Shown: positions 1 through 64,000 of the stretch, one piece after another
Layout of the letters: each line of letters starts with the position of its first letter
Numbering within the stretch: position 1 is the stretch's first letter
Assembly: GCA_004173455.1 (NCBI GenBank)
Contig: SECL01000020.1
Coordinates: 1-64,000, forward strand
Length of the DNA stretch: 64,000 nucleotides
Origin: Moraxellaceae bacterium
GTDB taxonomy: Bacteria > Pseudomonadota > Gammaproteobacteria > Pseudomonadales > Moraxellaceae
Direction: 5' to 3'
The notes under the pieces: generated by a model
Databases searched by the model: none
Told to the model about the DNA's origin: nothing
The model's input: the letters and a program-made list of their open reading frames with translations, nothing else
Program-made: the position numbers and the translations under genes

Positions 1-405
1 TTTATACAGTAAACTTTCTTTGTCAATATCACCTGACAAAATAACATCAAAATCAGAACCTGTTAAGCTTAATTGCTGAAGCACAAATAAGAGGTAATAA
101 TTAAAGTCATCGGGAGTGCTTATCGGGAAAATGTTGTAGTATTTAACAATATGATTATCAATAAGCAAAAACTCGAATGACGAATCGTTGAACTGTAAAA
201 TGAGTTTTTCACCCTGATAGTTGTACATAATTCCATCTATCAACGGTTCTGCCTGCGAGTATACTTTTGCTTCCGGATACGCTTCAAATAACGTTTCTGT
301 CAACTCTTCCTGCAAAGTAAAAGCGTTCATTATGCCTGCTTTGCGGATAAGATTTACTGCAATTTTATCTGAAGGATTTTTGGCAAAAAGGCTTTTATAG
401 ATAAA
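1..405 (-). CDS. DUF3822-like protein, internal fragment (cut by window edge and by a junction)
   Basis: A minus-strand frame is open from 405 (in-frame TAG at 406-408) to base 1 and reads as a real protein, with phrases such as NPSDKIAVNLIRKAG, NAFTLQEELTETLFEAYPEA and DDFNYYLLFVLQQL followed by LSGDI. From memory of the family, the hydrophobic DFxYYLLFxxxQL stretch followed by a LSGxI strand is typical of DUF3822 (actin-like ATPase fold, unknown function), which is described from Bacteroidota. Protein-like sequence extends upstream of the only ATG (328-330), so the true start is missing and the gene is cut near 400, right where the next gene's leader begins. The C-terminus lies outside the window. 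Nothing else here looks like Bacteroidota, so this is either contamination joined in assembly or a foreign insertion. Family call moderate; coding status fairly sure. Confidence 0.55.
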
Positions 406-434
406 CTACATTCAATGCTAAAAGGACTTAGTTT

Positions 435-2597
435 ATGAATAATGAAGAAATACGAAATAGCTTTAGAAATAGTAATTGGCTTAAAGATCCTTTTTATTGG
501 TTTAGTTGTATAAGTAAAATATACGATACTGATGAAGGATTTTCAAGAGAATTAGTTGTTAGAGCTTTAGAAAATAAAAATTTTTTATCTGACATATATA
601 AAGATATTTTAGATGAGCTAGTTGTTCAGGTAGGTCTATATCCATACATAGTTAATCTCCATGGATTAAGTTTTAGAAATGCTCTAATACATGCTTCTCA
701 CAATATTAATGGTGTAATGAGTGACTATACATTACATCGTGCGCAATATAGAATATTGGGAAGACTTTTAGATGGTGAATCTATCATTTTAAGTGCTCCT
801 ACTTCTTTTGGTAAGAGTTTATTAATAGATGCATTAATTGCTATTAAGAACTTTGAAAATATTGTTTTAATACTACCAACGCTAGCATTAGTTGAAGAAA
901 CTAGAAGAAGAATGTCAAAATTTTCACAATTTTATTCTATAGTTACTTCAAGTAATCAAAAAATTACTAAAAATAATATATTTGTTTTAACACAAGAAAG
1001 ATATTTATCTATGCATGATAAAATTTTTAAAGTAGACTTTTTTGCTATTGACGAATTTTATAAATTATCTATTGATGGTGATGGAAGTAGAGCTACTCAG
1101 CTTAATCAAGCATTTTTTAAGTTATTAAAAACCGAATCTCAGTTTTATCTTTTAGGTCCTTCTATAAAAGCTATATCTCCTAATATTACTCAAAAATTAA
1201 AATGTAATTTTATTATTGAGGATTTTCATACAGTTGCTGTTGAAGTAAATTATCTAACTAAAAAACCTAATAAAATAGAGTCTTTAGCTGCTTTTTTGGA
1301 CAAAGAAAATGAACCAACTATGGTTTATTGCCAGTCTCCAAAAAGTACTCGAGAACTTATAAGGGAATATCTGAAAATACGTGAATTACCTATCTCTAAT
1401 GATCCAGAAATAATTGAGGCTGCAAAATGGACAGCAGAACAGTATCATGATCAATGGTTAGTTTCTGTTGCGTTAAGATATGGGATAGGAGTACACCATG
1501 GTAAATTACCAAGAGCATTAGGTAGATTCATGATTCGAGCTTTTGAAGAAGGAAAACTAAAAATATTATTATGTACATCTACTTTAATTGAAGGCGTAAA
1601 TACTACTGCTAAAAATGTTATCATATTTGATAATAAATTAAATCGTAAACTACTAGCTTTTTTTACTTATAATAATATAAAAGGTAGAGCAGGTAGAATG
1701 TTTAAACATTTTGTTGGTAAGGTCTACTTATTTGACCCTCCTCCTGAGGAAAATTTACCATTTGTAGACATGCCTATTGTAAATCCAACTCTTGATACGC
1801 CAAGTAGTATTTTAATTCAGTTTGATCGAAGTGATGTTCCTCCCAATCTAATTCAAAAATATGATGGTTTTAATATTCAAACAGAATTACCTTTTAGCTT
1901 ATTGAAAAGTAATTCTGGCATAGAGCCTGAATTTTTAATCAATACGGCAAGGCATTTAAACAACTTAAATATTCATTACTTAATGAAGTTATGTTGGAGT
2001 TCTAATCCATCTTATGAACAACTGTTATTTTCCTCTGAAATTATATGGTCAGAATTAGGTGGGAAAAGCTTTGCTAAACCAATGTCTTCTGCAAAAATGA
2101 TGACAAAGTGGATTAGTGATCTCTACCATTCTCGCAGCGTTACTAAATTTAGAAGTGTAAAAATTCAAGAACAAATTAATTATTATAAGAATCCAAAATC
2201 ACCAGATGATGCAGTAGAAGATGTCTTAAGTTTTTTGAGAAATTGGGCTTCTTTTAATTATCCTAAATATCTTATGACATTAAATGATATAGCTAATCAT
2301 ATTCTTATAAAGAAGGGTTACTCTAGTTGTAATTATAGTTACTTCGCAGCCACAATTGAAAATTTATTTCTACCTGACTCTTTTTCTATTTTAGAAGAAT
2401 ATGGTTTAGCTTTTGAAGTTGCTGAAATGTTGATTAAAAAGCGTGTATTTAATAAAGATGATAATATTGATGAAATATTTAATAGACTCAAAAAAAATGA
2501 AATTTCTAGATTTGCTAGCGGTTTATTTGAAAAAAGAATGATTGAGGATTTTCAAGTGGGTATTGGACAAAAAATAGATAAAAATATAATTACGTAG
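435..2597 (+). CDS. SF2 DEAD-like helicase, HamB/AbpB-like (Hachiman-type defence helicase)
   Basis: A 720-residue superfamily 2 helicase. Seen: Walker A APTSFGKS (121-128), motif II DEFYK (206-210) in place of DEAD/DEAH, a GVHHG block (352-356), STLIEGVN (382-389) and motif VI GRAGR (417-421). The C-terminal 300 residues match nothing I recognise. The APTSFGKS plus DEFYK pair is what I associate with HamB of Hachiman and AbpB of E. coli AbpAB, whose partner is a DUF1837 nuclease (HamA/AbpA) encoded just upstream. Here the upstream DNA is only about 30 bases and then becomes a foreign fragment, so the partner is missing or was cut away. The ATG is preceded by AAAGG at a good distance. The gene is very AT-rich, unlike the core genes. 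Helicase call is firm; the HamB assignment is inference. Confidence 0.65.
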   Translation: MNNEEIRNSFRNSNWLKDPFYWFSCISKIYDTDEGFSRELVVRALENKNFLSDIYKDILDELVVQVGLYPYIVNLHGLSFRNALIHASHNINGVMSDYTLHRAQYRILGRLLDGESIILSAPTSFGKSLLIDALIAIKNFENIVLILPTLALVEETRRRMSKFSQFYSIVTSSNQKITKNNIFVLTQERYLSMHDKIFKVDFFAIDEFYKLSIDGDGSRATQLNQAFFKLLKTESQFYLLGPSIKAISPNITQKLKCNFIIEDFHTVAVEVNYLTKKPNKIESLAAFLDKENEPTMVYCQSPKSTRELIREYLKIRELPISNDPEIIEAAKWTAEQYHDQWLVSVALRYGIGVHHGKLPRALGRFMIRAFEEGKLKILLCTSTLIEGVNTTAKNVIIFDNKLNRKLLAFFTYNNIKGRAGRMFKHFVGKVYLFDPPPEENLPFVDMPIVNPTLDTPSSILIQFDRSDVPPNLIQKYDGFNIQTELPFSLLKSNSGIEPEFLINTARHLNNLNIHYLMKLCWSSNPSYEQLLFSSEIIWSELGGKSFAKPMSSAKMMTKWISDLYHSRSVTKFRSVKIQEQINYYKNPKSPDDAVEDVLSFLRNWASFNYPKYLMTLNDIANHILIKKGYSSCNYSYFAATIENLFLPDSFSILEEYGLAFEVAEMLIKKRVFNKDDNIDEIFNRLKKNEISRFASGLFEKRMIEDFQVGIGQKIDKNIIT

Positions 2598-2713
2598 TAT
2601 GAAAGTATTAGTTGGCTATGAATATAGTTAGTTAATTAATTTAGTAAAAAGTAATCTGACTTACCTTCTAAATTTTTTATATTTACTATAGTAGAATGAA
2701 AAAAATGAATTTC

Positions 2714-2887
2714 AACCAGGTTTGCCAGCAGCGTATCAAGGCTTTGTTGTGCTTGCTCAGGGTCATGGCTGCTTTGGCCAAGTAGAATTCCGATTTTTTA
2801 ATGGATAAGACGGGTTGTGGGCAGGATGGATTCATCTGTCTAGGTAAAATTAGGCCAGTTGGGATGTTGCCAAATCCATTGCTTCAT
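2714..2887 (-). pseudogene. Decayed Fic-family gene, N-terminal remnant
   Basis: Reading the minus strand from ATG at 2887 gives MKQWIWQHPNWPNFT, a TAG stop, then TDESILPTTRLIH, a TAA stop, then KIGILLGQ and QSLDTLLANLV, all in one frame. This is the N-terminal DUF4172-type region of Fic/DOC adenylyltransferases, which normally reads WIWQ(H/Q)PxWPxFxW and continues to an LLGK/LLGQ helix and a second helix before the inhibitory SxxEGE motif. The first stop sits exactly where a conserved Trp (TGG to TAG) is expected. Similarity ends before the inhibitory motif, and the catalytic HPFxxGN region is absent. It is a dead relic between two helicase genes and the only recognisable thing in the gap 2598-3133. 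Confidence 0.6.
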
Positions 2888-3133
2888 AGTGAACAAATCA
2901 ATCTTTAATGAGCTGAATATAGCAGTTATTCGGCTCAACTTGAAAGCCGATTAGATTTTAATCAGTAGTAGATATGCTGTAGCAATTGTATCTTACTATT
3001 GAGAGTTAGCAGTTTACTGAAGCTGGATCAGACATCGGCTATTATGGTTTAGCTAAGTTACGCAAACAGCAGCATGTTATTTAGAAAAATTTTCACAGGT
3101 AAAATGTCCGATCATATTTAATTGGGATTACAA

Positions 3134-6094
3134 TTATTTAATAATATAATAAGTTTCGGCATGTAAAGTCTGTTTAATAATACATGCCAACTGACCTAAT
3201 ACAGATTGAACACGAGAGTTAAGTTCAGAATAATCTAGGCTTGGCTGAACTAATACCATTTCTATAGTAATGTCATAAGTTCTATACTTTTTAATTAAAG
3301 CATCTAAATCAGACATTTGACCTAATATGAATCGAGTCTTTTTAGTTTTTTTGTAAGTATTATTCTCTCTAATTTTTAATTGTTTTAATGCTTTTACTGC
3401 ATCAGATAGTTTATCACAAGTCGAAAGGGTTTGCTGAACCAGTTCATTCACAGCTCCAATAGACGACTTTGTGCCAATAGCATATTTACAATGATATAAA
3501 CGCATACATACTTTTTTTTGTTCTTCATTAACCCAAAATCCTACTAAATCAGCAAGTTCATTACTGCCATCATCATAGAACAAGATATTGGGTTTGTTTT
3601 CTTGAGATTGAAGTAAATCAATTATTTTACCTTGAACAGAGTTTTTCACTGTTCCAAATTTCCAACTTTCTTTATTTGTATCAACCCCATGCCAATCCAA
3701 TTCTGTCACATTATTTTTAACTAATGTGTAAGAATATTTAGTCTTATAACCAAATTTTTCATTTAAACTAATTACTTCAAAACTTGAAGTCCAAGCAACA
3801 AGGCCAAGCTTTGTGGGTAATTCTTTAATAAAATCCAATTCGCAATTAAGTTTTATTCCATTACAAGTTTCAGAAATTAGAATAAATCCATTAGTTAAGC
3901 CATACTCATAATCAAACGTACAAAAATAGTCATCTTCAAAATAAATTTTTATGGAAAAATTTATTTTCTCTTTATCTTGCTTAACATCTAAAATTTCATA
4001 AAAACTAAAATTTAATATTTTTGAGCCTAACTCTCCTCTAATGCGTATCAAATTAACAGCCTTAGAAATTAAATCTACAGGTGAGATGGTTAGAATGTTA
4101 AAGTTCGCTAAATTTTCTACTATAAATGGCTCAAGCATATTATTAAGAAATGAGTCAACAGGAATCATATTATTATGAATTTTATCATATAGAGATTCAC
4201 ACCATTTGACCCATTGATACAGATTGGCGCTAGACATTGACCATGTGATACCTTTCCTAGAGCACCCTAAACTAGCTTTCTTCCCATCAATGTAACCATG
4301 ACCAAACAAATTTGATAGTGCACTATTATTTAAATCTTGCTGTGTTAATTCTTTATAGATATCTGTACCAGTAAACATTCTAAATCTTATATTTCTAGAT
4401 GTTGCTAAAATACCTAAGTTTGCAAAGGCTGAACGATCTAGATTATAAAATATCCTAAATAGCTCAGGAAAACTAAAGTTAACATAGCCTAACTCTTTTG
4501 CTAAATTCTGAACCAAATCCTTATTACTTCCATGAATAAATAAGTCAGTGCCTTTTTTTAGGAATATGAATATGTCGAACAAATCAAATTGCAACTCATC
4601 ACTACACACCCATATGGGGGTAACTTTCTTTCTTGACAATATAATTCCTAAGTTATCATCCTTAAAAATTGCAGAAATATAATTATCAGATAGCTTATTA
4701 AAATATTTCTTTAGGTTATTTTTTTCAAAAATATCATTAATATCCTCGTCAATTTCTTTGTAAATTGTCGCACTATTTTTAATATAGAATGAATTCGATG
4801 AGAATAATTTTCTTATAAGTTCATGATTGTAATCACCCTCAATAGAGGAGCTAAAAAATTCCTCCACCATTTTTTCTTTACTTAAATTCCCAATTAATAT
4901 GTTCCAATCCGCATCAGCCTGATAAAGTTCTTGAAACTGTTCACCAATATCATCTGCAACTACATTTGAAATGATTGTTGCTTGCCCCAGTTTTTTTGTT
5001 CTATTAACCCTTGTGAAACGGCCAACCAATTGCATAAATATTGGCAAACTCTTACATTTTTTATGTAAAGCTAATATTTTTAAATTAGGTAAATCGTACC
5101 CTTCCCCAAACATATCAACACAAACTACTATTTTTGTTTTTCCTTCCTTTAGTTTAGTTTTATCCTCTTCATTTATTCCATCACGGCTAGTTGCCAGTAA
5201 GACTTCCATTTTTTTAGGGAAGTATTCTTTTATTAGTGATGTATATAATTTCTTTAACTCTCTTGCATGTTTAATAGTAGAGGTTTTTACCATAAGAACA
5301 TGCTCTAAACCAGCTAAACTATCTTTCTGCAATACTTCTAATGCTTTCCTTGCAACAACTCCATCGGATTTATCATCATAATATTCACTTACAGCTTCAA
5401 ATTGAATTTTCTCGAATATTCCTTCATCAAAAGCTTTTGCAATTGAATATTGATATATTAGTTTTCCTTCTAGTTTTTTACCATCCCCTCTATAAGGAGT
5501 TGCGGTAAACTGAAATATTTTCTTTTTCCTTTGGATAAAATTATTACGAAGTTTTTTCCAAGTTGGAGCTTCACTATGATGAGCCTCGTCAAAAATCAAC
5601 CTATCAAATTGGTTTAAAAAAATCTGCAAATTTTCATCTTGAAATGAATTAAAAATTTGTGATGTCGCAACTACAATAAATTGTTCTTTTAAGACATGTG
5701 GAACTATTTTATCAATATCTTGTGGTACTAACCTGGAAATAATAGGTTGCTCACTATTTTCAGGAATAACCCTCCAACCAATATATTTTTTTAGATCGAT
5801 TAGATCATCGCTTATTTGTTTTCGAAGAGAATCCGATGGAACAACGATTAGTGTTCTCTTGAACATTGCTTTAAAGAGTAATGATGCAATGACTCCTGTC
5901 TTTCCCGTTCCTGTAGGCATGTTAATGATTACAGGTTCTTCCTCATCATTTAAATCATGATCTAAACATTTAAGTAATGCAGACTTTTGAGATAGTCTTA
6001 AATCTGTTTCATGAATTTCTAAAGTTGACTTCCATGATAAAATTATCTGTTCTTTAGACTTATTACTTCTGGCATCAACTCTAACCAAACCCAT
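3134..6094 (-). CDS. DEAH-box SF2 helicase with long C-terminal region, possible nuclease domain
   Basis: A 986-residue protein of the SSL2/type III restriction-helicase class. Seen: Walker A MPTGTGKT (59-66), DEAH (169-172), motif III TATP (197-200) and motif VI QLVGRFTR (355-362). Helicase core is about residues 25-420; the remaining 560 residues are of unknown fold. Near residues 841-870 there is DDGSNELADLVGF, then a strand ending in LYHCK; an acidic pair followed by a hydrophobic strand with a Lys is the layout of PD-(D/E)xK nucleases, so a C-terminal nuclease is possible (D841/E846/D849 and K870). Such stand-alone helicase-nuclease proteins are common in defence islands. It is AT-rich, convergent with the HamB-like gene across the Fic relic, and has no obvious operon partner. 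Helicase call sure, nuclease part speculative. Confidence 0.7.
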   Translation of the reverse strand: MGLVRVDARSNKSKEQIILSWKSTLEIHETDLRLSQKSALLKCLDHDLNDEEEPVIINMPTGTGKTGVIASLLFKAMFKRTLIVVPSDSLRKQISDDLIDLKKYIGWRVIPENSEQPIISRLVPQDIDKIVPHVLKEQFIVVATSQIFNSFQDENLQIFLNQFDRLIFDEAHHSEAPTWKKLRNNFIQRKKKIFQFTATPYRGDGKKLEGKLIYQYSIAKAFDEGIFEKIQFEAVSEYYDDKSDGVVARKALEVLQKDSLAGLEHVLMVKTSTIKHARELKKLYTSLIKEYFPKKMEVLLATSRDGINEEDKTKLKEGKTKIVVCVDMFGEGYDLPNLKILALHKKCKSLPIFMQLVGRFTRVNRTKKLGQATIISNVVADDIGEQFQELYQADADWNILIGNLSKEKMVEEFFSSSIEGDYNHELIRKLFSSNSFYIKNSATIYKEIDEDINDIFEKNNLKKYFNKLSDNYISAIFKDDNLGIILSRKKVTPIWVCSDELQFDLFDIFIFLKKGTDLFIHGSNKDLVQNLAKELGYVNFSFPELFRIFYNLDRSAFANLGILATSRNIRFRMFTGTDIYKELTQQDLNNSALSNLFGHGYIDGKKASLGCSRKGITWSMSSANLYQWVKWCESLYDKIHNNMIPVDSFLNNMLEPFIVENLANFNILTISPVDLISKAVNLIRIRGELGSKILNFSFYEILDVKQDKEKINFSIKIYFEDDYFCTFDYEYGLTNGFILISETCNGIKLNCELDFIKELPTKLGLVAWTSSFEVISLNEKFGYKTKYSYTLVKNNVTELDWHGVDTNKESWKFGTVKNSVQGKIIDLLQSQENKPNILFYDDGSNELADLVGFWVNEEQKKVCMRLYHCKYAIGTKSSIGAVNELVQQTLSTCDKLSDAVKALKQLKIRENNTYKKTKKTRFILGQMSDLDALIKKYRTYDITIEMVLVQPSLDYSELNSRVQSVLGQLACIIKQTLHAETYYIIK

Positions 6095-6307
6095 ATTTAA
6101 CCTATTAAAATTTTTAAAGTTTCCTCTATAGTGATGTTTAAAATCATTTTAAACAAGAGACAGTTCTGGATAAAAAAATATTGTTACAATTATATGCTTT
6201 AATCACATATTTAAAGCTTCAACTGGCGATGCCACTATCTCTATATAAGGGTTGTAGGAGATGCTATCATCGGACTACTATAATAAATTCCTATAAAAAA
6301 TATTGTA

Positions 6308-6350
6308 ATACAACAGCCCCAACATGATTGACCTGTTGGGGCTGTTGTAT
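6308..6350. repeat. Perfect 17-bp inverted repeat
   Basis: Arms 6308-6324 and 6334-6350 are exact reverse complements (ATACAACAGCCCCAACA on the left) around a 9-base loop. It would form a very stable hairpin. No T-run follows on either strand, so it is a poor intrinsic terminator. It opens a gene-free stretch (6095-6811) that also holds two more strong palindromes and a decayed copy of the neighbouring gene end. Confidence 0.75.
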
Positions 6351-6414
6351 AGCTATTGAAAGGGATTGGACGTGTATGAATGATTTGGATAGAGTAATTA
6401 AATCATTGACCTAC

Positions 6415-6535
6415 CAAAACCAACCCCCTCTTTTTAATCATTGCACCATTGCCAAACCATGCCGATTCCAGCCGATCATCAGTACTATTGACTCTCCAAT
6501 TATGATCTATAAACTCGATAGCATTGTTGAATAAG
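6415..6535 (-). pseudogene. Decayed partial duplicate of the DUF932 gene 3' end
   Basis: The plus-strand text from about 6428 (attgcaccattgccaaacca and onward) matches 6858 onward inside the 3' end of the neighbouring DUF932 gene, including the following run over calling-card words for 'gattc(c/t)agccg' and 'atgatc(t/c)a(t/c)aaactc'. Identity by eye is roughly two thirds, lower toward the outer end. The copy lies about 420 bases downstream of the intact one in the same orientation and no longer encodes a full domain. It indicates an old partial duplication or a recombination scar. Confidence 0.6.
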
Positions 6536-6658
6536 TCTAACGCTGCTGACTTAAGAAGAATTCAGGTTGCATTTAGGCAGGTTAGCCTCGCTGAACATTA
6601 TTTTTTTACAGTTGACTCCCTTAATATGTAAGTAATATTCCGAAAGCTAAAAAATAAT

Positions 6659-6719
6659 GCAAAAACTGTCCATATTGCCCTGCACTAGCGACTTAGTGCA
6701 GGGAGGGGGCAGTTTTTGC
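6659..6719. repeat. Nested palindrome (possible strong terminator)
   Basis: Outer arms GCAAAAACTG (6659-6668) and CAGTTTTTGC (6710-6719) enclose inner arms CCCTGCACTA (6678-6687) and TAGTGCAGGG (6694-6703). On the minus strand it lies downstream of the DUF932 gene, so it may end that transcript, but the T-run is interrupted. It may equally be a replication or recombination structure of the island. Confidence 0.5.
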
Positions 6720-6738
6720 GCTTTTTCATTCATCTGTC

Positions 6739-6767
6739 AATATGCCTACTTATATAGTAGGCATATT
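6739..6767. repeat. 12-bp perfect inverted repeat
   Basis: AATATGCCTACT (6739-6750) and AGTAGGCATATT (6756-6767) are exact reverse complements with a 5-base loop. It lies 45 bases beyond the stop of the DUF932 gene. Function unknown; operator, terminator stem or element-specific site are all possible. Confidence 0.6.
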
Positions 6768-6811
6768 AAGGTTAACAATATTAGGGAGGTGAGATGTGAT
6801 AAATTCTGCTT

Positions 6812-7834
6812 TCAGGTCATCAACCCTGCCAAATCCAGCGCTCGCTGTTTAAGCACCGCACCATTGCCAAACCATGCTGATTCTAGCCGGTGATCGATAC
6901 TTTTAGCCCTGCGCTCATGATCCACAAACTCTGTGACGCTATTGAGCAAGCCAAATGCAGTCCCTTTGGCAGAATCCAACATAGCACCCCGACCATGACC
7001 TTCAAACAGGGATTTGCACTTGTTCATAGCACGTTCATTAAAGCTGCTGCTGATCGGTGTAGTCTTATCATTAAACACCTGCCATAGATAACGATCTACC
7101 TCAGCAGTCTTGACCTTACGGTTCGATAGCTGGTTGAGTTGATAGATATATTCATCCCAATCTGAGATGGAGATACCCAGTTGCTGCTTGACGCTTTGGG
7201 CATCAAAGCGTGTATTGTGCGGCACTTTGACAATGCCTTGTTTGGATGTATTTCCCTGATTAAGCGCAATGGCCAGCGTGTTATTACATACTACCCGGAT
7301 ACTAGTAAATTGTGCCGTGGTTGCCATGGTTCCATCACAGGCAGTGGCCAAGAGGATATAACCATTAGACACATCCTTACTCTTGATGGATGCAGATTGA
7401 CCAGTACGTGCCAATGCCCATAGTTTTTTACCACCTTTGAGTACCCCGGCCGTTTCCAGTTCAAAGTCTGCCTTTTCGGTGAGGTCACGATAAAACTCTA
7501 GTATCTCGCGTGGCTGCACCACCTGATAGCGTTGGCTGACTACCGATAGTGGTGCATGTGTGTCAGAGCGGTATAACACTTTTTGCTCATCGAACGGCAT
7601 GATGATGTCTTGCTTGGGATGCTTTAAAGTTTGGGCTAAATGGCTGTTGCTGAGGGTGTCGTTACTATGATTAGACTGGCCTGCCAGATAACGCACAGGT
7701 GATTGTTCAATGCTCCAGTTCATACCGGCCTGTCGTGCCCACACCTCAATCGGTTGCCGTGGAGTCAATTGGTTGCCAAGGCCATGCCAAGGGGTGTCGC
7801 CAACAAAGGCCATGCTATCAATTAAATGTGCCAT
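6812..7834 (-). CDS. DUF932 domain protein (phage/plasmid-type)
   Basis: A 340-residue member of the DUF932/TIGR03299 family, found on phages, plasmids and islands. Its biochemical role is unknown. The N-terminus reads MAHLIDSMAFVGDTPWHGLG, the TPWHGLG block being the family signature, and the central part contains the strand-rich GGKKLWALARTGQ and the VVCNNTLAIAL blocks. I start it at the ATG at 7834, which has AAAGGA eight bases upstream; a longer frame reaches 8089 but its added part is not protein-like and overlaps the next gene. A decayed second copy of its 3' end lies downstream. It belongs to the integrated element. Confidence 0.8.
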   Translation of the reverse strand: MAHLIDSMAFVGDTPWHGLGNQLTPRQPIEVWARQAGMNWSIEQSPVRYLAGQSNHSNDTLSNSHLAQTLKHPKQDIIMPFDEQKVLYRSDTHAPLSVVSQRYQVVQPREILEFYRDLTEKADFELETAGVLKGGKKLWALARTGQSASIKSKDVSNGYILLATACDGTMATTAQFTSIRVVCNNTLAIALNQGNTSKQGIVKVPHNTRFDAQSVKQQLGISISDWDEYIYQLNQLSNRKVKTAEVDRYLWQVFNDKTTPISSSFNERAMNKCKSLFEGHGRGAMLDSAKGTAFGLLNSVTEFVDHERRAKSIDHRLESAWFGNGAVLKQRALDLAGLMT

Positions 7835-7985
7835 AAGACTATTCCTTTTAAAGATGGGGTTTAAAACAGTGTGGTCGTGAGTGTCTGAGTGCCTAGATTT
7901 TTTGCTGCCTTGCTGCAAATTAGGCAATGAAGTTTTAGGTGTAATGCTGTGGTAACTGCTGGCTCGAATGCTGGATGCTGGATGC

Positions 7986-8282
7986 TTAAACAGAAGGCCG
8001 GGTAAACTGGTGCTGGCAGTCCTGACAGTAAAAATGCAGCATGTGGGAATGGTAGCTTTGGCTTTGCTGTACCACGCTAAACAAACCACCTAAAACTGCT
8101 CCCGCCAACCCACCAATTGCTGGTGGCAATGTGCCGTATTTACGCGCGACACTCATGCCAAGCATTGCAAGATTGGTCATATGGCTTAAGGCTTGTGGAG
8201 TAAGTGGAAAAAAACTGTCACTGCTTTGCGGTTCAATCAGGCTGACCCGGCTGGACTGGCAATTGGGACAAAGGGCTAACAT
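7986..8282 (-). CDS. Small zinc-ribbon protein of the island
   Basis: A 98-residue protein starting MLALCPNCQSS and ending near CQDCQHQFTRPSV. The CPNC pair at the N-terminus and CQDC pair at the C-terminus could make one zinc ribbon closed over a central glycine-rich hydrophobic hairpin (AIGGLAGAVLGGLFSVV) that might touch a membrane. The ATG at 8282 has AGGAA upstream and is preferred over a start at 8312. It lies about 150 bases upstream of the DUF932 gene on the same strand, so the two are probably co-transcribed. No specific function is recognised. Confidence 0.65.
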   Translation of the reverse strand: MLALCPNCQSSRVSLIEPQSSDSFFPLTPQALSHMTNLAMLGMSVARKYGTLPPAIGGLAGAVLGGLFSVVQQSQSYHSHMLHFYCQDCQHQFTRPSV

Positions 8283-8310
8283 AAGAAATTCCTTGCTAAA
8301 AAAAGCGTAC

Positions 8311-8334
8311 AAAAAAGCCTGCTGGAGAGCAGGC
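8311..8334 (-). terminator. Rho-independent terminator
   Basis: On the minus strand GCCTGCT-CTCC-AGCAGGC is followed directly by six T. It separates the 389-residue unknown gene upstream from the zinc-ribbon/DUF932 pair downstream. Confidence 0.8.
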
Positions 8335-8485
8335 TTTATGCATCGAAATGGTAGAAATAAGATGGAACATTTGCTCTACACAGATGGTATGTATCTGTAA
8401 ATTTTTAGTTTTGACTCAAATATTTTGGCAAACATAAACCGTGTAGAAGCACGTTAATTACTAGCTTTCAGATAACTTGTATATG

Positions 8486-9649
8486 TTAAAAATATGCATG
8501 TGACGTAACATTTGCAAAATGAATTTTTTGAAATTTTCCAAAGTGAGTTCGAATATTATCCAGTGTAAAACTTTCCAAATTATTTTTTATAAATAATTTT
8601 CGCTTTTCATGCTCAGGGTTCAATGGATCAACTTGTGCCATGTGCTTTCCAAATAATTCTTTGATTTGCTCTAACGTAATTTTAGCAATTTTAACGTTAG
8701 TAGCCTCTAAACTCTGCCTGTTATCCCAACATTTTAAAGCAATAAGAGCTGGTACAAAAGATGGATAAGTATCAAACTCCGACCTAAGATTATTTATAGA
8801 ATCTAATGCCCTTATAATTTCATCTGCTTTTTTCAATCCATTTTTATAATAATCTATCATATCGTCAGGAGTGTCAGCTCGAACTTGGTTAAGAAAAGCT
8901 AAGCTTTCATTCATATATGAAAGCATAAAATCAATTAATAAGTTTGGAATGTTTTCTGACTGCTCCAAGCATTTCAAATTTAGTGATACATAATGTTGGG
9001 CATTTTTATTGATAGTAAAAAACTGACTTTCGATAAATGATCCTATCGTAGATGAGTGAGAAGGAGTTTTGCAGTTAAATAAAAAATCAAGAATGTCTTT
9101 ACAATAGAGATAATTTTTTACAGTAAAGGCTTCTTGGTAATTTTCAATGTACTTTTGGAGTAGGCTACAGTTCAAAATTAAGCTATCCAAGTCATTACTG
9201 GAAGTGATATCTGCCAAGGAATGTAAAGTAAGTATTTCTGTAAGCTCATCACTATTTTCTTGTGGAAAATGGCTATAAAGCAAATTTTGAAAATCTAGTC
9301 TTGAAGCTTCCAAAAAGTTTATAAAATTTTTTACATCTATTCCATGATTAGACAATCGTAGTCTTGAAATATTAATTGCTGGAAATGGTAGTTGTATGTA
9401 ATTCAAATAGGTATCAATGAGTTTTAAATCTGCAATGAGGCTTTTAGGCTCGGTTTTCCCTTCATTTTCAAAAAAAATAGTTAACGCTTTAATGCCTTGA
9501 GTTCGTTGTAATTGAGCAAAATCATAGAGTCTAGGATACTGTTTTTTAAATTTTCTACAGCTCAATTCTAATTCAAGTATTCGTCTGATGACGGGTGTAT
9601 AAATTCTATTTAGAGCATTTTCGGCTTTAAGTTTCATTGGTTTTCCCAT
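8486..9649 (-). CDS. Hypothetical island protein, about 387 residues
   Basis: Not recognised. The sequence is helical and rich in Leu, Asn and charged residues, without signal peptide, membrane segment or a nucleotide-binding motif I can see. There is no cysteine cluster or histidine motif that would suggest metal binding. Two ATG starts compete, at 9649 and 9637, neither with a good ribosome binding site. The gene is more AT-rich than the replication-like genes next to it and sits alone on the minus strand between a terminator and the divergent alpA-like gene, the usual place for cargo in P4-like islands. An abortive-infection or phage-exclusion role is possible but nothing in the sequence proves it. 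Confidence 0.6.
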   Translation of the reverse strand: MGKPMKLKAENALNRIYTPVIRRILELELSCRKFKKQYPRLYDFAQLQRTQGIKALTIFFENEGKTEPKSLIADLKLIDTYLNYIQLPFPAINISRLRLSNHGIDVKNFINFLEASRLDFQNLLYSHFPQENSDELTEILTLHSLADITSSNDLDSLILNCSLLQKYIENYQEAFTVKNYLYCKDILDFLFNCKTPSHSSTIGSFIESQFFTINKNAQHYVSLNLKCLEQSENIPNLLIDFMLSYMNESLAFLNQVRADTPDDMIDYYKNGLKKADEIIRALDSINNLRSEFDTYPSFVPALIALKCWDNRQSLEATNVKIAKITLEQIKELFGKHMAQVDPLNPEHEKRKLFIKNNLESFTLDNIRTHFGKFQKIHFANVTSHAYF

Positions 9650-9756
9650 CAACAAAAATCAAAAAGAGGCGCGGTAATTGTCGATGCCTCAGAAAATTTG
9701 AACAATAATTTAACTATCGGTCAGATGCTGACCCTATAGCATAAGGTACTTCTATC

Positions 9757-9969
9757 ATGAAGGAAAATGATCCATATGTTCGTCCTAAACAAGCAGCGGC
9801 AAAAATTGGTATAGGACTCTCTACGCTAAATGACTGGACTAATCCCAAATCATCACGTTTCAAGTCCACGCTACCGGCAAAGATAAAACTGAGTAAATCG
9901 GTCGTTGTCTGGAGATTATCGGAAATAGAAGCCTGGATTGAATCTCATCGGGACACAACCACTAGCTAG
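9757..9969 (+). CDS. AlpA-family helix-turn-helix regulator
   Basis: A 70-residue winged HTH protein of the AlpA/MerR-like class: PKQAAAKIGIGLSTLNDW is the recognition HTH, followed by KLSKSVVVWRLSEIEAWIE, the wing and closing helix typical of phage AlpA. Relatives regulate integrase or excision genes of P4-type islands. It reads divergently from the unknown gene at 8486-9649 and lies upstream of the Gp2-like gene, so it probably controls island mobility or replication genes. Confidence 0.85.
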   Translation: MKENDPYVRPKQAAAKIGIGLSTLNDWTNPKSSRFKSTLPAKIKLSKSVVVWRLSEIEAWIESHRDTTTS

Positions 9970-10023
9970 GAATCTGACTGGATAACTCTGTACAAAAGCT
10001 GGACTGGTTTTCCCACGGTAAAA

Positions 10024-10123
10024 CGGCGTATCCGTAATATGGCTACGCCGGAAAGCTCATAGATCTGAATATTGTATTAATATTCAATTATTATATATAT
10101 CAATTACATATCTAATAATTGAA
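10024..10123. repeat. Cluster of inverted repeats upstream of the Gp2-like gene
   Basis: Three palindromes follow one another: CGGCGTA/TACGCCG (10024-10030, 10044-10050), TGAATATT/AATATTCA (10066-10073, 10079-10086), and an 11-bp pair TTCAATTATTA/TAATAATTGAA (10083-10093, 10113-10123). The last two lie in very AT-rich DNA. Such DNA ahead of a replication-initiator-like gene could be an origin or an operator set for the AlpA protein. Confidence 0.5.
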
Positions 10124-10172
10124 TTCATATCTGTTTGATAAATATAGATTAATTAAAGTAAGGGTAAATGCA

Positions 10173-10211
10173 ATGAATCTATCTACAAGACAAGTTTATC
10201 AAGCCACATAG
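10173..10211 (+). CDS. Possible 12-codon leader peptide
   Basis: ATG at 10173 has AAGGG upstream and opens a 12-residue frame (MNLSTRQVYQAT) that ends 13 bases before the Gp2-like start, which has its own GGAG. It may be a leader peptide or chance. Weak call. Confidence 0.2.
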   Translation: MNLSTRQVYQAT

Positions 10212-10224
10212 GAACAGGAGTTCA

Positions 10225-11361
10225 ATGAATGAAGATTTAGATTACTTTGAAAGTTATGATGATATTTCTACCTATGAGCTAACCAATGTCTTAAGCAGTG
10301 ATGCAGGGCTTTATTATGATGAGTTCAGTAAACCTATCTATTGTCCAGATCAGACGTTAGAACAAATATGTAATGTCATTATATTGGTTGAAAAGTTACA
10401 TGAATTTAAATCGCTGATATTACCTTATAAGTTGGTGAAATCAGCATTTGGTAATCAGCAGAGATATCAACTGCAACAAGAGTTCAGGGATTTACTTGCA
10501 TTCCTGAAATCATGGCAACCAGATCTGGATACCAGTCATTATGACTGTGAGCATTACAGGCTGTTTAAAGAAGTCTGTGATGAGGTAGGCATAGAAGCCC
10601 TACAGTTCCATGTTAAAGCCAGTGACTATATTGTCAATGGTGATGGACAACAGGTCATTGCTGCTGAGCATATTAATCAGTTTATTACTAAGCTGTGGAC
10701 AGCAGTAAGATCACCCGTCTTTAAAAAAATGATGAGTGATCGTCGTGACAAATCAAGGCATAACCTGAAATCAGGAATGCAATTGATTAACCGGTTATTT
10801 TTGCGTTATGCACGCTTAATGGTCTGCCGGATTGACTTGGCACTAAGGCCAGAATATCTGGAGGGTCAAACAGTCGAGGAAATGCAGGAGTATCTGCAAA
10901 GATTCCTCAACAACAGGCGTTCCAATGCCCTGTTTGACCAGATGGTGGGTTATGTGTGGCGGCTAGAATTTGGCCACAAGAAAGGGTTGCACTTCCATAT
11001 TATCATGTTCTTTGACGGCTCTGAGGTATACAAAGATGGCTACTACACGCAGAAAATCGGTGAATACTGGCGCGATAGCGTTACCAAGGGTAGAGGCTTA
11101 TTTTACAACTGTAATGCCAACAAAAGCCGATATCGTAAATTAGGCATTGGCATGATCAATCATGATGATGATGAAAAGATTGGCAATTTACATAAAGTCT
11201 TGGCCTACCTGACTAAAACATCACAATTTGTAATTGTGAAAACACTTGCAAACTATCGTTGCTTTGGGCGCTCTGAAATGCCAAGCCTGATAGGAACAAG
11301 TGGCGCTATCAAGCGTGGTAGGCCAAGACGTACCCCGTCTTCACCACCAAACCAGATCTAA
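10225..11361 (+). CDS. Inovirus Gp2 / YagK-YfjJ family protein (Rep-like)
   Basis: A 378-residue protein of the inovirus-type Gp2/YfjJ family found in filamentous phages and P4-like islands. The C-terminal half carries the family core: LMVCRIDLALRPEYL (about 195-210), VWRLEFGHKKGLHFHIIMFF (about 245-265) with an HxH motif like that of HUH endonucleases, and a final block with YRCFGRS and a basic tail (KRGRPRRTP). A role in rolling-circle-type replication or mobilisation of the element is inferred from the HUH-like motif and is not proven. ATG at 10225 has GGAG at the right distance. A hairpin (11368-11386) follows the stop. Confidence 0.75.
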   Translation: MNEDLDYFESYDDISTYELTNVLSSDAGLYYDEFSKPIYCPDQTLEQICNVIILVEKLHEFKSLILPYKLVKSAFGNQQRYQLQQEFRDLLAFLKSWQPDLDTSHYDCEHYRLFKEVCDEVGIEALQFHVKASDYIVNGDGQQVIAAEHINQFITKLWTAVRSPVFKKMMSDRRDKSRHNLKSGMQLINRLFLRYARLMVCRIDLALRPEYLEGQTVEEMQEYLQRFLNNRRSNALFDQMVGYVWRLEFGHKKGLHFHIIMFFDGSEVYKDGYYTQKIGEYWRDSVTKGRGLFYNCNANKSRYRKLGIGMINHDDDEKIGNLHKVLAYLTKTSQFVIVKTLANYRCFGRSEMPSLIGTSGAIKRGRPRRTPSSPPNQI

Positions 11362-11367
11362 GTTGAA

Positions 11368-11386
11368 GGAGTGGTTCAACCACTCC
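11368..11386 (+). terminator. Hairpin after the Gp2-like gene
   Basis: GGAGTGGTT-C-AACCACTCC forms a 9-bp stem just after the stop codon, followed by AGTTTAGTTT. The T-run is poor, so termination may be partial. Confidence 0.4.
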
Positions 11387-11532
11387 AGTTTAGTTTCAAA
11401 ACACTTATTCCTGTTACCCGCTGACACCATGAGGCACCGGGCTAGGCTCATGCATGCCTGAAATTGAGCAGGCTTAACAGGAATCACTAAATTTTATCCC
11501 AAAAAGTTATTTTTTATTAAGGAGTTAATAGT

Positions 11533-12579
11533 ATGTCAGGTTTAAAGCCATCCAAACCAATGGTTAAAAAATACGATATCCTGCAAGCCAGTTATGGGGG
11601 TATCGGCTTGTCCGGCTCTGAAGCGCACATGGTCAACTTGCTATGGCAGCTTGACTGGCACTGCCGTAGGTTTGGCAGTACCGCCACCCAGCCTTTTCAG
11701 GTCAGGATTGACCGGCAACGGTTCTACCGTGAGCACTATACCTACTCGCAGATTGGATACAGCTTTATGGAAGTTTTATCATGGAGCCATGGCCAGATAC
11801 AGGAGTGTTTTAGTGCCTATCACCTAAATCCGTATATCCAGCTGATTAGTCATAAGTTACAAAGCTTACAGCAAGACATCGGTTGTACGCTTCATCGTGC
11901 CCATCAGCATCAGTTGGCCAAGCAATGCCTGAATGAAATCCGTATGGCGGTGCGTTCACCGGAATTTGTGATCCGCAACAGTGACTGGAATCGACAGGGT
12001 CGGCAGAATCTTGCCATGCAAAAGAGCTTTGTTCGGCAGGCTGTCAGGAAGTTTAATACCGTATCGCTGCTGGGACTGGAAATTAACCAGACCGGTTTAC
12101 ATCCACGCGGTACTTCATTTAATCCCCATGATCTGCATGAGGTGGAAATCCAGCGTAGCCGTGGACTAACCGAATTTATCAAGCGACTGGAGCAGGAGGT
12201 ATTTAAGGACAAGCTGGCAGGTACATTGTGTTCCAGCGGCTTTGATGCCTACAAGGGGCTATGCAACAGGCTCCAGCTTGTCCTGCTGGTTGATGAGGAA
12301 GGTAACATTCCCCTGATTAATCTGGAGCAGCTCAATGAAGTATGGCAACAGTGCAACCTACCGAATCCTGTCACCGCAGAAGGAGCCTGCCTGCGCTCAC
12401 AGGTCTGCATGGATGTGCATTTTGGCCGGTTAACGGATGGGGATGCCATCCGGCAAAATGAGCTAAAAGACCATCTGGAGATGCTACACGAGCGGGAACA
12501 TTACCGCAGGTACGACAGCACGGTATTTGCACCCTGCACGCAAATCCACCGTGGTGCCATCATGCTGGGTGGCAGGTAG
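11533..12579 (+). CDS. Diverged Gp2-like protein lacking the HxH motif
   Basis: A 348-residue protein without a family I can name confidently. It shares a local pattern with the preceding Gp2-like protein: LNEIRMAVRSPEF...SDWNRQGRQNL here against LWTAVRSPVF...SDRRDKSRHNL there, followed in both by a hydrophobic strand (LLGLEINQ versus MVCRIDLA). The catalytic-looking HFHII block has no counterpart. ATG at 11533 follows AAGGAG. It ends before a strong terminator at 12611. It may be a non-catalytic partner or regulator of the Gp2-like protein. The relation is by eye over about 60 residues. Confidence 0.6.
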   Translation: MSGLKPSKPMVKKYDILQASYGGIGLSGSEAHMVNLLWQLDWHCRRFGSTATQPFQVRIDRQRFYREHYTYSQIGYSFMEVLSWSHGQIQECFSAYHLNPYIQLISHKLQSLQQDIGCTLHRAHQHQLAKQCLNEIRMAVRSPEFVIRNSDWNRQGRQNLAMQKSFVRQAVRKFNTVSLLGLEINQTGLHPRGTSFNPHDLHEVEIQRSRGLTEFIKRLEQEVFKDKLAGTLCSSGFDAYKGLCNRLQLVLLVDEEGNIPLINLEQLNEVWQQCNLPNPVTAEGACLRSQVCMDVHFGRLTDGDAIRQNELKDHLEMLHEREHYRRYDSTVFAPCTQIHRGAIMLGGR

Positions 12580-12610
12580 CATATCCACTGCTGCCTTGGT
12601 AAGTACTTAT

Positions 12611-12647
12611 GCCTGCCAGTACATCTAATGGACTGGCAGGCTTTTTT
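12611..12647 (+). terminator. Rho-independent terminator
   Basis: GCCTGCCAGT and ACTGGCAGGC form a 10-bp stem with an 11-base loop, followed by six T. It ends the 11533-12579 transcript and lies tail to tail with the small-protein operon on the other strand. Confidence 0.85.
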
Positions 12648-12669
12648 ATGATGCATTGCATGTTGGATA

Positions 12670-12897
12670 TTATCTGCCAGTTCTTAAACTCAGTAGGGTT
12701 ACCATGCCCAGGATCAGTAATGCGCCAATGATCTTGCCCACGGATGGGAACATCACCGCAGGCCAGACAATACCCTGACCAAGGTTATAGGCAAAGCTCT
12801 TGTAGTTGTAGTAACCCCAGAAATGCTGATAGATGGCAAACAAAAAACCAATGGTGGCGTAGATGCCAATCAACCAAAGTTTAATTTGAGTGGTCAT
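12670..12897 (-). CDS. Small membrane protein
   Basis: A 75-residue protein (MTTQIKLWLIGIYATIGFLF...) with two hydrophobic segments, one near residues 5-22 and one near 50-70, joined by an aromatic loop. No family recognised. ATG at 12897 has GGAG nine bases upstream. It overlaps the end of the preceding small gene, so the pair is translationally coupled in a three-gene cluster of tiny envelope proteins. Confidence 0.55.
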   Translation of the reverse strand: MTTQIKLWLIGIYATIGFLFAIYQHFWGYYNYKSFAYNLGQGIVWPAVMFPSVGKIIGALLILGMVTLLSLRTGR

Positions 12898-13027
12898 TGT
12901 GCTTGCTCCCGAATGCAAAGTTACCAATCGCGCCTAACACGGCCAAAAAGATCATCACGCCAATAAACGGCAGGCCAACGATTGAGATAAAACCAATGAT
13001 GAAAATAATCCCGGCAATAAAACGCAT
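12881..13027 (-). CDS. 48-residue membrane peptide
   Basis: A short gene with a strong ribosome binding site (AAGGAGTAAGGCC before ATG at 13027). The product starts MRFIAGIIFIIGFISIVG and is one long hydrophobic stretch of about 35 residues ending in a polar tail (GSKHNDHSN). The stop overlaps the start region of the next gene by 17 bases, and its own start follows the lipoprotein stop by 4 bases. The tight packing and ribosome site support a real gene. Function unknown. Confidence 0.55.
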   Translation of the reverse strand: MRFIAGIIFIIGFISIVGLPFIGVMIFLAVLGAIGNFAFGSKHNDHSN

Positions 13028-13031
13028 GGCC

Positions 13032-13289
13032 TTACTCCTTCATGCACTGGAAGGTGGCATTGGCAGTATCGTGCTGGAAGGCATCAGTCTGGTGAAAGGT
13101 GTACATGTTGTTCTTTAAGTCTTCCTCACCGTACTTATCTTCCAGCTTGTTATAGATGCATGAGCAGATGTCAGAGTCAACGCCACTGGCCTTACAGCCA
13201 CTAATAAACTGGCGCTCTGTCTTACTGGCACAGCCCATGAGTAACACACTGGCAAGTCCTGCCAGCACAGCATATTGATAACGTTTCAA
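13032..13289 (-). CDS. Small lipoprotein
   Basis: An 85-residue protein with a lipoprotein signal peptide: basic MKRYQ, hydrophobic core and LMGC lipobox (Cys20). The mature part has four more cysteines (GCKASG, DICSCIY and FQCMKE), suggesting two disulfides in the periplasm. First gene of a three-gene cluster with the two membrane peptides. No family recognised; small Cys-rich lipoproteins of this type occur on plasmids and islands, where entry exclusion is one known role, but that is a guess here. Confidence 0.6.
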   Translation of the reverse strand: MKRYQYAVLAGLASVLLMGCASKTERQFISGCKASGVDSDICSCIYNKLEDKYGEEDLKNNMYTFHQTDAFQHDTANATFQCMKE

Positions 13290-13455
13290 TTGTTCTCTCC
13301 AAGACTTAAATCCTGATTGTTGTTGTATGGCCTAAAGCGGGCTTATCTTTAAATGCACGCTGCCTTGCTGGTTAACCACCCAGCAAATCACAGGCGTAAA
13401 ACATCCCTATGCACTGCTATGGCAAGTGGGCACATGAAAAATAAGGCGGCTTGGT

Positions 13456-13539
13456 TTATTTGGCTAAACTGAGCGTAGTCAAAATGCAGATAAAGTAATG
13501 CTTAAGAGAGAAAAACAGGAAGAGATGAAACTTAGTCAT
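13456..13539 (-). CDS. Possible 27-residue hydrophobic peptide
   Basis: ATG at 13539 is preceded by a textbook AAGGAGTCAACC ribosome site. The peptide starts MTKFHLFLFFSLKHYF and ends in SLAK; it is hydrophobic and aromatic with a few basic residues. This resembles leader peptides or type I toxins only in a general way. Support is the ribosome site alone. Confidence 0.3.
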   Translation of the reverse strand: MTKFHLFLFFSLKHYFICILTTLSLAK

Positions 13540-13610
13540 GGTTGACTCCTTAGGTAGAGAAGTCCTGCCAGATCACTGTCAAATGATGGGTGGCAGAACG
13601 AGAGCGGGTT

Positions 13611-13744
13611 GACAGACTGATACCTAAGAAATCAGCACGCGCGAACGCGTCCCCCCCTCGTTCCACCGCAGAGGGGGACGAGAAAGGCACGCACAAGAAA
13701 CACAAAGAACATGAATCGTTGTGCGCTTAGGTATACGGTCTGTC
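13611..13744. repeat. Long stem-loop with nested GC-rich hairpin beside the integrase
   Basis: GACAGACTGATACCTAAG (13611-13628) is almost the exact reverse complement of 13726-13744 (one mismatch and one extra base). Inside are CGCG-rich DNA and a second hairpin GTCCCCCCCTC (13649-13659) / GAGGGGGAC (13671-13679). The 134-base structure lies in a gene-free stretch (13540-13853) between the small-protein cluster and the integrase. It could be a structured RNA, a replication or transfer origin, or excisionase/integrase arm sites. Confidence 0.6.
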
Positions 13745-13853
13745 AAAACCGACTGGCAATGTAGGCCAGCCAGAAAAGGATAAGCTGTCGTGTTTACTTA
13801 GTCAATTGAGGAGCTTAAGTATTTCCCAGTGAATTTTAAAAAATCGCAATAAG

Positions 13854-15059
13854 CTATTTGCCTTTCAATTTATCCAAGTAATCAGCCCATCCTTGCATCA
13901 TTTCCCGACGTTTGACTAGATGCTTCGTCCGATTATAGGCACGGCCATGCATGTCACGTACCTGATGGGCTAATTGCTGTTCAATAATTTCTATTGGGTA
14001 CTCTAAGACTTCTTCCAAGATAGTCCGTGCTGCGGCACGGAATCCATGCCCACACATCTGCTCTGAACTGTATCCTAACCGTCTGATGGCTTGGTTAATG
14101 GTGTTTTCAGACATGGTTTTTACTTGAGTATGAATAGCTGGAAAAACATATTCACTATGTCCGGTGAAATCTTTAAGTTTTACAAATAAATCATAAGCTT
14201 GGTTTGATAATGGAACGATGTGGTCAAGGCCAGTTTGCTTTTTCGTCTTGGGCGGCGTAAAACGCCATAGGCGCTGCTCAAAATCAATATCTGCCCAGCG
14301 TGCTGTCCTCAGCTCCCCGGGACGAACAAAGACCAGCGGTGCAATCTTTAGAGCATATTGCGTGGTAACATTGCCATCGTAGTGATCGATATCAATAAGC
14401 AGTCGGGCAAAGTCAGTGGGTTCAGTGATTGCTGCACGATGTTTAACACTGGTTGATTGTAGGGCACCTTTTAAGTCCTGTGTCATATCACGCTCACAGA
14501 CACCAATAGCGACGCCATAGCGCATCACCTGCCCACACTTGATCTTAACTTCTCGTGCCGTCTCAAAAGTGCCTTTTTCCTCTAATTGACGGCATACCGC
14601 TAGAATATCGCGTGGTGTAATGGCTGAGATGGGTTGGTCACCGAGTCCAATATAGGCATATTTCAATAAGCGATTGGCTTTTACCAGTGTGGCTTCTGAA
14701 TAATTTTGTCGGGATAACCAATCCTCTGCAATAGCCTGAAAGGTGTTTAAATGCTCTTCCAGATTTTCCTTAGCAATACGTTTTTTTTCGGTTGAAGGGT
14801 CAACTCCTTCTGATAGCTCTTTTTTTATCCGGTCGCGTTGCTGTCGAGCTTCAGCTAAAGATACTTGTGGATAGGAACCTAGCGTAATCGTATTACGTTT
14901 TTTAATTATAGGGCGGGTATAATCTAGTCGCCATGTCTTTTTGCCCTGTGGATCAACCAATAAATATAGTCCACCGCCATCAGATAGCTTGATTGTTTTA
15001 TCAGTTGCTTTAATAGTTCTAACACGCGTATCGGTAAGCGGGACAACAACTTTAGGCAT
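13854..15059 (-). CDS. P4-type tyrosine recombinase (integrase)
   Basis: A 401-residue phage-type integrase with an N-terminal DUF4102 arm-binding domain (about 1-95, GGGLYLLVDPQGKKTWRLDY), a core-binding domain (about 100-200) and the catalytic domain. The full catalytic set is visible: R246 (RPGELR), H338 and R341 (HGFR), H365 (LAHQ) and Y375 (YNRT). It should cut and join DNA at the 3' end of the tRNA-Arg gene that starts 165 bases away. Catalytic residues are intact, so the element may still be mobile if its other end is intact. The ATG at 15059 has no strong ribosome site. Confidence 0.95.
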   Translation of the reverse strand: MPKVVVPLTDTRVRTIKATDKTIKLSDGGGLYLLVDPQGKKTWRLDYTRPIIKKRNTITLGSYPQVSLAEARQQRDRIKKELSEGVDPSTEKKRIAKENLEEHLNTFQAIAEDWLSRQNYSEATLVKANRLLKYAYIGLGDQPISAITPRDILAVCRQLEEKGTFETAREVKIKCGQVMRYGVAIGVCERDMTQDLKGALQSTSVKHRAAITEPTDFARLLIDIDHYDGNVTTQYALKIAPLVFVRPGELRTARWADIDFEQRLWRFTPPKTKKQTGLDHIVPLSNQAYDLFVKLKDFTGHSEYVFPAIHTQVKTMSENTINQAIRRLGYSSEQMCGHGFRAAARTILEEVLEYPIEIIEQQLAHQVRDMHGRAYNRTKHLVKRREMMQGWADYLDKLKGK

Positions 15060-15223
15060 TTTTACGGTATCGATATTGCGGTAAAAGCATCATACCGCAT
15101 TGCATACCGCAAAAATAGTTAGATTCAATTAGATTGGATTAGCACCAATTAGCTAGAAAAATTAAAAATTATTATATATTTCAAGGCACTTAAGAGCGAT
15201 TTAGCTTGCTTTAGAACAATAAA

Positions 15224-15300
15224 TGGCGCGCCCGGCGGGATTCGAACCCACGACCCCTGCCTTCGGAGGGCAGTACTCTATCCAGCTGAGCTACGGGCGC
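15224..15300 (-). tRNA. tRNA-Arg (CCG)
   Basis: On the minus strand the sequence from 15300 folds into a full cloverleaf: acceptor GCGCCCG/CGGGCGC, D-arm with AGCTGGATAGAGT, anticodon stem CTGCC/GGCAG with loop CTCCGAA (anticodon CCG), T-arm GGTTCGAATCC, discriminator G and encoded CCA (15224-15226). Its 3' end faces the integrase gene, the usual arrangement for a P4-type island inserted into the tRNA 3' end. Confidence 0.97.
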
Positions 15301-15541
15301 ATAAGGCCAGCATCATAGGCAAAAAACTGACGCTGGTAAAGCATTGCTTTTTTAATCGCTAGTTTTCTGTGCAACTTATGATCATTCCGTACAGTTATTA
15401 GCCCTATACCCTAATTTCTCTTGCCAGGCGAATAAGTTGCAACGTAGCGTTGATAAAATGCAACCGGATAGGACTTGGCTTTTTTGGTAATTTTCCTGAC
15501 AATAGATGCCCTATGCTTAACCAGTCATTTGAGAGAATTCC

Positions 15542-16510
15542 ATGACCGATGCTTTAGTGTTAAAGCAGCTCACCAAAACCTATAAAAACGGGTTCGAAGC
15601 ATTAAAAGGCATTGATCTTACCGTAAGCGAAGGTGATTTTTATGCATTGCTTGGGCCAAATGGGGCGGGCAAGTCAACCACCATTAGTATTATTAGCTCA
15701 CTGACCCGCAAATCATCGGGTCATGTTGAAATCTTTGGTCATGATCTGGACACGCATCCTTCACAGGCCAAGCAATGTCTCGGTGTAGTGCCGCAAGAAT
15801 TTAACTTTGGCCAGTTTGAAAAAGTCTTTGATATTCTGGTGACACAGGCGGGTTATTACGGCATTCCCAAAAAGGAAGCGCAAATTCGTGCTGAAAAGTA
15901 TTTAAACCAGTTGGGTCTATGGGAAAAGCATAATGTCCAATCGCGCCTGCTGTCCGGTGGGATGAAGCGTCGCCTGATGATTGCGCGTGCCATGATTCAT
16001 GAGCCGCGCTTATTGATTTTGGATGAACCCACTGCGGGCGTGGATATTGAATTACGGCGTTCCATGTGGGAATTTCTGACGGAAATCAATAATCAGGGCA
16101 CGTCTATTATTTTAACCACGCATTATCTGGAAGAAGCCGAAATGCTGTGCCGACGCATTGCCATTATTGACAAAGGCGTCATTAAGGAAGACACCGACAT
16201 TAAAACCCTGCTTAATCAGTTGTCGGTAGAAACCTTTGTACTGGATTTAAAACAACCGGTCACTGACTGGCCTGCATTTAATATTCAAGGCGTTCATTTT
16301 CAGCCAATTGATCCTGTAACCGTTGAAGTCAGCATTGATAAAGGTCAGGCGCTAAATGACGTATTTGCACTATTGGCAAGCCAGAACATGATAGTGACCA
16401 GTATGCGTAACAAATCCAATCGACTCGAAGAGCTATTTATTCACATGGTTGAAAAAAACCTTGCTGATCAAACTTTGGCTGATCAAAAGCCTGCTGGAGC
16501 AAAACTATGA
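15542..16510 (+). CDS. yadG: ABC exporter ATPase (YadG-like)
   Basis: A 322-residue ABC ATPase of the ABC-2 exporter class. Walker A GPNGAGKST (38-46), signature LSGGM (136-140), Walker B LLILDE (156-161). After the ATPase core is a C-terminal region of about 100 residues as in DrrA/CcmA/YadG proteins. Substrate unknown. It overlaps the permease gene by 4 bases (ATGA), so the two are coupled. Confidence 0.9.
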   Translation: MTDALVLKQLTKTYKNGFEALKGIDLTVSEGDFYALLGPNGAGKSTTISIISSLTRKSSGHVEIFGHDLDTHPSQAKQCLGVVPQEFNFGQFEKVFDILVTQAGYYGIPKKEAQIRAEKYLNQLGLWEKHNVQSRLLSGGMKRRLMIARAMIHEPRLLILDEPTAGVDIELRRSMWEFLTEINNQGTSIILTTHYLEEAEMLCRRIAIIDKGVIKEDTDIKTLLNQLSVETFVLDLKQPVTDWPAFNIQGVHFQPIDPVTVEVSIDKGQALNDVFALLASQNMIVTSMRNKSNRLEELFIHMVEKNLADQTLADQKPAGAKL

Positions 16511-17280
16511 ACGTCCAGCAATTACAAATCGCCCTCAACACGTTGGTGACCAAGGAAATTCGCCGCTTTATGCGCATTTGGCCGCAAACCTTGCTGCCGC
16601 CTGCCATTACCATGAGTCTGTATTTTGTGATTTTTGGCAATCTAGTAGGTTCGCGTATTGGGCAAATGAATGGCTACAGCTACATGCAGTTTATTGTGCC
16701 CGGCTTAATCATGATGGCAGTGATTACCAATAGTTACTCCAACGTGGTTTCCAGTTTCTTTAGCGTCAAGTTTCAGCGCAGTATTGAAGAACTTATCGCC
16801 AGCCCAGTGCCGCATCATATTATCCTGATTGGCTATATTGTTGGTGGTGTAACGCGTGGCTTGCTGGTGGGTTTGATTGTCACCTTGCTGTCGCTATTTT
16901 TCACTGAGATGTCCATTCATCATGCCTTTGTGATGATCTTTACGGTGCTGGTCACTGCCGTGCTGTTTTCACTGGGCGGTTTTATCAATGCAGTCTATGC
17001 CCGCTCCTTTGATGATATTTCTATTGTACCGACGTTTGTACTGACTCCTCTCACCTATCTGGGCGGTGTATTTTACTCTATGGATCAGTTGGGTCCTTTC
17101 TGGCAAAAGCTATCCTTACTTAATCCCATTGTGTATATGGTCAATGCGTTCCGTTATGGCATTTTGGGCGCTAGTGATGTCAATGTCTGGGCATCACTGG
17201 CCATCATTAGTATTTTTTGCATTGCATTATATCTATTTGCCTATCACTTGCTGGCACGTGGTACAGGCATGCGTGAGTAA
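16507..17280 (+). CDS. yadH: ABC-2 type permease (YadH-like)
   Basis: A 257-residue integral membrane protein with six hydrophobic segments. Characteristic stretches MRIWPQTLLPPAITMSLYF, YSYMQFIVPGLIMM and LTPLTYLGGVFYS match E. coli YadH closely in position and wording. With YadG it forms an inner-membrane exporter of unknown substrate. Confidence 0.92.
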   Translation: MNVQQLQIALNTLVTKEIRRFMRIWPQTLLPPAITMSLYFVIFGNLVGSRIGQMNGYSYMQFIVPGLIMMAVITNSYSNVVSSFFSVKFQRSIEELIASPVPHHIILIGYIVGGVTRGLLVGLIVTLLSLFFTEMSIHHAFVMIFTVLVTAVLFSLGGFINAVYARSFDDISIVPTFVLTPLTYLGGVFYSMDQLGPFWQKLSLLNPIVYMVNAFRYGILGASDVNVWASLAIISIFCIALYLFAYHLLARGTGMRE

Positions 17281-17345
17281 TCGTTGTAACGAAGGCTATA
17301 ATGAATCTGCTGCTAAATATTGCTTAAACGAGTACTGGTTAAAAC

Positions 17346-18164
17346 ATGAGTGTTGAACAATCGCTGCTGGGACAAACCACCAGCTATCCCACAGATTATG
17401 CGCCTGAAATTCTGTTTCCGATTGCCCGCGCGCCATCACGGCAGGCTTATGCGGATATTGCAGGCATATCGCAGGGCATGGACTGGTGGCATGCTTTTGA
17501 GCTGTCATGGCTGGATTTAGCAAATAAGCCACAAGTTGCCATTGGGCGCTTGCACATTCCGGCTGATTCAGAATTCCTGATTGAATCCAAGTCACTCAAG
17601 CTGTATTTCAATAGCCTAAATTTTAAGTCTTTTGCAGATCAACTGGCCTTTATTGACTGTGTGGAGCGAGATCTTAGCCATACAGCCAATGCCCGTGTAA
17701 AACTTGAGCTGTATGATACTGATGCGCTTTTGGTTAGTCAGCCTATGGGATTTTGCCTTGATCCGCTTACCCCAGCCGGTTTTAGCCTGCATCCCGATGC
17801 AAGTTTGCTCAGGCTGGAAAACGCCAAAACGCAACAGATCAGCGAAGTGAGTCTCTACTCCCACTTATTAAGAAGTAATTGCCCGGTGACCGGACAACCG
17901 GACTGGGGCACACTTTTTATCAAATATCAGGGCATTAAACCTTGTTATTCGAGCCTGCTCGCTTATATCATTTCGTACCGCCAGCACAGCGGGTTTCATG
18001 AGCAATGTGTTGAACAGATTTTTGCGGACATCTGGCAACAACTGCAGCCTGAACGCTTGATGGTGTATGCCGCCTATACACGGCGCGGTGGGCTGGATAT
18101 TAATCCCTGCCGTGTGTCTGATCTGGACTGGCTGCCTTCACCCATTCGTTTGGCCCGACAATAA
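17346..18164 (+). CDS. queF: NADPH-dependent 7-cyano-7-deazaguanine reductase
   Basis: Reduces preQ0 to preQ1 in queuosine synthesis. The 272-residue length marks the long, two-domain (YqcD/E. coli type) form. The nucleophile C179 lies in SNCPVTGQPDW with D186 beside it; the first half has the ESKSLKLYFNSLN substrate-binding block. It follows yadGH by 65 bases on the same strand and may be co-transcribed. Confidence 0.95.
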   Translation: MSVEQSLLGQTTSYPTDYAPEILFPIARAPSRQAYADIAGISQGMDWWHAFELSWLDLANKPQVAIGRLHIPADSEFLIESKSLKLYFNSLNFKSFADQLAFIDCVERDLSHTANARVKLELYDTDALLVSQPMGFCLDPLTPAGFSLHPDASLLRLENAKTQQISEVSLYSHLLRSNCPVTGQPDWGTLFIKYQGIKPCYSSLLAYIISYRQHSGFHEQCVEQIFADIWQQLQPERLMVYAAYTRRGGLDINPCRVSDLDWLPSPIRLARQ

Positions 18165-18200
18165 TTTTTATTTTTGCATTAATATTTTTAGGAGATTTTT

Positions 18201-18860
18201 ATGACGAGTTATTTTGGTATTGTTCCATCCGATGCGCTCAAAAGTGATATTGAGCTGGCCAAAACCAATCGTGGCAGCAAAGACCCACAATATCCGCTGC
18301 GCGATAAAATTTCCTTAAAACTAAATGATGAACTAATTGATAATTTGCTGATTCAACTGGTACAGCAATTTCCGGCTAGCGAAAAGCGTGATACGGCTGA
18401 AAAACTGGCTGGCTACGTGCGTAGCACCGTGAGTGTGTTACTGAAGCAACTCTTGGGTAAAGCGCCGAATGAACAGGTCGTGAAATCACTGGATTTTCTG
18501 GAAAGCAGCAGTTTTGTCGACAATGCGGGCAATAATCGCATTGGTACATCTCTGCCTGATGATCTGGTCAACCAGCTTAAAGCATCTTTTGCAGCGGTAC
18601 ATGCTGGTGAAGGCAAACAACAGCGTCAGGCGCTGGCCACTCAGTTCAAGCTGTTTGCTGATCAGATCATCAAGCATTTTATGACTGACTATAACAAGAC
18701 ACTGGATCTGGGTCTGATCAAGCGCAAAGCGGCTGAGCTGGCAACCAGTGCAGTGGGCAAAGCCGTTCATATTGCCATTGATAAGCTTATTCCTTCTTTA
18801 ACTCAAGCCGAGCTTGAAGCAGTCGCCACGCATTTTGATCACTTGTTGATTCAAAAATAA
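18201..18860 (+). CDS. Conserved-looking hypothetical protein
   Basis: A 219-residue soluble protein not matched to a known family. Mostly helical, no signal peptide or membrane segment. An amphipathic stretch around ELIDNLLIQLVQQF and a repeated pattern of Lys-Leu helices suggest a helical bundle. ATG follows AGGAG. It sits 36 bases after queF and ahead of a terminator, so it is the last gene of that transcript. It is cautiously read as a lineage-specific core protein. Confidence 0.6.
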   Translation: MTSYFGIVPSDALKSDIELAKTNRGSKDPQYPLRDKISLKLNDELIDNLLIQLVQQFPASEKRDTAEKLAGYVRSTVSVLLKQLLGKAPNEQVVKSLDFLESSSFVDNAGNNRIGTSLPDDLVNQLKASFAAVHAGEGKQQRQALATQFKLFADQIIKHFMTDYNKTLDLGLIKRKAAELATSAVGKAVHIAIDKLIPSLTQAELEAVATHFDHLLIQK

Positions 18861-18885
18861 TTGGCTGTAAAAATTCTGCAACATT

Positions 18886-18912
18886 AAAGCCTGACAATTG
18901 TCGGGCTTTTTT
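18886..18912 (+). terminator. Rho-independent terminator
   Basis: AAAGCCTGACA and TGTCGGGCTTT pair into one stem (with one G-T pair) followed by more T. It ends the yadG-yadH-queF-18201 transcript. Confidence 0.85.
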
Positions 18913-19053
18913 ATGCCAGAATCTTATTGGTATCTTAATTCAACCTATAAAATCAATACGTCGCTTCTCTCAGCCAATAGTGGTTCCATGCTAAGATTTG
19001 GCTTCAAATTTCCTTCCTGTTTTTGTATTTGTTCTTCGTGGTTTTAGTTCTTC

Positions 19054-20196
19054 ATGCCTGAAAATCCGCAATATCGTTTTTTACGTTATGCCCCACGTGA
19101 TGGCAGCAATATGCAGCTTAGTCCCACCCGCTGGGAACGGATGCATGTTGATCCATGGCTTACTGGTCTGTTCCTGCTGATTGCCAGTATGGGACTCGTG
19201 GTGTTGTACAGCGCTTCTGCACAGGACACTGGGCTGGTGATTCGCCAGTTGGTCAGTTTTGTGATTGGTTTTGTGGTTATGCTGGTCATGGCGCAAGTAC
19301 CTCCCAAGATTTATCAGGCTTTTTCACCTTGGTTTTATGCTACTGGTCTAGTACTCCTGCTTGGTGTCATGGTTTTTGGTGAAGTCCGTATGGGGGCAAA
19401 ACGCTGGATTGATATACCCGGCTTTGGCAGTGTGCAGCCTTCGGAGTTTATGAAACTGGCCATGCCCATGATGACCGCATGGTTTTTGTCAGCTCGACCA
19501 TTGCCACCCACCTTTAAGGCAGTGGTGGTTACTTTGATGCTGGTTGGCATTCCTGTGCTACTCATTGCCGAACAGCCTGATCTGGGCACTTCCCTGCTGG
19601 TGATGGCCAGCGGGATGTTTGTGCTGTTTTTGAGCGGTTTGCGTTGGTGGATGATTGGTGCCTGTATTGCAGCAATAGCAGCCGTTATTCCACTGGCCTG
19701 GTTTTTCCTGCTACACGACTATCAAAAGCAGCGCGTGCTCACCCTGTTTGATCCTGAAGCTGATGCGCTAGGTACTGGCTGGAACATTATTCAATCCAAA
19801 ACTGCCATTGGTTCCGGCGGTATTTTTGGTAAAGGCTATCTCAATGGCACCCAGTCGCATTTGCACTTTTTACCCGAGGGACATACCGACTTTATTATTG
19901 CGGCATTTTCAGAAGAATTTGGTCTAGTCGGCGTGACTGTATTAATGACACTGTATTGCTGCATTGTTTTTCGCGCATTCCAGATCGCTTTTCGTAGCAA
20001 TCACAATTATGGGCGTTTACTGGGTGGCGCGATTGGGCTGTCCTTTTTTGTATATGTCTTTGTCAATGCAGGCATGGTCAGTGGCATTTTACCTGTGGTT
20101 GGCGTACCTTTACCTTTTATGAGTTATGGGGGCACTGCCATTATTACCCTGATGGCAGGTTTTGGATTACTGGTTTCCATTCACACCCATCGCTAA
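19054..20196 (+). CDS. rodA: Rod shape-determining peptidoglycan glycosyltransferase
   Basis: A 380-residue SEDS-family membrane protein that polymerises glycan strands during elongation. Ten hydrophobic segments; family marks are LYSASAQD near the start, QPSEFMKLA, AEQPDLGTS, and FLPEGHTDFIIAAFSEEFGL. The start at 19054 gives the cytoplasmic N-tail of about 30 residues before HVDPWL that is normal in this family, though no good ribosome site is seen. It is followed at once by mltB, as in many gammaproteobacteria. Confidence 0.95.
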   Translation: MPENPQYRFLRYAPRDGSNMQLSPTRWERMHVDPWLTGLFLLIASMGLVVLYSASAQDTGLVIRQLVSFVIGFVVMLVMAQVPPKIYQAFSPWFYATGLVLLLGVMVFGEVRMGAKRWIDIPGFGSVQPSEFMKLAMPMMTAWFLSARPLPPTFKAVVVTLMLVGIPVLLIAEQPDLGTSLLVMASGMFVLFLSGLRWWMIGACIAAIAAVIPLAWFFLLHDYQKQRVLTLFDPEADALGTGWNIIQSKTAIGSGGIFGKGYLNGTQSHLHFLPEGHTDFIIAAFSEEFGLVGVTVLMTLYCCIVFRAFQIAFRSNHNYGRLLGGAIGLSFFVYVFVNAGMVSGILPVVGVPLPFMSYGGTAIITLMAGFGLLVSIHTHR

Positions 20197-20224
20197 TTTT
20201 TATCGTTTTTGTTTTTTGGAAATA

Positions 20225-21310
20225 ATGATGTCACTTAAAAAATCGCTGTTACAGAAAAATTCATTCACACTCTCTTTCACACAATCCTTGCTCAAAAAAA
20301 TTCCTGCCTCTTTCCCGCTGATGGATTGCAGTATTGGCTGGATGGCGCTGGTCATGGTCGGGCTGAGCAGTACCGCAGCCTGTGCCAATGATTTTTCGCT
20401 TGATCCTGCCTATGCCAATTTCCGCCAGAAAATGATCAGTCAATACCAATTTAGCGGTGAAGAAGTGGATGCTGCCATGAACTCCGCCCAGCGTATTGAC
20501 CGCATCCTTTCCATCATGACGCGGCCGGGTGAAAGCAAACAATGGTATGAGTACCGTCCGCAGTTTCTGGTTGAGTCCACCATTAGCCGTGGCGTGCGTT
20601 TTAAGCAACAGTACGCCAATGCGCTATGGCGGGCAGAACAACAGTATGGCGTGCCCCAGTCCATCATTCTGGGCATTCTGGGGGTAGAAACTGGCTACGG
20701 CCAAAACAAAGGCAGTTTTCGCACCATTGATGCATTGTCTACACTGGCGTTTGGCTATCCCCGCCGCGCTGATTATTTTACCGATGAGCTTGCCGCGCTG
20801 CTGGTATTGTCCCGTGAACAGGGCCAACCGGTAGAAAGCTACGTAGGCTCCTATGCAGGCGCTTTAGGCTATCCACAATTTATGCCCAGTAATATTCGTA
20901 AGCTTGGTATTGATTTTGATCAGGATGGCAAGGTCGATATTATTAATGATCCTGTAGATGCCATTGGCTCAATTGCACACTACATGGCTACCTATGGCTG
21001 GCAGCGCAATGAACCCATTGGTTTTCGTGCCAACTATCAAGGGCCGGATGACACTCAAGTGGTTGCGCCCGATGGCCAGCTTGATAAAACCCGACCTGCT
21101 GGGGAGTTTGCAGCTCTTGGCCTGACCCCACTCAATCCTGCGGTCAAACTTGACCCATTGGACATGGTCAATGGCATCCGTCTCATGGAAGACTTTGGGC
21201 CGACGTATTGGATTGTTTATCCTAACTACATCACCATCACCAATTACAATTACAGCCGGAATTATGCGACTGCTGTTTGGCAATTGGGTGAAGAAATTAG
21301 CAGCCGCTAG
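20225..21310 (+). CDS. mltB: Lytic murein transglycosylase B
   Basis: A 361-residue enzyme that cuts peptidoglycan with 1,6-anhydro product formation. The catalytic Glu155 lies in ILGVETGYGQNKG; YAGALGYPQFMPSN and the IGSIAHYMATYGW block are family marks. I start it at one of two adjacent ATGs (20225 or 20228) after GGAAATA; a longer frame reaching back into rodA is ignored. The N-terminus is unusually long before the hydrophobic segment WMALVMVGLSSTAACA (about 39-54), whose TAAC could be a lipobox, as expected for a membrane-anchored MltB. Confidence 0.9.
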   Translation: MMSLKKSLLQKNSFTLSFTQSLLKKIPASFPLMDCSIGWMALVMVGLSSTAACANDFSLDPAYANFRQKMISQYQFSGEEVDAAMNSAQRIDRILSIMTRPGESKQWYEYRPQFLVESTISRGVRFKQQYANALWRAEQQYGVPQSIILGILGVETGYGQNKGSFRTIDALSTLAFGYPRRADYFTDELAALLVLSREQGQPVESYVGSYAGALGYPQFMPSNIRKLGIDFDQDGKVDIINDPVDAIGSIAHYMATYGWQRNEPIGFRANYQGPDDTQVVAPDGQLDKTRPAGEFAALGLTPLNPAVKLDPLDMVNGIRLMEDFGPTYWIVYPNYITITNYNYSRNYATAVWQLGEEISSR

Positions 21311-21595
21311 CTTCAACTTACATTGGTTACTTAAAGAAACCTACCTAAAATGCCAAAATATGTTCTTTTCTGAGCTTTTGAAATAATTACTTACATTATT
21401 GATTATTTATTGATCTAAAATCTACGAAAAACTATTGTTTTTGTAACTGAACGCTATTTTTTATTGGACAAGTATTTAAATTAGTCACTATGATCGCCAC
21501 CAATGACATTCATTTACGATTAAATGTGGCAAAGAAATCTTATGATGCTTGTTTCAATAAACAACATATAAGGTTCCCACTGGAGCGTTAGGCAT

Positions 21596-22255
21596 ATGCA
21601 AAAATCAGTATTTTCTGTACTGACCTTATCAATGGGTTTGGCTTTTACCACTGTATCTCACGCAGATCTGGTACAGGCACAACCACTGAGCAATAGTTCT
21701 GAGTCTGCCAGTCTAGCCAATCGTGTATTGGATCAGGATGGAAAAAGTATTAGTTCGGCCTTGTTCAAAATGAACACGCCTGCAACTGCGGCTTTAACCG
21801 CTAGCAAGCCAGCTATTGTTACTGCATTAAGCATTACAGAAACTGCAGGTAGCCGCGTTAAAACCGAAAATATTCCAACCCGTGTAGAAACCAATGATGC
21901 AGAACCGGGTATTATTGATCGCTTAAGTGCTGTTGCTTCTGAAGCCGTGCGCAAGTTTACCCAGACGGGTATGGCATCATGGTATGGTCGTCAGTTCCAT
22001 GGCCGTAAAACTGCTAGTGGTGATACCTTTGATATGTATGCCATGACTGCTGCACATCGTAGCCTGCCACTAAACTGCTATATCCGCGTTACCAATAAAG
22101 ATAATGGCAAAAGTGTTGTGGTTAAAGTGAATGACCGTGGCCCATTCCATGGTAACCGTGTACTGGATCTCTCCTATGCTGCTGCCAACAAACTGGGTAT
22201 TGCAAGCCGTGGCACTGGTAACGTGACCATTGAACGTATTGATGCCCCTAATTGA
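21596..22255 (+). CDS. RlpA-like septal ring lytic transglycosylase
   Basis: A 219-residue secreted protein with signal peptide (MQKSVFSVLTLSMGLAFTTVSHA) and a C-terminal double-psi beta-barrel (about 128-215) carrying GMASWYG, TASGDTFD, AAHRSLP and VNDRGPFHGNRVLDLS. These are the RlpA marks for cleaving glycan strands without stem peptides. It lacks both the lipobox of classical RlpA and a C-terminal SPOR domain, so it is a short periplasmic version. It lies alone after the rodA-mltB pair and ends at a hairpin. Confidence 0.85.
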   Translation: MQKSVFSVLTLSMGLAFTTVSHADLVQAQPLSNSSESASLANRVLDQDGKSISSALFKMNTPATAALTASKPAIVTALSITETAGSRVKTENIPTRVETNDAEPGIIDRLSAVASEAVRKFTQTGMASWYGRQFHGRKTASGDTFDMYAMTAAHRSLPLNCYIRVTNKDNGKSVVVKVNDRGPFHGNRVLDLSYAAANKLGIASRGTGNVTIERIDAPN

Positions 22256-22279
22256 TCTGTTCATGCGACAATAACTTTT

Positions 22280-22297
22280 AGCCACCTTCGGGTGGCT
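22280..22297 (+). terminator. Rho-independent terminator
   Basis: AGCCACC-TTCG-GGTGGCT with a stable UUCG tetraloop, followed by TTAATATTT. Ends the rlpA-like transcript. Confidence 0.75.
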
Positions 22298-22402
22298 TTA
22301 ATATTTCTGGAACTAAAATTTAGTTTGTCACATTGAAAGATTTCGCCTTGATTTGCTATTAGACTTATGGCATTGTCAAAAAGACATGAAAATAAAGGAA
22401 CT

Positions 22403-22789
22403 ATGCTCATGCGAAATCTTCAGCAATGGTTGGATGAATACAGTGAAAGCCACCGTAATATGACCAATAAACGTATTCACTGGTTGTGTGTCCCTGCCAT
22501 CCTGTTTTCTATTGTCGGTTTTAGCTGGCATTTAAGTACTGTCATGACCATTGTTTTGATTGCCTTAACCTTGCTGTTTTATGCTCGCCTCTCCCTGCCC
22601 CTGTTAATGGCCATGAGCGTCCTCATGCTATTGATGGTACTGCTGATTCACTGGCTTCCTGTCGGGTCAGGCTTTTTCGTGGGACTCTTCGTAGTAGCAT
22701 GGATCGGTCAGTTTTATGGTCACAAAGTAGAAGGTAAAAAACCATCCTTCTTTAAAGATCTGCAATTTTTACTCATTGGCCCAGCATAG
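22403..22789 (+). CDS. Mpo1-like (DUF962) membrane protein, C-terminus cut by an in-frame stop
   Basis: A 128-residue member of the DUF962/Mpo1 family, whose yeast member is a 2-hydroxy fatty acid dioxygenase. N-terminal YSESHRNMTNKRIHWLCVP has the family histidines, followed by hydrophobic segments and WIGQFYGHKVEGKKPSFFKD. ATG at 22403 has AAAGGA upstream. After GPA there is TAG, but the same frame continues for 24 codons (MDAAISKFFPNWRKHFVEQ and so on) to TGA at 22856-22858. Family members normally have such a tail after the GP(A/L)W motif, so TAG probably replaces TGG for Trp. The gene is either recently truncated or tolerates loss of the tail. Confidence 0.75.
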   Translation: MLMRNLQQWLDEYSESHRNMTNKRIHWLCVPAILFSIVGFSWHLSTVMTIVLIALTLLFYARLSLPLLMAMSVLMLLMVLLIHWLPVGSGFFVGLFVVAWIGQFYGHKVEGKKPSFFKDLQFLLIGPA

Positions 22790-22889
22790 TGCATGGATGC
22801 AGCAATCAGCAAGTTTTTCCCAAACTGGCGCAAACATTTTGTGGAACAAATGGCCTGATCAAATATAATTTAAAACGAAGGGTATATTT

Positions 22890-23345
22890 TTGAAGTTAGC
22901 CATTTATTTAGCGGGCTGTGGGCTATTGCTTGCTGCCTGCTCCAGCAACGATTCCTCCAGTATGCTAAAGCCAAGTCGCGTGTACGAACAATACAATGAA
23001 AAGGTGATTCATGGCATGCCTTTTGAACAGGAAAAAAGCTACTATACCGATGCCAAACAGGCAGAGGTAGAGCAAAAAATTCCTCAATATATGCAACAAA
23101 TGAAAAAAAGCCGCGAGCAGGTTATTCAGATTTATCAGCAAATGTCCCAGTCGGTCGCCAAATGCAAAAAAATTCAACTGGCACACGAACGTATTGAAGG
23201 CAATAGCGCTTATTTAACCTACGATCAAACCGATATCTGTAATCCCAATACCAATACACTGCAAAAAAATGCGCCGCAAAAACAGTCCGTGATAATGCGG
23301 AACGAGCAAGGCTGGAAAATCCATCAGGTAGAAATAGCCCTTTAG
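22890..23345 (+). CDS. Lipoprotein of unknown function
   Basis: A 151-residue lipoprotein starting at TTG (22890) after GAAGGG. Signal peptide with lipobox LAAC (Cys17). The mature part is charged and helical (YMQQMKKSREQVIQIYQQM) and ends with a strand-rich portion (VIMRNEQGWKIHQVEIAL) reminiscent of DUF4878/NTF2-like lipoproteins. Family not certain. Confidence 0.7.
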   Translation: MKLAIYLAGCGLLLAACSSNDSSSMLKPSRVYEQYNEKVIHGMPFEQEKSYYTDAKQAEVEQKIPQYMQQMKKSREQVIQIYQQMSQSVAKCKKIQLAHERIEGNSAYLTYDQTDICNPNTNTLQKNAPQKQSVIMRNEQGWKIHQVEIAL

Positions 23346-23405
23346 TCCTTCTCCGCCATTGCTGCTTTAGATAAAGTTATTGTGCATGTAAAATTGCCCT
23401 ATATA

Positions 23406-23430
23406 AAAATCCCGCCAAGAGCGGGATTTT
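23406..23430. terminator. Bidirectional terminator
   Basis: AAAATCCCGC-CAAGA-GCGGGATTTT, a 10-bp stem between the converging lipoprotein gene and tsf, with A and T runs serving both strands. Confidence 0.85.
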
Positions 23431-23474
23431 TATAAGCATTTTGCTTTCATTATTAATAGCTTAACGATTAATAA

Positions 23475-24353
23475 TTACTTGGCAGCTCCAGCTTGAGCAG
23501 CAGCAACTTCATCAGCGAAGCTTACTTCTTTCTTCTCAATGCCTTCACCTACTTCAAAACGCTTGAATTCAGTAACAGTCAAGCCAGCAGCTTTTAGTAC
23601 ATCGCCAACTTTCTTTTCGTTGTCGATTACATACGCCTGACGTAACAGGGTTACTTCATTCAGGTATTTGTCCAGGCTACCCTGAACCATTTTCTCAACG
23701 ATATTGGCTGGCTTGCCAGACTCAATCGCCTTGGCTTCAGCGATTTCTTTTTCCTTGGCCAAAATCTCAGCAGGAACATCTTCAGCATTCACAGCCGCTG
23801 GGTTAAACGCAGCAACGTGCATGGCAACGCCTTTACCAGTTTCTTCATCGCCACCGGTGTAAGCAACCACAACACCAATTTTCAGACCATGACGGTAAGT
23901 TGCAAGCTTTTCACCTTCCACGATGTAACCACGACGCACTTGAATGTTTTCACCGATTTTTTGTACCAGCTCAACACGTGCTTCTTCTACAGTCAGGCTG
24001 TCATCAAATTTCAGGTTTGCAATTTCAGCAGCATCAGTCGCGTTGTTCGCCAGTGCTACTTCAGCAACGCGATTGGCAAACTTAGTGAAGTTTTCATCTT
24101 TGGCAACAAAGTCAGTCTGGCTATTCACTTCAAGCAGTAAAGCACGATTACCGTCTTTAGCAATGATAATTGCACCATCAGCAGCAATGTTACCTGCTTT
24201 TTTGGCAGCTTTGGCTTGACCAGATTTGCGCAGGTTATCAATAGCCACTTCAATATCACCACCGGCTTCTGATAATGCTTTTTTGCATTCCATCATGCCA
24301 AGGCCGGTACGGTCACGTAGTTCTTTTACCATGCTTGCGCTAATTGCAGTCAT
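23475..24353 (-). CDS. tsf: Elongation factor Ts
   Basis: Guanine-nucleotide exchange factor for EF-Tu, 292 residues. N-terminal UBA-like domain with the signature [16 protein letters not shown], then the core motif [11 protein letters not shown] that inserts into EF-Tu. Follows rpsB on the same strand with a hairpin in between, the usual bacterial operon. Confidence 0.97.
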
Positions 24354-24402
24354 GCTTGTCTCCTAAACTGTCATTTAAATCAAGAATTTAATTACCAATA
24401 AA

Positions 24403-24434
24403 AACGGCCCATTGGGTTTACCGCCTGGGCCGTT
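24403..24434 (-). terminator. Hairpin between rpsB and tsf (partial terminator or attenuator)
   Basis: AACGGCCCA and TGGGCCGTT form a 9-bp stem; on the minus strand a T-run follows (GTTTTTATTGG). It lies inside the rpsB-tsf operon and may set the ratio of the two transcripts. Confidence 0.65.
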
Positions 24435-24514
24435 ACATCGGACTACTGGTGAATGGTGACGTTAAACCATGTCATAGCCATGAAAATCTGCCAATAAGAC
24501 CGATGTATCCAACA

Positions 24515-25291
24515 TTAAGCGTCGGTAGCAGCGGTTTCATCGCTCGCAGCAGCTTGTTCAGCTGGCTCGGCAGCTTTAGCCTGACCACCAGCCTGGTTTT
24601 GCGCGTATTCTTTACCAGCAATAATGGCATTGGCCACTGAAGATGCATACAGGGTTACAGCACGAATCGCATCGTCATTACCTGGAATAATGTAATCTAC
24701 ATTGTCAGGATTAGAGTTAGTATCCACGATACCAATCACTGGAATACCCAGATTTTTGGCTTCTTTAATGGCAATGGATTCATGATCAACGTCGATGATG
24801 AATAGCGCATCTGGCAAACCGCCCATGTTCTTAACGCCGCCCAGTGAACGCTCAAGCTTTTCCATTTCACGGGTACGTTCCAGCGCTTCACGCTTGGTCA
24901 GTTTGGCAAAAGTACCGTCCTGAGATTGGGCTTCCAGATCTTTTAGACGGTTGATGGACTGACGCAAGGTTTTCCAGTTGGTCAGCATGCCGCCCAACCA
25001 GCGATGGTCAACATAAGGCTGACCAGCACGTTGCGCTTGTTCACGAATAATGTTGCTGGCAGCGCGTTTGGTACCAACGAACAGTACCTTGTTCTTTTTG
25101 CTGGCCAGATTGTTAACGAAATTAAGCGCATCGTTTAACGCAGGAACAGTGTGCTCTAGGTTAATAATGTGAATCTTGTTGCGGGCACCAAAAATATAAG
25201 GACCCATTTTTGGATTCCAGAAACGAGTTTGGTGACCAAAGTGTGCGCCTGCTTGTAACAGGTCGCGCATGCTGACGTTATATTCTGCCAT
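24515..25291 (-). CDS. rpsB: 30S ribosomal protein S2
   Basis: A 258-residue S2 protein with [22 protein letters not shown] at the start, broken here by family marks [18 protein letters not shown] and [13 protein letters not shown]-terminal Ala/Glu-rich tail. Divergent from map across 235 bases, where its leader probably carries the S2 autoregulatory site seen in many bacteria; no fold was resolved by eye. Confidence 0.97.
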
Positions 25292-25526
25292 GATATTTAC
25301 CTTAAATATGGGTTAGGCCTCCATATGTCCTCATTGTCCACTTTTCGGTTTTTTAAAAACAAAAAAGCACCCAGATCAATGTGTCGACATATGTGTGGGA
25401 TTAACCGTCTGAACAACGGTTTTTGCAGCAATAACTTTGCTAAAAATTATTACCCAAAAGCATTTGCCAAAACGGGGCGCTATTTATACCATATATAGGT
25501 CATTTTTACCAAAAAAAATTAAGCCC

Positions 25527-26351
25527 ATGAATAGTTTTAGCTCACCAAACCGGCATCTGATCAAATCGCCTGACGCCATTGAAAAAATGCGGGTTGCAGG
25601 TCGTTTGGCTGCCGAGGTGCTAACCATGATTACGCCCTTTGTCAAAGCCGGTGTAAACACGCTCGAGCTAGACAAAATTTGTCATGATTATATTGTCAAT
25701 GTGCAAGATGCCATTCCAGCCTGTCTGGGTTATGGTGGTGCGCAAGGTCGCAAACCTTTCCCTGCGGTCATTTGCACCTCGGTCAATCATGTGGTGTGTC
25801 ATGGTATTCCATCAGAAACTAAAATTCTGAAAAATGGTGATATTCTCAATATTGATGTCACGGTGATTAAGGATGGGCATCATGGTGATACCAGCAAGAT
25901 GTTCATTGTAGGTGAAGGTTCGGTACTGGCCACACGCATTTGTACAGTCGCTCAGGAAGCCATGTATAAAGGCATGGAAACGGTTAAAGCCGATTCTTAT
26001 GTCGGCGATATTGGTGCTGCCATCCAGAAGTATGTGGAATCAGAACGGTTTAGCGTAGTGCGTGAATATTGTGGTCATGGTATCGGCACTATATTCCATG
26101 ATGATCCGCAAATTTTGCATTATGGCAAGGCAGGCACAGGCATGCGTCTGGAAGCTGGTATGACCTTTACCATTGAACCCATGGTCAATGCTGGCGTTTG
26201 GCAAACCCGTTTGCTGGGTGATAACTGGACTGTGGTCACTAAAGATCACAAATTGTCTGCGCAGTGGGAACACACGATTCTGGTAACTGAAACCGGCATT
26301 GAGGTGCTTACTGCCCGCCCAGAAGAAGATTTAAGCCGTTTTCAATCCTGA
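25527..26351 (+). CDS. map: Methionine aminopeptidase type I
   Basis: Removes the N-terminal Met of new proteins; 274 residues. The five metal ligands are visible in order: Asp in NIDVTVIKDG, Asp in HHGDTSKMF, His in CGHGIG, Glu in FTIEPMV, and Glu in WEHTILV. The ATG at 25527 (MNSFSSPNRHLIKSP) gives normal length; an upstream extension to 25437 is not family-like. Divergent from rpsB. Confidence 0.95.
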   Translation: MNSFSSPNRHLIKSPDAIEKMRVAGRLAAEVLTMITPFVKAGVNTLELDKICHDYIVNVQDAIPACLGYGGAQGRKPFPAVICTSVNHVVCHGIPSETKILKNGDILNIDVTVIKDGHHGDTSKMFIVGEGSVLATRICTVAQEAMYKGMETVKADSYVGDIGAAIQKYVESERFSVVREYCGHGIGTIFHDDPQILHYGKAGTGMRLEAGMTFTIEPMVNAGVWQTRLLGDNWTVVTKDHKLSAQWEHTILVTETGIEVLTARPEEDLSRFQS

Positions 26352-26396
26352 TATTTTAAGTTACCCGTTACTCCTGTTCTTGCGCTTTTCGAACAG

Positions 26397-26423
26397 AAAA
26401 ACCGCTCATCATGAGCGGTTTTT
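26397..26423. terminator. Bidirectional terminator
   Basis: AAAAACCGCTCAT-C-ATGAGCGGTTTTT, perfect 13-base arms, between the converging map and DegS-like genes. Confidence 0.85.
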
Positions 26424-26491
26424 TGATGCAGGTGCTTTAATAAGCTATGAGCAATAAGGCCAGTAGTAAATCATTTTAACTTACCACCACA

Positions 26492-27667
26492 CTATTCCAT
26501 CCAGCCGGGTAAATCCATAACAGGCGTGTTTTTCTGCTGTGGCCGCTCGGCAACCATAACTTTCAGGCTGACACTTTCCTTATTACGTTTTACCAGCATA
26601 TTAATATTGGTATTGGGCTTTTGCTGGGCAACCCATTTAATCAGTTGAGTAGCGCTTTGCATGGGCTGGTTATTGATCGACAAAATAATGTCACCTTTTT
26701 TCAGCCCACCCTGATCTGCCGGCCCTTTGGCCAAAACGCCCATCACTTGCACACCGGTATCTGGGGCGGTTGTGCTTGGAAATTCAGAAGGATCAACGCC
26801 TTTCACTTCAATACCGAGCCAGCCACGAGTTACCTTGCCATCGACAAGAATGGACTGCCAAACCTGTTGAGCCAGCTTGGCAGGAATAGCAAAGCCAATG
26901 CCCAGTGAACCACCCGTTCTAGAGAAAATCGCAGTATTGATGCCGACCAGATTGCCTGAAACGTCAATGAGCGCACCGCCGGAATTGCCGGGATTAATAG
27001 CTGCATCCGTTTGGATAAAATCCTCATAGGTATTAATGCCAAGGCCTGAGCGTCCAGTGGCCGAGATAATTCCTTGCGTAACGGTTTGTCCAACCCCAAA
27101 TGGATTACCAATCGCCAGCACCACATCCCCTACTTCGCTGGGAGAGTTTTTAAAGGGCAATACGGGCAAATTACTCAGCTCAATTTTAATCACTGCCAGA
27201 TCGGTATCGGGATCAGTTCCAATGACTTTGGCTGTGGCACGACGACCATCCTGTAGCGCCACGACAATCTGTTCGGCTTGCGCTACTACATGATTATTGG
27301 TCAGGATATAACCATCTCTACTGACAATCACGCCAGAACCCAAACTGGTTTCATCGTCACTACTTTCCTGAGGAAACTGGCGTTCAAAAAATTTGCGCAA
27401 TACGGGATCTTCAATTTGTGGGTGGGCAATCACTTTTTGGGTGGTAAAGATATTAACCACCGCTGGCGCGGCCACTTTAACTGCTCTGTTATAAGACACC
27501 ACCCCACCCTGAGGTGCGGTAGACAATAGTGGTTTTTGCTTTTCCGCCGGCAGATTGGCCATGACAGGCTCTACTGGCCGGTTTTGCTGATGCCAGACAA
27601 AAAACCCTGCGACAAAAATAAATAATAATATCCAAGGTAACCAAATAATGGTGCGACGCACGTGCAT
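26492..27667 (-). CDS. DegS/AlgW-like serine protease
   Basis: A 391-residue inner-membrane-anchored periplasmic protease of the HtrA family. One N-terminal membrane segment (about 8-25), trypsin-like domain with His126 (NNHVV), Asp156 (DTDLAV) and Ser229 (GNSGGAL), and one PDZ domain (about 285-375). One PDZ and an anchor fit DegS/AlgW, which starts envelope stress signalling by cutting the anti-sigma factor RseA/MucA. No rse genes are nearby, so this role is inferred. Confidence 0.88.
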   Translation of the reverse strand: MHVRRTIIWLPWILLFIFVAGFFVWHQQNRPVEPVMANLPAEKQKPLLSTAPQGGVVSYNRAVKVAAPAVVNIFTTQKVIAHPQIEDPVLRKFFERQFPQESSDDETSLGSGVIVSRDGYILTNNHVVAQAEQIVVALQDGRRATAKVIGTDPDTDLAVIKIELSNLPVLPFKNSPSEVGDVVLAIGNPFGVGQTVTQGIISATGRSGLGINTYEDFIQTDAAINPGNSGGALIDVSGNLVGINTAIFSRTGGSLGIGFAIPAKLAQQVWQSILVDGKVTRGWLGIEVKGVDPSEFPSTTAPDTGVQVMGVLAKGPADQGGLKKGDIILSINNQPMQSATQLIKWVAQQKPNTNINMLVKRNKESVSLKVMVAERPQQKNTPVMDLPGWME

Positions 27668-27856
27668 ACCCCTTTTTATCTGCTACTTTAGCGTAAGTGC
27701 CATGGCAATTAAAACCATAAGTCAGGCACTCACCTGAACACTTGCCTGATCAACTACTCTTTATGTACAGCTCAGACAATAAACCACCCTATGGATTTGG
27801 CAATTATTGTAAAGTGTTTAAGTGCAAATTAATCAATTGAATAGAGTATTGTTGTT

Positions 27857-28615
27857 ATGGTTGAGTTAAATCAATTATTGACATGGTGCAATAACACCCT
27901 AAATGTGAAGGCATTTAAAGACTATTGCCCCAATGGCCTACAAATTGAAGGCAGCCATACGGTGCATAAAATAGTCACTGCTGTGACTGCCTCGCAAGAA
28001 GCGATTGATGCCGCTATTGCTGCCCATGCCAATGTCCTCATGGTGCATCACGGCTACTTTTGGAAAGGTGAACCCGAGCCGCTCACTGGTATAAAAGGTC
28101 AGCGTATCAAAAAACTCATGCAGCATGATATTTCGCTAATTGCCTATCACCTGCCATTGGATGCGCATGTCACACTGGGCAATAATGCTGCGCTGGCCGA
28201 TTTACTGGACATGACCATCACTGGTCCGCTTGATCCCACTGAAAACCAGCCTATTGGTAATGTTGGCGAGCTTCCAGCCCCGATGTCCATTGATGCGTTT
28301 ATGACGCACCTAACCGAACGGTTGCAACGCACACCGCTTCATTTGAGCGGCTCATCCACCACGATTCAAAAGGTAGGATTTTGCACAGGTGCCGCACAAG
28401 ATTTTATTGTAAAAGCTGCCGCTCTTGATTGTGATGCCTATATTTCGGGTGAAGTCAGTGAGCGCACCTATCACGACGCTAAGGAATTAGGCATTCATTA
28501 TTTTGCTTGTGGACATCATGCCACCGAGCGCGGCGGTATTCAGCGCCTTGGACTGGCTCTGGCACAACAGTTTAATCTGGATGTCACCTTTATGGATTTT
28601 GATAATCCGGTTTGA
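27857..28615 (+). CDS. Nif3-like dinuclear metal-centre protein (YbgI)
   Basis: A 252-residue member of the Nif3/YbgI (DUF34) family. Metal-binding histidines appear in MVHHGYFWKG, in AYHLPLDAH and near the end in CGHHATE. The family is annotated as GTP cyclohydrolase I type 2 but its true role is unsettled. Divergent from the DegS-like gene. Confidence 0.9.
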   Translation: MVELNQLLTWCNNTLNVKAFKDYCPNGLQIEGSHTVHKIVTAVTASQEAIDAAIAAHANVLMVHHGYFWKGEPEPLTGIKGQRIKKLMQHDISLIAYHLPLDAHVTLGNNAALADLLDMTITGPLDPTENQPIGNVGELPAPMSIDAFMTHLTERLQRTPLHLSGSSTTIQKVGFCTGAAQDFIVKAAALDCDAYISGEVSERTYHDAKELGIHYFACGHHATERGGIQRLGLALAQQFNLDVTFMDFDNPV

Positions 28616-28791
28616 CGAGATTAGTTGAATCGCTTAATAAGCTAAAATCTTTAAATAATGAACTATTTTTTAAGCAAAAAATGTATTTCACCCGCCTATA
28701 GTCTTGCTATCTGTAACAGGTTGCGGCATGGTAATGCAGTTTTATTCACATCAAAAATCTGATTGATTTTTAAACGTTTTTGGAGAAAAAC

Positions 28792-29394
28792 ATGGCAGTT
28801 CTCGTTGGAAAACCAGCACCTGATTTTAATGTAGCCGCTGTACTTGGCAATGGCGAAATTGTGGATTCCTACTGCTTTAGCGAAGCCAGCAAAGGCAAAT
28901 ACGCACTGGTATTTTTCTGGCCACTGGATTTTACTTTTGTTTGTCCATCGGAAATTATTGCGTTAGATAACAAAATTGAAGAATTTAAGGCACGTAATGT
29001 AGAAGTGGTTGGTGTTTCGATTGATTCCCAGTTTACCCACAATGCATGGCGCAATACCCCAGTCAATGCTGGTGGTATTGGTCCGGTAAAATTTACCATG
29101 GCTGCTGATACCAGACAGGATATTGTACGGGCTTATGATGTGCAGTCTGCTGGTGGTGTTGCGTTCCGTGGTGCATTTATTATTGATAAAGACGGCATTG
29201 TTCGCTCACAAATTATCAATGACTTGCCACTAGGTCGCAATATTGATGAAATTATCCGTATTGTGGATGCGCTGCAATTTACCGAGCAGCATGGCGAAGT
29301 GTGCCCAGCCAACTGGCAAAAAGGTGATAAAGGCATGACAGCTACCCCTGCTGGCGTTGCTTCTTATCTGTCTGAGAATGCGGCTGCCCTGTAA
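28792..29394 (+). CDS. ahpC: Typical 2-Cys peroxiredoxin (AhpC/Prx)
   Basis: A 200-residue peroxidase reducing H2O2 and organic peroxides. Peroxidatic Cys51 in FTFVCPSE and resolving Cys171 in GEVCPANW. ATG at 28792 after GGAG is preferred over 28780. No ahpF lies beside it, so reduction probably depends on thioredoxin or a distant AhpF. It is followed by sodB, both oxidative-stress genes. Confidence 0.92.
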   Translation: MAVLVGKPAPDFNVAAVLGNGEIVDSYCFSEASKGKYALVFFWPLDFTFVCPSEIIALDNKIEEFKARNVEVVGVSIDSQFTHNAWRNTPVNAGGIGPVKFTMAADTRQDIVRAYDVQSAGGVAFRGAFIIDKDGIVRSQIINDLPLGRNIDEIIRIVDALQFTEQHGEVCPANWQKGDKGMTATPAGVASYLSENAAAL

Positions 29395-29584
29395 TTAATG
29401 CTTTTTAGTATTTTATGACTGATGCCAATATGCACTAAACATACAACATCAGGATTTTGGTACTAAACTACAAAACTTTAGTGCTTTTGCAGCTATCACA
29501 CAGCATGGCATACTGCATGCCAACAGTTTTATGAACATGCTGTTTTTAAAATCAATTTCCCAGCGAATGCAAGGAAAAAATACC

Positions 29585-30220
29585 ATGACACAAATTACAC
29601 TACCTGATTTACCTTATGCTCATGACGCGCTTCAACCGCATATCAGCAAAGAAACTCTGGAATATCACCACGACAAGCATCATCAGGCTTATGTCACCAA
29701 CCTGAATAATCTGATCAAGGGCACTGACCTTGAAGACAAAGAGCTGGATGACATCATCAAAGCTACTGCAGGTGACGCGGCTGATCCAAGCAAAGCAGGT
29801 ATTTTTAATAATGCTGCGCAAGTATGGAACCATACTTTTTACTGGAACTGCATGACTCCCAATGGTGGCGGTCAACCTACTGGTGCGGTGAGCGAAAAAA
29901 TCAATGCCGCGTTTGGTAGCTACGATAAATTCGTAGAAGAATTTACCAAAGCAGCAACCACCCAGTTTGGTTCTGGCTGGGCGTGGCTGGTGGCTGATGA
30001 AGTAAATGGCAACCTGTCCATCATGAAAACTGCCAATGGTGACAACCCAATGGCACATGGCAAAACTGCGATTTTGACCATTGATGTATGGGAACATGCT
30101 TACTACATCGATTTCCGCAATGCACGTCCAAAATACATCAGTACCTTTATTGATCATCTGATCAACTGGGACTATGTTAATGCCAAACTGGCTGGCCAGC
30201 CTGCTGGTGTTGAAAAGTAA
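29585..30220 (+). CDS. sodB: Superoxide dismutase (Fe type)
   Basis: A 211-residue Fe/Mn-family SOD. Metal ligands lie in LEYHHDKHH, WNHTFYW, and DVWEHAYYIDF. The block GGGQPTG followed by GSGWAWLV with a Gln in TTQFGSG favours iron. Start at 29585 after AAGGA; a longer frame to 29531 is not family-like. Confidence 0.93.
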   Translation: MTQITLPDLPYAHDALQPHISKETLEYHHDKHHQAYVTNLNNLIKGTDLEDKELDDIIKATAGDAADPSKAGIFNNAAQVWNHTFYWNCMTPNGGGQPTGAVSEKINAAFGSYDKFVEEFTKAATTQFGSGWAWLVADEVNGNLSIMKTANGDNPMAHGKTAILTIDVWEHAYYIDFRNARPKYISTFIDHLINWDYVNAKLAGQPAGVEK

Positions 30221-30250
30221 GCTGAACAATAACAGGCGCTTGCCTGCTAA

Positions 30251-30279
30251 AAAAAACAGGTCTTTTGGCCTGTTTTTTT
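30251..30279 (+). terminator. Rho-independent terminator after sodB
   Basis: AAAACAGG and CCTGTTTT pair around a short T-rich loop and are followed by more T. Confidence 0.75.
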
Positions 30280-30413
30280 ATACTTTGTTTTTTTAATCCG
30301 TTTTTAGGATTTAAGGTTTGCTGTTTAGCGTGATTGATCACCTTGCTTACCGAACATAGCTATAACCCAGTGACTCGCTTTCTTTATAATCAAAGGCATA
30401 AATCGTTCAACTG

Positions 30414-31454
30414 ATGAGCACGCACTTACCTATGCCAAAACAAAATATTTTGCCTATTAGTTGCATTCAAGGCCACAGGCTTCAGTTCAATGTATTAAAC
30501 AAACTAGTGCTGGCAGGCAGTATTTTACTCAGTGGTTGTACGCATGTAGTCACTCTAATGCCTGCTCGGGTAACGCCTATGGCTGAAGCTCGCGAATATG
30601 ATCTGCAACAAGCGGCAATTATTTTGAGGCAAAAAATAGGTAAAAAACAGCCTATTGTGGCGTTAGTATTGGGAAGTGGTGGCGCACGCGGCTATGCGCA
30701 TATTGGCGTAATCCGGATTTTGGAAAGCTATGGAATCAAGCCACAACTGATTGTTGGCACCAGTGCAGGCAGTATTGTGGGGGCATTATACGCCAGTGGC
30801 AAAAATGCTGATCAAATGGAAAAAATTGCCTCTAGTCTTAAAAGTTCTGATGTACGCGATATTACCCTCAGTCGGCAAGGCTTTTTTAATAGTGACAAAG
30901 TCGCTGATTTTGTCAATAAACAAGTCAACAATCGCCCGCTGCAACAACTGGACATTCCGCTGTTTGTGGTAGCAACCGAACTTCAAGATGGAACACGTGC
31001 GGTATTTAATGATGGAAATACTGGACAGGCTGTAAGTGCATCTGTGTCGATTCCCAGTATGTTTGTACCCACTGCCATTGGCAGCAAAAAATATGTGGAT
31101 GGTGGCCTTGTAAGTCCAGTCCCGGTAGAAGTGGCCAAAAGTTTAGGTGCTGATGTAATTATCGCGGTCAATATTCTGGCGCAACCGGAAAACACCCCAA
31201 CCACCAACATCTGGGGGTTATTCAACCAGAACATTAATGTGATGCAAAATAGGTTGGCGTCTTATGAACTAAAAGATGCCGATGTGGTGATTCAACCCAA
31301 TATTAAGGAAAAACAGCATATTTTTTCGCTGGATTCACGCACACAAAATATTGTGGCAGGCGAACAAGCCACCCTGTTTCAGATTGATAAAATTAAATAC
31401 ATGATCAATCTAGCACAACAAAAACTGGCATCTGCACCTGAGCGTATGCCATAA
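30414..31454 (+). CDS. Patatin-like phospholipase, lipoprotein
   Basis: A 346-residue patatin-family acyl hydrolase. N-terminal lipoprotein-like segment ending LLSGC (Cys42, after a rather long N-tail), oxyanion loop GSGGARG (87-93), nucleophile Ser117 in GTSAGS and catalytic Asp229 in VDGG. Probably anchored in the envelope, acting on phospholipids. Single gene. Confidence 0.88.
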   Translation: MSTHLPMPKQNILPISCIQGHRLQFNVLNKLVLAGSILLSGCTHVVTLMPARVTPMAEAREYDLQQAAIILRQKIGKKQPIVALVLGSGGARGYAHIGVIRILESYGIKPQLIVGTSAGSIVGALYASGKNADQMEKIASSLKSSDVRDITLSRQGFFNSDKVADFVNKQVNNRPLQQLDIPLFVVATELQDGTRAVFNDGNTGQAVSASVSIPSMFVPTAIGSKKYVDGGLVSPVPVEVAKSLGADVIIAVNILAQPENTPTTNIWGLFNQNINVMQNRLASYELKDADVVIQPNIKEKQHIFSLDSRTQNIVAGEQATLFQIDKIKYMINLAQQKLASAPERMP

Positions 31455-31567
31455 ACCATCATTAGAAAATATCAGTAAGTTTAAAAAATAATGATTTTAC
31501 AAAAGCACATGACGTTGTGGCGTGAGTGATTTAGACTTTCTTTTCTTTTTATTCGATCAATATTGTT

Positions 31568-32047
31568 ATGTCCAGAGCACCTTATATTACTGCCGAAGGC
31601 TACCAAACCCTATGTGATGAGCTAAGCCATTTATTGCGTGTGCGACGGCCAGAACTGACTCGCGCTGTGAGTGAAGCGGCTGCTTTGGGTGATCGCTCGG
31701 AAAATGCAGAATATATTTATGGCAAAAAACTATTACGTGAAACCGACAGACGCATCCGATTTTTACAAAAAAGATTGCCAGATCTGCAAGTGATTGACCG
31801 TTTACCCGACCAGCCGCAGCGAATTTTCTTTGGTGCTTTTGTCGAACTGGAAAATGATAATGAAGAAATACTGAAAATCCGTATTGTCGGTTCGGATGAA
31901 TTTGTGCCTGAAAAACACTGGATTAGCATTGAATCGCCGTTAGCCAGAGCCTTGTTGGGCAAACAGGTAGATGATGAAGTTTTTGTGCAACTGCCGCACA
32001 ATCAACGTGCAAATTACATAGTAACGCACGTTTCGTACAAAATTTGA
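31568..32047 (+). CDS. greB: Transcription elongation factor GreB
   Basis: A 159-residue Gre factor: N-terminal coiled coil with GDRSENAEYIYGKK at the tip (the acidic residues that enter the RNA polymerase channel) and a C-terminal FKBP-like domain (GSDEF...ISIESPLARALLGK). The basic patch and the YIYGKKLLRE wording favour GreB over GreA. Confidence 0.93.
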   Translation: MSRAPYITAEGYQTLCDELSHLLRVRRPELTRAVSEAAALGDRSENAEYIYGKKLLRETDRRIRFLQKRLPDLQVIDRLPDQPQRIFFGAFVELENDNEEILKIRIVGSDEFVPEKHWISIESPLARALLGKQVDDEVFVQLPHNQRANYIVTHVSYKI

Positions 32048-32263
32048 CAAACTCATTATAAAAGTCTAGTATATTCAGCTCAGAAATTAATCACCTAATT
32101 AGTTATTTTGTAACTAATTATAAATAAATACCCTTTTTTGTAAGGTCAGCCCAAATTTTGTCGTCTGGAATGACGTCATGCGATGCCGTACCTCAGCCAT
32201 TAGTTAGTGTCATTTGATCACAGATGAGATCAGGGCACTGTCTAGCGTAAGATGGAGACACCC

Positions 32264-33388
32264 ATGCGCCATAACTCCGACGGTTTGAGTTTGAAACCTG
32301 CTTTTGCATTTTTTCAGCTAAACCGATTTTCTTCCACGTGTCGTATTGCTTTACTTTCTACCTTATTTTTGCCCTTGCACAGTTTCAGTAGTAGTCCTGT
32401 CACCCAATATGAACATGTCGTGGGTAAAAAAACCCTGACTGTGGTTGGCGTTGAAGGCGGCAGCACCTTTTTTAAGGAAGATCAGTTTTTACATGGCTTT
32501 GGCTATGATCTGGCTCGTGCCTATGCCACTGATCTTAATGTCAATTTTAAATTCAAATCTGCACCGAATAGTGCGGCTGCTCTGGACATGGTTAAAAAAG
32601 GTCAGGCCGACTTTGCCCTGACCACAGCCCAGCCTGACTTGATTGAAAAAAAATCACTGATTGCACTGGATATTAGCTGTGGAGATCAGAAGACTTTGAG
32701 TCAATATGGTTTGAGCACCAATTTAAGCTGGTCATTCAAGGATGCCACCGATCCGATTGCTGCTACTGCCAATGGTTTTATTTGCAGTAACAAACAGCAA
32801 GGTACGTTATCCAAGCTTGCTGCATTTTATGACCGTAATGTGATGAACAAAACGGCACAGCAGGTTTTTTATCGTGATATCAGTAAACGCTTGCCGATCT
32901 ATAAGGCTAGTTTTCAAAAAACTGCCAAGAAGCATCAGCTCGACTGGCATTTGCTGGCAGCGATTGGCTATCAGGAATCTTACCTGAATCCTGCCTCAGT
33001 ATCTCCAACTGGCGTAACTGGGTTGATGATGCTCACGCAGGGTACTGCCAGAGAAATGGGCGTGGTAGATCGCCGCGACCCCACGCAAAGTATTCAAGGT
33101 GGTGCGCAGTATTTCCGCCTGATGCTGACCCAGTACAAACATATTGCCAAGCCCGATCAAGTCTGGTTTGCTTTGGCGGCCTACAATATGGGTCCCGGTG
33201 CGCTGGATAAGGTACGCAACACGGTAAAGCGTAAAGGCCATAATCCTGACAGCTGGGTAGATGTGTATCAGTATTTATCGAGCAATTCACGCGCTAATCC
33301 ACGTTACAAGCAATGCATTACTTATGTAACGCGCATTCGGGCGTATCTGGAAAATATCAAGCAAAACCAGCAATTGGCACGTATTTAA
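32264..33388 (+). CDS. mltF: Membrane-bound lytic murein transglycosylase F-like
   Basis: A 374-residue protein with an N-terminal hydrophobic segment (IALLSTLFLPLHSF), a solute-binding-like module (about 40-215, LTVVGVEGGSTFF) and a C-terminal SLT domain with catalytic Glu238 in GYQESYLNP, followed by TGVTGLMMLT and LAAYNMGPG. This two-part layout is that of MltF. ATG at 32264 has GGAG upstream; a start at 32252 is less good. Confidence 0.9.
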   Translation: MRHNSDGLSLKPAFAFFQLNRFSSTCRIALLSTLFLPLHSFSSSPVTQYEHVVGKKTLTVVGVEGGSTFFKEDQFLHGFGYDLARAYATDLNVNFKFKSAPNSAAALDMVKKGQADFALTTAQPDLIEKKSLIALDISCGDQKTLSQYGLSTNLSWSFKDATDPIAATANGFICSNKQQGTLSKLAAFYDRNVMNKTAQQVFYRDISKRLPIYKASFQKTAKKHQLDWHLLAAIGYQESYLNPASVSPTGVTGLMMLTQGTAREMGVVDRRDPTQSIQGGAQYFRLMLTQYKHIAKPDQVWFALAAYNMGPGALDKVRNTVKRKGHNPDSWVDVYQYLSSNSRANPRYKQCITYVTRIRAYLENIKQNQQLARI

Positions 33389-33426
33389 TGACTTTCTAAC
33401 CTCGTATCATGCTCACCGTAAAAAAT

Positions 33427-33451
33427 GCCCTGTTTAATTCAGGGCTTTTTT
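33427..33451 (+). terminator. Rho-independent terminator after mltF
   Basis: GCCCTG-TTTAATT-CAGGGC followed by six T. Confidence 0.85.
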
Positions 33452-33460
33452 ATGTGCTGT

Positions 33461-34009
33461 CTAAGCAGGCTTTTGCATGATAATAAGATGTAAGGGTATT
33501 TTGGGGATACCCACATTCTGGTCATGAGGATAAGGCTTGATTTGGCCAGTGTGCTGATAGCCTCGGCGCTCATAATAGGCAATCAATTCCTGACGGGTAT
33601 GCACCACAGACATCTCGAACACATGAGGTTGAAAAATCTGGCGACCTTGCTGTTCGGCATAATCTAGTAGCTGCCTGCCGATTTGCTGGGTCTGATAATT
33701 GGGGTCAACAGTAAGCAAGCCAATTTGTAAAACAGGGTACTGGAATTGAAGAAGTACACAACCTGCGATTTGGCGGTGGTGGTTTTGGCCGGTTAACACC
33801 TCTGTAACTAGCAAGTGACTGGCTGGGTCTTGCAGCAAATCCTGAAGCTGCTGCAAGTTAATGCGTGGCTGGATGATGCAGCCGGATTCATGTGTCCAGC
33901 CTTCCTGACCAGTTTCTGGCCGATAAGCGCGGTTGATCAATGCCACCAGTGCATCAGCATCTTGCAGGGTGGCGGGGCGAAAATCGAGCATTAACACACT
34001 GGATGTCAC
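33461..34009 (-). CDS. GNAT family N-acetyltransferase
   Basis: A 182-residue acetyltransferase. The acetyl-CoA binding motif A is seen as LTVDPNYQTQQIGRQLLDYAEQ (family pattern Q/RxxGxG/A), followed by YERRGYQHTGQ near the end. Substrate unknown. It lies 26 bases downstream of serC on the same strand and is probably co-transcribed. Confidence 0.85.
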   Translation of the reverse strand: MTSSVLMLDFRPATLQDADALVALINRAYRPETGQEGWTHESGCIIQPRINLQQLQDLLQDPASHLLVTEVLTGQNHHRQIAGCVLLQFQYPVLQIGLLTVDPNYQTQQIGRQLLDYAEQQGRQIFQPHVFEMSVVHTRQELIAYYERRGYQHTGQIKPYPHDQNVGIPKIPLHLIIMQKPA

Positions 34010-34035
34010 GTGCTGTTTATAACTTTATTGCAAGA

Positions 34036-35115
34036 CTAGCCATGCTGTTTGGCAAAGTCCTGCATAAATGTTACTAGCGCCTGCACACCTTCAAGCGGAA
34101 CCGCATTATAAATACTGGCGCGCATACCACCTACGGAACGATGGCCAGCCAGATTGAGTAAGCCCGCACCTTCAGCTTCCTTCAGGAATATTTTTTCCAG
34201 ATTGCTGTCTTTTAAGGTAAACGGCACATTCATGATGGAACGGTTAGGCAGTGCAATGGGATTGGCATAAAACTCACTTTGGTCGATATAACCATACAGC
34301 AACTGGGCTTTTTGTAGGTTCACCTGATGAATAGCGTCGACTCCACCCTGCTCCAGTAACCACTCAAATACCAGACCAGACAAATACCAAGCAAACGTGG
34401 CTGGCGTATTAACCATAGAATCATTTTTGGCCTGATCACTATATTTTAAAATACTGGGCACATCGACACGTGCCTGATCCAGTAAGTCTTCGCGCACAAT
34501 CACAATGGTCAGACCAGCAGGTCCAATATTTTTTTGCGCACCAGCATAAATCATACCAAACTTACTCACATCCAATGGCGCTGACAAAATGCTGGAAGAA
34601 AAATCAGCCACCAGCGGTGCATTACTGTCTGGGATGAAGTCAAACTGCAAACCACCAATAGTTTCGTTGTCGACATAATGCAAATAGGCAGCATCGTCAC
34701 TCAATTGCCACTCATGTTGTGGGGCAATGGCAAATTTGCCGTCCACCGTACGACCTGCTTCAATGACATTAATATCACCATAACGCTGCGCTTCTTTCAG
34801 GGCTTTTTCAGACCAGATGCCAGTATGCACATAATCTGCACGGGCATTTTTACCCAGCAAATTGAGCGGAATAGCCGAAAACTGCAAACTAGCGCCACCC
34901 TGTAAAAATAGCACTTTGTAGTTATCAGGAATATTCATCAGTTGGCGTAAGTCAGATTCGGCCTTTTGTGCCACTGCGACATAATCACTACTGCGATGGC
35001 TCATTTCCATAATGGATAGGCCACGATCATGCCAGTTGGCCAGCTCTTGCTGGGCACGTTCGAGTACAGGAGTGGGTAAAGCCGCTGGGCCAGCGCAAAA
35101 GTTATACGCGCGCAT
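34036..35115 (-). CDS. serC: Phosphoserine aminotransferase
   Basis: A 359-residue PLP enzyme making phosphoserine (serine path) and acting in pyridoxine synthesis. PLP lysine K195 in [18 protein letters not shown]-like start ([11 protein letters not shown]) and [15 protein letters not shown] near the end are family marks. Next to gyrA, with a ZIP transporter gene between them on the other strand. Confidence 0.96.
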
Positions 35116-35231
35116 GAATATTCCTTATAAAAACAAGAAAAAAGAAGCACTATTTAATCATAAAACCTCTTGTGTAAGTAGCCATGTTTTTTCAAACTTA
35201 ATCACAATTGATTATTTTATGGGGAAAATGA

Positions 35232-35990
35232 ATGCCAATCTGGTTACAGGCCGGGCTTTGGGGCTGGCTGGCTGGCGGTGCCTTGCTGATTGGCGCAGCG
35301 ACTGGCTATTCTTTTAAGATTCCAACCCGAATTATTGCCGCTATTATGGCGTTTGGTAGTGGCGTACTTATTTCAGCGCTGTCTTTTGAGTTGATGGATG
35401 AAGCCTATAAGCAAGGCGGATTTACGGCCACAGCACTGGGCTTTGTGATTGGCGCAGCAGTCTATACGCTGGCAAACCAGCTACTAGCCAAACATGGTGC
35501 CAAGCACCGTAAACGCTCAGGTCAACAACAAGCTAAAGATACTCAATCCAGTGAAAATGGGGGTGCAGCCATTGCCATTGGTGCATTGCTAGATGGTATT
35601 CCCGAATCGATCGTGATTGGTTTATCAATGCTGGGTGGCAGCAAAGTCAGTCTGGTGGCAGTCATTGCGATTTTTTTATCCAATATTCCAGAAGGGATGT
35701 CGAGTGCTGCAGGCATGAAAAAATCAGGACGATCCAAAGGCTATATCTTTGGCATCTGGTGCGGGATTACGTTAATTAGTGGCATTGCTGCGATTACCGG
35801 CTACGGTTTATTTAGTGGATTTTCCAATGAAGTGATTGCAGCCACCACCGCGATTGCAGCGGGTGCTATTTTGGCCATGATTGCTGATACCATGATTCCA
35901 GAAGCTTTTGAAACCGCTCACGACTGGACAGGACTTATCACGGTACTGGGATTTTTGACGGCTTTTATGCTGACTAAACTGGGCGGCTAA
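35232..35990 (+). CDS. ZIP-family metal transporter
   Basis: A 252-residue membrane protein with about eight hydrophobic segments. The metal path motifs are clear: LLDGIPESIVIG and LSNIPEGMSSAAG. A Lys/Gln-rich cytoplasmic loop (KHRKRSGQQQAKD) separates the halves. Likely zinc or another divalent metal uptake; direction and specificity are not visible. Confidence 0.85.
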   Translation: MPIWLQAGLWGWLAGGALLIGAATGYSFKIPTRIIAAIMAFGSGVLISALSFELMDEAYKQGGFTATALGFVIGAAVYTLANQLLAKHGAKHRKRSGQQQAKDTQSSENGGAAIAIGALLDGIPESIVIGLSMLGGSKVSLVAVIAIFLSNIPEGMSSAAGMKKSGRSKGYIFGIWCGITLISGIAAITGYGLFSGFSNEVIAATTAIAAGAILAMIADTMIPEAFETAHDWTGLITVLGFLTAFMLTKLGG

Positions 35991-36022
35991 ACTTTTAATA
36001 ATATGTGCAAAGTTAAAGGCAT

Positions 36023-36060
36023 AAAAAAGGACGTTAGATCAAATCATAACGTCCTTTTTT
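36023..36060. terminator. Bidirectional terminator
   Basis: A perfect 14-bp stem (36023-36036 with 36047-36060) containing GGACGTTA/TAACGTCC flanked by A and T runs, between the converging ZIP gene and gyrA. Confidence 0.9.
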
Positions 36061-36073
36061 GTTTCAACCTGAT

Positions 36074-39000
36074 TTATTCAGCCGGATTCTCAGCGGGCGC
36101 GTCAGATTCAGTCTGAGTGTCATCAGCAGCCGGATCAGCATCATCGGATGAGTCAGCAGAACTTAGATCATCAGCAATAGAGTCATCTGTTGCTAAATCA
36201 TCTGTTGTCATATCTTCCAGTTCTTCAATCTCATCCAGAGACACCACGCCAACCAGCACCTCATCATCACTAACGCGAATCAGGCGCACGCCCTGCGCAT
36301 TACGGCCAGTAGTGGCAATTTCTGAAGCACGGATACGTACCAGTGTTCCGCCATTAGAGATCAATAGCAATTCATGATGTTCATCAATGGATACCGCACC
36401 CACCAGCTCACCATTACGCTCACTGGTTTTAATGGCAATTACCCCCTTACCACCACGTTTCTTGGTCGGATAATCACCCACTGGGGTACGCTTGCCGTAA
36501 CCATTGGCACAAGCAGTCAGCACTTCACCATTTTCTGGCACAACGACCAGCGATACAATACGCGCACCGGTGCTGTCACAGCCCGCTTCGCTATCATCTT
36601 GGTCATCGCTATCGGATACCTGATCCTGATCAAGCTCCTGCTCGACTTCCTGCCCACCGCCAATTCGCATGCCACGCACGCCCTTGGCAGTACGGCCCAT
36701 GGCACGTGCATCGGTTTCTGCAAAGCGAATCGCTTTACCCTCATTGGAGAACAGCATGATTTGCTGCTCGCCATCGGTAATGGCTACCCCAATCAGGGTG
36801 TCATCACCGTTGAGTTCAATCGCACGCAAGCCGTTGGAGCGCACATTACTAAACTGTTCCAGCTCAACACGTTTGACCGTTCCGCATTGAGTGGCCATAA
36901 ACACATAGTAGTTTTTAACAATGTTTTCGACTTGTGCCGCAAATTGCGTGAGTACCGGAGAATGACTTTCTTCTCCCTCAGCAGTCGGTAGGCCAAGTTG
37001 GTCATTCAATAGCGCATGCAGCGCCTTTAGCGGCTCTTTAAGAGTAGCCGGTAGTTCATCAACGCTTTCTTCACTCAAGCCTGACACTATCGCTTCTAGT
37101 GGGGTGAAATGCTCCGCAATGAGGCTTTCAGCCTGCAACAGCGTACTTTGTGCCTTAACAAAGGCTTTAAAATTGACAAAACGCTCTTTAAATTTCTTTG
37201 GAATGTCAATAACCGGCAAAATGGCAGTAATGGTTTCAGTGGCTTCTAGTGGCAATAAATTGACCATTGGGCGGCCACGAGAACCACGTGAGGCTTGTGG
37301 CACTTCATACACTTTTAGGCTATATACCTTGCCGACATTGGTAAAGCACAGCACGGTTGCATGGTTGGACGTCACTACCAGATGCTGAATAAAGTCATCT
37401 TCTTTCATGCTGGTGGCCGACTTGCCACGACCGCCACGACGCTGCGCCGCATAGTCAGACAAGGGCTGGGTCTTGGCATAACCTGTCTTGGAAACGGTCA
37501 AAACCACTTGTTCTTCTGGAATCAAGTCTTCACGCGAGAAATCAATACGGGATTCAATAATCTCAGAGCGGCGGCCATCACCATACTGATCTAAAATAGC
37601 GCGCAGCTCACCACGGATCACATCCATCAGCAAGTCAAAACTATCCAGAATGGCTTGCAGCTCGGCAATTTGACCCAGAATTTCGCTGTATTCACCCAGC
37701 AGCTTGTCTTGCTCAAGGCCAGTCAAACGATGTAAACGCAACTCTAAAATCGCACCAACCTGAGCCGGTGACAAGCGATACTGCTGCTCAGTCAGGCCAA
37801 ACGGTTTGCTTAGATCTTCACCCTCAATTTCATCGGGACGCACAGACTTGTGGCCGGATTTTTCCAGCAAAGCCAGTACACCACCAGCCTGCCACATCCC
37901 AGCCAGCAGACGCTCACGTGCCTCACTCGGATTGGCAGAAGTTTTGATGGCCTCAATAATAGCGTCGATGTTGGCCAGCGCAACCGCCAGACCTTCCAGA
38001 ATATGGCCACGTTCACGCGCCTTGCGCAACTCAAACATGGTACGGCGGGTCACGACTTCCTGACGGTGACGAATAAACGCTGCAATCAGGTCTTTTAGGT
38101 TCATCAGTTTGGGCTGGCCATTGTCCAGACAAACCATATTGATGCTAAACGAGCTTTGTAAAGGCGTATGCAAAAACAGGTTATTGACAATGATTTCGGC
38201 GTTTTCATTACGCTTCAGATCAATGGCAATCCGCATACCGTCTTTGTCAGATTCATCGCGCAGCTCGGAAATACCTTCCAGTTTTTTCTCTTTAACCAGT
38301 TCGGCAATGCGTTCAATCACGCGCGCCTTGTTGGCCTGATACGGAATTTCGGTAAACACAATGGTAATACGGCCGGTTTTCTCATCTTCTTCAAAATGAT
38401 ACTTGCCGCGGATATGCAAACGACCCTTACCCGTCCGGTAAGCATCCACGATACCGGATTTACCATAAATGATACCCCCGGTTGGGAAATCCGGCCCGCT
38501 AATGTGCTGCATCAGGCCTTCAATACTAATGTGGCTATCGTCCACATAGGCCAGACAGGCATTAATCACTTCAGTCAGGTTGTGTGGTGCCATATTGGTG
38601 GCCATACCCACCGCAATACCGGCAGCACCATTGACCAGCAAATTGGGAAAACGAGTGGGCATGACCTGCGGAATACGCTCGGAGCCATCGTAGTTGTCTT
38701 CCCAGTCTACGGTGTCTTTTTCAAGATCAGCCAGTAGTTCATGCGCAAGGCGGGTCATACGCACTTCGGTATAACGCATGGCCGCCGCGCTATCACCATC
38801 CACCGAACCAAAGTTACCCTGACCATCGACCAGCAGGTAACGCAGGCTAAAATCCTGTGCCATGCGGACAATGGTATCGTAGACAGCCGTATCGCCATGC
38901 GGGTGATATTTACCGATCACGTCACCCACCACACGGGCAGATTTTTTGTAAGCTTTGTTGTAATCGTTGCCCAGCTCATGCATGGCAAACAAAACACGGC

Positions 39001-39130
39001 GATGCACTGGTTTTAGACCATCGCGTACATCTGGCAATGCACGCGATACAATGACGCTCATGGCATAATCAAGATAAGAATGCTTGAGTTCTTCCTCAAT
39101 GGCAATCGGTAGAATTTCCGACACGCTCAT
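36074..39130 (-). CDS. gyrA: DNA gyrase subunit A with an extra segment in the C-terminal domain
   Basis: Breaks and rejoins DNA in the A2B2 gyrase. Catalytic Tyr120 in [13 protein letters not shown] reads [10 protein letters not shown], with Thr81 (E. coli Ser83) and Asp85 (E. coli Asp87). The GyrA box QRRGGRGK is present. At 1018 residues it is much longer than the usual 875-910. About 95 extra residues (about 640-735) lie between the ITAILPV and [13 protein letters not shown] strands of the beta-pinwheel, and there is an acidic insert ([11 protein letters not shown]) and a long acidic tail rich in Asp, Ser and Ala. The start MSVSEILP at 39130 is preferred over two codons upstream. Confidence 0.97.
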
Positions 39131-39552
39131 GCCCACTCCTTTACTGGCTTTTCGCCTATTTAGAATTCAAAAATCAGTCGCCTACCGCTTTAAAATACAA
39201 AGTCAAAACAGTAAAAAACGTTACAATAAAAAGTGTTAGGATTTTAGCATAATTGGTCAATATTATCTAAATTTTATTATATGGCACCTAATTATTTATT
39301 AATTTATTTCAATCAGTTAGATATCAGGATTTATAAATTGTATTTTTAATACAAAACTCAATTTTTACAGCAAAAACTGGGCTTTTAACTCTGTATATAA
39401 TTTAGCTTATTTTCAAAAAATCACTGGATAACCGGTTAGACTATTCAACGCTGTTAAGCCTTCATTTGACTAAAAAATGGGCTGGCAGACGCATCTTTAT
39501 GAAAGCATGCCCTGCCAGTCAGTTCATTGCAGTGTTTATAAAGCAGCGTTTA
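39131..39552. other. Gene-free stretch upstream of gyrA
   Basis: A 422-base AT-rich stretch with no credible gene. It must contain the gyrA promoter at its right end in the minus direction and, near 39472-39518, the end of the YqiK transcript. No other structure seen. Confidence 0.5.
39472..39518 (-). terminator. Terminator of the PspA-YqiJ-YqiK operon
   Basis: CTGGCAG (39482-39488) pairs with CTGCCAG (39512-39518), with an inner GCAT/ATGC pairing; on the minus strand a run of T (bases 39472-39477) follows close behind. Confidence 0.65.
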
Positions 39553-41265
39553 TCAATCTGTAGCTTGTTCTACAGCAGGCGCTGTGGTGGTTGCCGGGAT
39601 CATGGCTGCCAGTGATTCTGAAATACCAGTGATACCCTCATTATTTAAACCCGCATCTTTCATGACGGCATCAATAATGGGTTTGGCAATCTGGTATTGC
39701 AAGGCAGAATTGACCACCTGTTCCGGGAATGTCGCTCCTTTACCAGAACCTGTTCCGTCTGCGCCAGTCGCATTGCCCTGATTATCCTGGCCTAAGCCAT
39801 TCACCTGAAAAATACGGATAGAATCAATTTTTTCCATTGGTTTCACGGCTTGCGCAATAATCTGCGGCAACTGCTCAAGCAGCTTGGTACGCACCTGCAA
39901 ATCCACCTGTGCCACAGACAGCGTATTTAGGGCTTCATTCAATGCCCGGCGGCCTTCCGCTTCGGCCATGGCAGCCGCCTGACGCGCCGCCGCTTCTACC
40001 CGGATGGCTTCGGCACGGTCAATGGACGCATCTTTTTCAGCCGCAGCAGCAACCTTGACTGCAATGGCATTTTGCTGAGCCTGTTTTTCTGCCTCAATCA
40101 GCTCAATCGATTTTTGACGCTCGGCAATTGCCACTTCACGTGCGGTAACCACGTCTTCTTCTGATTTTACAGCGTTGGCACGTGCTTCATTGGCCTCTGC
40201 ATCTGCTTCAGACTGCTCACGTGATTTATTGGCAATGGCAATTTGCGTGTCCTGCTTGGCAATTTCAATTTGCTTGCGCTGCTCGGCGCGTTGTACTTCA
40301 GTCTGGCGGTCACTTTCAATGGTACGGGTTTGAATGGCCAGATTTTTTTCAATTTCAGCGGCTTTAATTTCACGCTCGGCCACAATACGCTTTTCACTCA
40401 CCTGACGCGCTGCTTCAATTTGCACCGATTCGGCTTCGCGCGAACGCTCTGCTTGCTGTTTGGCAATTTGGGCGGCTTGCTCAGCGCGTGCTGTTTCAAT
40501 TTCTTGTTGTTGTGCCAATGTGGCAAACTCCTGCTCTTTTTCAATCAGGATTTTCTGGCGTGACGCTTCCAGATTTTTGCTGCGCACCTGGACTTCGGTG
40601 TCCTGCTCAACGTCATTGCGCTGCTTACGGCGTGATTCTGTTTGCTCGGTTAAGCGTGTCAAACCTTCGGCATCAAAGGCATTGTCTGGATTAAAAAAAC
40701 GCTTGTCGGTTTGATCCAGACTGGTGAGCGATACTGATTCCAGCTCAAGTCCGTTTTTTTCCAGATCTTCTGCCACCGCATTTTGCACCGCTAAAACAAA
40801 ATCACGACGCATGTCCTGCAACTCTTGAATACTCATGGTGGCAGCGGTGGCACGTAATGAGTCGACAAATTTATCTTCGACCAGTATTTTTAGCTCATTG
40901 GGATTTAGAGTGCGTGCACCCAAAGTTTGCGCTGCTGTACTCACCGCCTCTACCGTTTGTTTAACCCGTACAAAAAAGGCTGCGGTGACATCTACGCGCA
41001 TACGGTCGCGGGTAATCAAGCTTTCCTTTTCGCGGCGCATCACTTCAAGTTTAAGCGTATTCATGTTGACCATGACCAGCTCATGGAAAACTGGCAGCAC
41101 GAGCGCGCCTCCATCCATGATGACCTTTTGGCCACCCAGTCCGGTGCGTACAAATGCCATTTCCTTGCTAGCACGTTTATAAAGGCGCGCTAAAATCAGG
41201 CCAAATACAATAATAGTAATAAGGATAACTGCCCCCAAAACCCCAATTTCAATTAAATTTTGCAT
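39553..41265 (-). CDS. yqiK: Flotillin-family membrane protein (YqiK-like)
   Basis: A 570-residue flotillin. One N-terminal membrane segment (about 5-26), an SPFH/band-7 domain (about 35-210) and a very long Glu/Ala/Gln-rich coiled coil (about 210-470). It assembles into membrane scaffolds. It is last in a three-gene operon with a YqiJ-like protein and a PspA-family protein, a combination linked to membrane stress. Confidence 0.9.
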   Translation of the reverse strand: MQNLIEIGVLGAVILITIIVFGLILARLYKRASKEMAFVRTGLGGQKVIMDGGALVLPVFHELVMVNMNTLKLEVMRREKESLITRDRMRVDVTAAFFVRVKQTVEAVSTAAQTLGARTLNPNELKILVEDKFVDSLRATAATMSIQELQDMRRDFVLAVQNAVAEDLEKNGLELESVSLTSLDQTDKRFFNPDNAFDAEGLTRLTEQTESRRKQRNDVEQDTEVQVRSKNLEASRQKILIEKEQEFATLAQQQEIETARAEQAAQIAKQQAERSREAESVQIEAARQVSEKRIVAEREIKAAEIEKNLAIQTRTIESDRQTEVQRAEQRKQIEIAKQDTQIAIANKSREQSEADAEANEARANAVKSEEDVVTAREVAIAERQKSIELIEAEKQAQQNAIAVKVAAAAEKDASIDRAEAIRVEAAARQAAAMAEAEGRRALNEALNTLSVAQVDLQVRTKLLEQLPQIIAQAVKPMEKIDSIRIFQVNGLGQDNQGNATGADGTGSGKGATFPEQVVNSALQYQIAKPIIDAVMKDAGLNNEGITGISESLAAMIPATTTAPAVEQATD

Positions 41266-41306
41266 TTTTATCTCATTAAAAAACTTAAAAACAATGATTC
41301 ACACGA

Positions 41307-41933
41307 TCAGATCAAAGTCGGATGCGGATTTTCAATCACCCGATACACTGATCCCATTTTTTTTATTAGTAGCACCTGCATGCCTTGTGTTAATTGCAGG
41401 TCTTCTAAATCTGGCTCCACCAAAATAAAATAAGATCGACCATCGGTATCACGTAAACGCGCTTGAGCTGCAAGGATTTTCTGGCTTGATACTGCCGTAA
41501 CCAGCGCTACCCTGCCCACAAATTCACTTTCACTAATGGCTGAGCTTTCATCTCGTGGCACAATATAAGCCAGCCATTTACCGCCAAGTCGAACGCTAGC
41601 CATTGCGCCAAAAAATGCAGGAATAAAAGCAATGAACGCAGGCAAATAAAAGCCCAAAAGATTGCGGGCAAAAATTTGTACCGCATAGCCAGCGACTGAA
41701 AAACTGGCTAAAAACAGGATAAGCAGAATTAAACTTGGCACTTTGCCCACATGCAGCCAGCCCAATACACCATCGAGTCCACCATCAACAGCAGGTTCAG
41801 GCAATAGGCTATCAATCCAGCTACTGGGACTAAGCGCTGTGATCAAACCAATCACCTCCAGCACTGTGAGGCCAAGCATCACCAATAACGCCACTCCAAA
41901 AGGCAAGGTTTGAGTAGCCACAAATAAGCTCAT
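41307..41933 (-). CDS. yqiJ: YqiJ-like membrane protein with OB-fold domain
   Basis: A 208-residue protein with three to four hydrophobic segments in the first 130 residues and a C-terminal soluble domain (about 140-205, FVGRVALVTA...RDTDGRSYFILVEPD) of the NfeD/OB-fold type. NfeD-like proteins work with flotillins; yqiK follows 41 bases downstream. Overlaps the PspA-like gene stop by 4 bases. Confidence 0.85.
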   Translation of the reverse strand: MSLFVATQTLPFGVALLVMLGLTVLEVIGLITALSPSSWIDSLLPEPAVDGGLDGVLGWLHVGKVPSLILLILFLASFSVAGYAVQIFARNLLGFYLPAFIAFIPAFFGAMASVRLGGKWLAYIVPRDESSAISESEFVGRVALVTAVSSQKILAAQARLRDTDGRSYFILVEPDLEDLQLTQGMQVLLIKKMGSVYRVIENPHPTLI

Positions 41934-42604
41934 GATTGATTATTTGCCTTAAGCCGCGCTAGACGCTCTTCAACCTGGTTTTGATGCATCATGTCTTCCA
42001 GTTCTTTTAACTGGGCAGCCTGTTGCAAGGTTGCGCCGGCGGCTGCGGGTGACAAACCGGTTTGACGCTCATAAATCTTGTCAAAAGCATTGGTGGCCTG
42101 ATCCAAACGTTGCTCCTTGGTAGAACCGGGTTTGCCTGTTCCACCAGCTTGGCTTGCTGCCTGACGCGACTTTCGAAATTCATTTAAGGCTTCGGTCATT
42201 TCCCGGCGCTTGGCCATCAGGGCATTGATATAGCCTTTAAGCTCGGTTTCTTTATCATTTAGGCTGGCCAGTGACTGCTCCAGTACCGGTAATTGTGCTT
42301 CAATATCCAGTTGCCGCGCGACTGCCACACGTGCCAGATCATCTCGTGATGCATTGATGGCCGTGTTGATTTGTAATGACAGGGTATTATGCTGGCTGGT
42401 CTGGGTGGCATGCTGTTGCTGTACCAGATGGCGATTGGCACTGACGGTGCCCAGCTCATGCTGCACTTCGGCGATCACTTTATCAACTTCCCGTAAGGCC
42501 TGTTCCATCACAGCATCAGGCGCCAGATTTTCAATTTTATCAATTAATGCGTGGGCACTTCCTGCAACAACCCGTCCTACCCGATCACTTAAACTATCGA
42601 CCAT
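41930..42604 (-). CDS. PspA/IM30-family protein
   Basis: A 224-residue coiled-coil protein of the PspA/Vipp1 (ESCRT-III-like) family: VDSLSDRVGRVVAGSAHALID at the start, then long helices with heptad patterns. Binds and stabilises the inner membrane. First gene of the operon with yqiJ and yqiK. No pspF or pspBC nearby, so control differs from the E. coli psp system. Confidence 0.85.
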   Translation of the reverse strand: MVDSLSDRVGRVVAGSAHALIDKIENLAPDAVMEQALREVDKVIAEVQHELGTVSANRHLVQQQHATQTSQHNTLSLQINTAINASRDDLARVAVARQLDIEAQLPVLEQSLASLNDKETELKGYINALMAKRREMTEALNEFRKSRQAASQAGGTGKPGSTKEQRLDQATNAFDKIYERQTGLSPAAAGATLQQAAQLKELEDMMHQNQVEERLARLKANNQS

Positions 42605-42803
42605 TTTTTACTCCTTATTATGACTTTAATTACTTTTGGCCAAGAAATCATATAAGGTTTTAAAGGCATTCACAATCAAAAGTGCTCTTTATAGAAGGCT
42701 TTAAAGCAAGCCAACCGGAACGAGCCAATAGTATACTTTAAAAAGGTTTTTTTATTTTTTATGGGCTTGAAGCATAAACGATAGACCATCACCCGCAGAC
42801 CAT

Positions 42804-42833
42804 AAAAAACGCCCCTAATCAGGAGCGTTTTTT
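42804..42833 (-). terminator. Terminator after etfA
   Basis: AAAAAACGCCCCT-AATC-AGGAGCGTTTTTT, one C-A mismatch in the stem, with T-run on the minus strand. Confidence 0.8.
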
Positions 42834-42856
42834 AGTTCAGGATTAAAATCTGAAAA

Positions 42857-43789
42857 TTACAGCTTGCTCACCAGCTCTGGGACGATGGTGTTTAAATCAC
42901 CCACCAACCAGTAATCTGCAACAGCATTGATCGGCGCTTCTTCGTCTTTGTTGATAGCAACAATAACTTTAGAATCTTTCATACCGGCCAAATGCTGGAT
43001 GGCACCAGAGATACCAACAGCAACGTACAGGCTTGGCGCAACGATCTTACCAGTCTGACCCACTTGCAGGTCGTTTGGTACAAAACCAGCATCAACCGCA
43101 GCACGTGAAGCACCCAGTGCAGCGCCCAGCTTGTCAGCCAGCGGCTCCAGAACTTTATAGTAGTTCTCACCAGAACCCACACCGCGACCACCGGAAACCA
43201 CAATCTTGGCAGAAGTTAGTTCAGGACGGTCAGACTTGGCCAGCTCTTCGCCAACAAAGCTAGAAACACCAGCATCTTCAACAGTGCCAACCGCTTCAAC
43301 AGTTGCAGAACCGCCTTCAGTTGCCGCAGCATCAAAACCAGTGGTACGTACAGTAATCACTTTGATGGACTCAGAAGACTGAACCGTTGCAATCGCATTA
43401 CCGGCATAGATTGGGCGCTTGAACGTATCAGCACTATCAACCGCAATGATTTCAGAAATCATGCTGACATCCAGCAACGCAGCAACCCGTGGCAGAATGT
43501 TTTTGCCGTTGGTGGTTGCAGGTGCCAGAATGTGCGTGTAGTTGCTGCCCAGATCAACAATCAACTTGGCTACATTTTCAGCCAGTTGATGTGCATAGGC
43601 CGCGTTGTCAGCCAGTAATACCTTGCTCACACCAGCAATCTTGGCAGCAGCATCAGCAGCAGCCTGTGCATTTTGACCAGCAACCAATACATGAATGTCA
43701 CCGCCAATCTTTTGCGCAGCAGTCACTGTATTTAATGTTGCAGACAGAATAGAATTGTTGTCGTGTTCGGCGTAAACCAGAATACTCAT
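42857..43789 (-). CDS. etfA: Electron transfer flavoprotein alpha subunit
   Basis: A 310-residue FAD-binding subunit. The C-terminal FAD domain shows [36 protein letters not shown] and [17 protein letters not shown]. It passes electrons from acyl-CoA dehydrogenases to ETF:ubiquinone oxidoreductase. Downstream of etfB by 22 bases. Confidence 0.97.
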
Positions 43790-43811
43790 CGTTTGAATTC
43801 CTTACCGAAAA

Positions 43812-44561
43812 TTAAATTACTTTAGCTTCGTTTCTGAGCTTTTCAACCAGCTCATCAACAGACTTAACCTGAACACCAGCAGAACGTTCAGCAGGCGCTT
43901 CAACCGACAAGGTTTTTAGCTTGGTGCCAGTGGCCACGCCGTAATCGCTTGGAGATTTGGTATCCAGTGGCTTTTTACGGGCTTTCATAATGTTAGGCAA
44001 TGCTGCATAACGTGGCTCGTTCAAGCGCAGATCGGTTGTGATGATAGCTGGCAATGCCAGTTCAACAGTTTGCAGGCCGCCGTCAACTTCACGGGTAACC
44101 TGTACCTTGCCGCCATCAACCTTAACTTCAGAGGCAAATGTACCCTGACCTGCACCCATCAGTGCTGCCAGCATTTGACCAACTTGATTGCTGTCATCAT
44201 CAATCGCTTGTTTACCCAATAGGATAACTTGCGGCTGTTCCTGATCAACAACACCTTTAAGGATTTTGGCAACTTCCAGAGCACCAATTTCATCATCAGT
44301 TTGAACCAGAATGCCGCGATCAGCACCCAGAGCCAGCGCAGAGCGAATTTGTTCCTGAGCAGCTTGTGGGCCAACAGAAACAACAATAATTTCTGTAACC
44401 GCACCTTTTTCTTTTAAACGTACTGCTTCTTCAACCGCAATTTCACAAAATGGGTTAATAGACATTTTGACGTTGGTTAGATCAACACCAGTCTTGTCCG
44501 CTTTTACGCGAACTTTGACGTTGGCATCGACAACGCGTTTAACAGCAACAAGAGCCTTCAT
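43812..44561 (-). CDS. etfB: Electron transfer flavoprotein beta subunit
   Basis: A 249-residue AMP-binding subunit: [20 protein letters not shown] start, [16 protein letters not shown], and the [18 protein letters not shown] family signature. First gene of etfBA. Confidence 0.97.
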
Positions 44562-44802
44562 GGAATCCTCGGCTTTTTAGCTAATCAATGAAACGGAAGT
44601 GTCAAAACACCCCGATGTGGAATGGTGCGTTATCTTGCTATGTGAGCGTAAACAGGTCAAGTCACAAAACCCCGTAGACTAAAAAAAACCAGCAATTAAA
44701 AGAGTTTTTTGCACAAAATGACACAAAACCCACGCCAGTGACTGCTTGTAGGTCTAAAGTCATGTGAGTGGCTGAATTTATACAAATTGCAGTAGAAGTT
44801 TG

Positions 44803-44831
44803 TTGACAACGTAAATTGTCTAATTTAACTT
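44803..44831 (+). promoter_or_regulatory. Likely promoter with an overlapping palindrome
   Basis: TTGACA (44803-44808) then 17 bases and TAACTT (44826-44831). Between the boxes GACAACGTAAATTGTC (44805-44820) is an imperfect palindrome, a typical place for a TetR-type repressor. It lies 55 bases ahead of the gene at 44886, within the 324-base etfB-44886 spacer that holds nothing else visible. Confidence 0.4.
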
Positions 44832-44885
44832 ACAGTGAATATGCATTATTTCCCTCATTCTACCTATAAAACGAGGAATGCCATC

Positions 44886-45749
44886 ATGACCCGTACAACG
44901 GCATCTACCAGCCCACGCGGTACTTCAACGATTCAGGTACGTCGCCAGTCTTTTGATTTTGCGACCACTCCAAAATACTATTTTGATAACAACCCATTAC
45001 TGTCTTATTTGTTGACTGCACTCTCGCTTACGTTTCCACATGGAGAGCGGTTTTTTGTGCATAGCGTCCGTAATGTGCGTGACCGGATTAAAGATGATAC
45101 TCTACAAAAGGAAGTGTCTGCTTTTATCGGTCAAGAAGCCATGCATAGCCACGCGCATGAAGACTTTAATACTTTTGTTGAAAGTTTGGGAATAGATATT
45201 CAGCCCATTTTACAAAGCGAATATGAAAAAATTGAATATGCCAAAACCAAATTAAGCAGCAAACAACAACTGGCGGTTACCTGCGCGCTAGAGCATTTTA
45301 CCGCAATTATTGCACAGTACCTGCTGGAACATCCCGACTTTCACAAGCAGTTAAATCCTCGGGTGGCGCAGTTGTGGATGTGGCACGCCTTGGAAGAAAC
45401 CGAACATAAGGCGGTGGCGTTTGATGTGTATCAGGAAGTTTTTGCCGATCAAGCCATTCGTAAACGGATTATGCGCGTTATTACAACGACTTTCCTGTCG
45501 CGTATTAGCTATTTGACTTTCAAGTTATTGCTGAATGATCCGGTTGGGCGCAAGCAGTGGCGTCAACATATTGCGGCACTTAAACAGTTAAAAGATGTGT
45601 TTAGCACACTGGCACCCGCTTATCTGGATTATTATCAGGATAATTTTCACCCAAACCAGCATGACAGTACACAGATTACCGCACAGTGGCGTGAGCAATT
45701 ATTTGGTGAGCAAATTGATAAAGAAGTTGCCAGTGCTGCCATTCATTAA
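44886..45749 (+). CDS. Predicted metal-dependent hydrolase (PF10118, ferritin-like)
   Basis: A 287-residue protein of the PF10118 family. Helices carry likely di-metal ligands in order: FIGQEAMHSHAHEDF, CALEHFTAIIA and WMWHALEETEHKAVAFDVY (E, ExxH pattern of ferritin-like di-iron proteins). Exact activity unknown; relatives are often near fatty acid and aldehyde metabolism genes. ATG at 44886 has GAGGA upstream and is better than 44835. Confidence 0.85.
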   Translation: MTRTTASTSPRGTSTIQVRRQSFDFATTPKYYFDNNPLLSYLLTALSLTFPHGERFFVHSVRNVRDRIKDDTLQKEVSAFIGQEAMHSHAHEDFNTFVESLGIDIQPILQSEYEKIEYAKTKLSSKQQLAVTCALEHFTAIIAQYLLEHPDFHKQLNPRVAQLWMWHALEETEHKAVAFDVYQEVFADQAIRKRIMRVITTTFLSRISYLTFKLLLNDPVGRKQWRQHIAALKQLKDVFSTLAPAYLDYYQDNFHPNQHDSTQITAQWREQLFGEQIDKEVASAAIH

Positions 45750-45801
45750 AGCAGCGTATTAACCTAGTAATTGTTTTAACGTATTAATAGTTTCCTGACA
45801 T

Positions 45802-45837
45802 AAAAAAGCCTGATTATTGATTTAATCAGGCTTTTTT
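45802..45837 (+). terminator. Rho-independent terminator
   Basis: AAAAAAGCCTGATTA and TAATCAGGCTTTTTT form a perfect 15-bp stem around a 6-base loop. Confidence 0.9.
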
Positions 45838-45930
45838 ATGGCTTGCCCGTAGGATGGCAGCACGACGCTATCACTGGCTGAATAGCTATTTCTTAGTTTT
45901 AGACCTTATTCACGTAAAAATCATTACTTT

Positions 45931-46020
45931 TTATTCAACAATAACGTTACTGCTCGGTAATTCTTTCACAGCATTATGTAGCTGTTTTATAAAATTTAAT
46001 GCCAATTCTTTTTTATACGG
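45931..46020 (-). pseudogene. Possible C-terminal relic of a regulator gene
   Basis: In the 395-base gap before the molybdenum operon the minus strand reads PYKKELALNFIKQLHNAVKEL and ends a few residues later in VIVE and TAA. It resembles the last helix of a LysR-type regulator, which often sits divergent to such operons. No more of the gene is readable. Weak call. Confidence 0.2.
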
Positions 46021-46144
46021 TTATTGTTTTTAAAACTTAGGCCAGCCACTGATCAATAATAATTTTCAATGGATTAAAGCCCAGCCTGCACACTGTCTTT
46101 TAGCCACACCAATACGTTTAAACAGTTAGCCATAGAGATTTGTC

Positions 46145-46660
46145 ATGAAAATTAATATCAATAGAACGGATTACGAGGTTGATGTCGACATACGCACTAC
46201 CCTGCTGGATTTGTGTCGAGAACATCTGGATTTGACGGGTTCAAAAAAAGGCTGTGATCATGGCCAATGCGGTGCCTGTACGATGCTGGTTAATGGCCGT
46301 CGCATTAATAGCTGTTTAAGCTTGGCCATCATGCACGAAGACGATGAAATCACCACGATTGAAGGCATGGGTGCGCCGGGTGCGTTAATTCCGATGCAGG
46401 AAGCGTTCGTCGAAGAAGATGCGTACCAGTGTGGCTACTGTACGGTAGGTCAGATTTGCTCGGCAATGGGCATGATTGAAGAATTAAAACAGGGTTGGCC
46501 AAGTCATGTGACCCAGTCGCTGGATGGACAGCCACTATTGAGCGATGAAGAAATTGCTGAACGCATGAGTGGCAATATCTGCCGCTGCTCGGCCTACCCC
46601 AATATCGTCAGAGCCATTAAACGGGTTGCAGCCAATAGCTTACATGAGGAAAAAGCATGA
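46145..46660 (+). CDS. Molybdenum hydroxylase small subunit, 2x[2Fe-2S] (PaoA-like)
   Basis: A 171-residue iron-sulfur subunit. The plant-ferredoxin-type cluster is bound by [16 protein letters not shown] plus a later Cys (NSC), the second by [12 protein letters not shown] and CRCSAYPNI. It lacks the Tat signal peptide of E. coli PaoA, so the enzyme is probably cytoplasmic. Overlaps the next gene by 4 bases. Confidence 0.92.
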
Positions 46661-47724
46661 AAACTTTTGCTTACTTTCGTGCGCAAACGCTTGAACAGGC
46701 GCCCCATTTGTTGGCCACTCAGTTGGCAAATCATTCTGAAAATCATTTAGCCGATTATTTAGCAGATCATAATAACTCCGATCATTTAGAGATTTCTAAT
46801 AGCGCTAAATATATTGCGGGTGGCACCAATCTGCTGGACTTAATGAAATTGCAAATAGAAACCCCTATTGCGCTGGTTGATATTTCACGCCTGCCACTTA
46901 CTGATGTTGAAGAAACAGCCGAAGGTGGTCTAAAAATTGGTGCGATGGTGAGCAATAGTGATCTTGCCGCACATCCACTGATCCGTGAGCGTTATGCGGT
47001 ATTGTCGCGTGCCTTACTGGCAGGTGCATCGGGGCAATTACGCAACAAAGCCAGCACGGGCGGCAATTTGCTACAGCGGACGCGCTGCTATTATTTTTAT
47101 TCACCGACCAGTCCTTGTAATAAACGGATTCCCGGATCAGGTTGTCCTGCACGCGAAGGCCACAACCGGATGCATGCCATTTTGGGTGTCAGTGAACATT
47201 GTATTGCCCAGCATCCATCTGATATGGCAGTGGCCATGCAGGCGCTTGATGCTTATATAGAAACGCAGCGCGCTGATGGCACAACGCGGCGCATTGCATT
47301 GGCTGACTTTTACCTATTACCCAAAGATCATCCCGAATGTGAAACGGTGCTAGAAACGGGCGAGCTAATTACTCATGTGATTTTGCCGCCAGCACCTACC
47401 GGACACCATGCCTACCGTAAAGTGCGTGACCGTGCTTCTTATGCATTTGCGCTAGTGTCGGTGGCTGCGGTTATTGATGCATCAGCAGGCCAGATTCATA
47501 GTGCCCGATTGGCATTTGGTGGGATTGGCGTGATGCCTTGGCGCAACCGTGACGTTGAACAACTATTGTGCAGCCAACCTGCAAGCTCGCAATTGTTTAA
47601 CCAAGCCGCTGACTTGCTATTAAAAGATGCTCAAGGTTCAGGCGAAAATGATTTTAAAATTGTACTGACGCGTCGGGTATTGCTCTCTGTATTAAATGAC
47701 GCCTGCAAGGGAGAACTGCAATGA
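46657..47724 (+). CDS. Molybdenum hydroxylase FAD subunit with extra [4Fe-4S] motif (PaoB-like)
   Basis: A 355-residue FAD-binding subunit of the CO-dehydrogenase medium-chain type. FAD loops: [13 protein letters not shown] (about 49-62) and [22 protein letters not shown]. The following [20 protein letters not shown] matches the loop that binds the additional [4Fe-4S] cluster in PaoB. The N-terminus is a little extended by a His/Asn-rich stretch ([19 protein letters not shown]). Overlaps the large subunit gene by 4 bases. Confidence 0.9.
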
Positions 47725-49940
47725 ATAAGCCTTCACAAATGATGATGAATCAGGCGGTTGAGTCATTGCTGGATCGTGTACCCAATCCTTGCGTTGGCGA
47801 AGAATTAAGTCGCGTCGAAGGGCCACTTAAAGTGAGTGGTACGGCCACCTATGCCGCTGAATATAAGTTTGATGAAGAAATACTGCACGGTTTTTTGGTG
47901 AGCGCCAGCATTGCTAAAGGCACTGTCGAATCCATTGATGAAGATAGCGCAACGGCCATTGACGGTGTGGTGGCTGTTGTAACAGACTTTAAGGCATTTA
48001 TTCGTAACTCCCAGCAAGGTGGTGAAAAAAAAGCACCGACGCAAGGTGTGAAAGATGTGGATTATTTTGGTCAACCGATTGCCTTAGTAGTGGCAAACAC
48101 ATTTGAAGCCGCGCGCGAAGGTGCTGCGGCACTGAAAGTAAGCTACAAAGAGCAGCAAGGCGCATTTGATTTTATTGCTGAACTGGATAAGCGTGAACTA
48201 CTGACGTCTGGTAATGACAAGCCTGAGCATAAAAACAATCCTGATGAGGGATTGGCAAACGCTGACGTCAAAGTAGATTCTATTTATGTGACGCCAAGTC
48301 AAAACAGTGCGGCTATGGAACCACACGCCACCATTGCTGAGTGGAAAGGTGATCAGCTTACCCTGCACTGTTCCATGCAAATGCTGTCAACCTGCAAGCA
48401 GCAAATTTGCGATGCACTTGACCTCAAACCAGACAATGTTCGCTTGATTTCACGCTATGTGGGCGGTGGTTTTGGTTCAAAATTAGGTATCTCGCCAGAA
48501 TCTATTGCAGCGGCAATTGCGGCCAAACAGCTTAAGCGTCCAGTGAAAGTAGTGATGCACCGCATTCAGGTGTTTGAAAGCACTGTGCGGCGTACCAATA
48601 CTCGGCAGCGTTTGGCGTTGGGGGCAGATCGTAATGGGCGGATTCACACCATTATTCACAACACCATTTGTAGCAACCTGCCCGAAGAAACCTTTTTTGA
48701 GCCGACTGCCATTGCCACTCACTTTTCCTATAGCGGACAAAACCGCGAAGTAAAATATGAAATGGTGCGCATGAATCAGGTACTGGCTGGCTCGATGCGC
48801 GCACCCGGTGAAGCGGTTGGAATGCTGGCGTTAGAATGTGCCATGGATGAACTGGCCGTCAAGCTGGACATGGATCCCGTTGAATTGCGCAAGCTGAATG
48901 AACCCGTGATTGATCCCAGCAAGGAAATTCCTTTTTCTACCCGTAAACTGTCCGATACGCTAGATTATGGCGCCAAGCATTTTGGTTGGGGCAAACGGCA
49001 TAAACAACCTGCCTGCCAGCGTGAAGGCGACTGGTTAATCGGCATGGGCATGGCATCAGCAATGCGGAGCAATATGCTTAAGCCGTCGGTGGCGCGAGTG
49101 ACGCTAACCCCAAATGCGCATGCCATTGTGGAAACAGATATGACGGATATTGGCACGGGTACTTATACCGTATTGACCCAGATTGCCGCGGATTTACTGG
49201 GATTGCCTGTATCACAAGTTGAAGTTCGGCTGGGTGATACTGACTTTCCGCCTGCTGCGGGTTCTGGCGGTAGCGTGGGTGCGTGTAGCTCTGGCAGCTC
49301 GGTCTATGTGGCTTGTAAAAAGGTTCGTGATACGTTGGCCAAAGCACTGGGCGTGGATGCCGATAATTTGACGCTACATGATGGTCAAGCCAGCGGTAAT
49401 GGCATGAGCAAACCCATTACAGAACTGATTGAAGACGACATCGTCACGCTGGGGATGATTGAACCTGGTAAAACCAGTATGGATTATACCCAAGCCAGCT
49501 ATGGCGCGCATTTTGCCGAAGTGGCAGTCAATGTAATTACTGGGGAAACTCGTATTCGCCGTATGTTGGGTGTGTTTACCGCTGGGCGTATCCTGAATGA
49601 AAAAACCGCGCGCTCGCAATGTTATGGCGGCATGGTGTTTGGTATCGGGGCAGCCTTGATGGAAGAACTGCTGCATGACCCGCGCAATGGCCGTTTGCTC
49701 AATCATGATCTTGCTGAATATCACGTTCCTGTCAATGCCGATGTGCCGCCTATTGATGTGGTGTTTTTGCCAGAACGTGATCCGTATGCCAATCCACTAC
49801 ATGCCAAGGGCTTAGGTGAATTGGGTATTTCTGGTGCGGGTGCTGCCATTGCCAACGCCATTTATAATGCAACGGGTATCCGCCTTTATGAGTATCCATT
49901 GACACTGGACAAGCTGCTTGACCAGCTTCCAGCAATCTAA
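47721..49940 (+). CDS. Molybdenum hydroxylase large subunit (PaoC-like)
   Basis: A 739-residue molybdopterin-binding subunit of the xanthine dehydrogenase family. Substrate-channel and cofactor loops: YVGGGFGSK (about 249-257), [23 protein letters not shown], and the catalytic Glu700 in [11 protein letters not shown]. The set of three subunits with PaoB-type cluster points to aldehyde oxidation, probably of aromatic aldehydes. Followed by XdhC- and MocA-like maturation genes. Confidence 0.92.
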
Positions 49941-49991
49941 TGCATTGTCCATGTCAGGAGGAGTGTTAAGAGAAATGCCAGGAGGAATGCC

Positions 49992-51209
49992 ATGAGCCAG
50001 TTATCTGCCCTGTTACAGGCCATTGATCAGGCACACAGCCAGCAGGATGATGCGGTCATGGCTACTGTGGTTCACGTTGAAGGCTCTGCCTATCGGCGAC
50101 CCGGCGCACGTATGCTCATCTGGTCACACGGGCAGCCTGTCGGCACCATTAGCGGCGGCTGTCTGGAAAGTGAAGCCTGCAAAAAAGCCCAGTGGCTAAC
50201 CCGACATGGACAGCCTGTCTTACAACGCTACACTACGGGGCAAGCTGATTTTTATGCCAATTCCCAGGATTATACCGACTCTCAGGATGCGGATGACGAC
50301 GAGGCACTGGCATTTGGTCTGGGCTGCAATGGAACAGTGAGTGTATTGTTTGAACGCCTGAATAGTCCTGCCATGCGGGCGGTAAGCCAGCTTTTACAGC
50401 AGGTTCAAACCAGCCAGCGTGCCGGGGTTATTGCCACCGTGATCAGTAGCCAGAAAACCCACGGTACAGCACATGGGCTGCAACTGGGTGACCGTTTGCT
50501 GCTTGATCCACAACAACATGAATTACGCTGGCACAGCCACACGGATACGCCTATTAATGACAATTTGCATCAGGCCCTGCACCATGATGTGATTTTTACC
50601 CTAACCCGGCAAAAAAGCCTGCATCAAACCTACCAAACCGCGCAGGGAACGATCAGGGTGTTTTTTGAATACGTTGCCCCGCCCAGCCGGTTAGTGGTGT
50701 TTGGCGCTGGACACGATGCACAACCTTTGGTGAGCATGGCCAAAATGCAGGGCTGGCATGTGAGTGTGATTGACAGCAGGCTGCATTTTGCCCGTCAAGC
50801 CCGTTTTCCTAAAGCTGACCATGTTCGCTGTATTGATCTAAAAGACACCATAGCACTAGCAGAACTGTCCAAGCTGACTCATGGTGCTGCGGTAGCCATC
50901 ATGAGCCATAGTCTAGCGCAGGATCGTCACTGGTTAAAGCATATGTTGCTTAATCCGCCACGCTATATTGGCCAGCTTGGGCCACGCTATCGTACCGAGC
51001 GATTGATTGGCGAAATTCAGCACAGCCTGACTGACTCTATGCATATTGAGCAAGGTCTGGAAGTATTGCATTATCCCATTGGTCTGGACATTGGCGGTGA
51101 TACGCCCGAAGCCATTGCGCTGGCGATCATGGCAGAAATGACAGCAACCATGAACCAGCGCAGTGGAAAAATGTTAAAACAGCGTGACTTATCCATTCAT
51201 GCCGAATAG
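49992..51209 (+). CDS. XdhC/PaoD-family molybdenum cofactor insertion protein
   Basis: A 405-residue XdhC/CoxI-family chaperone, which binds the cofactor and readies it (sulfuration and insertion). N-terminal domain with GSAYRRPGARML and GTISGGCLESE, GLGCNGTV; C-terminal Rossmann domain with VVFGAGHDAQPLV and IMSHSLAQDRHWL. A Ser/Asp-rich linker (SQDYTDSQDADDDE) is inserted in the first domain. The ribosome site GGAGGAATGCC sits directly before the ATG. Overlaps the next gene. Confidence 0.92.
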   Translation: MSQLSALLQAIDQAHSQQDDAVMATVVHVEGSAYRRPGARMLIWSHGQPVGTISGGCLESEACKKAQWLTRHGQPVLQRYTTGQADFYANSQDYTDSQDADDDEALAFGLGCNGTVSVLFERLNSPAMRAVSQLLQQVQTSQRAGVIATVISSQKTHGTAHGLQLGDRLLLDPQQHELRWHSHTDTPINDNLHQALHHDVIFTLTRQKSLHQTYQTAQGTIRVFFEYVAPPSRLVVFGAGHDAQPLVSMAKMQGWHVSVIDSRLHFARQARFPKADHVRCIDLKDTIALAELSKLTHGAAVAIMSHSLAQDRHWLKHMLLNPPRYIGQLGPRYRTERLIGEIQHSLTDSMHIEQGLEVLHYPIGLDIGGDTPEAIALAIMAEMTATMNQRSGKMLKQRDLSIHAE

Positions 51210-51831
51210 CCTACGTTCTACCTTGAATGAAATAGATCGTTCACCAAATTTAGCTGTTTTAATACTGGCTGCCGGATTAAGCCGCCGATTAGGTCAACCC
51301 AAGCAATTATTATTGAAAAATAAAAAACCATTAATTCATCATATTGCCGAACTTGCTATTGGCTTAAATCCATACTCTATTGTGGTAATTACCAATAGCA
51401 GGGTTGAGATTTCTTCCTGCCTTAACGATTTACCTTTACAACTGGTGCAAAACCCGCAGGCTGATACTGGTATGGCAAGCTCACTGAAAATAGGCGCAGA
51501 ATGTTTAAAGGATCATCGTGGTTCAGTGGTGATTTTAGGAGTAGATCAACCCTTGCTGGATGCTGATTATTTGCAGCAACTGGTACAGTACAGCCTACAA
51601 CAACCGGCTATGAATATCGTGAGCCACTATGCACAAACCATCGGTATTCCAGCCATTGTACAGCCAGAACTTCTTCAACAAACCCACAACTTAAGCGGTG
51701 ATTCCGGTTTAAAAAAACTGCTGATGCAGCAACCGAATACACTAATAAAAGTCCCCGCCCCACAGCTTGTTTTTGATATTGATACGCCTGAAGATTTAAT
51801 CCATGCGCGCCAACAGGGCTGGATTGATTAG
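51199..51831 (+). CDS. MobA/MocA-like nucleotidyltransferase
   Basis: A 210-residue nucleotidyltransferase starting MPNSLRST; N-terminal LILAAGLSRRLGQPKQLLL is the nucleotide-binding signature of MobA/MocA enzymes, then a metal-binding ILGVDQP. Beside XdhC and a molybdenum hydroxylase it most likely attaches CMP to molybdopterin (MocA role). A start at 51184 is possible. Its stop lies 4 bases from the converging xerC stop. Confidence 0.88.
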   Translation: MPNSLRSTLNEIDRSPNLAVLILAAGLSRRLGQPKQLLLKNKKPLIHHIAELAIGLNPYSIVVITNSRVEISSCLNDLPLQLVQNPQADTGMASSLKIGAECLKDHRGSVVILGVDQPLLDADYLQQLVQYSLQQPAMNIVSHYAQTIGIPAIVQPELLQQTHNLSGDSGLKKLLMQQPNTLIKVPAPQLVFDIDTPEDLIHARQQGWID

Positions 51832-51835
51832 AGAA

Positions 51836-52774
51836 TTATTTCTTACGTGCCCGTGGATGCGCACTATCATACACTTTGGCCAGATTCGCAAAATCCAGAT
51901 GGGTATAAATTTGCGTGGTGCTAATGTCGGCATGGCCTAGCAACTCCTGCACTGCACGCAAATCACCACTACTGGCCAGCAAGTGCGAGGCAAAACAATG
52001 CCGCAGCAAATGCGGATGCAAATGTTGGCTAATGCCTGCCCGTTCAGCCTGCAAACTTACGCGCCTTTCAATTTGACGGGTGCTGAGCATTTTGCCGGAA
52101 CGCTCACTGACAAAAATTGCAGCCTCATCCACTGATACCCAACCCATGCGCAATTGCAACCATGCTTGCAACGCTTCGATGGCCTTGCTGCCCACTGGAA
52201 CCACGCGGGTTTTGTTGCCTTTACCAATCACAGACACCAGCCCACGCGCCAGATCAAGCTGGGACAAGGTGAGTTTGGCCAGCTCAGACAAGCGCAAACC
52301 GCTGCTATAAAACAACTCCAGAATGGCTTTATCACGACACCACAATTGGGCGTCACGTTCCTTTTCTGGTGCCGCCTGATCCAGAATCTGCGGCATGATC
52401 TCGGCATCCAGCATACCGGGCAATGGCCGATTAGGGCGCTGAATAGCAAAATCGAGGGCAAAGTTCTGGCTAATAATTTCCTGCTCCACCAGCCAGTCGG
52501 CAAAACTGCGCACCGCCGATAGCTCACGTTGCAGGCTGCTGCTGGAAATGCGGTCTACTTCAATGCGCTGGGCAGCAAACTGGCGCAAGGTATGATGGTT
52601 CACTTGCTGCAATGACACCGATTTACAGGATAAAAATACCGTAAATTGCAACAGGTCGCGCTGATAGGCCTTGCGGGTATGAAAGGACAAATTCATGCGA
52701 ATCAATGCCTGTAGCCATTGCTGTACAAGCTCGGATACCGATAAATCAGAAAAACCTAATGCTTGCTGGGTCAC
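51836..52774 (-). CDS. xerC: Tyrosine recombinase XerC
   Basis: A 312-residue chromosome-dimer resolving recombinase. Catalytic residues R161 (SGLRLSEL), K185 (GKGNKTR), H255 and R258 (HLLRH), H281 (LGHADIS), Y290 (IYTH). Called XerC, not XerD, because of its place after dapF. Overall normal length for the family. Confidence 0.92.
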   Translation of the reverse strand: MTQQALGFSDLSVSELVQQWLQALIRMNLSFHTRKAYQRDLLQFTVFLSCKSVSLQQVNHHTLRQFAAQRIEVDRISSSSLQRELSAVRSFADWLVEQEIISQNFALDFAIQRPNRPLPGMLDAEIMPQILDQAAPEKERDAQLWCRDKAILELFYSSGLRLSELAKLTLSQLDLARGLVSVIGKGNKTRVVPVGSKAIEALQAWLQLRMGWVSVDEAAIFVSERSGKMLSTRQIERRVSLQAERAGISQHLHPHLLRHCFASHLLASSGDLRAVQELLGHADISTTQIYTHLDFANLAKVYDSAHPRARKK

Positions 52775-52798
52775 GCCCTCATCCTTGATGCAAATGGC

Positions 52799-53689
52799 TT
52801 ATTGTTCCTCATACTGCTCGGGAACATAAAAGTCATAGGGATTAAAAGTACCTTCAAATGTAGTGGCAGTTGGCCCTGTCATCCACACAACCTCATTGGG
52901 TTTCCACTGAATTAATAAAGGGCCACCGGCCAGATAAACGCGAACTTCGGGGTCAAGCAGACCACGGCGAATCCCACTCACGGCAGCGGCACAAGCGCCT
53001 GTACCACAAGCCAGTGTTTCACCCACGCCACGCTCGAACACCCGCAAGCGCACCTCGCCTCGGTTTACAATCTGCATAAAGCCCACATTCACCCGTTGCG
53101 GAAAGCGTTCATGCGATTCCAGTGCGGGGCCAAGTGTTTCAACAGGGGCTTTCAGCACATCATCCACCAGCAACACTGCATGGGGATTGCCCATATTGAC
53201 CACATCCAGCTCTAGCGTTTGACCCAGCACCTCGACCGCATAGCTATCCGGTAATGGCTGGTTCTGTGATTGTTCAGTTTGCGGCTTGACCTTAAATGGA
53301 ATATCCTCGGGCAGAAAACGCGGCTCGCCCATATTGACGCGCACCCACGCATTGCTGTTGATTTCCGGCTCGACCACACCACTGTTGGTTTCTACCCGAA
53401 TTTTGGCTTTTTTGGTGAGATGACGTTCATGCACAAAGCGGGCAAAGCAGCGCACGCCATTGCCACATTGCTCCACTTCTGAACCATCGGCATTAAAAAT
53501 ACGGTATTTAAAATCCACATCGGGGCGTTCCGGTGCTTCCACAATTAACATCTGGTCAAAACCAATGCCAAAATTGCGGTGGCCTAAGCGGCGAATCAGC
53601 TCAGGATGCAGTGGCATGCGCTGGGTCACCAGATCAATCACCATAAAGTCATTGCCCAAGCCGTGCATCTTGCTAAATTGAATCCGCAT
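52799..53689 (-). CDS. dapF: Diaminopimelate epimerase
   Basis: A 296-residue enzyme converting LL- to meso-diaminopimelate for lysine and peptidoglycan. The two active-site cysteines are C75 (EQCGNGVRC) and C228 (LACGTGAC). ATG at 53689 has GGAG upstream; a start at 53737 adds residues unlike the family. Confidence 0.96.
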
Positions 53690-53794
53690 TGTGTTCTCCG
53701 TTTTGCATTTACCGCGTGTATTCTTTAAAAAAGCCATGATTTGCTAGTGTGATTAGTGTTTACTGGTGTTATTTTCTAGTGTTAGCTCCTGCTG

Positions 53795-55042
53795 TTATTT
53801 GGGCAGGCAGCTTTCCAGTTGCCACAGGTCTTGCAGGGTTTCACGCTGGCGCACCACGTGCATATTACTGCCATCAACCATAATTTCTGCGGCACGCGGG
53901 CGAGTATTGTAATTACTGCTCATCACAAAGCCATACGCCCCGGCGCCCATCACCGCCAGCACATCACCTTCCTGTAAGGACAACTCGCGCTCTTTTCCTA
54001 AAAAATCACCAGTTTCACAAATCGAACCCACCAGATCCCATTGCTTGCTCTCAGCATCACGCGGTGCATTCACTGGCACAATATTCATCCACGCCTGATA
54101 CAGCGACGGACGAATCAGGTCATTCATGGCGGCATCAATCACGGCAAAATTACGATGCGCAGTGGGCTTGAGCAAATCAACCGTGGTGAGCAGCACGCCC
54201 GCATTGGCACTAATGGCACGACCCGGCTCCATGTATACCTTTAAGCCCAGTTTGCTTAACGCAGGTTGCAAGCTTTTGGCATATTCTGCGGGAGTTGGCG
54301 GGGTTTCATCGTTGTAACGCACGCCAAGACCACCGCCAATATCCACATGTTTGAGCGTAATGCCTTGTGCGCCAAGCTGCTCAATCATGTGTAGCACTTT
54401 GTCCAGCGCATCCACAAACGGCTGAGTGGTAGTGAGCTGCGAACCAATATGACAATCAATCCCCACCACCTCAAGCCCTTGCAGGCTGGCCGCGTAGTGG
54501 TAGGTGTCATATACCGTATCGCTCGGCACGCCAAACTTGTTTTCTTTTAGGCCGGTTGAAATATACGGATGGGTTTGCGCATCCACATCAGGATTGACAC
54601 GCAAGGATACCGGTGCTTTTTTGCCCAGACGCTGCGCCACGCGATCAATACGTGCCAGCTCGGCATAGGATTCCACATTAAAACAGGCAATGCCTACCTT
54701 AAGCGCCTGTTCAATTTCGGCTTCAGTTTTGCCAAGTCCTGAAAAAACCACTTTGGCCGGATCGCCACCGGCAGCCAGCACCCGCGCCAGCTCGCCACCA
54801 CTGACAATATCAAACCCTGCACCCAGACGTGCCAGCACGTTGAGCACACCAATGTTGGAATTGGCCTTGACCGCAAAACATACCTGATGATCAATAAACG
54901 CAAAGGCATCATCAAAGGCTTTGTACTGCTGCTCAAGGGCTGCCCGCGAATAAACATATAATGGCGTGCCGTGGGCGCTTGCAACGTCTGCCAGTGAAAC
55001 CTGTTCGGCATGTAAAACGCCATTAATACGTTCAAAACTCAT
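53795..55042 (-). CDS. lysA: Diaminopimelate decarboxylase
   Basis: A 415-residue PLP enzyme making lysine. PLP lysine K59 in CFAVKANSN; HIGSQ, GGGLGVRY and EPGRAI blocks, and late CETGDFLGKER are family marks. Upstream of dapF, as usual. Confidence 0.96.
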   Translation of the reverse strand: MSFERINGVLHAEQVSLADVASAHGTPLYVYSRAALEQQYKAFDDAFAFIDHQVCFAVKANSNIGVLNVLARLGAGFDIVSGGELARVLAAGGDPAKVVFSGLGKTEAEIEQALKVGIACFNVESYAELARIDRVAQRLGKKAPVSLRVNPDVDAQTHPYISTGLKENKFGVPSDTVYDTYHYAASLQGLEVVGIDCHIGSQLTTTQPFVDALDKVLHMIEQLGAQGITLKHVDIGGGLGVRYNDETPPTPAEYAKSLQPALSKLGLKVYMEPGRAISANAGVLLTTVDLLKPTAHRNFAVIDAAMNDLIRPSLYQAWMNIVPVNAPRDAESKQWDLVGSICETGDFLGKERELSLQEGDVLAVMGAGAYGFVMSSNYNTRPRAAEIMVDGSNMHVVRQRETLQDLWQLESCLPK

Positions 55043-55251
55043 GACTTACCTATTTTTTCTAAACAATAAATGGGAAAATAACTTAAATTAGATAGTTAAG
55101 ATCAATAATTTAAGATCACAGACCTAAAATCACAGACCTAAAAACATTGTCTTAAAGCCATTGCCTAAAAACCACCACTTTATAACAAAGGCATTAATAT
55201 TCTAGCTCAGATTGTGGTATTAGCTGGCGGTAGCGTTGACTGGAGGCAGCA

Positions 55252-55461
55252 TTACTGGGTCACTGTCGTACCCGGCTCATCCGAAAAATCAGTTTGCGGA
55301 TTGGGCTGCACCTCGCCGTTGGCTTTTTTGGGCTTGATCAGATAAATGGCTTTATTGTCTTTGGCCGTGTGATCAGAAGGCAGGATCAAAGGGCCTTTTT
55401 GCCCACAGGCGGTCAGGCCAAGCATGGCAATGAAAAAGCCGACAGGAACGCCCAGACGCAT
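55252..55461 (-). CDS. lptM: LPS translocon maturation chaperone, small lipoprotein
   Basis: A 69-residue lipoprotein (YifL/LppL family): lipobox LTAC (Cys19) followed by GQKGPLILP, the family signature. In E. coli it helps LptD fold at the outer membrane. First of the lptM-lysA-dapF-xerC group. Confidence 0.93.
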   Translation of the reverse strand: MRLGVPVGFFIAMLGLTACGQKGPLILPSDHTAKDNKAIYLIKPKKANGEVQPNPQTDFSDEPGTTVTQ

Positions 55462-55773
55462 AATGATTCCTCAAAAAACTTTAAAATTGCACCATAGTAT
55501 AACCCAAGCAAAACGCATAAATACGGGTTTTTCAATACCCCTGTACTTTCATAAAATAACCAAATTTACAGAGTTTGACAGGGAAAGCGCATTTTTTTGA
55601 CTGAAAAGCCGGGCAAGTTCTTTTAATACTGGCAAACACAGCAAATTCAATCACGTTAATACGGGGCTACGCCCTGAGGGTTGCCCAAATTCCATGGACA
55701 GCTTTTATTAGGACTTGCTCTGCCCTGCCGCATCAGGATGCGCAGGCTAACCCCAAAAAACAGGAGCATCAGC
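55462..55773. other. Divergent intergenic region
   Basis: A 312-base spacer between lptM (minus) and the FAD-Rieske gene (plus). It should hold both promoters. No repeat, hairpin with T-run or small gene was seen. Confidence 0.4.
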
Positions 55774-57306
55774 ATGCACGATTGTAACGGCGCCACCACG
55801 TCACTCTGGCAGGATATTCAGGCGCAAATTCCGGCAGATGGCCAGCAGGCGCCAGATATGACGGTTGATGTGTGTATTGTGGGCGCTGGTATTAGTGGAC
55901 TGTCGGTGGCCTATATGCTCAGTCAGGCAGGCAAAAAAGTAGCCGTGCTGGATGATGGCTGCATTGGCGGCACCATGACTTCACGCACCACGGCACATGT
56001 GTTTAGCGCACTGGATGACCGGTTTTATAAGTTGGAGCATTTGTTTGGCGAAACCGGCAGCCAGCTTGCTGCGGATAGCCACACCCGCGCGATTGACAAG
56101 ATTGAAGAAATTATCCTGCATGAAAATATTGACTGTGAATTTCAGCGCGTAGAAGGCTATTTGTTTTCGCATACCACAACAGACAGCCATGAACTGGACA
56201 AGGAACTGGATGCAGCCCTGCGTGCCGGTATGCTGGATGTTAAAAAAGTGGATTATCCACCGCAGCAGCCGCAACTTGGCCCTGCCTTGTGCTTCCCGCG
56301 TCAGGCGCAATTTCAACCACTGGCCTATGTTGCCGGACTGGCCAAAGCCATTCAGGCCAAAGGGGGCTTGCTGTATAACGGCACGCATGTGCAAACCATA
56401 CAGGATGACGACACTCAGCCTTATGTTAAAACCTCGCACGGCAGCACCATTACGGCCAGACATATTGTGGTGGCCACCAACAGCCCCATGCACAGCCGTG
56501 AATTTGCACTAAAACAGGCGCAATACATGACCTATGCCATTGGAGTACGCATTGCACCCAACAGTTTTATGCCTGCTTTATACTGGGATACGCAAACACC
56601 GGGTTATCATTATGTGCGGTCTGCCTCTAGCGCATCGGGGCACAATGATATTTTGATTATTGGCGGTGAGGATCACAAGGTCGGTCAGGATACTGATGAA
56701 AACCAGCATTTTGACGCGCTAGAACAATGGGCCAGCCAGCACTTCCCCAGTATTGAAAACCGGGTGTATCAATGGTCAGGAGAATACGCAGAACCGATGG
56801 ATTCACTGGCATTTATTGGCCTAACCCCTTTTCAGAAATCGGTCTATATGATCACTGGCGACTCGGGTCAGGGCATGACGCACGGCACCATTGGCGGCAT
56901 GCTGATTAGTGACCTGATTTTGGGACGTGATAACCCATGGGCCGAGCTATACGATCCCTCGCGGCGTAACCTGCATCATGAAGCCGTATTGACCATGATG
57001 AAAGAAGGCATCAATGCCAACCTGCAATTTGCCGACTATTTGCGTCCCGGTGACATTAGCTCACCCGATGAACTCGCTCACGGTCAAGGCGGCATTATGT
57101 CCAAAGGCTTGCGCAAGATTGCCGTGTATAAAGATGATGAGGGTCAGGTACACCAGTGCAGCGCCATTTGCACGCACTGGAAAGGGGTGGTGCGCTGGAA
57201 TGAAGCCGAAAAAACCTGGGATTGCCCGCTGCATGGCTCGCGTTTTAATGCTTGTGGCAAGCTGATTCAAGGCCCAGCCAATAGCGACCTTGCTCCCATT
57301 GACTAA
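55774..57306 (+). CDS. FAD-dependent oxidoreductase with C-terminal Rieske domain
   Basis: A 510-residue protein: N-terminal Rossmann fold for FAD (VCIVGAGISGLSVAYMLSQ) of the D-amino-acid-oxidase (DadA) type, TTAHVFSALDDRFY, then a substrate domain, and at the C-terminus a Rieske [2Fe-2S] site CTHWKGVV...CPLHGSRF. Relatives are broadly annotated oxidoreductases of unknown substrate. ATG at 55774 with GGAG is preferred over a start at 55681. Apparently monocistronic, far from known pathway genes. Confidence 0.88.
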   Translation: MHDCNGATTSLWQDIQAQIPADGQQAPDMTVDVCIVGAGISGLSVAYMLSQAGKKVAVLDDGCIGGTMTSRTTAHVFSALDDRFYKLEHLFGETGSQLAADSHTRAIDKIEEIILHENIDCEFQRVEGYLFSHTTTDSHELDKELDAALRAGMLDVKKVDYPPQQPQLGPALCFPRQAQFQPLAYVAGLAKAIQAKGGLLYNGTHVQTIQDDDTQPYVKTSHGSTITARHIVVATNSPMHSREFALKQAQYMTYAIGVRIAPNSFMPALYWDTQTPGYHYVRSASSASGHNDILIIGGEDHKVGQDTDENQHFDALEQWASQHFPSIENRVYQWSGEYAEPMDSLAFIGLTPFQKSVYMITGDSGQGMTHGTIGGMLISDLILGRDNPWAELYDPSRRNLHHEAVLTMMKEGINANLQFADYLRPGDISSPDELAHGQGGIMSKGLRKIAVYKDDEGQVHQCSAICTHWKGVVRWNEAEKTWDCPLHGSRFNACGKLIQGPANSDLAPID

Positions 57307-57358
57307 GCTATGGCATAGACTAAGCCAAGGTATGACTAAGCAGCGGTATTGACTAAGC
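57301..57358 (+). repeat. Four short direct repeats
   Basis: GACTAAGC occurs at 57301, 57318, 57334 and 57351, spaced 16-17 bases, beginning in the stop codon of the FAD-Rieske gene. A small repeat expansion; no function evident. Confidence 0.5.
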
Positions 57359-57437
57359 TACAGGTTTGCAGACAGATTTTCCTGCACTGTTTTTCCTGCA
57401 ATCGTGGACTGTTTTAGCCCATTAAGACACCTAGACC

Positions 57438-57472
57438 AAAGCCAGCCCGCCCTACCCGGTGCTGGCTTTTTT
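57438..57472 (+). terminator. Rho-independent terminator
   Basis: AAAGCCAGC and GCTGGCTTT form a 9-bp stem, followed by T. Ends the FAD-Rieske transcript. Confidence 0.8.
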
Positions 57473-57576
57473 ATGTTTAAAAAATGCACCATGCCGCATT
57501 GAAAGCGAAACATGCTATAACAGCCAAGGCGCTTATTTCAGCCGGAATTTTCAGATCAGGGACAACAGGGATAGTG

Positions 57577-58518
57577 ATGTCGATTAAAAACCAATCAAAC
57601 CGTAGTCAGTCTGCCAATCTCACCGGCAGCAATACAGTCAGCTCGAAAAAAACCATGCTAAGCCGTTTATTAAATCAACCGGATACTGACTGGTACACGC
57701 CAGTTGCAAAATCGTCAAACAGCACACTGGAAATTTTGTATCTGGGAACAGCAGGTTTTGTTCTAAAAAGCCACGATCGCCGTGTTGTGCTTGATCCTTA
57801 CCTTAGCCGTCCTTCTCTGTGGACTACCCTCACCCAGCCTTTAACGCCAAATACTGCCCTGATCGAACAGTTGATTCCCGAGGCCGATGAAGTACTGATT
57901 GGCCACGCGCATTATGATCATATTCTGGACGCACCGCAGCTTTGCCACTCTACCGGGGCACGTCTGATTGGCTCTACAGCCACTGTAATGGTAGGCCGTG
58001 CAGCAGGGTTACCGGAAGCACAGCTGGTAGAAACCCAAGGGCGTGAAACGATTGCATGCGGAAACTGGCAGGTGCGCGGTCTACCGTCTATTCATGGCAA
58101 GGCAGCATTTGGCCGTATTCCACTGCCGGGCGACATGACAGCGCTTCCACCATGGCCACCGCGCTTTTACCAGCTCAAACATGGACTGGTGTTAAACTGG
58201 CTGGTCGATACGGGCAATCTGACAGTGGTGCATATTGATTCTGCGGATTTTATTGAAGAAGAACTGACCGGCTTGCAGGCTGATATTGTCTGCTTGTGTG
58301 CGATTGGCCGTCATTACCGGCCTCATTATGTAAAAGATGTGGTGCGTCTACTGCAACCCAAATGGATTATTCCCTGCCATTGGGACAGCATGATGACACC
58401 AATTCATGACACCCCCGATCTGCTGCCGCAGGTGGATATGCCGGGGATGATTGAGGAAATCCGGCAAGCGGGTTGTGAGCCGGTGGTCATGCCAATTTTG
58501 GGCAAGGCGTGGTTTTAA
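57577..58518 (+). CDS. MBL-fold metallo-hydrolase
   Basis: A 313-residue metallo-beta-lactamase-fold hydrolase. N-terminal Ser/Asn-rich tail of about 50 residues, then the metal motif HAHYDH (GHAHYDHILD), a later His in SIHGKAAFG, Asp in VVHIDSAD and the final WIIPCHWDSM. The layout is like UlaG-type and other lactonase-like members. ATG at 57577 is preferred over 57484. It ends 9 bases before the CRISPR array, but its type suggests a core gene with the CRISPR locus inserted next to it. Confidence 0.8.
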   Translation: MSIKNQSNRSQSANLTGSNTVSSKKTMLSRLLNQPDTDWYTPVAKSSNSTLEILYLGTAGFVLKSHDRRVVLDPYLSRPSLWTTLTQPLTPNTALIEQLIPEADEVLIGHAHYDHILDAPQLCHSTGARLIGSTATVMVGRAAGLPEAQLVETQGRETIACGNWQVRGLPSIHGKAAFGRIPLPGDMTALPPWPPRFYQLKHGLVLNWLVDTGNLTVVHIDSADFIEEELTGLQADIVCLCAIGRHYRPHYVKDVVRLLQPKWIIPCHWDSMMTPIHDTPDLLPQVDMPGMIEEIRQAGCEPVVMPILGKAWF

Positions 58519-58527
58519 ATATATGGA

Positions 58528-59239
58528 TTGTTAAGCTGCCTACATGGCAGTGAACGTCTTTCTAGTGTCGTCAATCTAACCCGTGATTTTCTAAGCTGCC
58601 TACATGGCAGTGAACTTACAGATGCCGAGCGTCAAACATATCTGTCTTTTCTAAGCTGCCTGCATGGCAGTGAACGCTGAGCTATCTCAATGAGTGCCGG
58701 ATCAAAGTTTCTAAGCTGCCTGCATGGCAGTGAACCCCGCGAAGCTGTCAAAACAAGCTGCCCTTTCTTTCTAAGCTGCCTGCATGGCAGTGAACAAATC
58801 TGGTTCGAGCTTGTCAGCCACGGAATCTTTCTAAGCTGCCTGCATGGCAGTGAACATGGTCAGTAAAGTTATAAGTAACATGCTTAATTGCGGCGCATCT
58901 TTTACTGCACCTTTCTAAGCTGCCTGCATGGCAGTGAACGGTCTTTTTAGCCTTTACCGTGTGTTTTAACTTTTCTAAGCTGCCTGCATGGCAGTGAACT
59001 TTTCATACCACAATATATATAAGGGACCAGGTTTCTAAGCTGCCTGCATGGCAGTGAACAGCTTAGGGTGGAAGGCTTGCATTTCTTCGATTTTCTAAGC
59101 TGCCTGCATGGCAGTGAACAGGTATTCAAAAACAGCGTGATGCTGCAAACTTTTCTAAGCTGCCTGCATGGCAGTGAACGGTATCGGCTTTTTAGGCTTT
59201 GTCGCTGGCATTTTCTAAGCTGCCTGCATGGCAGTGAAC
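58528..59239 (-). CRISPR. Type I-F CRISPR array, 12 repeats and 11 spacers
   Basis: Twelve 28-base repeats start at 58528, 58588, 58648, 58708, 58768, 58828, 58912, 58972, 59032, 59092, 59152 and 59212. On the crRNA (minus) strand the repeat begins GTTCACTGCCATGCAGGCAG and ends CTTAGAAA; CTGCC-ATGCA-GGCAG is the Cas6f hairpin. Ten spacers are 32 bases; the sixth from the left (58856-58911) is 56. Repeats 1 and 2 have an A where the rest have G in the loop, and repeat 1 has two more changes, so the left end is the old end. Transcription therefore runs from the cas6f side leftward. Spacers share no obvious sequence with one another. Confidence 0.98.
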
Positions 59240-59371
59240 AGTAATTTTAAAGCAAAAATATAAGTTACAACAGTCATTTATCATCAATTTGGGTGTTTTA
59301 CCCAATCAAAAAATGACCAATTGTAACTCATTGATTTTATTAAACTGTTAAAGAGTGGTAAAAATATTGGG
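59240..59371 (-). promoter_or_regulatory. CRISPR leader
   Basis: A 132-base AT-rich stretch between the newest repeat and the cas6f stop, where the I-F leader should be. It contains the hairpin TTGGGT-GTTTT-ACCCAA (about 59288-59304) and an inverted pair GTTACAA/TTGTAAC around it. No consensus IHF site was clear by eye. Confidence 0.7.
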
Positions 59372-59971
59372 TTAAAACTCGGGAACACTGGATTCCGAGC
59401 TTAATCCGTAGGTGCTAAAAACCTGACTAGCAGATTGTTCAGCAGGCTGCTTTTCAATAAACAGCTTAAATGGCTGTCCACTGGTTAAACTTTTCATTTG
59501 AACAAATGGTAAATCAGTGGTTGTCACTACATTTTGATAGCGACTTAGCGCCTCATCAAAATCAATATCACCACGCTTTGCCCGATGGCGTGCCAGACGC
59601 TCGGCATTGGTTTTAGGTTGCTTACGCTTGTAAACAGCATAACCTTTTATGTTTTCAGGTACTTCTCGAATAGAAGTAATATGAACATAATCAGTTAGTC
59701 GATCCAGCCATTTTTTAATATCCAGTGTTTGTAATTCAGTTTCAGATTGGGCAAAAAGCCTTAACTTTTTACCCATATTTACTTTGGCTTTTTTCTCATC
59801 TGTTTTTTCTTCAAAAATATATTGAGGGAAAGAAATACCAATATTCGTCTTTTCGTTTGAATTTTTACTTTCAGCCAAAGCAATATGCAACTGGGCATAA
59901 AGCTTTGACCAAATGAAATATGACGAAATCTCGGCTTGATCAATCAACGTGATTTCTTGATAATATTTCAT
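59372..59971 (-). CDS. cas6f: Cas6f (Csy4) CRISPR RNA endoribonuclease
   Basis: A 199-residue nuclease that cuts pre-crRNA at the 3' base of the repeat hairpin and stays bound. His29 in QLHIAL lines up with the catalytic His29 of Pseudomonas Csy4; the Arg-rich helix (NAERLARHRAKRGD) for hairpin binding, LPFVQMKSLTSGQPFKLFIE and YGLS near the end are family marks. Two bases after cas7f. Confidence 0.95.
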   Translation of the reverse strand: MKYYQEITLIDQAEISSYFIWSKLYAQLHIALAESKNSNEKTNIGISFPQYIFEEKTDEKKAKVNMGKKLRLFAQSETELQTLDIKKWLDRLTDYVHITSIREVPENIKGYAVYKRKQPKTNAERLARHRAKRGDIDFDEALSRYQNVVTTTDLPFVQMKSLTSGQPFKLFIEKQPAEQSASQVFSTYGLSSESSVPEF

Positions 59972-59973
59972 GA

Positions 59974-60996
59974 TCAGTCATTTCCACCAAATACACCACC
60001 ACGGATTAAATTTGCAACTACAAAGTGTTGATCATCTCCAGAAATCTCTTCATTTTCTAGCCAGTTAATAACTAAAGTATAGAAATCTGTCTTACTGATT
60101 CGATATGCTTGACCACGGTTGGGTACTGAACCATATGGTTCAACTGCGATAGGTGTTTTTATTGAATCAATATTTTCTGTTGTGTACCAATTATCAATGG
60201 TTCGAATAGCATTACCAATTTTTTCAGAGTGAATACCCGCACACATCCCTTGATTAGTCTTAATCTGATATAAATATTTAGACTTTTGCCCTTTAGGAGG
60301 ATCCATCACCATTTCTTGAGATGGAAAAACATGCTGTCCTTCCCCAACTTTAGCAAATGCAGTTACCTCTAATAATAAATAAGCATCCTCACTAAAGCTT
60401 TTAGCAACTAAGTCAGCAATTTCAATGGCTTGTTTATCTTCCATCTCATCAAAATTATTTAATGAGTGTTGATAGGCATTCTCAAAGTTCCAAATTTGAT
60501 CAGTTTCAGTATTTTTAATTTGTACAGAAATATTTTCTGCACCTAAACGATTTCGCCATAAAAATCGAGCATTGACTAAGTTTTGAACATAGCGTTTTGC
60601 CAATGTTAAAAATCCAATTTCTTGTTGATAAGTTGCAAATTTTTCTTTTAATCTAATTTCAAAATCTGGACGATTATGCGTGGTAGGTTCAGCAATATTT
60701 CCTAAAAATTTCACTGTAAAGAATACTTTTAAAGTATCCGCTTCAAATGGTAAACGTGCATCATCTCCCCACACTAAATTTGGATCAGTTTTTTCTGAAT
60801 CATCTACACCATATTGGCTTTTTGTACCTCGATTACGCTTTTCATGTAAATCGATATTTTTCCATGCCGTTGCATTCGCACGCTCTGACCATAAGCCTGA
60901 TTGCATTAAGGCATCCGAAGGTTCGATCTTACGATTAAACGCAAGTACACTTGGAACTTTTGCACTATCAGTTGCTACTTTAGGTTTCTTAGCCAT
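59974..60996 (-). CDS. cas7f: Cas7f (Csy3) backbone subunit
   Basis: A 340-residue backbone protein present in several copies per Csy complex, covering the spacer RNA. Marks: VPSVLAFNRKIEPSDALM, and later LTNG-like QKSKYLYQIK and the final GDDQHFVVANLIRGGVFG. ATG follows AAGGGG. Confidence 0.95.
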   Translation of the reverse strand: MAKKPKVATDSAKVPSVLAFNRKIEPSDALMQSGLWSERANATAWKNIDLHEKRNRGTKSQYGVDDSEKTDPNLVWGDDARLPFEADTLKVFFTVKFLGNIAEPTTHNRPDFEIRLKEKFATYQQEIGFLTLAKRYVQNLVNARFLWRNRLGAENISVQIKNTETDQIWNFENAYQHSLNNFDEMEDKQAIEIADLVAKSFSEDAYLLLEVTAFAKVGEGQHVFPSQEMVMDPPKGQKSKYLYQIKTNQGMCAGIHSEKIGNAIRTIDNWYTTENIDSIKTPIAVEPYGSVPNRGQAYRISKTDFYTLVINWLENEEISGDDQHFVVANLIRGGVFGGND

Positions 60997-61026
60997 GTTA
61001 TTTTCCCCTTTTTAGTTTGAAAAAGA

Positions 61027-62016
61027 CTAATTAAAATCAAAGTTAAATGAACCATCAGTTAAGGCTGGTTGTGGTTGTTCAATCGGTTCTATATTCGCTT
61101 GAAAATGTTGCTTCTGTTGGCATAAATACCATTCATCTTCTATGTGATATGTCCAAATCAAATCAGATAAATTCTGCATTCGGTGTGTACTACGCCACTC
61201 ACCGATACTATGTACAGATTCAATAAATCGGAAGGGATATTGTGGATCACGATGATGTTCCACATCTTGTCCTTCATACAATGCACTAATCCCTTTAAAA
61301 CCAATCATTAAGGGAACAAACCAACCTCTAGGGTTTGGTTTATCCTTAACTATCCATTGCACAGTATTCTGATCTTCATCAATTTTAGATTCTGCTTTAT
61401 AGGCAAAAAAATCCGTCCACAACTCAAAAAAATCATAATTTGGATCATTTATTTTTGATTGTTCCACATGCTTTTTTAAAGCGGATGTCGCATCAAGTAA
61501 TACAAAGCTCGGCAAGAGCTTCCTTTTTAATTTATTTAAATTTGATTCTTCAGTCCAAAAACTAATATTTTTAATATTTGGAATACTTCCACCGACTAAA
61601 CGTGCTTGATACACCCATTTTTTCAAAGACTGTTTATAAAGATTTTTTTGCTCATCTACACCTGACAGCACCTGTTTACATTGCAATAGTAAGGAAACAG
61701 TTAAATCCATTTTTCCTTCTTCAATAATCGGTGGTGTTTTATTGGCTTCTGTACGATATTTTTGCCCTTGTAATGTCACAGGCGGACGTTTACTTTGAAT
61801 AAACCGTACATCATATTGTTCATTGGTATGTAGGGTAAAATCATGGCTAAAAATAGCACAACCCATAATTTCTATGCCGAACTCAGCATTAAATTTACGC
61901 GAGAGCGCATGCGTAAAACCTAAAAAACCTGTGATTGCGGGAAAACCATACGTAAATCCCGCAAGACAATTTGCATCTTCAACTCTAATTTTTTCTAATA
62001 AAATATATGAGGTCAT
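61027..62016 (-). CDS. cas5f: Cas5f (Csy2)
   Basis: A 329-residue protein holding the crRNA 5' handle with Cas8f. Marks: GFTYGFPAITGFLGFTHALS at the start and HRDPQYPFRFIESVHSIGEW later. Its start overlaps the cas8f stop by 4 bases. Confidence 0.94.
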   Translation of the reverse strand: MTSYILLEKIRVEDANCLAGFTYGFPAITGFLGFTHALSRKFNAEFGIEIMGCAIFSHDFTLHTNEQYDVRFIQSKRPPVTLQGQKYRTEANKTPPIIEEGKMDLTVSLLLQCKQVLSGVDEQKNLYKQSLKKWVYQARLVGGSIPNIKNISFWTEESNLNKLKRKLLPSFVLLDATSALKKHVEQSKINDPNYDFFELWTDFFAYKAESKIDEDQNTVQWIVKDKPNPRGWFVPLMIGFKGISALYEGQDVEHHRDPQYPFRFIESVHSIGEWRSTHRMQNLSDLIWTYHIEDEWYLCQQKQHFQANIEPIEQPQPALTDGSFNFDFN

Positions 62017-63287
62017 TCGATTGATTCCACTGTTAATACTGCATGAAAATCTTGAAAAACAGGATGTAGTGCATTAAACCAAATCGCTTTTAATTCTCTG
62101 CCCTCATATTTCTCACCCATATTTTTATTGATCCACCTTGCAACTTGTTCTGTAAACTCATCAATAAATGCTTTATTTTCCTGTTGGTTATTTTCAATGG
62201 GATCTAGAAATGAACGTAAATAAGGTTCAATGCCCCCATCGTTCGACCATCCTTTGGCATAACTTTGCTGGATCCATAAAATTTGGTGAATGACTTCGTC
62301 TGCGAGTGATTCGACGAGTTCTGTTAAAACATTTCTACGATTTAAATTAATGCTCAGATTTTCTTTTTTCATCACATAAAATAAGCGTTTAATCTCTTTG
62401 AATATTTCTACACTATGAGTTGTGCGACAGCGCGCTAAAAATTGTGCCATTGTCTGTGGCGGTAATGCCTCTTTTCTCCACTGGGGCGGATTCGCTTGGA
62501 AAAAATATAAGCCTCCTCGACGTGTACCATTTAATTTAGACGCATTTTGATGATTACTTTTCGTCACACTTAAAAAAGCAGTTTTAGGAAAAAATGTATA
62601 AACACCTTCATAGCTCAAATTTTGTTTTCTCGCTTGATTAACAGGCGTATCCTTAGAACGGCTATGTGTGATTTTCTCAAAAATTTTATGTGCCAAAGCA
62701 CTCGACTTAACAGGCGAAATGACATGATAGTGATTATCTACTGGAATATAAACTTGTTTGGCTAATACATGGCTATTCAATTTTTTTGCCACATAGGCTT
62801 CCGAAATTTGCGTTTGCCATTGTTTTCGAATATCAACATTGTCTAATATTTTACTAAAATAACTTTCATCTTCCGCTAAAAAATGCCCTAAGTTTTTATC
62901 TAAGTCTAAGTCGATCACGTTAAAACTTAAAAATTCGGCAATAGGGGCATAACTCGCATCGGTATAGGCGCTGTCTAATTCGTTTACATTTGCTGTTTGT
63001 GTCGTCAGTAAATAATGATATTTTTGTTGTGGAATAGTGTCGATTAAATTAATGGCTTTATTACTAGAATGAGTAAGTTTTGCCACGTGGCTGACGTTCA
63101 AACTCACTTTACTCGCATTTTCAGCAATATAATTCATCCATGAAACAATTTCATGATCGCTATGGATCTTTGATAAATGCTCATCGGTAAAAGCCTCTTT
63201 CAGTTTTTTTCGCTCAGCTTCTACTTTTTTATCTATACGCTGCCTTAAAAAGCTTTCGATACTAGCGTGTATCACATCAACATTCAT
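62013..63287 (-). CDS. cas8f: Cas8f (Csy1) large subunit
   Basis: A 424-residue large subunit for PAM recognition (CC in I-F systems). Marks: SIESFLRQRIDKKVE at the start, GTRRGGLYFFQANPPQWR in the middle and WFNALHPVFQDFHAVL at the end. The full length argues for I-F1, not for the Cas8f-Cas5f fusion of transposon-linked I-F3. Ribosome site GGAG before the ATG, 9 bases after the cas3f stop. Confidence 0.95.
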   Translation of the reverse strand: MNVDVIHASIESFLRQRIDKKVEAERKKLKEAFTDEHLSKIHSDHEIVSWMNYIAENASKVSLNVSHVAKLTHSSNKAINLIDTIPQQKYHYLLTTQTANVNELDSAYTDASYAPIAEFLSFNVIDLDLDKNLGHFLAEDESYFSKILDNVDIRKQWQTQISEAYVAKKLNSHVLAKQVYIPVDNHYHVISPVKSSALAHKIFEKITHSRSKDTPVNQARKQNLSYEGVYTFFPKTAFLSVTKSNHQNASKLNGTRRGGLYFFQANPPQWRKEALPPQTMAQFLARCRTTHSVEIFKEIKRLFYVMKKENLSINLNRRNVLTELVESLADEVIHQILWIQQSYAKGWSNDGGIEPYLRSFLDPIENNQQENKAFIDEFTEQVARWINKNMGEKYEGRELKAIWFNALHPVFQDFHAVLTVESIE

Positions 63288-63296
63288 TCCAATCTC

Positions 63297-64000
63297 CTAT
63301 AATTTTTTATCTGAAAAAACACCTAAAAAAGGATGGTAGTAATATTGAATATCTTCACCCTCTTTATTTTTTTCTTTCATTGAAATTTCCCCATAATTTA
63401 AAACAACTTGCCTTTGTGAGCTTTCTAAAATTTCTTCAATATCATGATAGCGTTGCTTTTCATCTGTGCTAAACCACTTTTGACTGTTTGGATGAAAACT
63501 TAAACTTTTATAGCTCTGAATTTCATCATTAATAGAAAATGTATAAGTTTTTTCATCGTAGCTATGCCACTGCATTTTACCTATGCTAGTAGGCATAAGG
63601 TAAAGACTCTTTTCTGCTTGAGATTTTCGAAATGGCTGACGTCGTTGTAGTTCCCCACTCCAAGAAAGCGAATTACACCACCATAGCCGTGCGTAATTAT
63701 CTTCTTCACGTGCACCCAATAATGTCATGGCATATGCGGTTTGCTCAAGTGTTACTAAATCAGTAAAAATAGGTAGCTCTGTTCTTGTTGGTGGTTTGAT
63801 ATAGAAAATACTTGGAATGGCATTAATATATTGATATTGCTCCATTGTAAGTAAATATCGTATTTCTTTATTTTCACTTAAATGACGACCACTTTGCTCA
63901 TTTCCTTCAAAACCTGGTTTGGTAAATGCTACCGTTTGGTTTTGTAAAGCATGGATATTTTGATTCAAAATAAATAAATTTTCTTTATTCACATTTTGTT
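63297..64000 (-). CDS. cas3f: Cas3f (Cas2-3) helicase-nuclease, C-terminal part
   Basis: The frame is open through the window edge; a GTG at 63992 is not taken as the start. The 234 visible residues match the C-terminal domain of the Cas2-Cas3 fusion of I-F systems: AFTKPGFEG, MEQYQYINAIPSIFY, ARLWWCNSL, LQRRQPFRKSQAEKSLYLMP and YYHPFLGVFSD at the end. Nuclease, helicase and Cas2 domains, and cas1, should lie beyond 64000. By position (directly before cas8f) it fits cas3f. Confidence 0.8.
   Translation of the reverse strand, partial: QNVNKENLFILNQNIHALQNQTVAFTKPGFEGNEQSGRHLSENKEIRYLLTMEQYQYINAIPSIFYIKPPTRTELPIFTDLVTLEQTAYAMTLLGAREEDNYARLWWCNSLSWSGELQRRQPFRKSQAEKSLYLMPTSIGKMQWHSYDEKTYTFSINDEIQSYKSLSFHPNSQKWFSTDEKQRYHDIEEILESSQRQVVLNYGEISMKEKNKEGEDIQYYYHPFLGVFSDKKL

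Follow-up and report, generated by a model that had tools for sequence, protein, structure and literature searches.

What does a fragment of a DUF3822 gene, of a kind otherwise at home in Bacteroidota, mean at the very start of a gammaproteobacterial contig? The stretch of DNA analysed here (the window, 64,000 bases) is C73:1-64000, and its base 1 is also base 1 of contig C73 (64,766 bases), which belongs to a genome of 80 contigs and 3.0 Mb with a listed completeness of 99.94 and a listed contamination of 0.09. The first-pass annotation had read the first 405 bases as encoding, on the minus strand, part of a DUF3822-like protein cut off just before the leader of a HamB-like helicase, and had offered either a chimeric assembly or a foreign insertion as the cause. 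Our analysis supports the former: we hold it very probable that the DUF3822 piece is contaminating DNA joined at an assembly gap inside hamA, an artefact and not a gene transfer, and the join is most likely not a biological feature. The features concerned are collected in Table 1.

Table 1. Features at the start of the window (positions are those of the window).
Feature	Position	Strand	Basis
Partial DUF3822 gene, Bacteroidota-type foreign tail	1..405	-	PF12864 profile match
Junction zone DUF3822/HamA	382..405		The two similarities overlap
Putative hamA 3' end, GKKAFIDKLHSMLKGLSL, stop TGA 436-438, 4-base overlap with hamB	382..438	+	Similarity to three HamA C-termini
hamB, helicase of the Hachiman (HamAB) system	435..2597	+	PADLOC HamB2; PF00270, PF00271

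The assignment to DUF3822 was borne out. The 135 open codons of the fragment correspond to the middle and C-terminal part of the family, matching profile PF12864 with an E-value of 6.6e-27 and 94.7 bits (curated cut-off 24.9). The match spans profile positions 97-232 of 241 and thus falls short of full length: about 96 N-terminal positions were lost at the junction, and the last 9 are absent where C73 starts, so that the left side of the fragment stays open. The best match found was to Desertivirga arenae (Sphingobacteriaceae), at 77% on the amino acid level and at 70% on the nucleotide level across window positions 1-395, followed by matches of 45% and 44% among 399 sampled genomes from the Desertivirga family, 83 of which carry a DUF3822 match at E<=1e-10. 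Neither this sample nor a search of the genus (3 genomes) yielded a donor nearer than the 77% of D. arenae, in which the DUF3822 gene adjoins a gene that we read by eye as rsmD. The term DUF3822 was not found in the literature searched.

Within the family of the window's own bacterium, which the first-pass annotation took to be Moraxellaceae, the picture is reversed, with a DUF3822 match in 1 of 199 sampled genomes, namely the window's own and at this place only, and none found in the other 198; a second genomic copy of the tail was not found either. Among 14 control genomes, Bacteroides ihuae was the only one with a match, and the observation is far above chance. The copy thus resembles the PF12864 family of Bacteroidota in its 135 residues over the curated cut-off and in its nearest relative, yet differs from it in lacking both of its ends and in being joined to the contig of a different lineage. 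We also considered DUF3822 as mobile cargo and rejected this idea on searches of phages (0 matches at E<=0.01), viral contigs (0 confirmed among 39 pattern stretches, with a single-protein query that finds close relatives only) and plasmids (1 of 72,556 records, from Bacteroides finegoldii at 26% identity).

On the other side of the junction, the helicase reading stood firm, with a match to the PADLOC HamB2 model PDLC00201 at E 4.1e-241 and with both PF00270 (DEAD) and PF00271 (helicase C) over their cut-offs, which identify the gene as hamB. The proposed leader did not hold: the ATG of hamB at 435 is overlapped by another frame, which runs as GKKAFIDKLHSMLKGLSL from base 382 to its TGA stop at 436-438 and has an upstream stop a few codons away. 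Compared without gaps with the C-terminal 24 residues of three HamA proteins, to which this test was confined, the 18 residues reached a summed BLOSUM62 score of 75 (38, 25 and a weak 12); none of 3000 shuffles and none of 1343 control 18-mers drawn from the window came up to this value. MAFFT, given the joined C67 fragment and C73 tail, did not place the 18 residues at the C-terminus unaided; on the ungapped test and a reading by eye, we take the segment for the 3' end of hamA. The local alignment to the D. arenae DUF3822 protein ends at 405 and the HamA similarity begins at about 382-385, placing the join within the short stretch that is compatible with both.

If the end of hamA lies directly before hamB, the remainder of that gene should be sought elsewhere in the assembly. 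A genome search returned a single PF08878 match over cut-off, at C67:106-675 on the minus strand (profile positions 1-190 of 230, E 3.5e-55), and a second match on C27 at E 0.9, under the cut-off. The C67 fragment also matches PADLOC HamA2 at E 2e-102 over positions 3-223 of 283, and the truncated gene faces the start of its contig. Among the PADLOC models, HamA2 and HamB2 match the two operon halves best. A relative, genome G100 (locus L006), carries the best family match for HamB, at 41%, and over 221 aligned residues its HamA shares 54% identity with the C67 fragment, more than any other of the seven loci compared. Taking the L006 frame (293 residues) together with the HamA2 model, we estimate that about 34-41 codons, or roughly 100-125 bases, separate the C67 fragment from the C73 tail.

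C67 and C73 are therefore very probably neighbours, joined within hamA across this gap. With hamA pieces at the starts of both contigs, we read the locus as one hamAB operon split by an assembly gap and bearing an unlike tail on either side. In known Hachiman anti-phage systems, HamA acts as the effector nuclease and HamB as the sensor helicase (PMC12278908). The present operon agrees with such systems in its HamA2 and HamB2 matches and in a 4-base overlap of hamA and hamB like that of plasmid locus L050 (hamA 1707-2387, hamB from 2384), and differs from them in being split over two contigs and in lacking the estimated stretch of hamA. C73 by itself shows hamB without hamA. Other genes of the window lie further downstream. 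A 986-residue ResIII/DEAD helicase protein is encoded near hamB at 3134-6094 on the minus strand, and its weak PADLOC likeness to type IV restriction enzymes (E 3.3e-13) makes a further defence gene possible. At 9757-11361 on the plus strand, a small protein that by eye looks like an AlpA-type regulator is followed by a YagK/YfjJ-type protein (PF11726), and the pair suggests a satellite-like integrated element.

The other contig of the broken operon ends in a foreign-looking tail of its own. C67 starts with about 95 bp (1-95) that are unlike its flank and end inside hamA. The GC content falls from 54% in the first 100 bases to 28% in the 300 that follow, and within this tail the HamA frame soon meets a stop. 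No nucleotide match to it was found in E. coli, plasmid and phage collections, and no protein match in plasmids; the search of 395 sampled Bacteroidota genomes gave 0 matches with a query of 25 residues, for which an empty result is uninformative. No Pfam family was found in the tail, one frame of which is weakly like the start of FabZ at E 0.044, under the cut-off. Besides the tail itself, the genome held only chance-level matches of 22 and 14 bases to it, and no convincing second copy.

How the contigs of this assembly end was examined by comparing 3,000 bases from each of 96 readable ends (48 contigs; the 32 short contigs read as N), with overlaps, GC and open frames tabulated. At 60 of the 96 ends, 71-119 terminal bases recur at another end (exactly 119 in 43 cases), which is the usual outcome when an assembly graph breaks at repeats and the word length is close to 119. 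Several multi-copy repeats, perhaps insertion sequences, are suggested by a few terminal sequences that turn up at numerous ends, again with overlaps of nearly 119 bases. The starts of C67 and C73 fall among the 36 ends without shared terminal bases, 31 of which do not share even their terminal 15 bases and 8 of which have a GC content of no more than 25% over the first 300 bases. By eye, the final 14 bases of C23 are identical to those with which C74 begins, and this looks like a further break for low coverage.

Contaminating DNA is probable elsewhere in the assembly as well. The sorting domain of type IX secretion (T9SS) is not known outside Bacteroidota and their relatives and is a hallmark of Bacteroidota. 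Contig C75 (3,058 bases) encodes an open-ended protein of 875 residues in which a CHRD domain is accompanied by a T9SS sorting tail; this tail scores over cut-off with both TIGR04183 and PF18962. C75 is the only contig found in the genome search with this domain over cut-off (a match on C52 stayed below). Of the 14 control genomes, 13 had weak hits to the T9SS model at E<=1 and 1 had a match over cut-off. C75 is thus a probable contaminating contig. In 300 Sphingobacteriales it had 0 matches at E<=1e-30, an empty result that is uninformative; with no match there, C75 may stem from another donor than the DUF3822 tail. C62, a contig of 5 kb, carries an IS110 transposase, a HepT-like/nucleotidyltransferase pair and lipoprotein-like frames; a reading of it by eye as Bacteroidota-like was unsupported by any family, and we do not count it as evidence. 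The situation at C73 is like the chimeric contigs and contamination of public genomes addressed by GUNC (PMC8201837) in that a single contig of a genome that is otherwise clean carries a foreign lineage, and differs from them in its small extent, some 390 bases at the end of a contig.

Combining these observations, we propose the following course of events. The real chromosome would carry a continuous hamA-hamB operon at this place, the assembly of which failed in AT-rich hamA, probably for low coverage, leaving the missing part of the gene uncovered. The gap ends of both C67 and C73 would then have been extended by unrelated foreign DNA present at a low level, so that the first 385-400 bases or so of the window would derive from a contaminating Bacteroidota genome whose nearest known relative is Desertivirga of the Sphingobacteriaceae. 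Exact overlaps near 119 bases were seemingly used in assembly, and a similarity of 20 bases alone would not join two sequences in the final graph, which points to chimeric library fragments or reads as the probable carriers of the junction; the joins are probably laboratory or assembly artefacts. Against a chimera count, besides the missing matches for the C67 tail and for C75 and the best nucleotide identity of 70% for the DUF3822 tail, the roughly 390 bases of the latter. A typical short read would not span them, and several contaminant reads or one merged fragment would be needed.

The insertion that the first-pass annotation had named as its other option would be a real Bacteroidota segment placed in hamA, either in this strain or in a subpopulation, and bounded by the C67 and C73 tails. 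Both hamA pieces do run into unlike DNA, just as an insertion would give, and little else favours it. The tails differ in GC, the first 100 bases of C67 standing at 54% against 34% in the first 300 of C73; family searches found no mobility gene in the scanned frames of either; and they lack matching terminal repeats, since no exact match between C67 1-200 and window 1-500, whichever the orientation, exceeds 10 bases. A second genomic copy was found for neither tail. In D. arenae the DUF3822 gene lies next to the gene read as rsmD, and DUF3822 was not found in the phages searched. The other foreign-looking sequence of the assembly, moreover, is a contig of its own (C75), and an insertion would also require the deletion of the roughly 100-125 bases of hamA. 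We therefore regard an insertion as quite unlikely. If true, it would disable the Hachiman system in this strain and would amount to a recent cross-phylum transfer of a Bacteroidota chromosomal segment without the signatures of a mobile element.

Still less probable, to a degree that we would scarcely entertain, is a DUF3822 gene that is native to this bacterial lineage or was anciently acquired by it. Nothing beyond its presence on the contig speaks for such a gene, the N-terminal part of which is missing and which breaks off inside hamA. Family members with a DUF3822 gene in this position, which the first-pass annotation had named as a refuting result, were sought in the 199-genome sample, and none besides the window's own genome was found. 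The chimeric junction, by comparison, fits all of these findings together: the position at a contig start, the hamA gene cut at the start of C67, the unlike tails, the T9SS-type contig C75 and the 0 of 198 other family genomes with DUF3822.

Recognizing a probable chimeric junction here averts a false report of gene transfer across phyla. It also offers a practical check, which is to seek the missing partner of an operon at other contig ends before a foreign junction is trusted. For the organism itself, the finding reunites a seemingly orphan HamB with its HamA partner on another contig, and the native HamAB system is probably intact and broken in appearance only.
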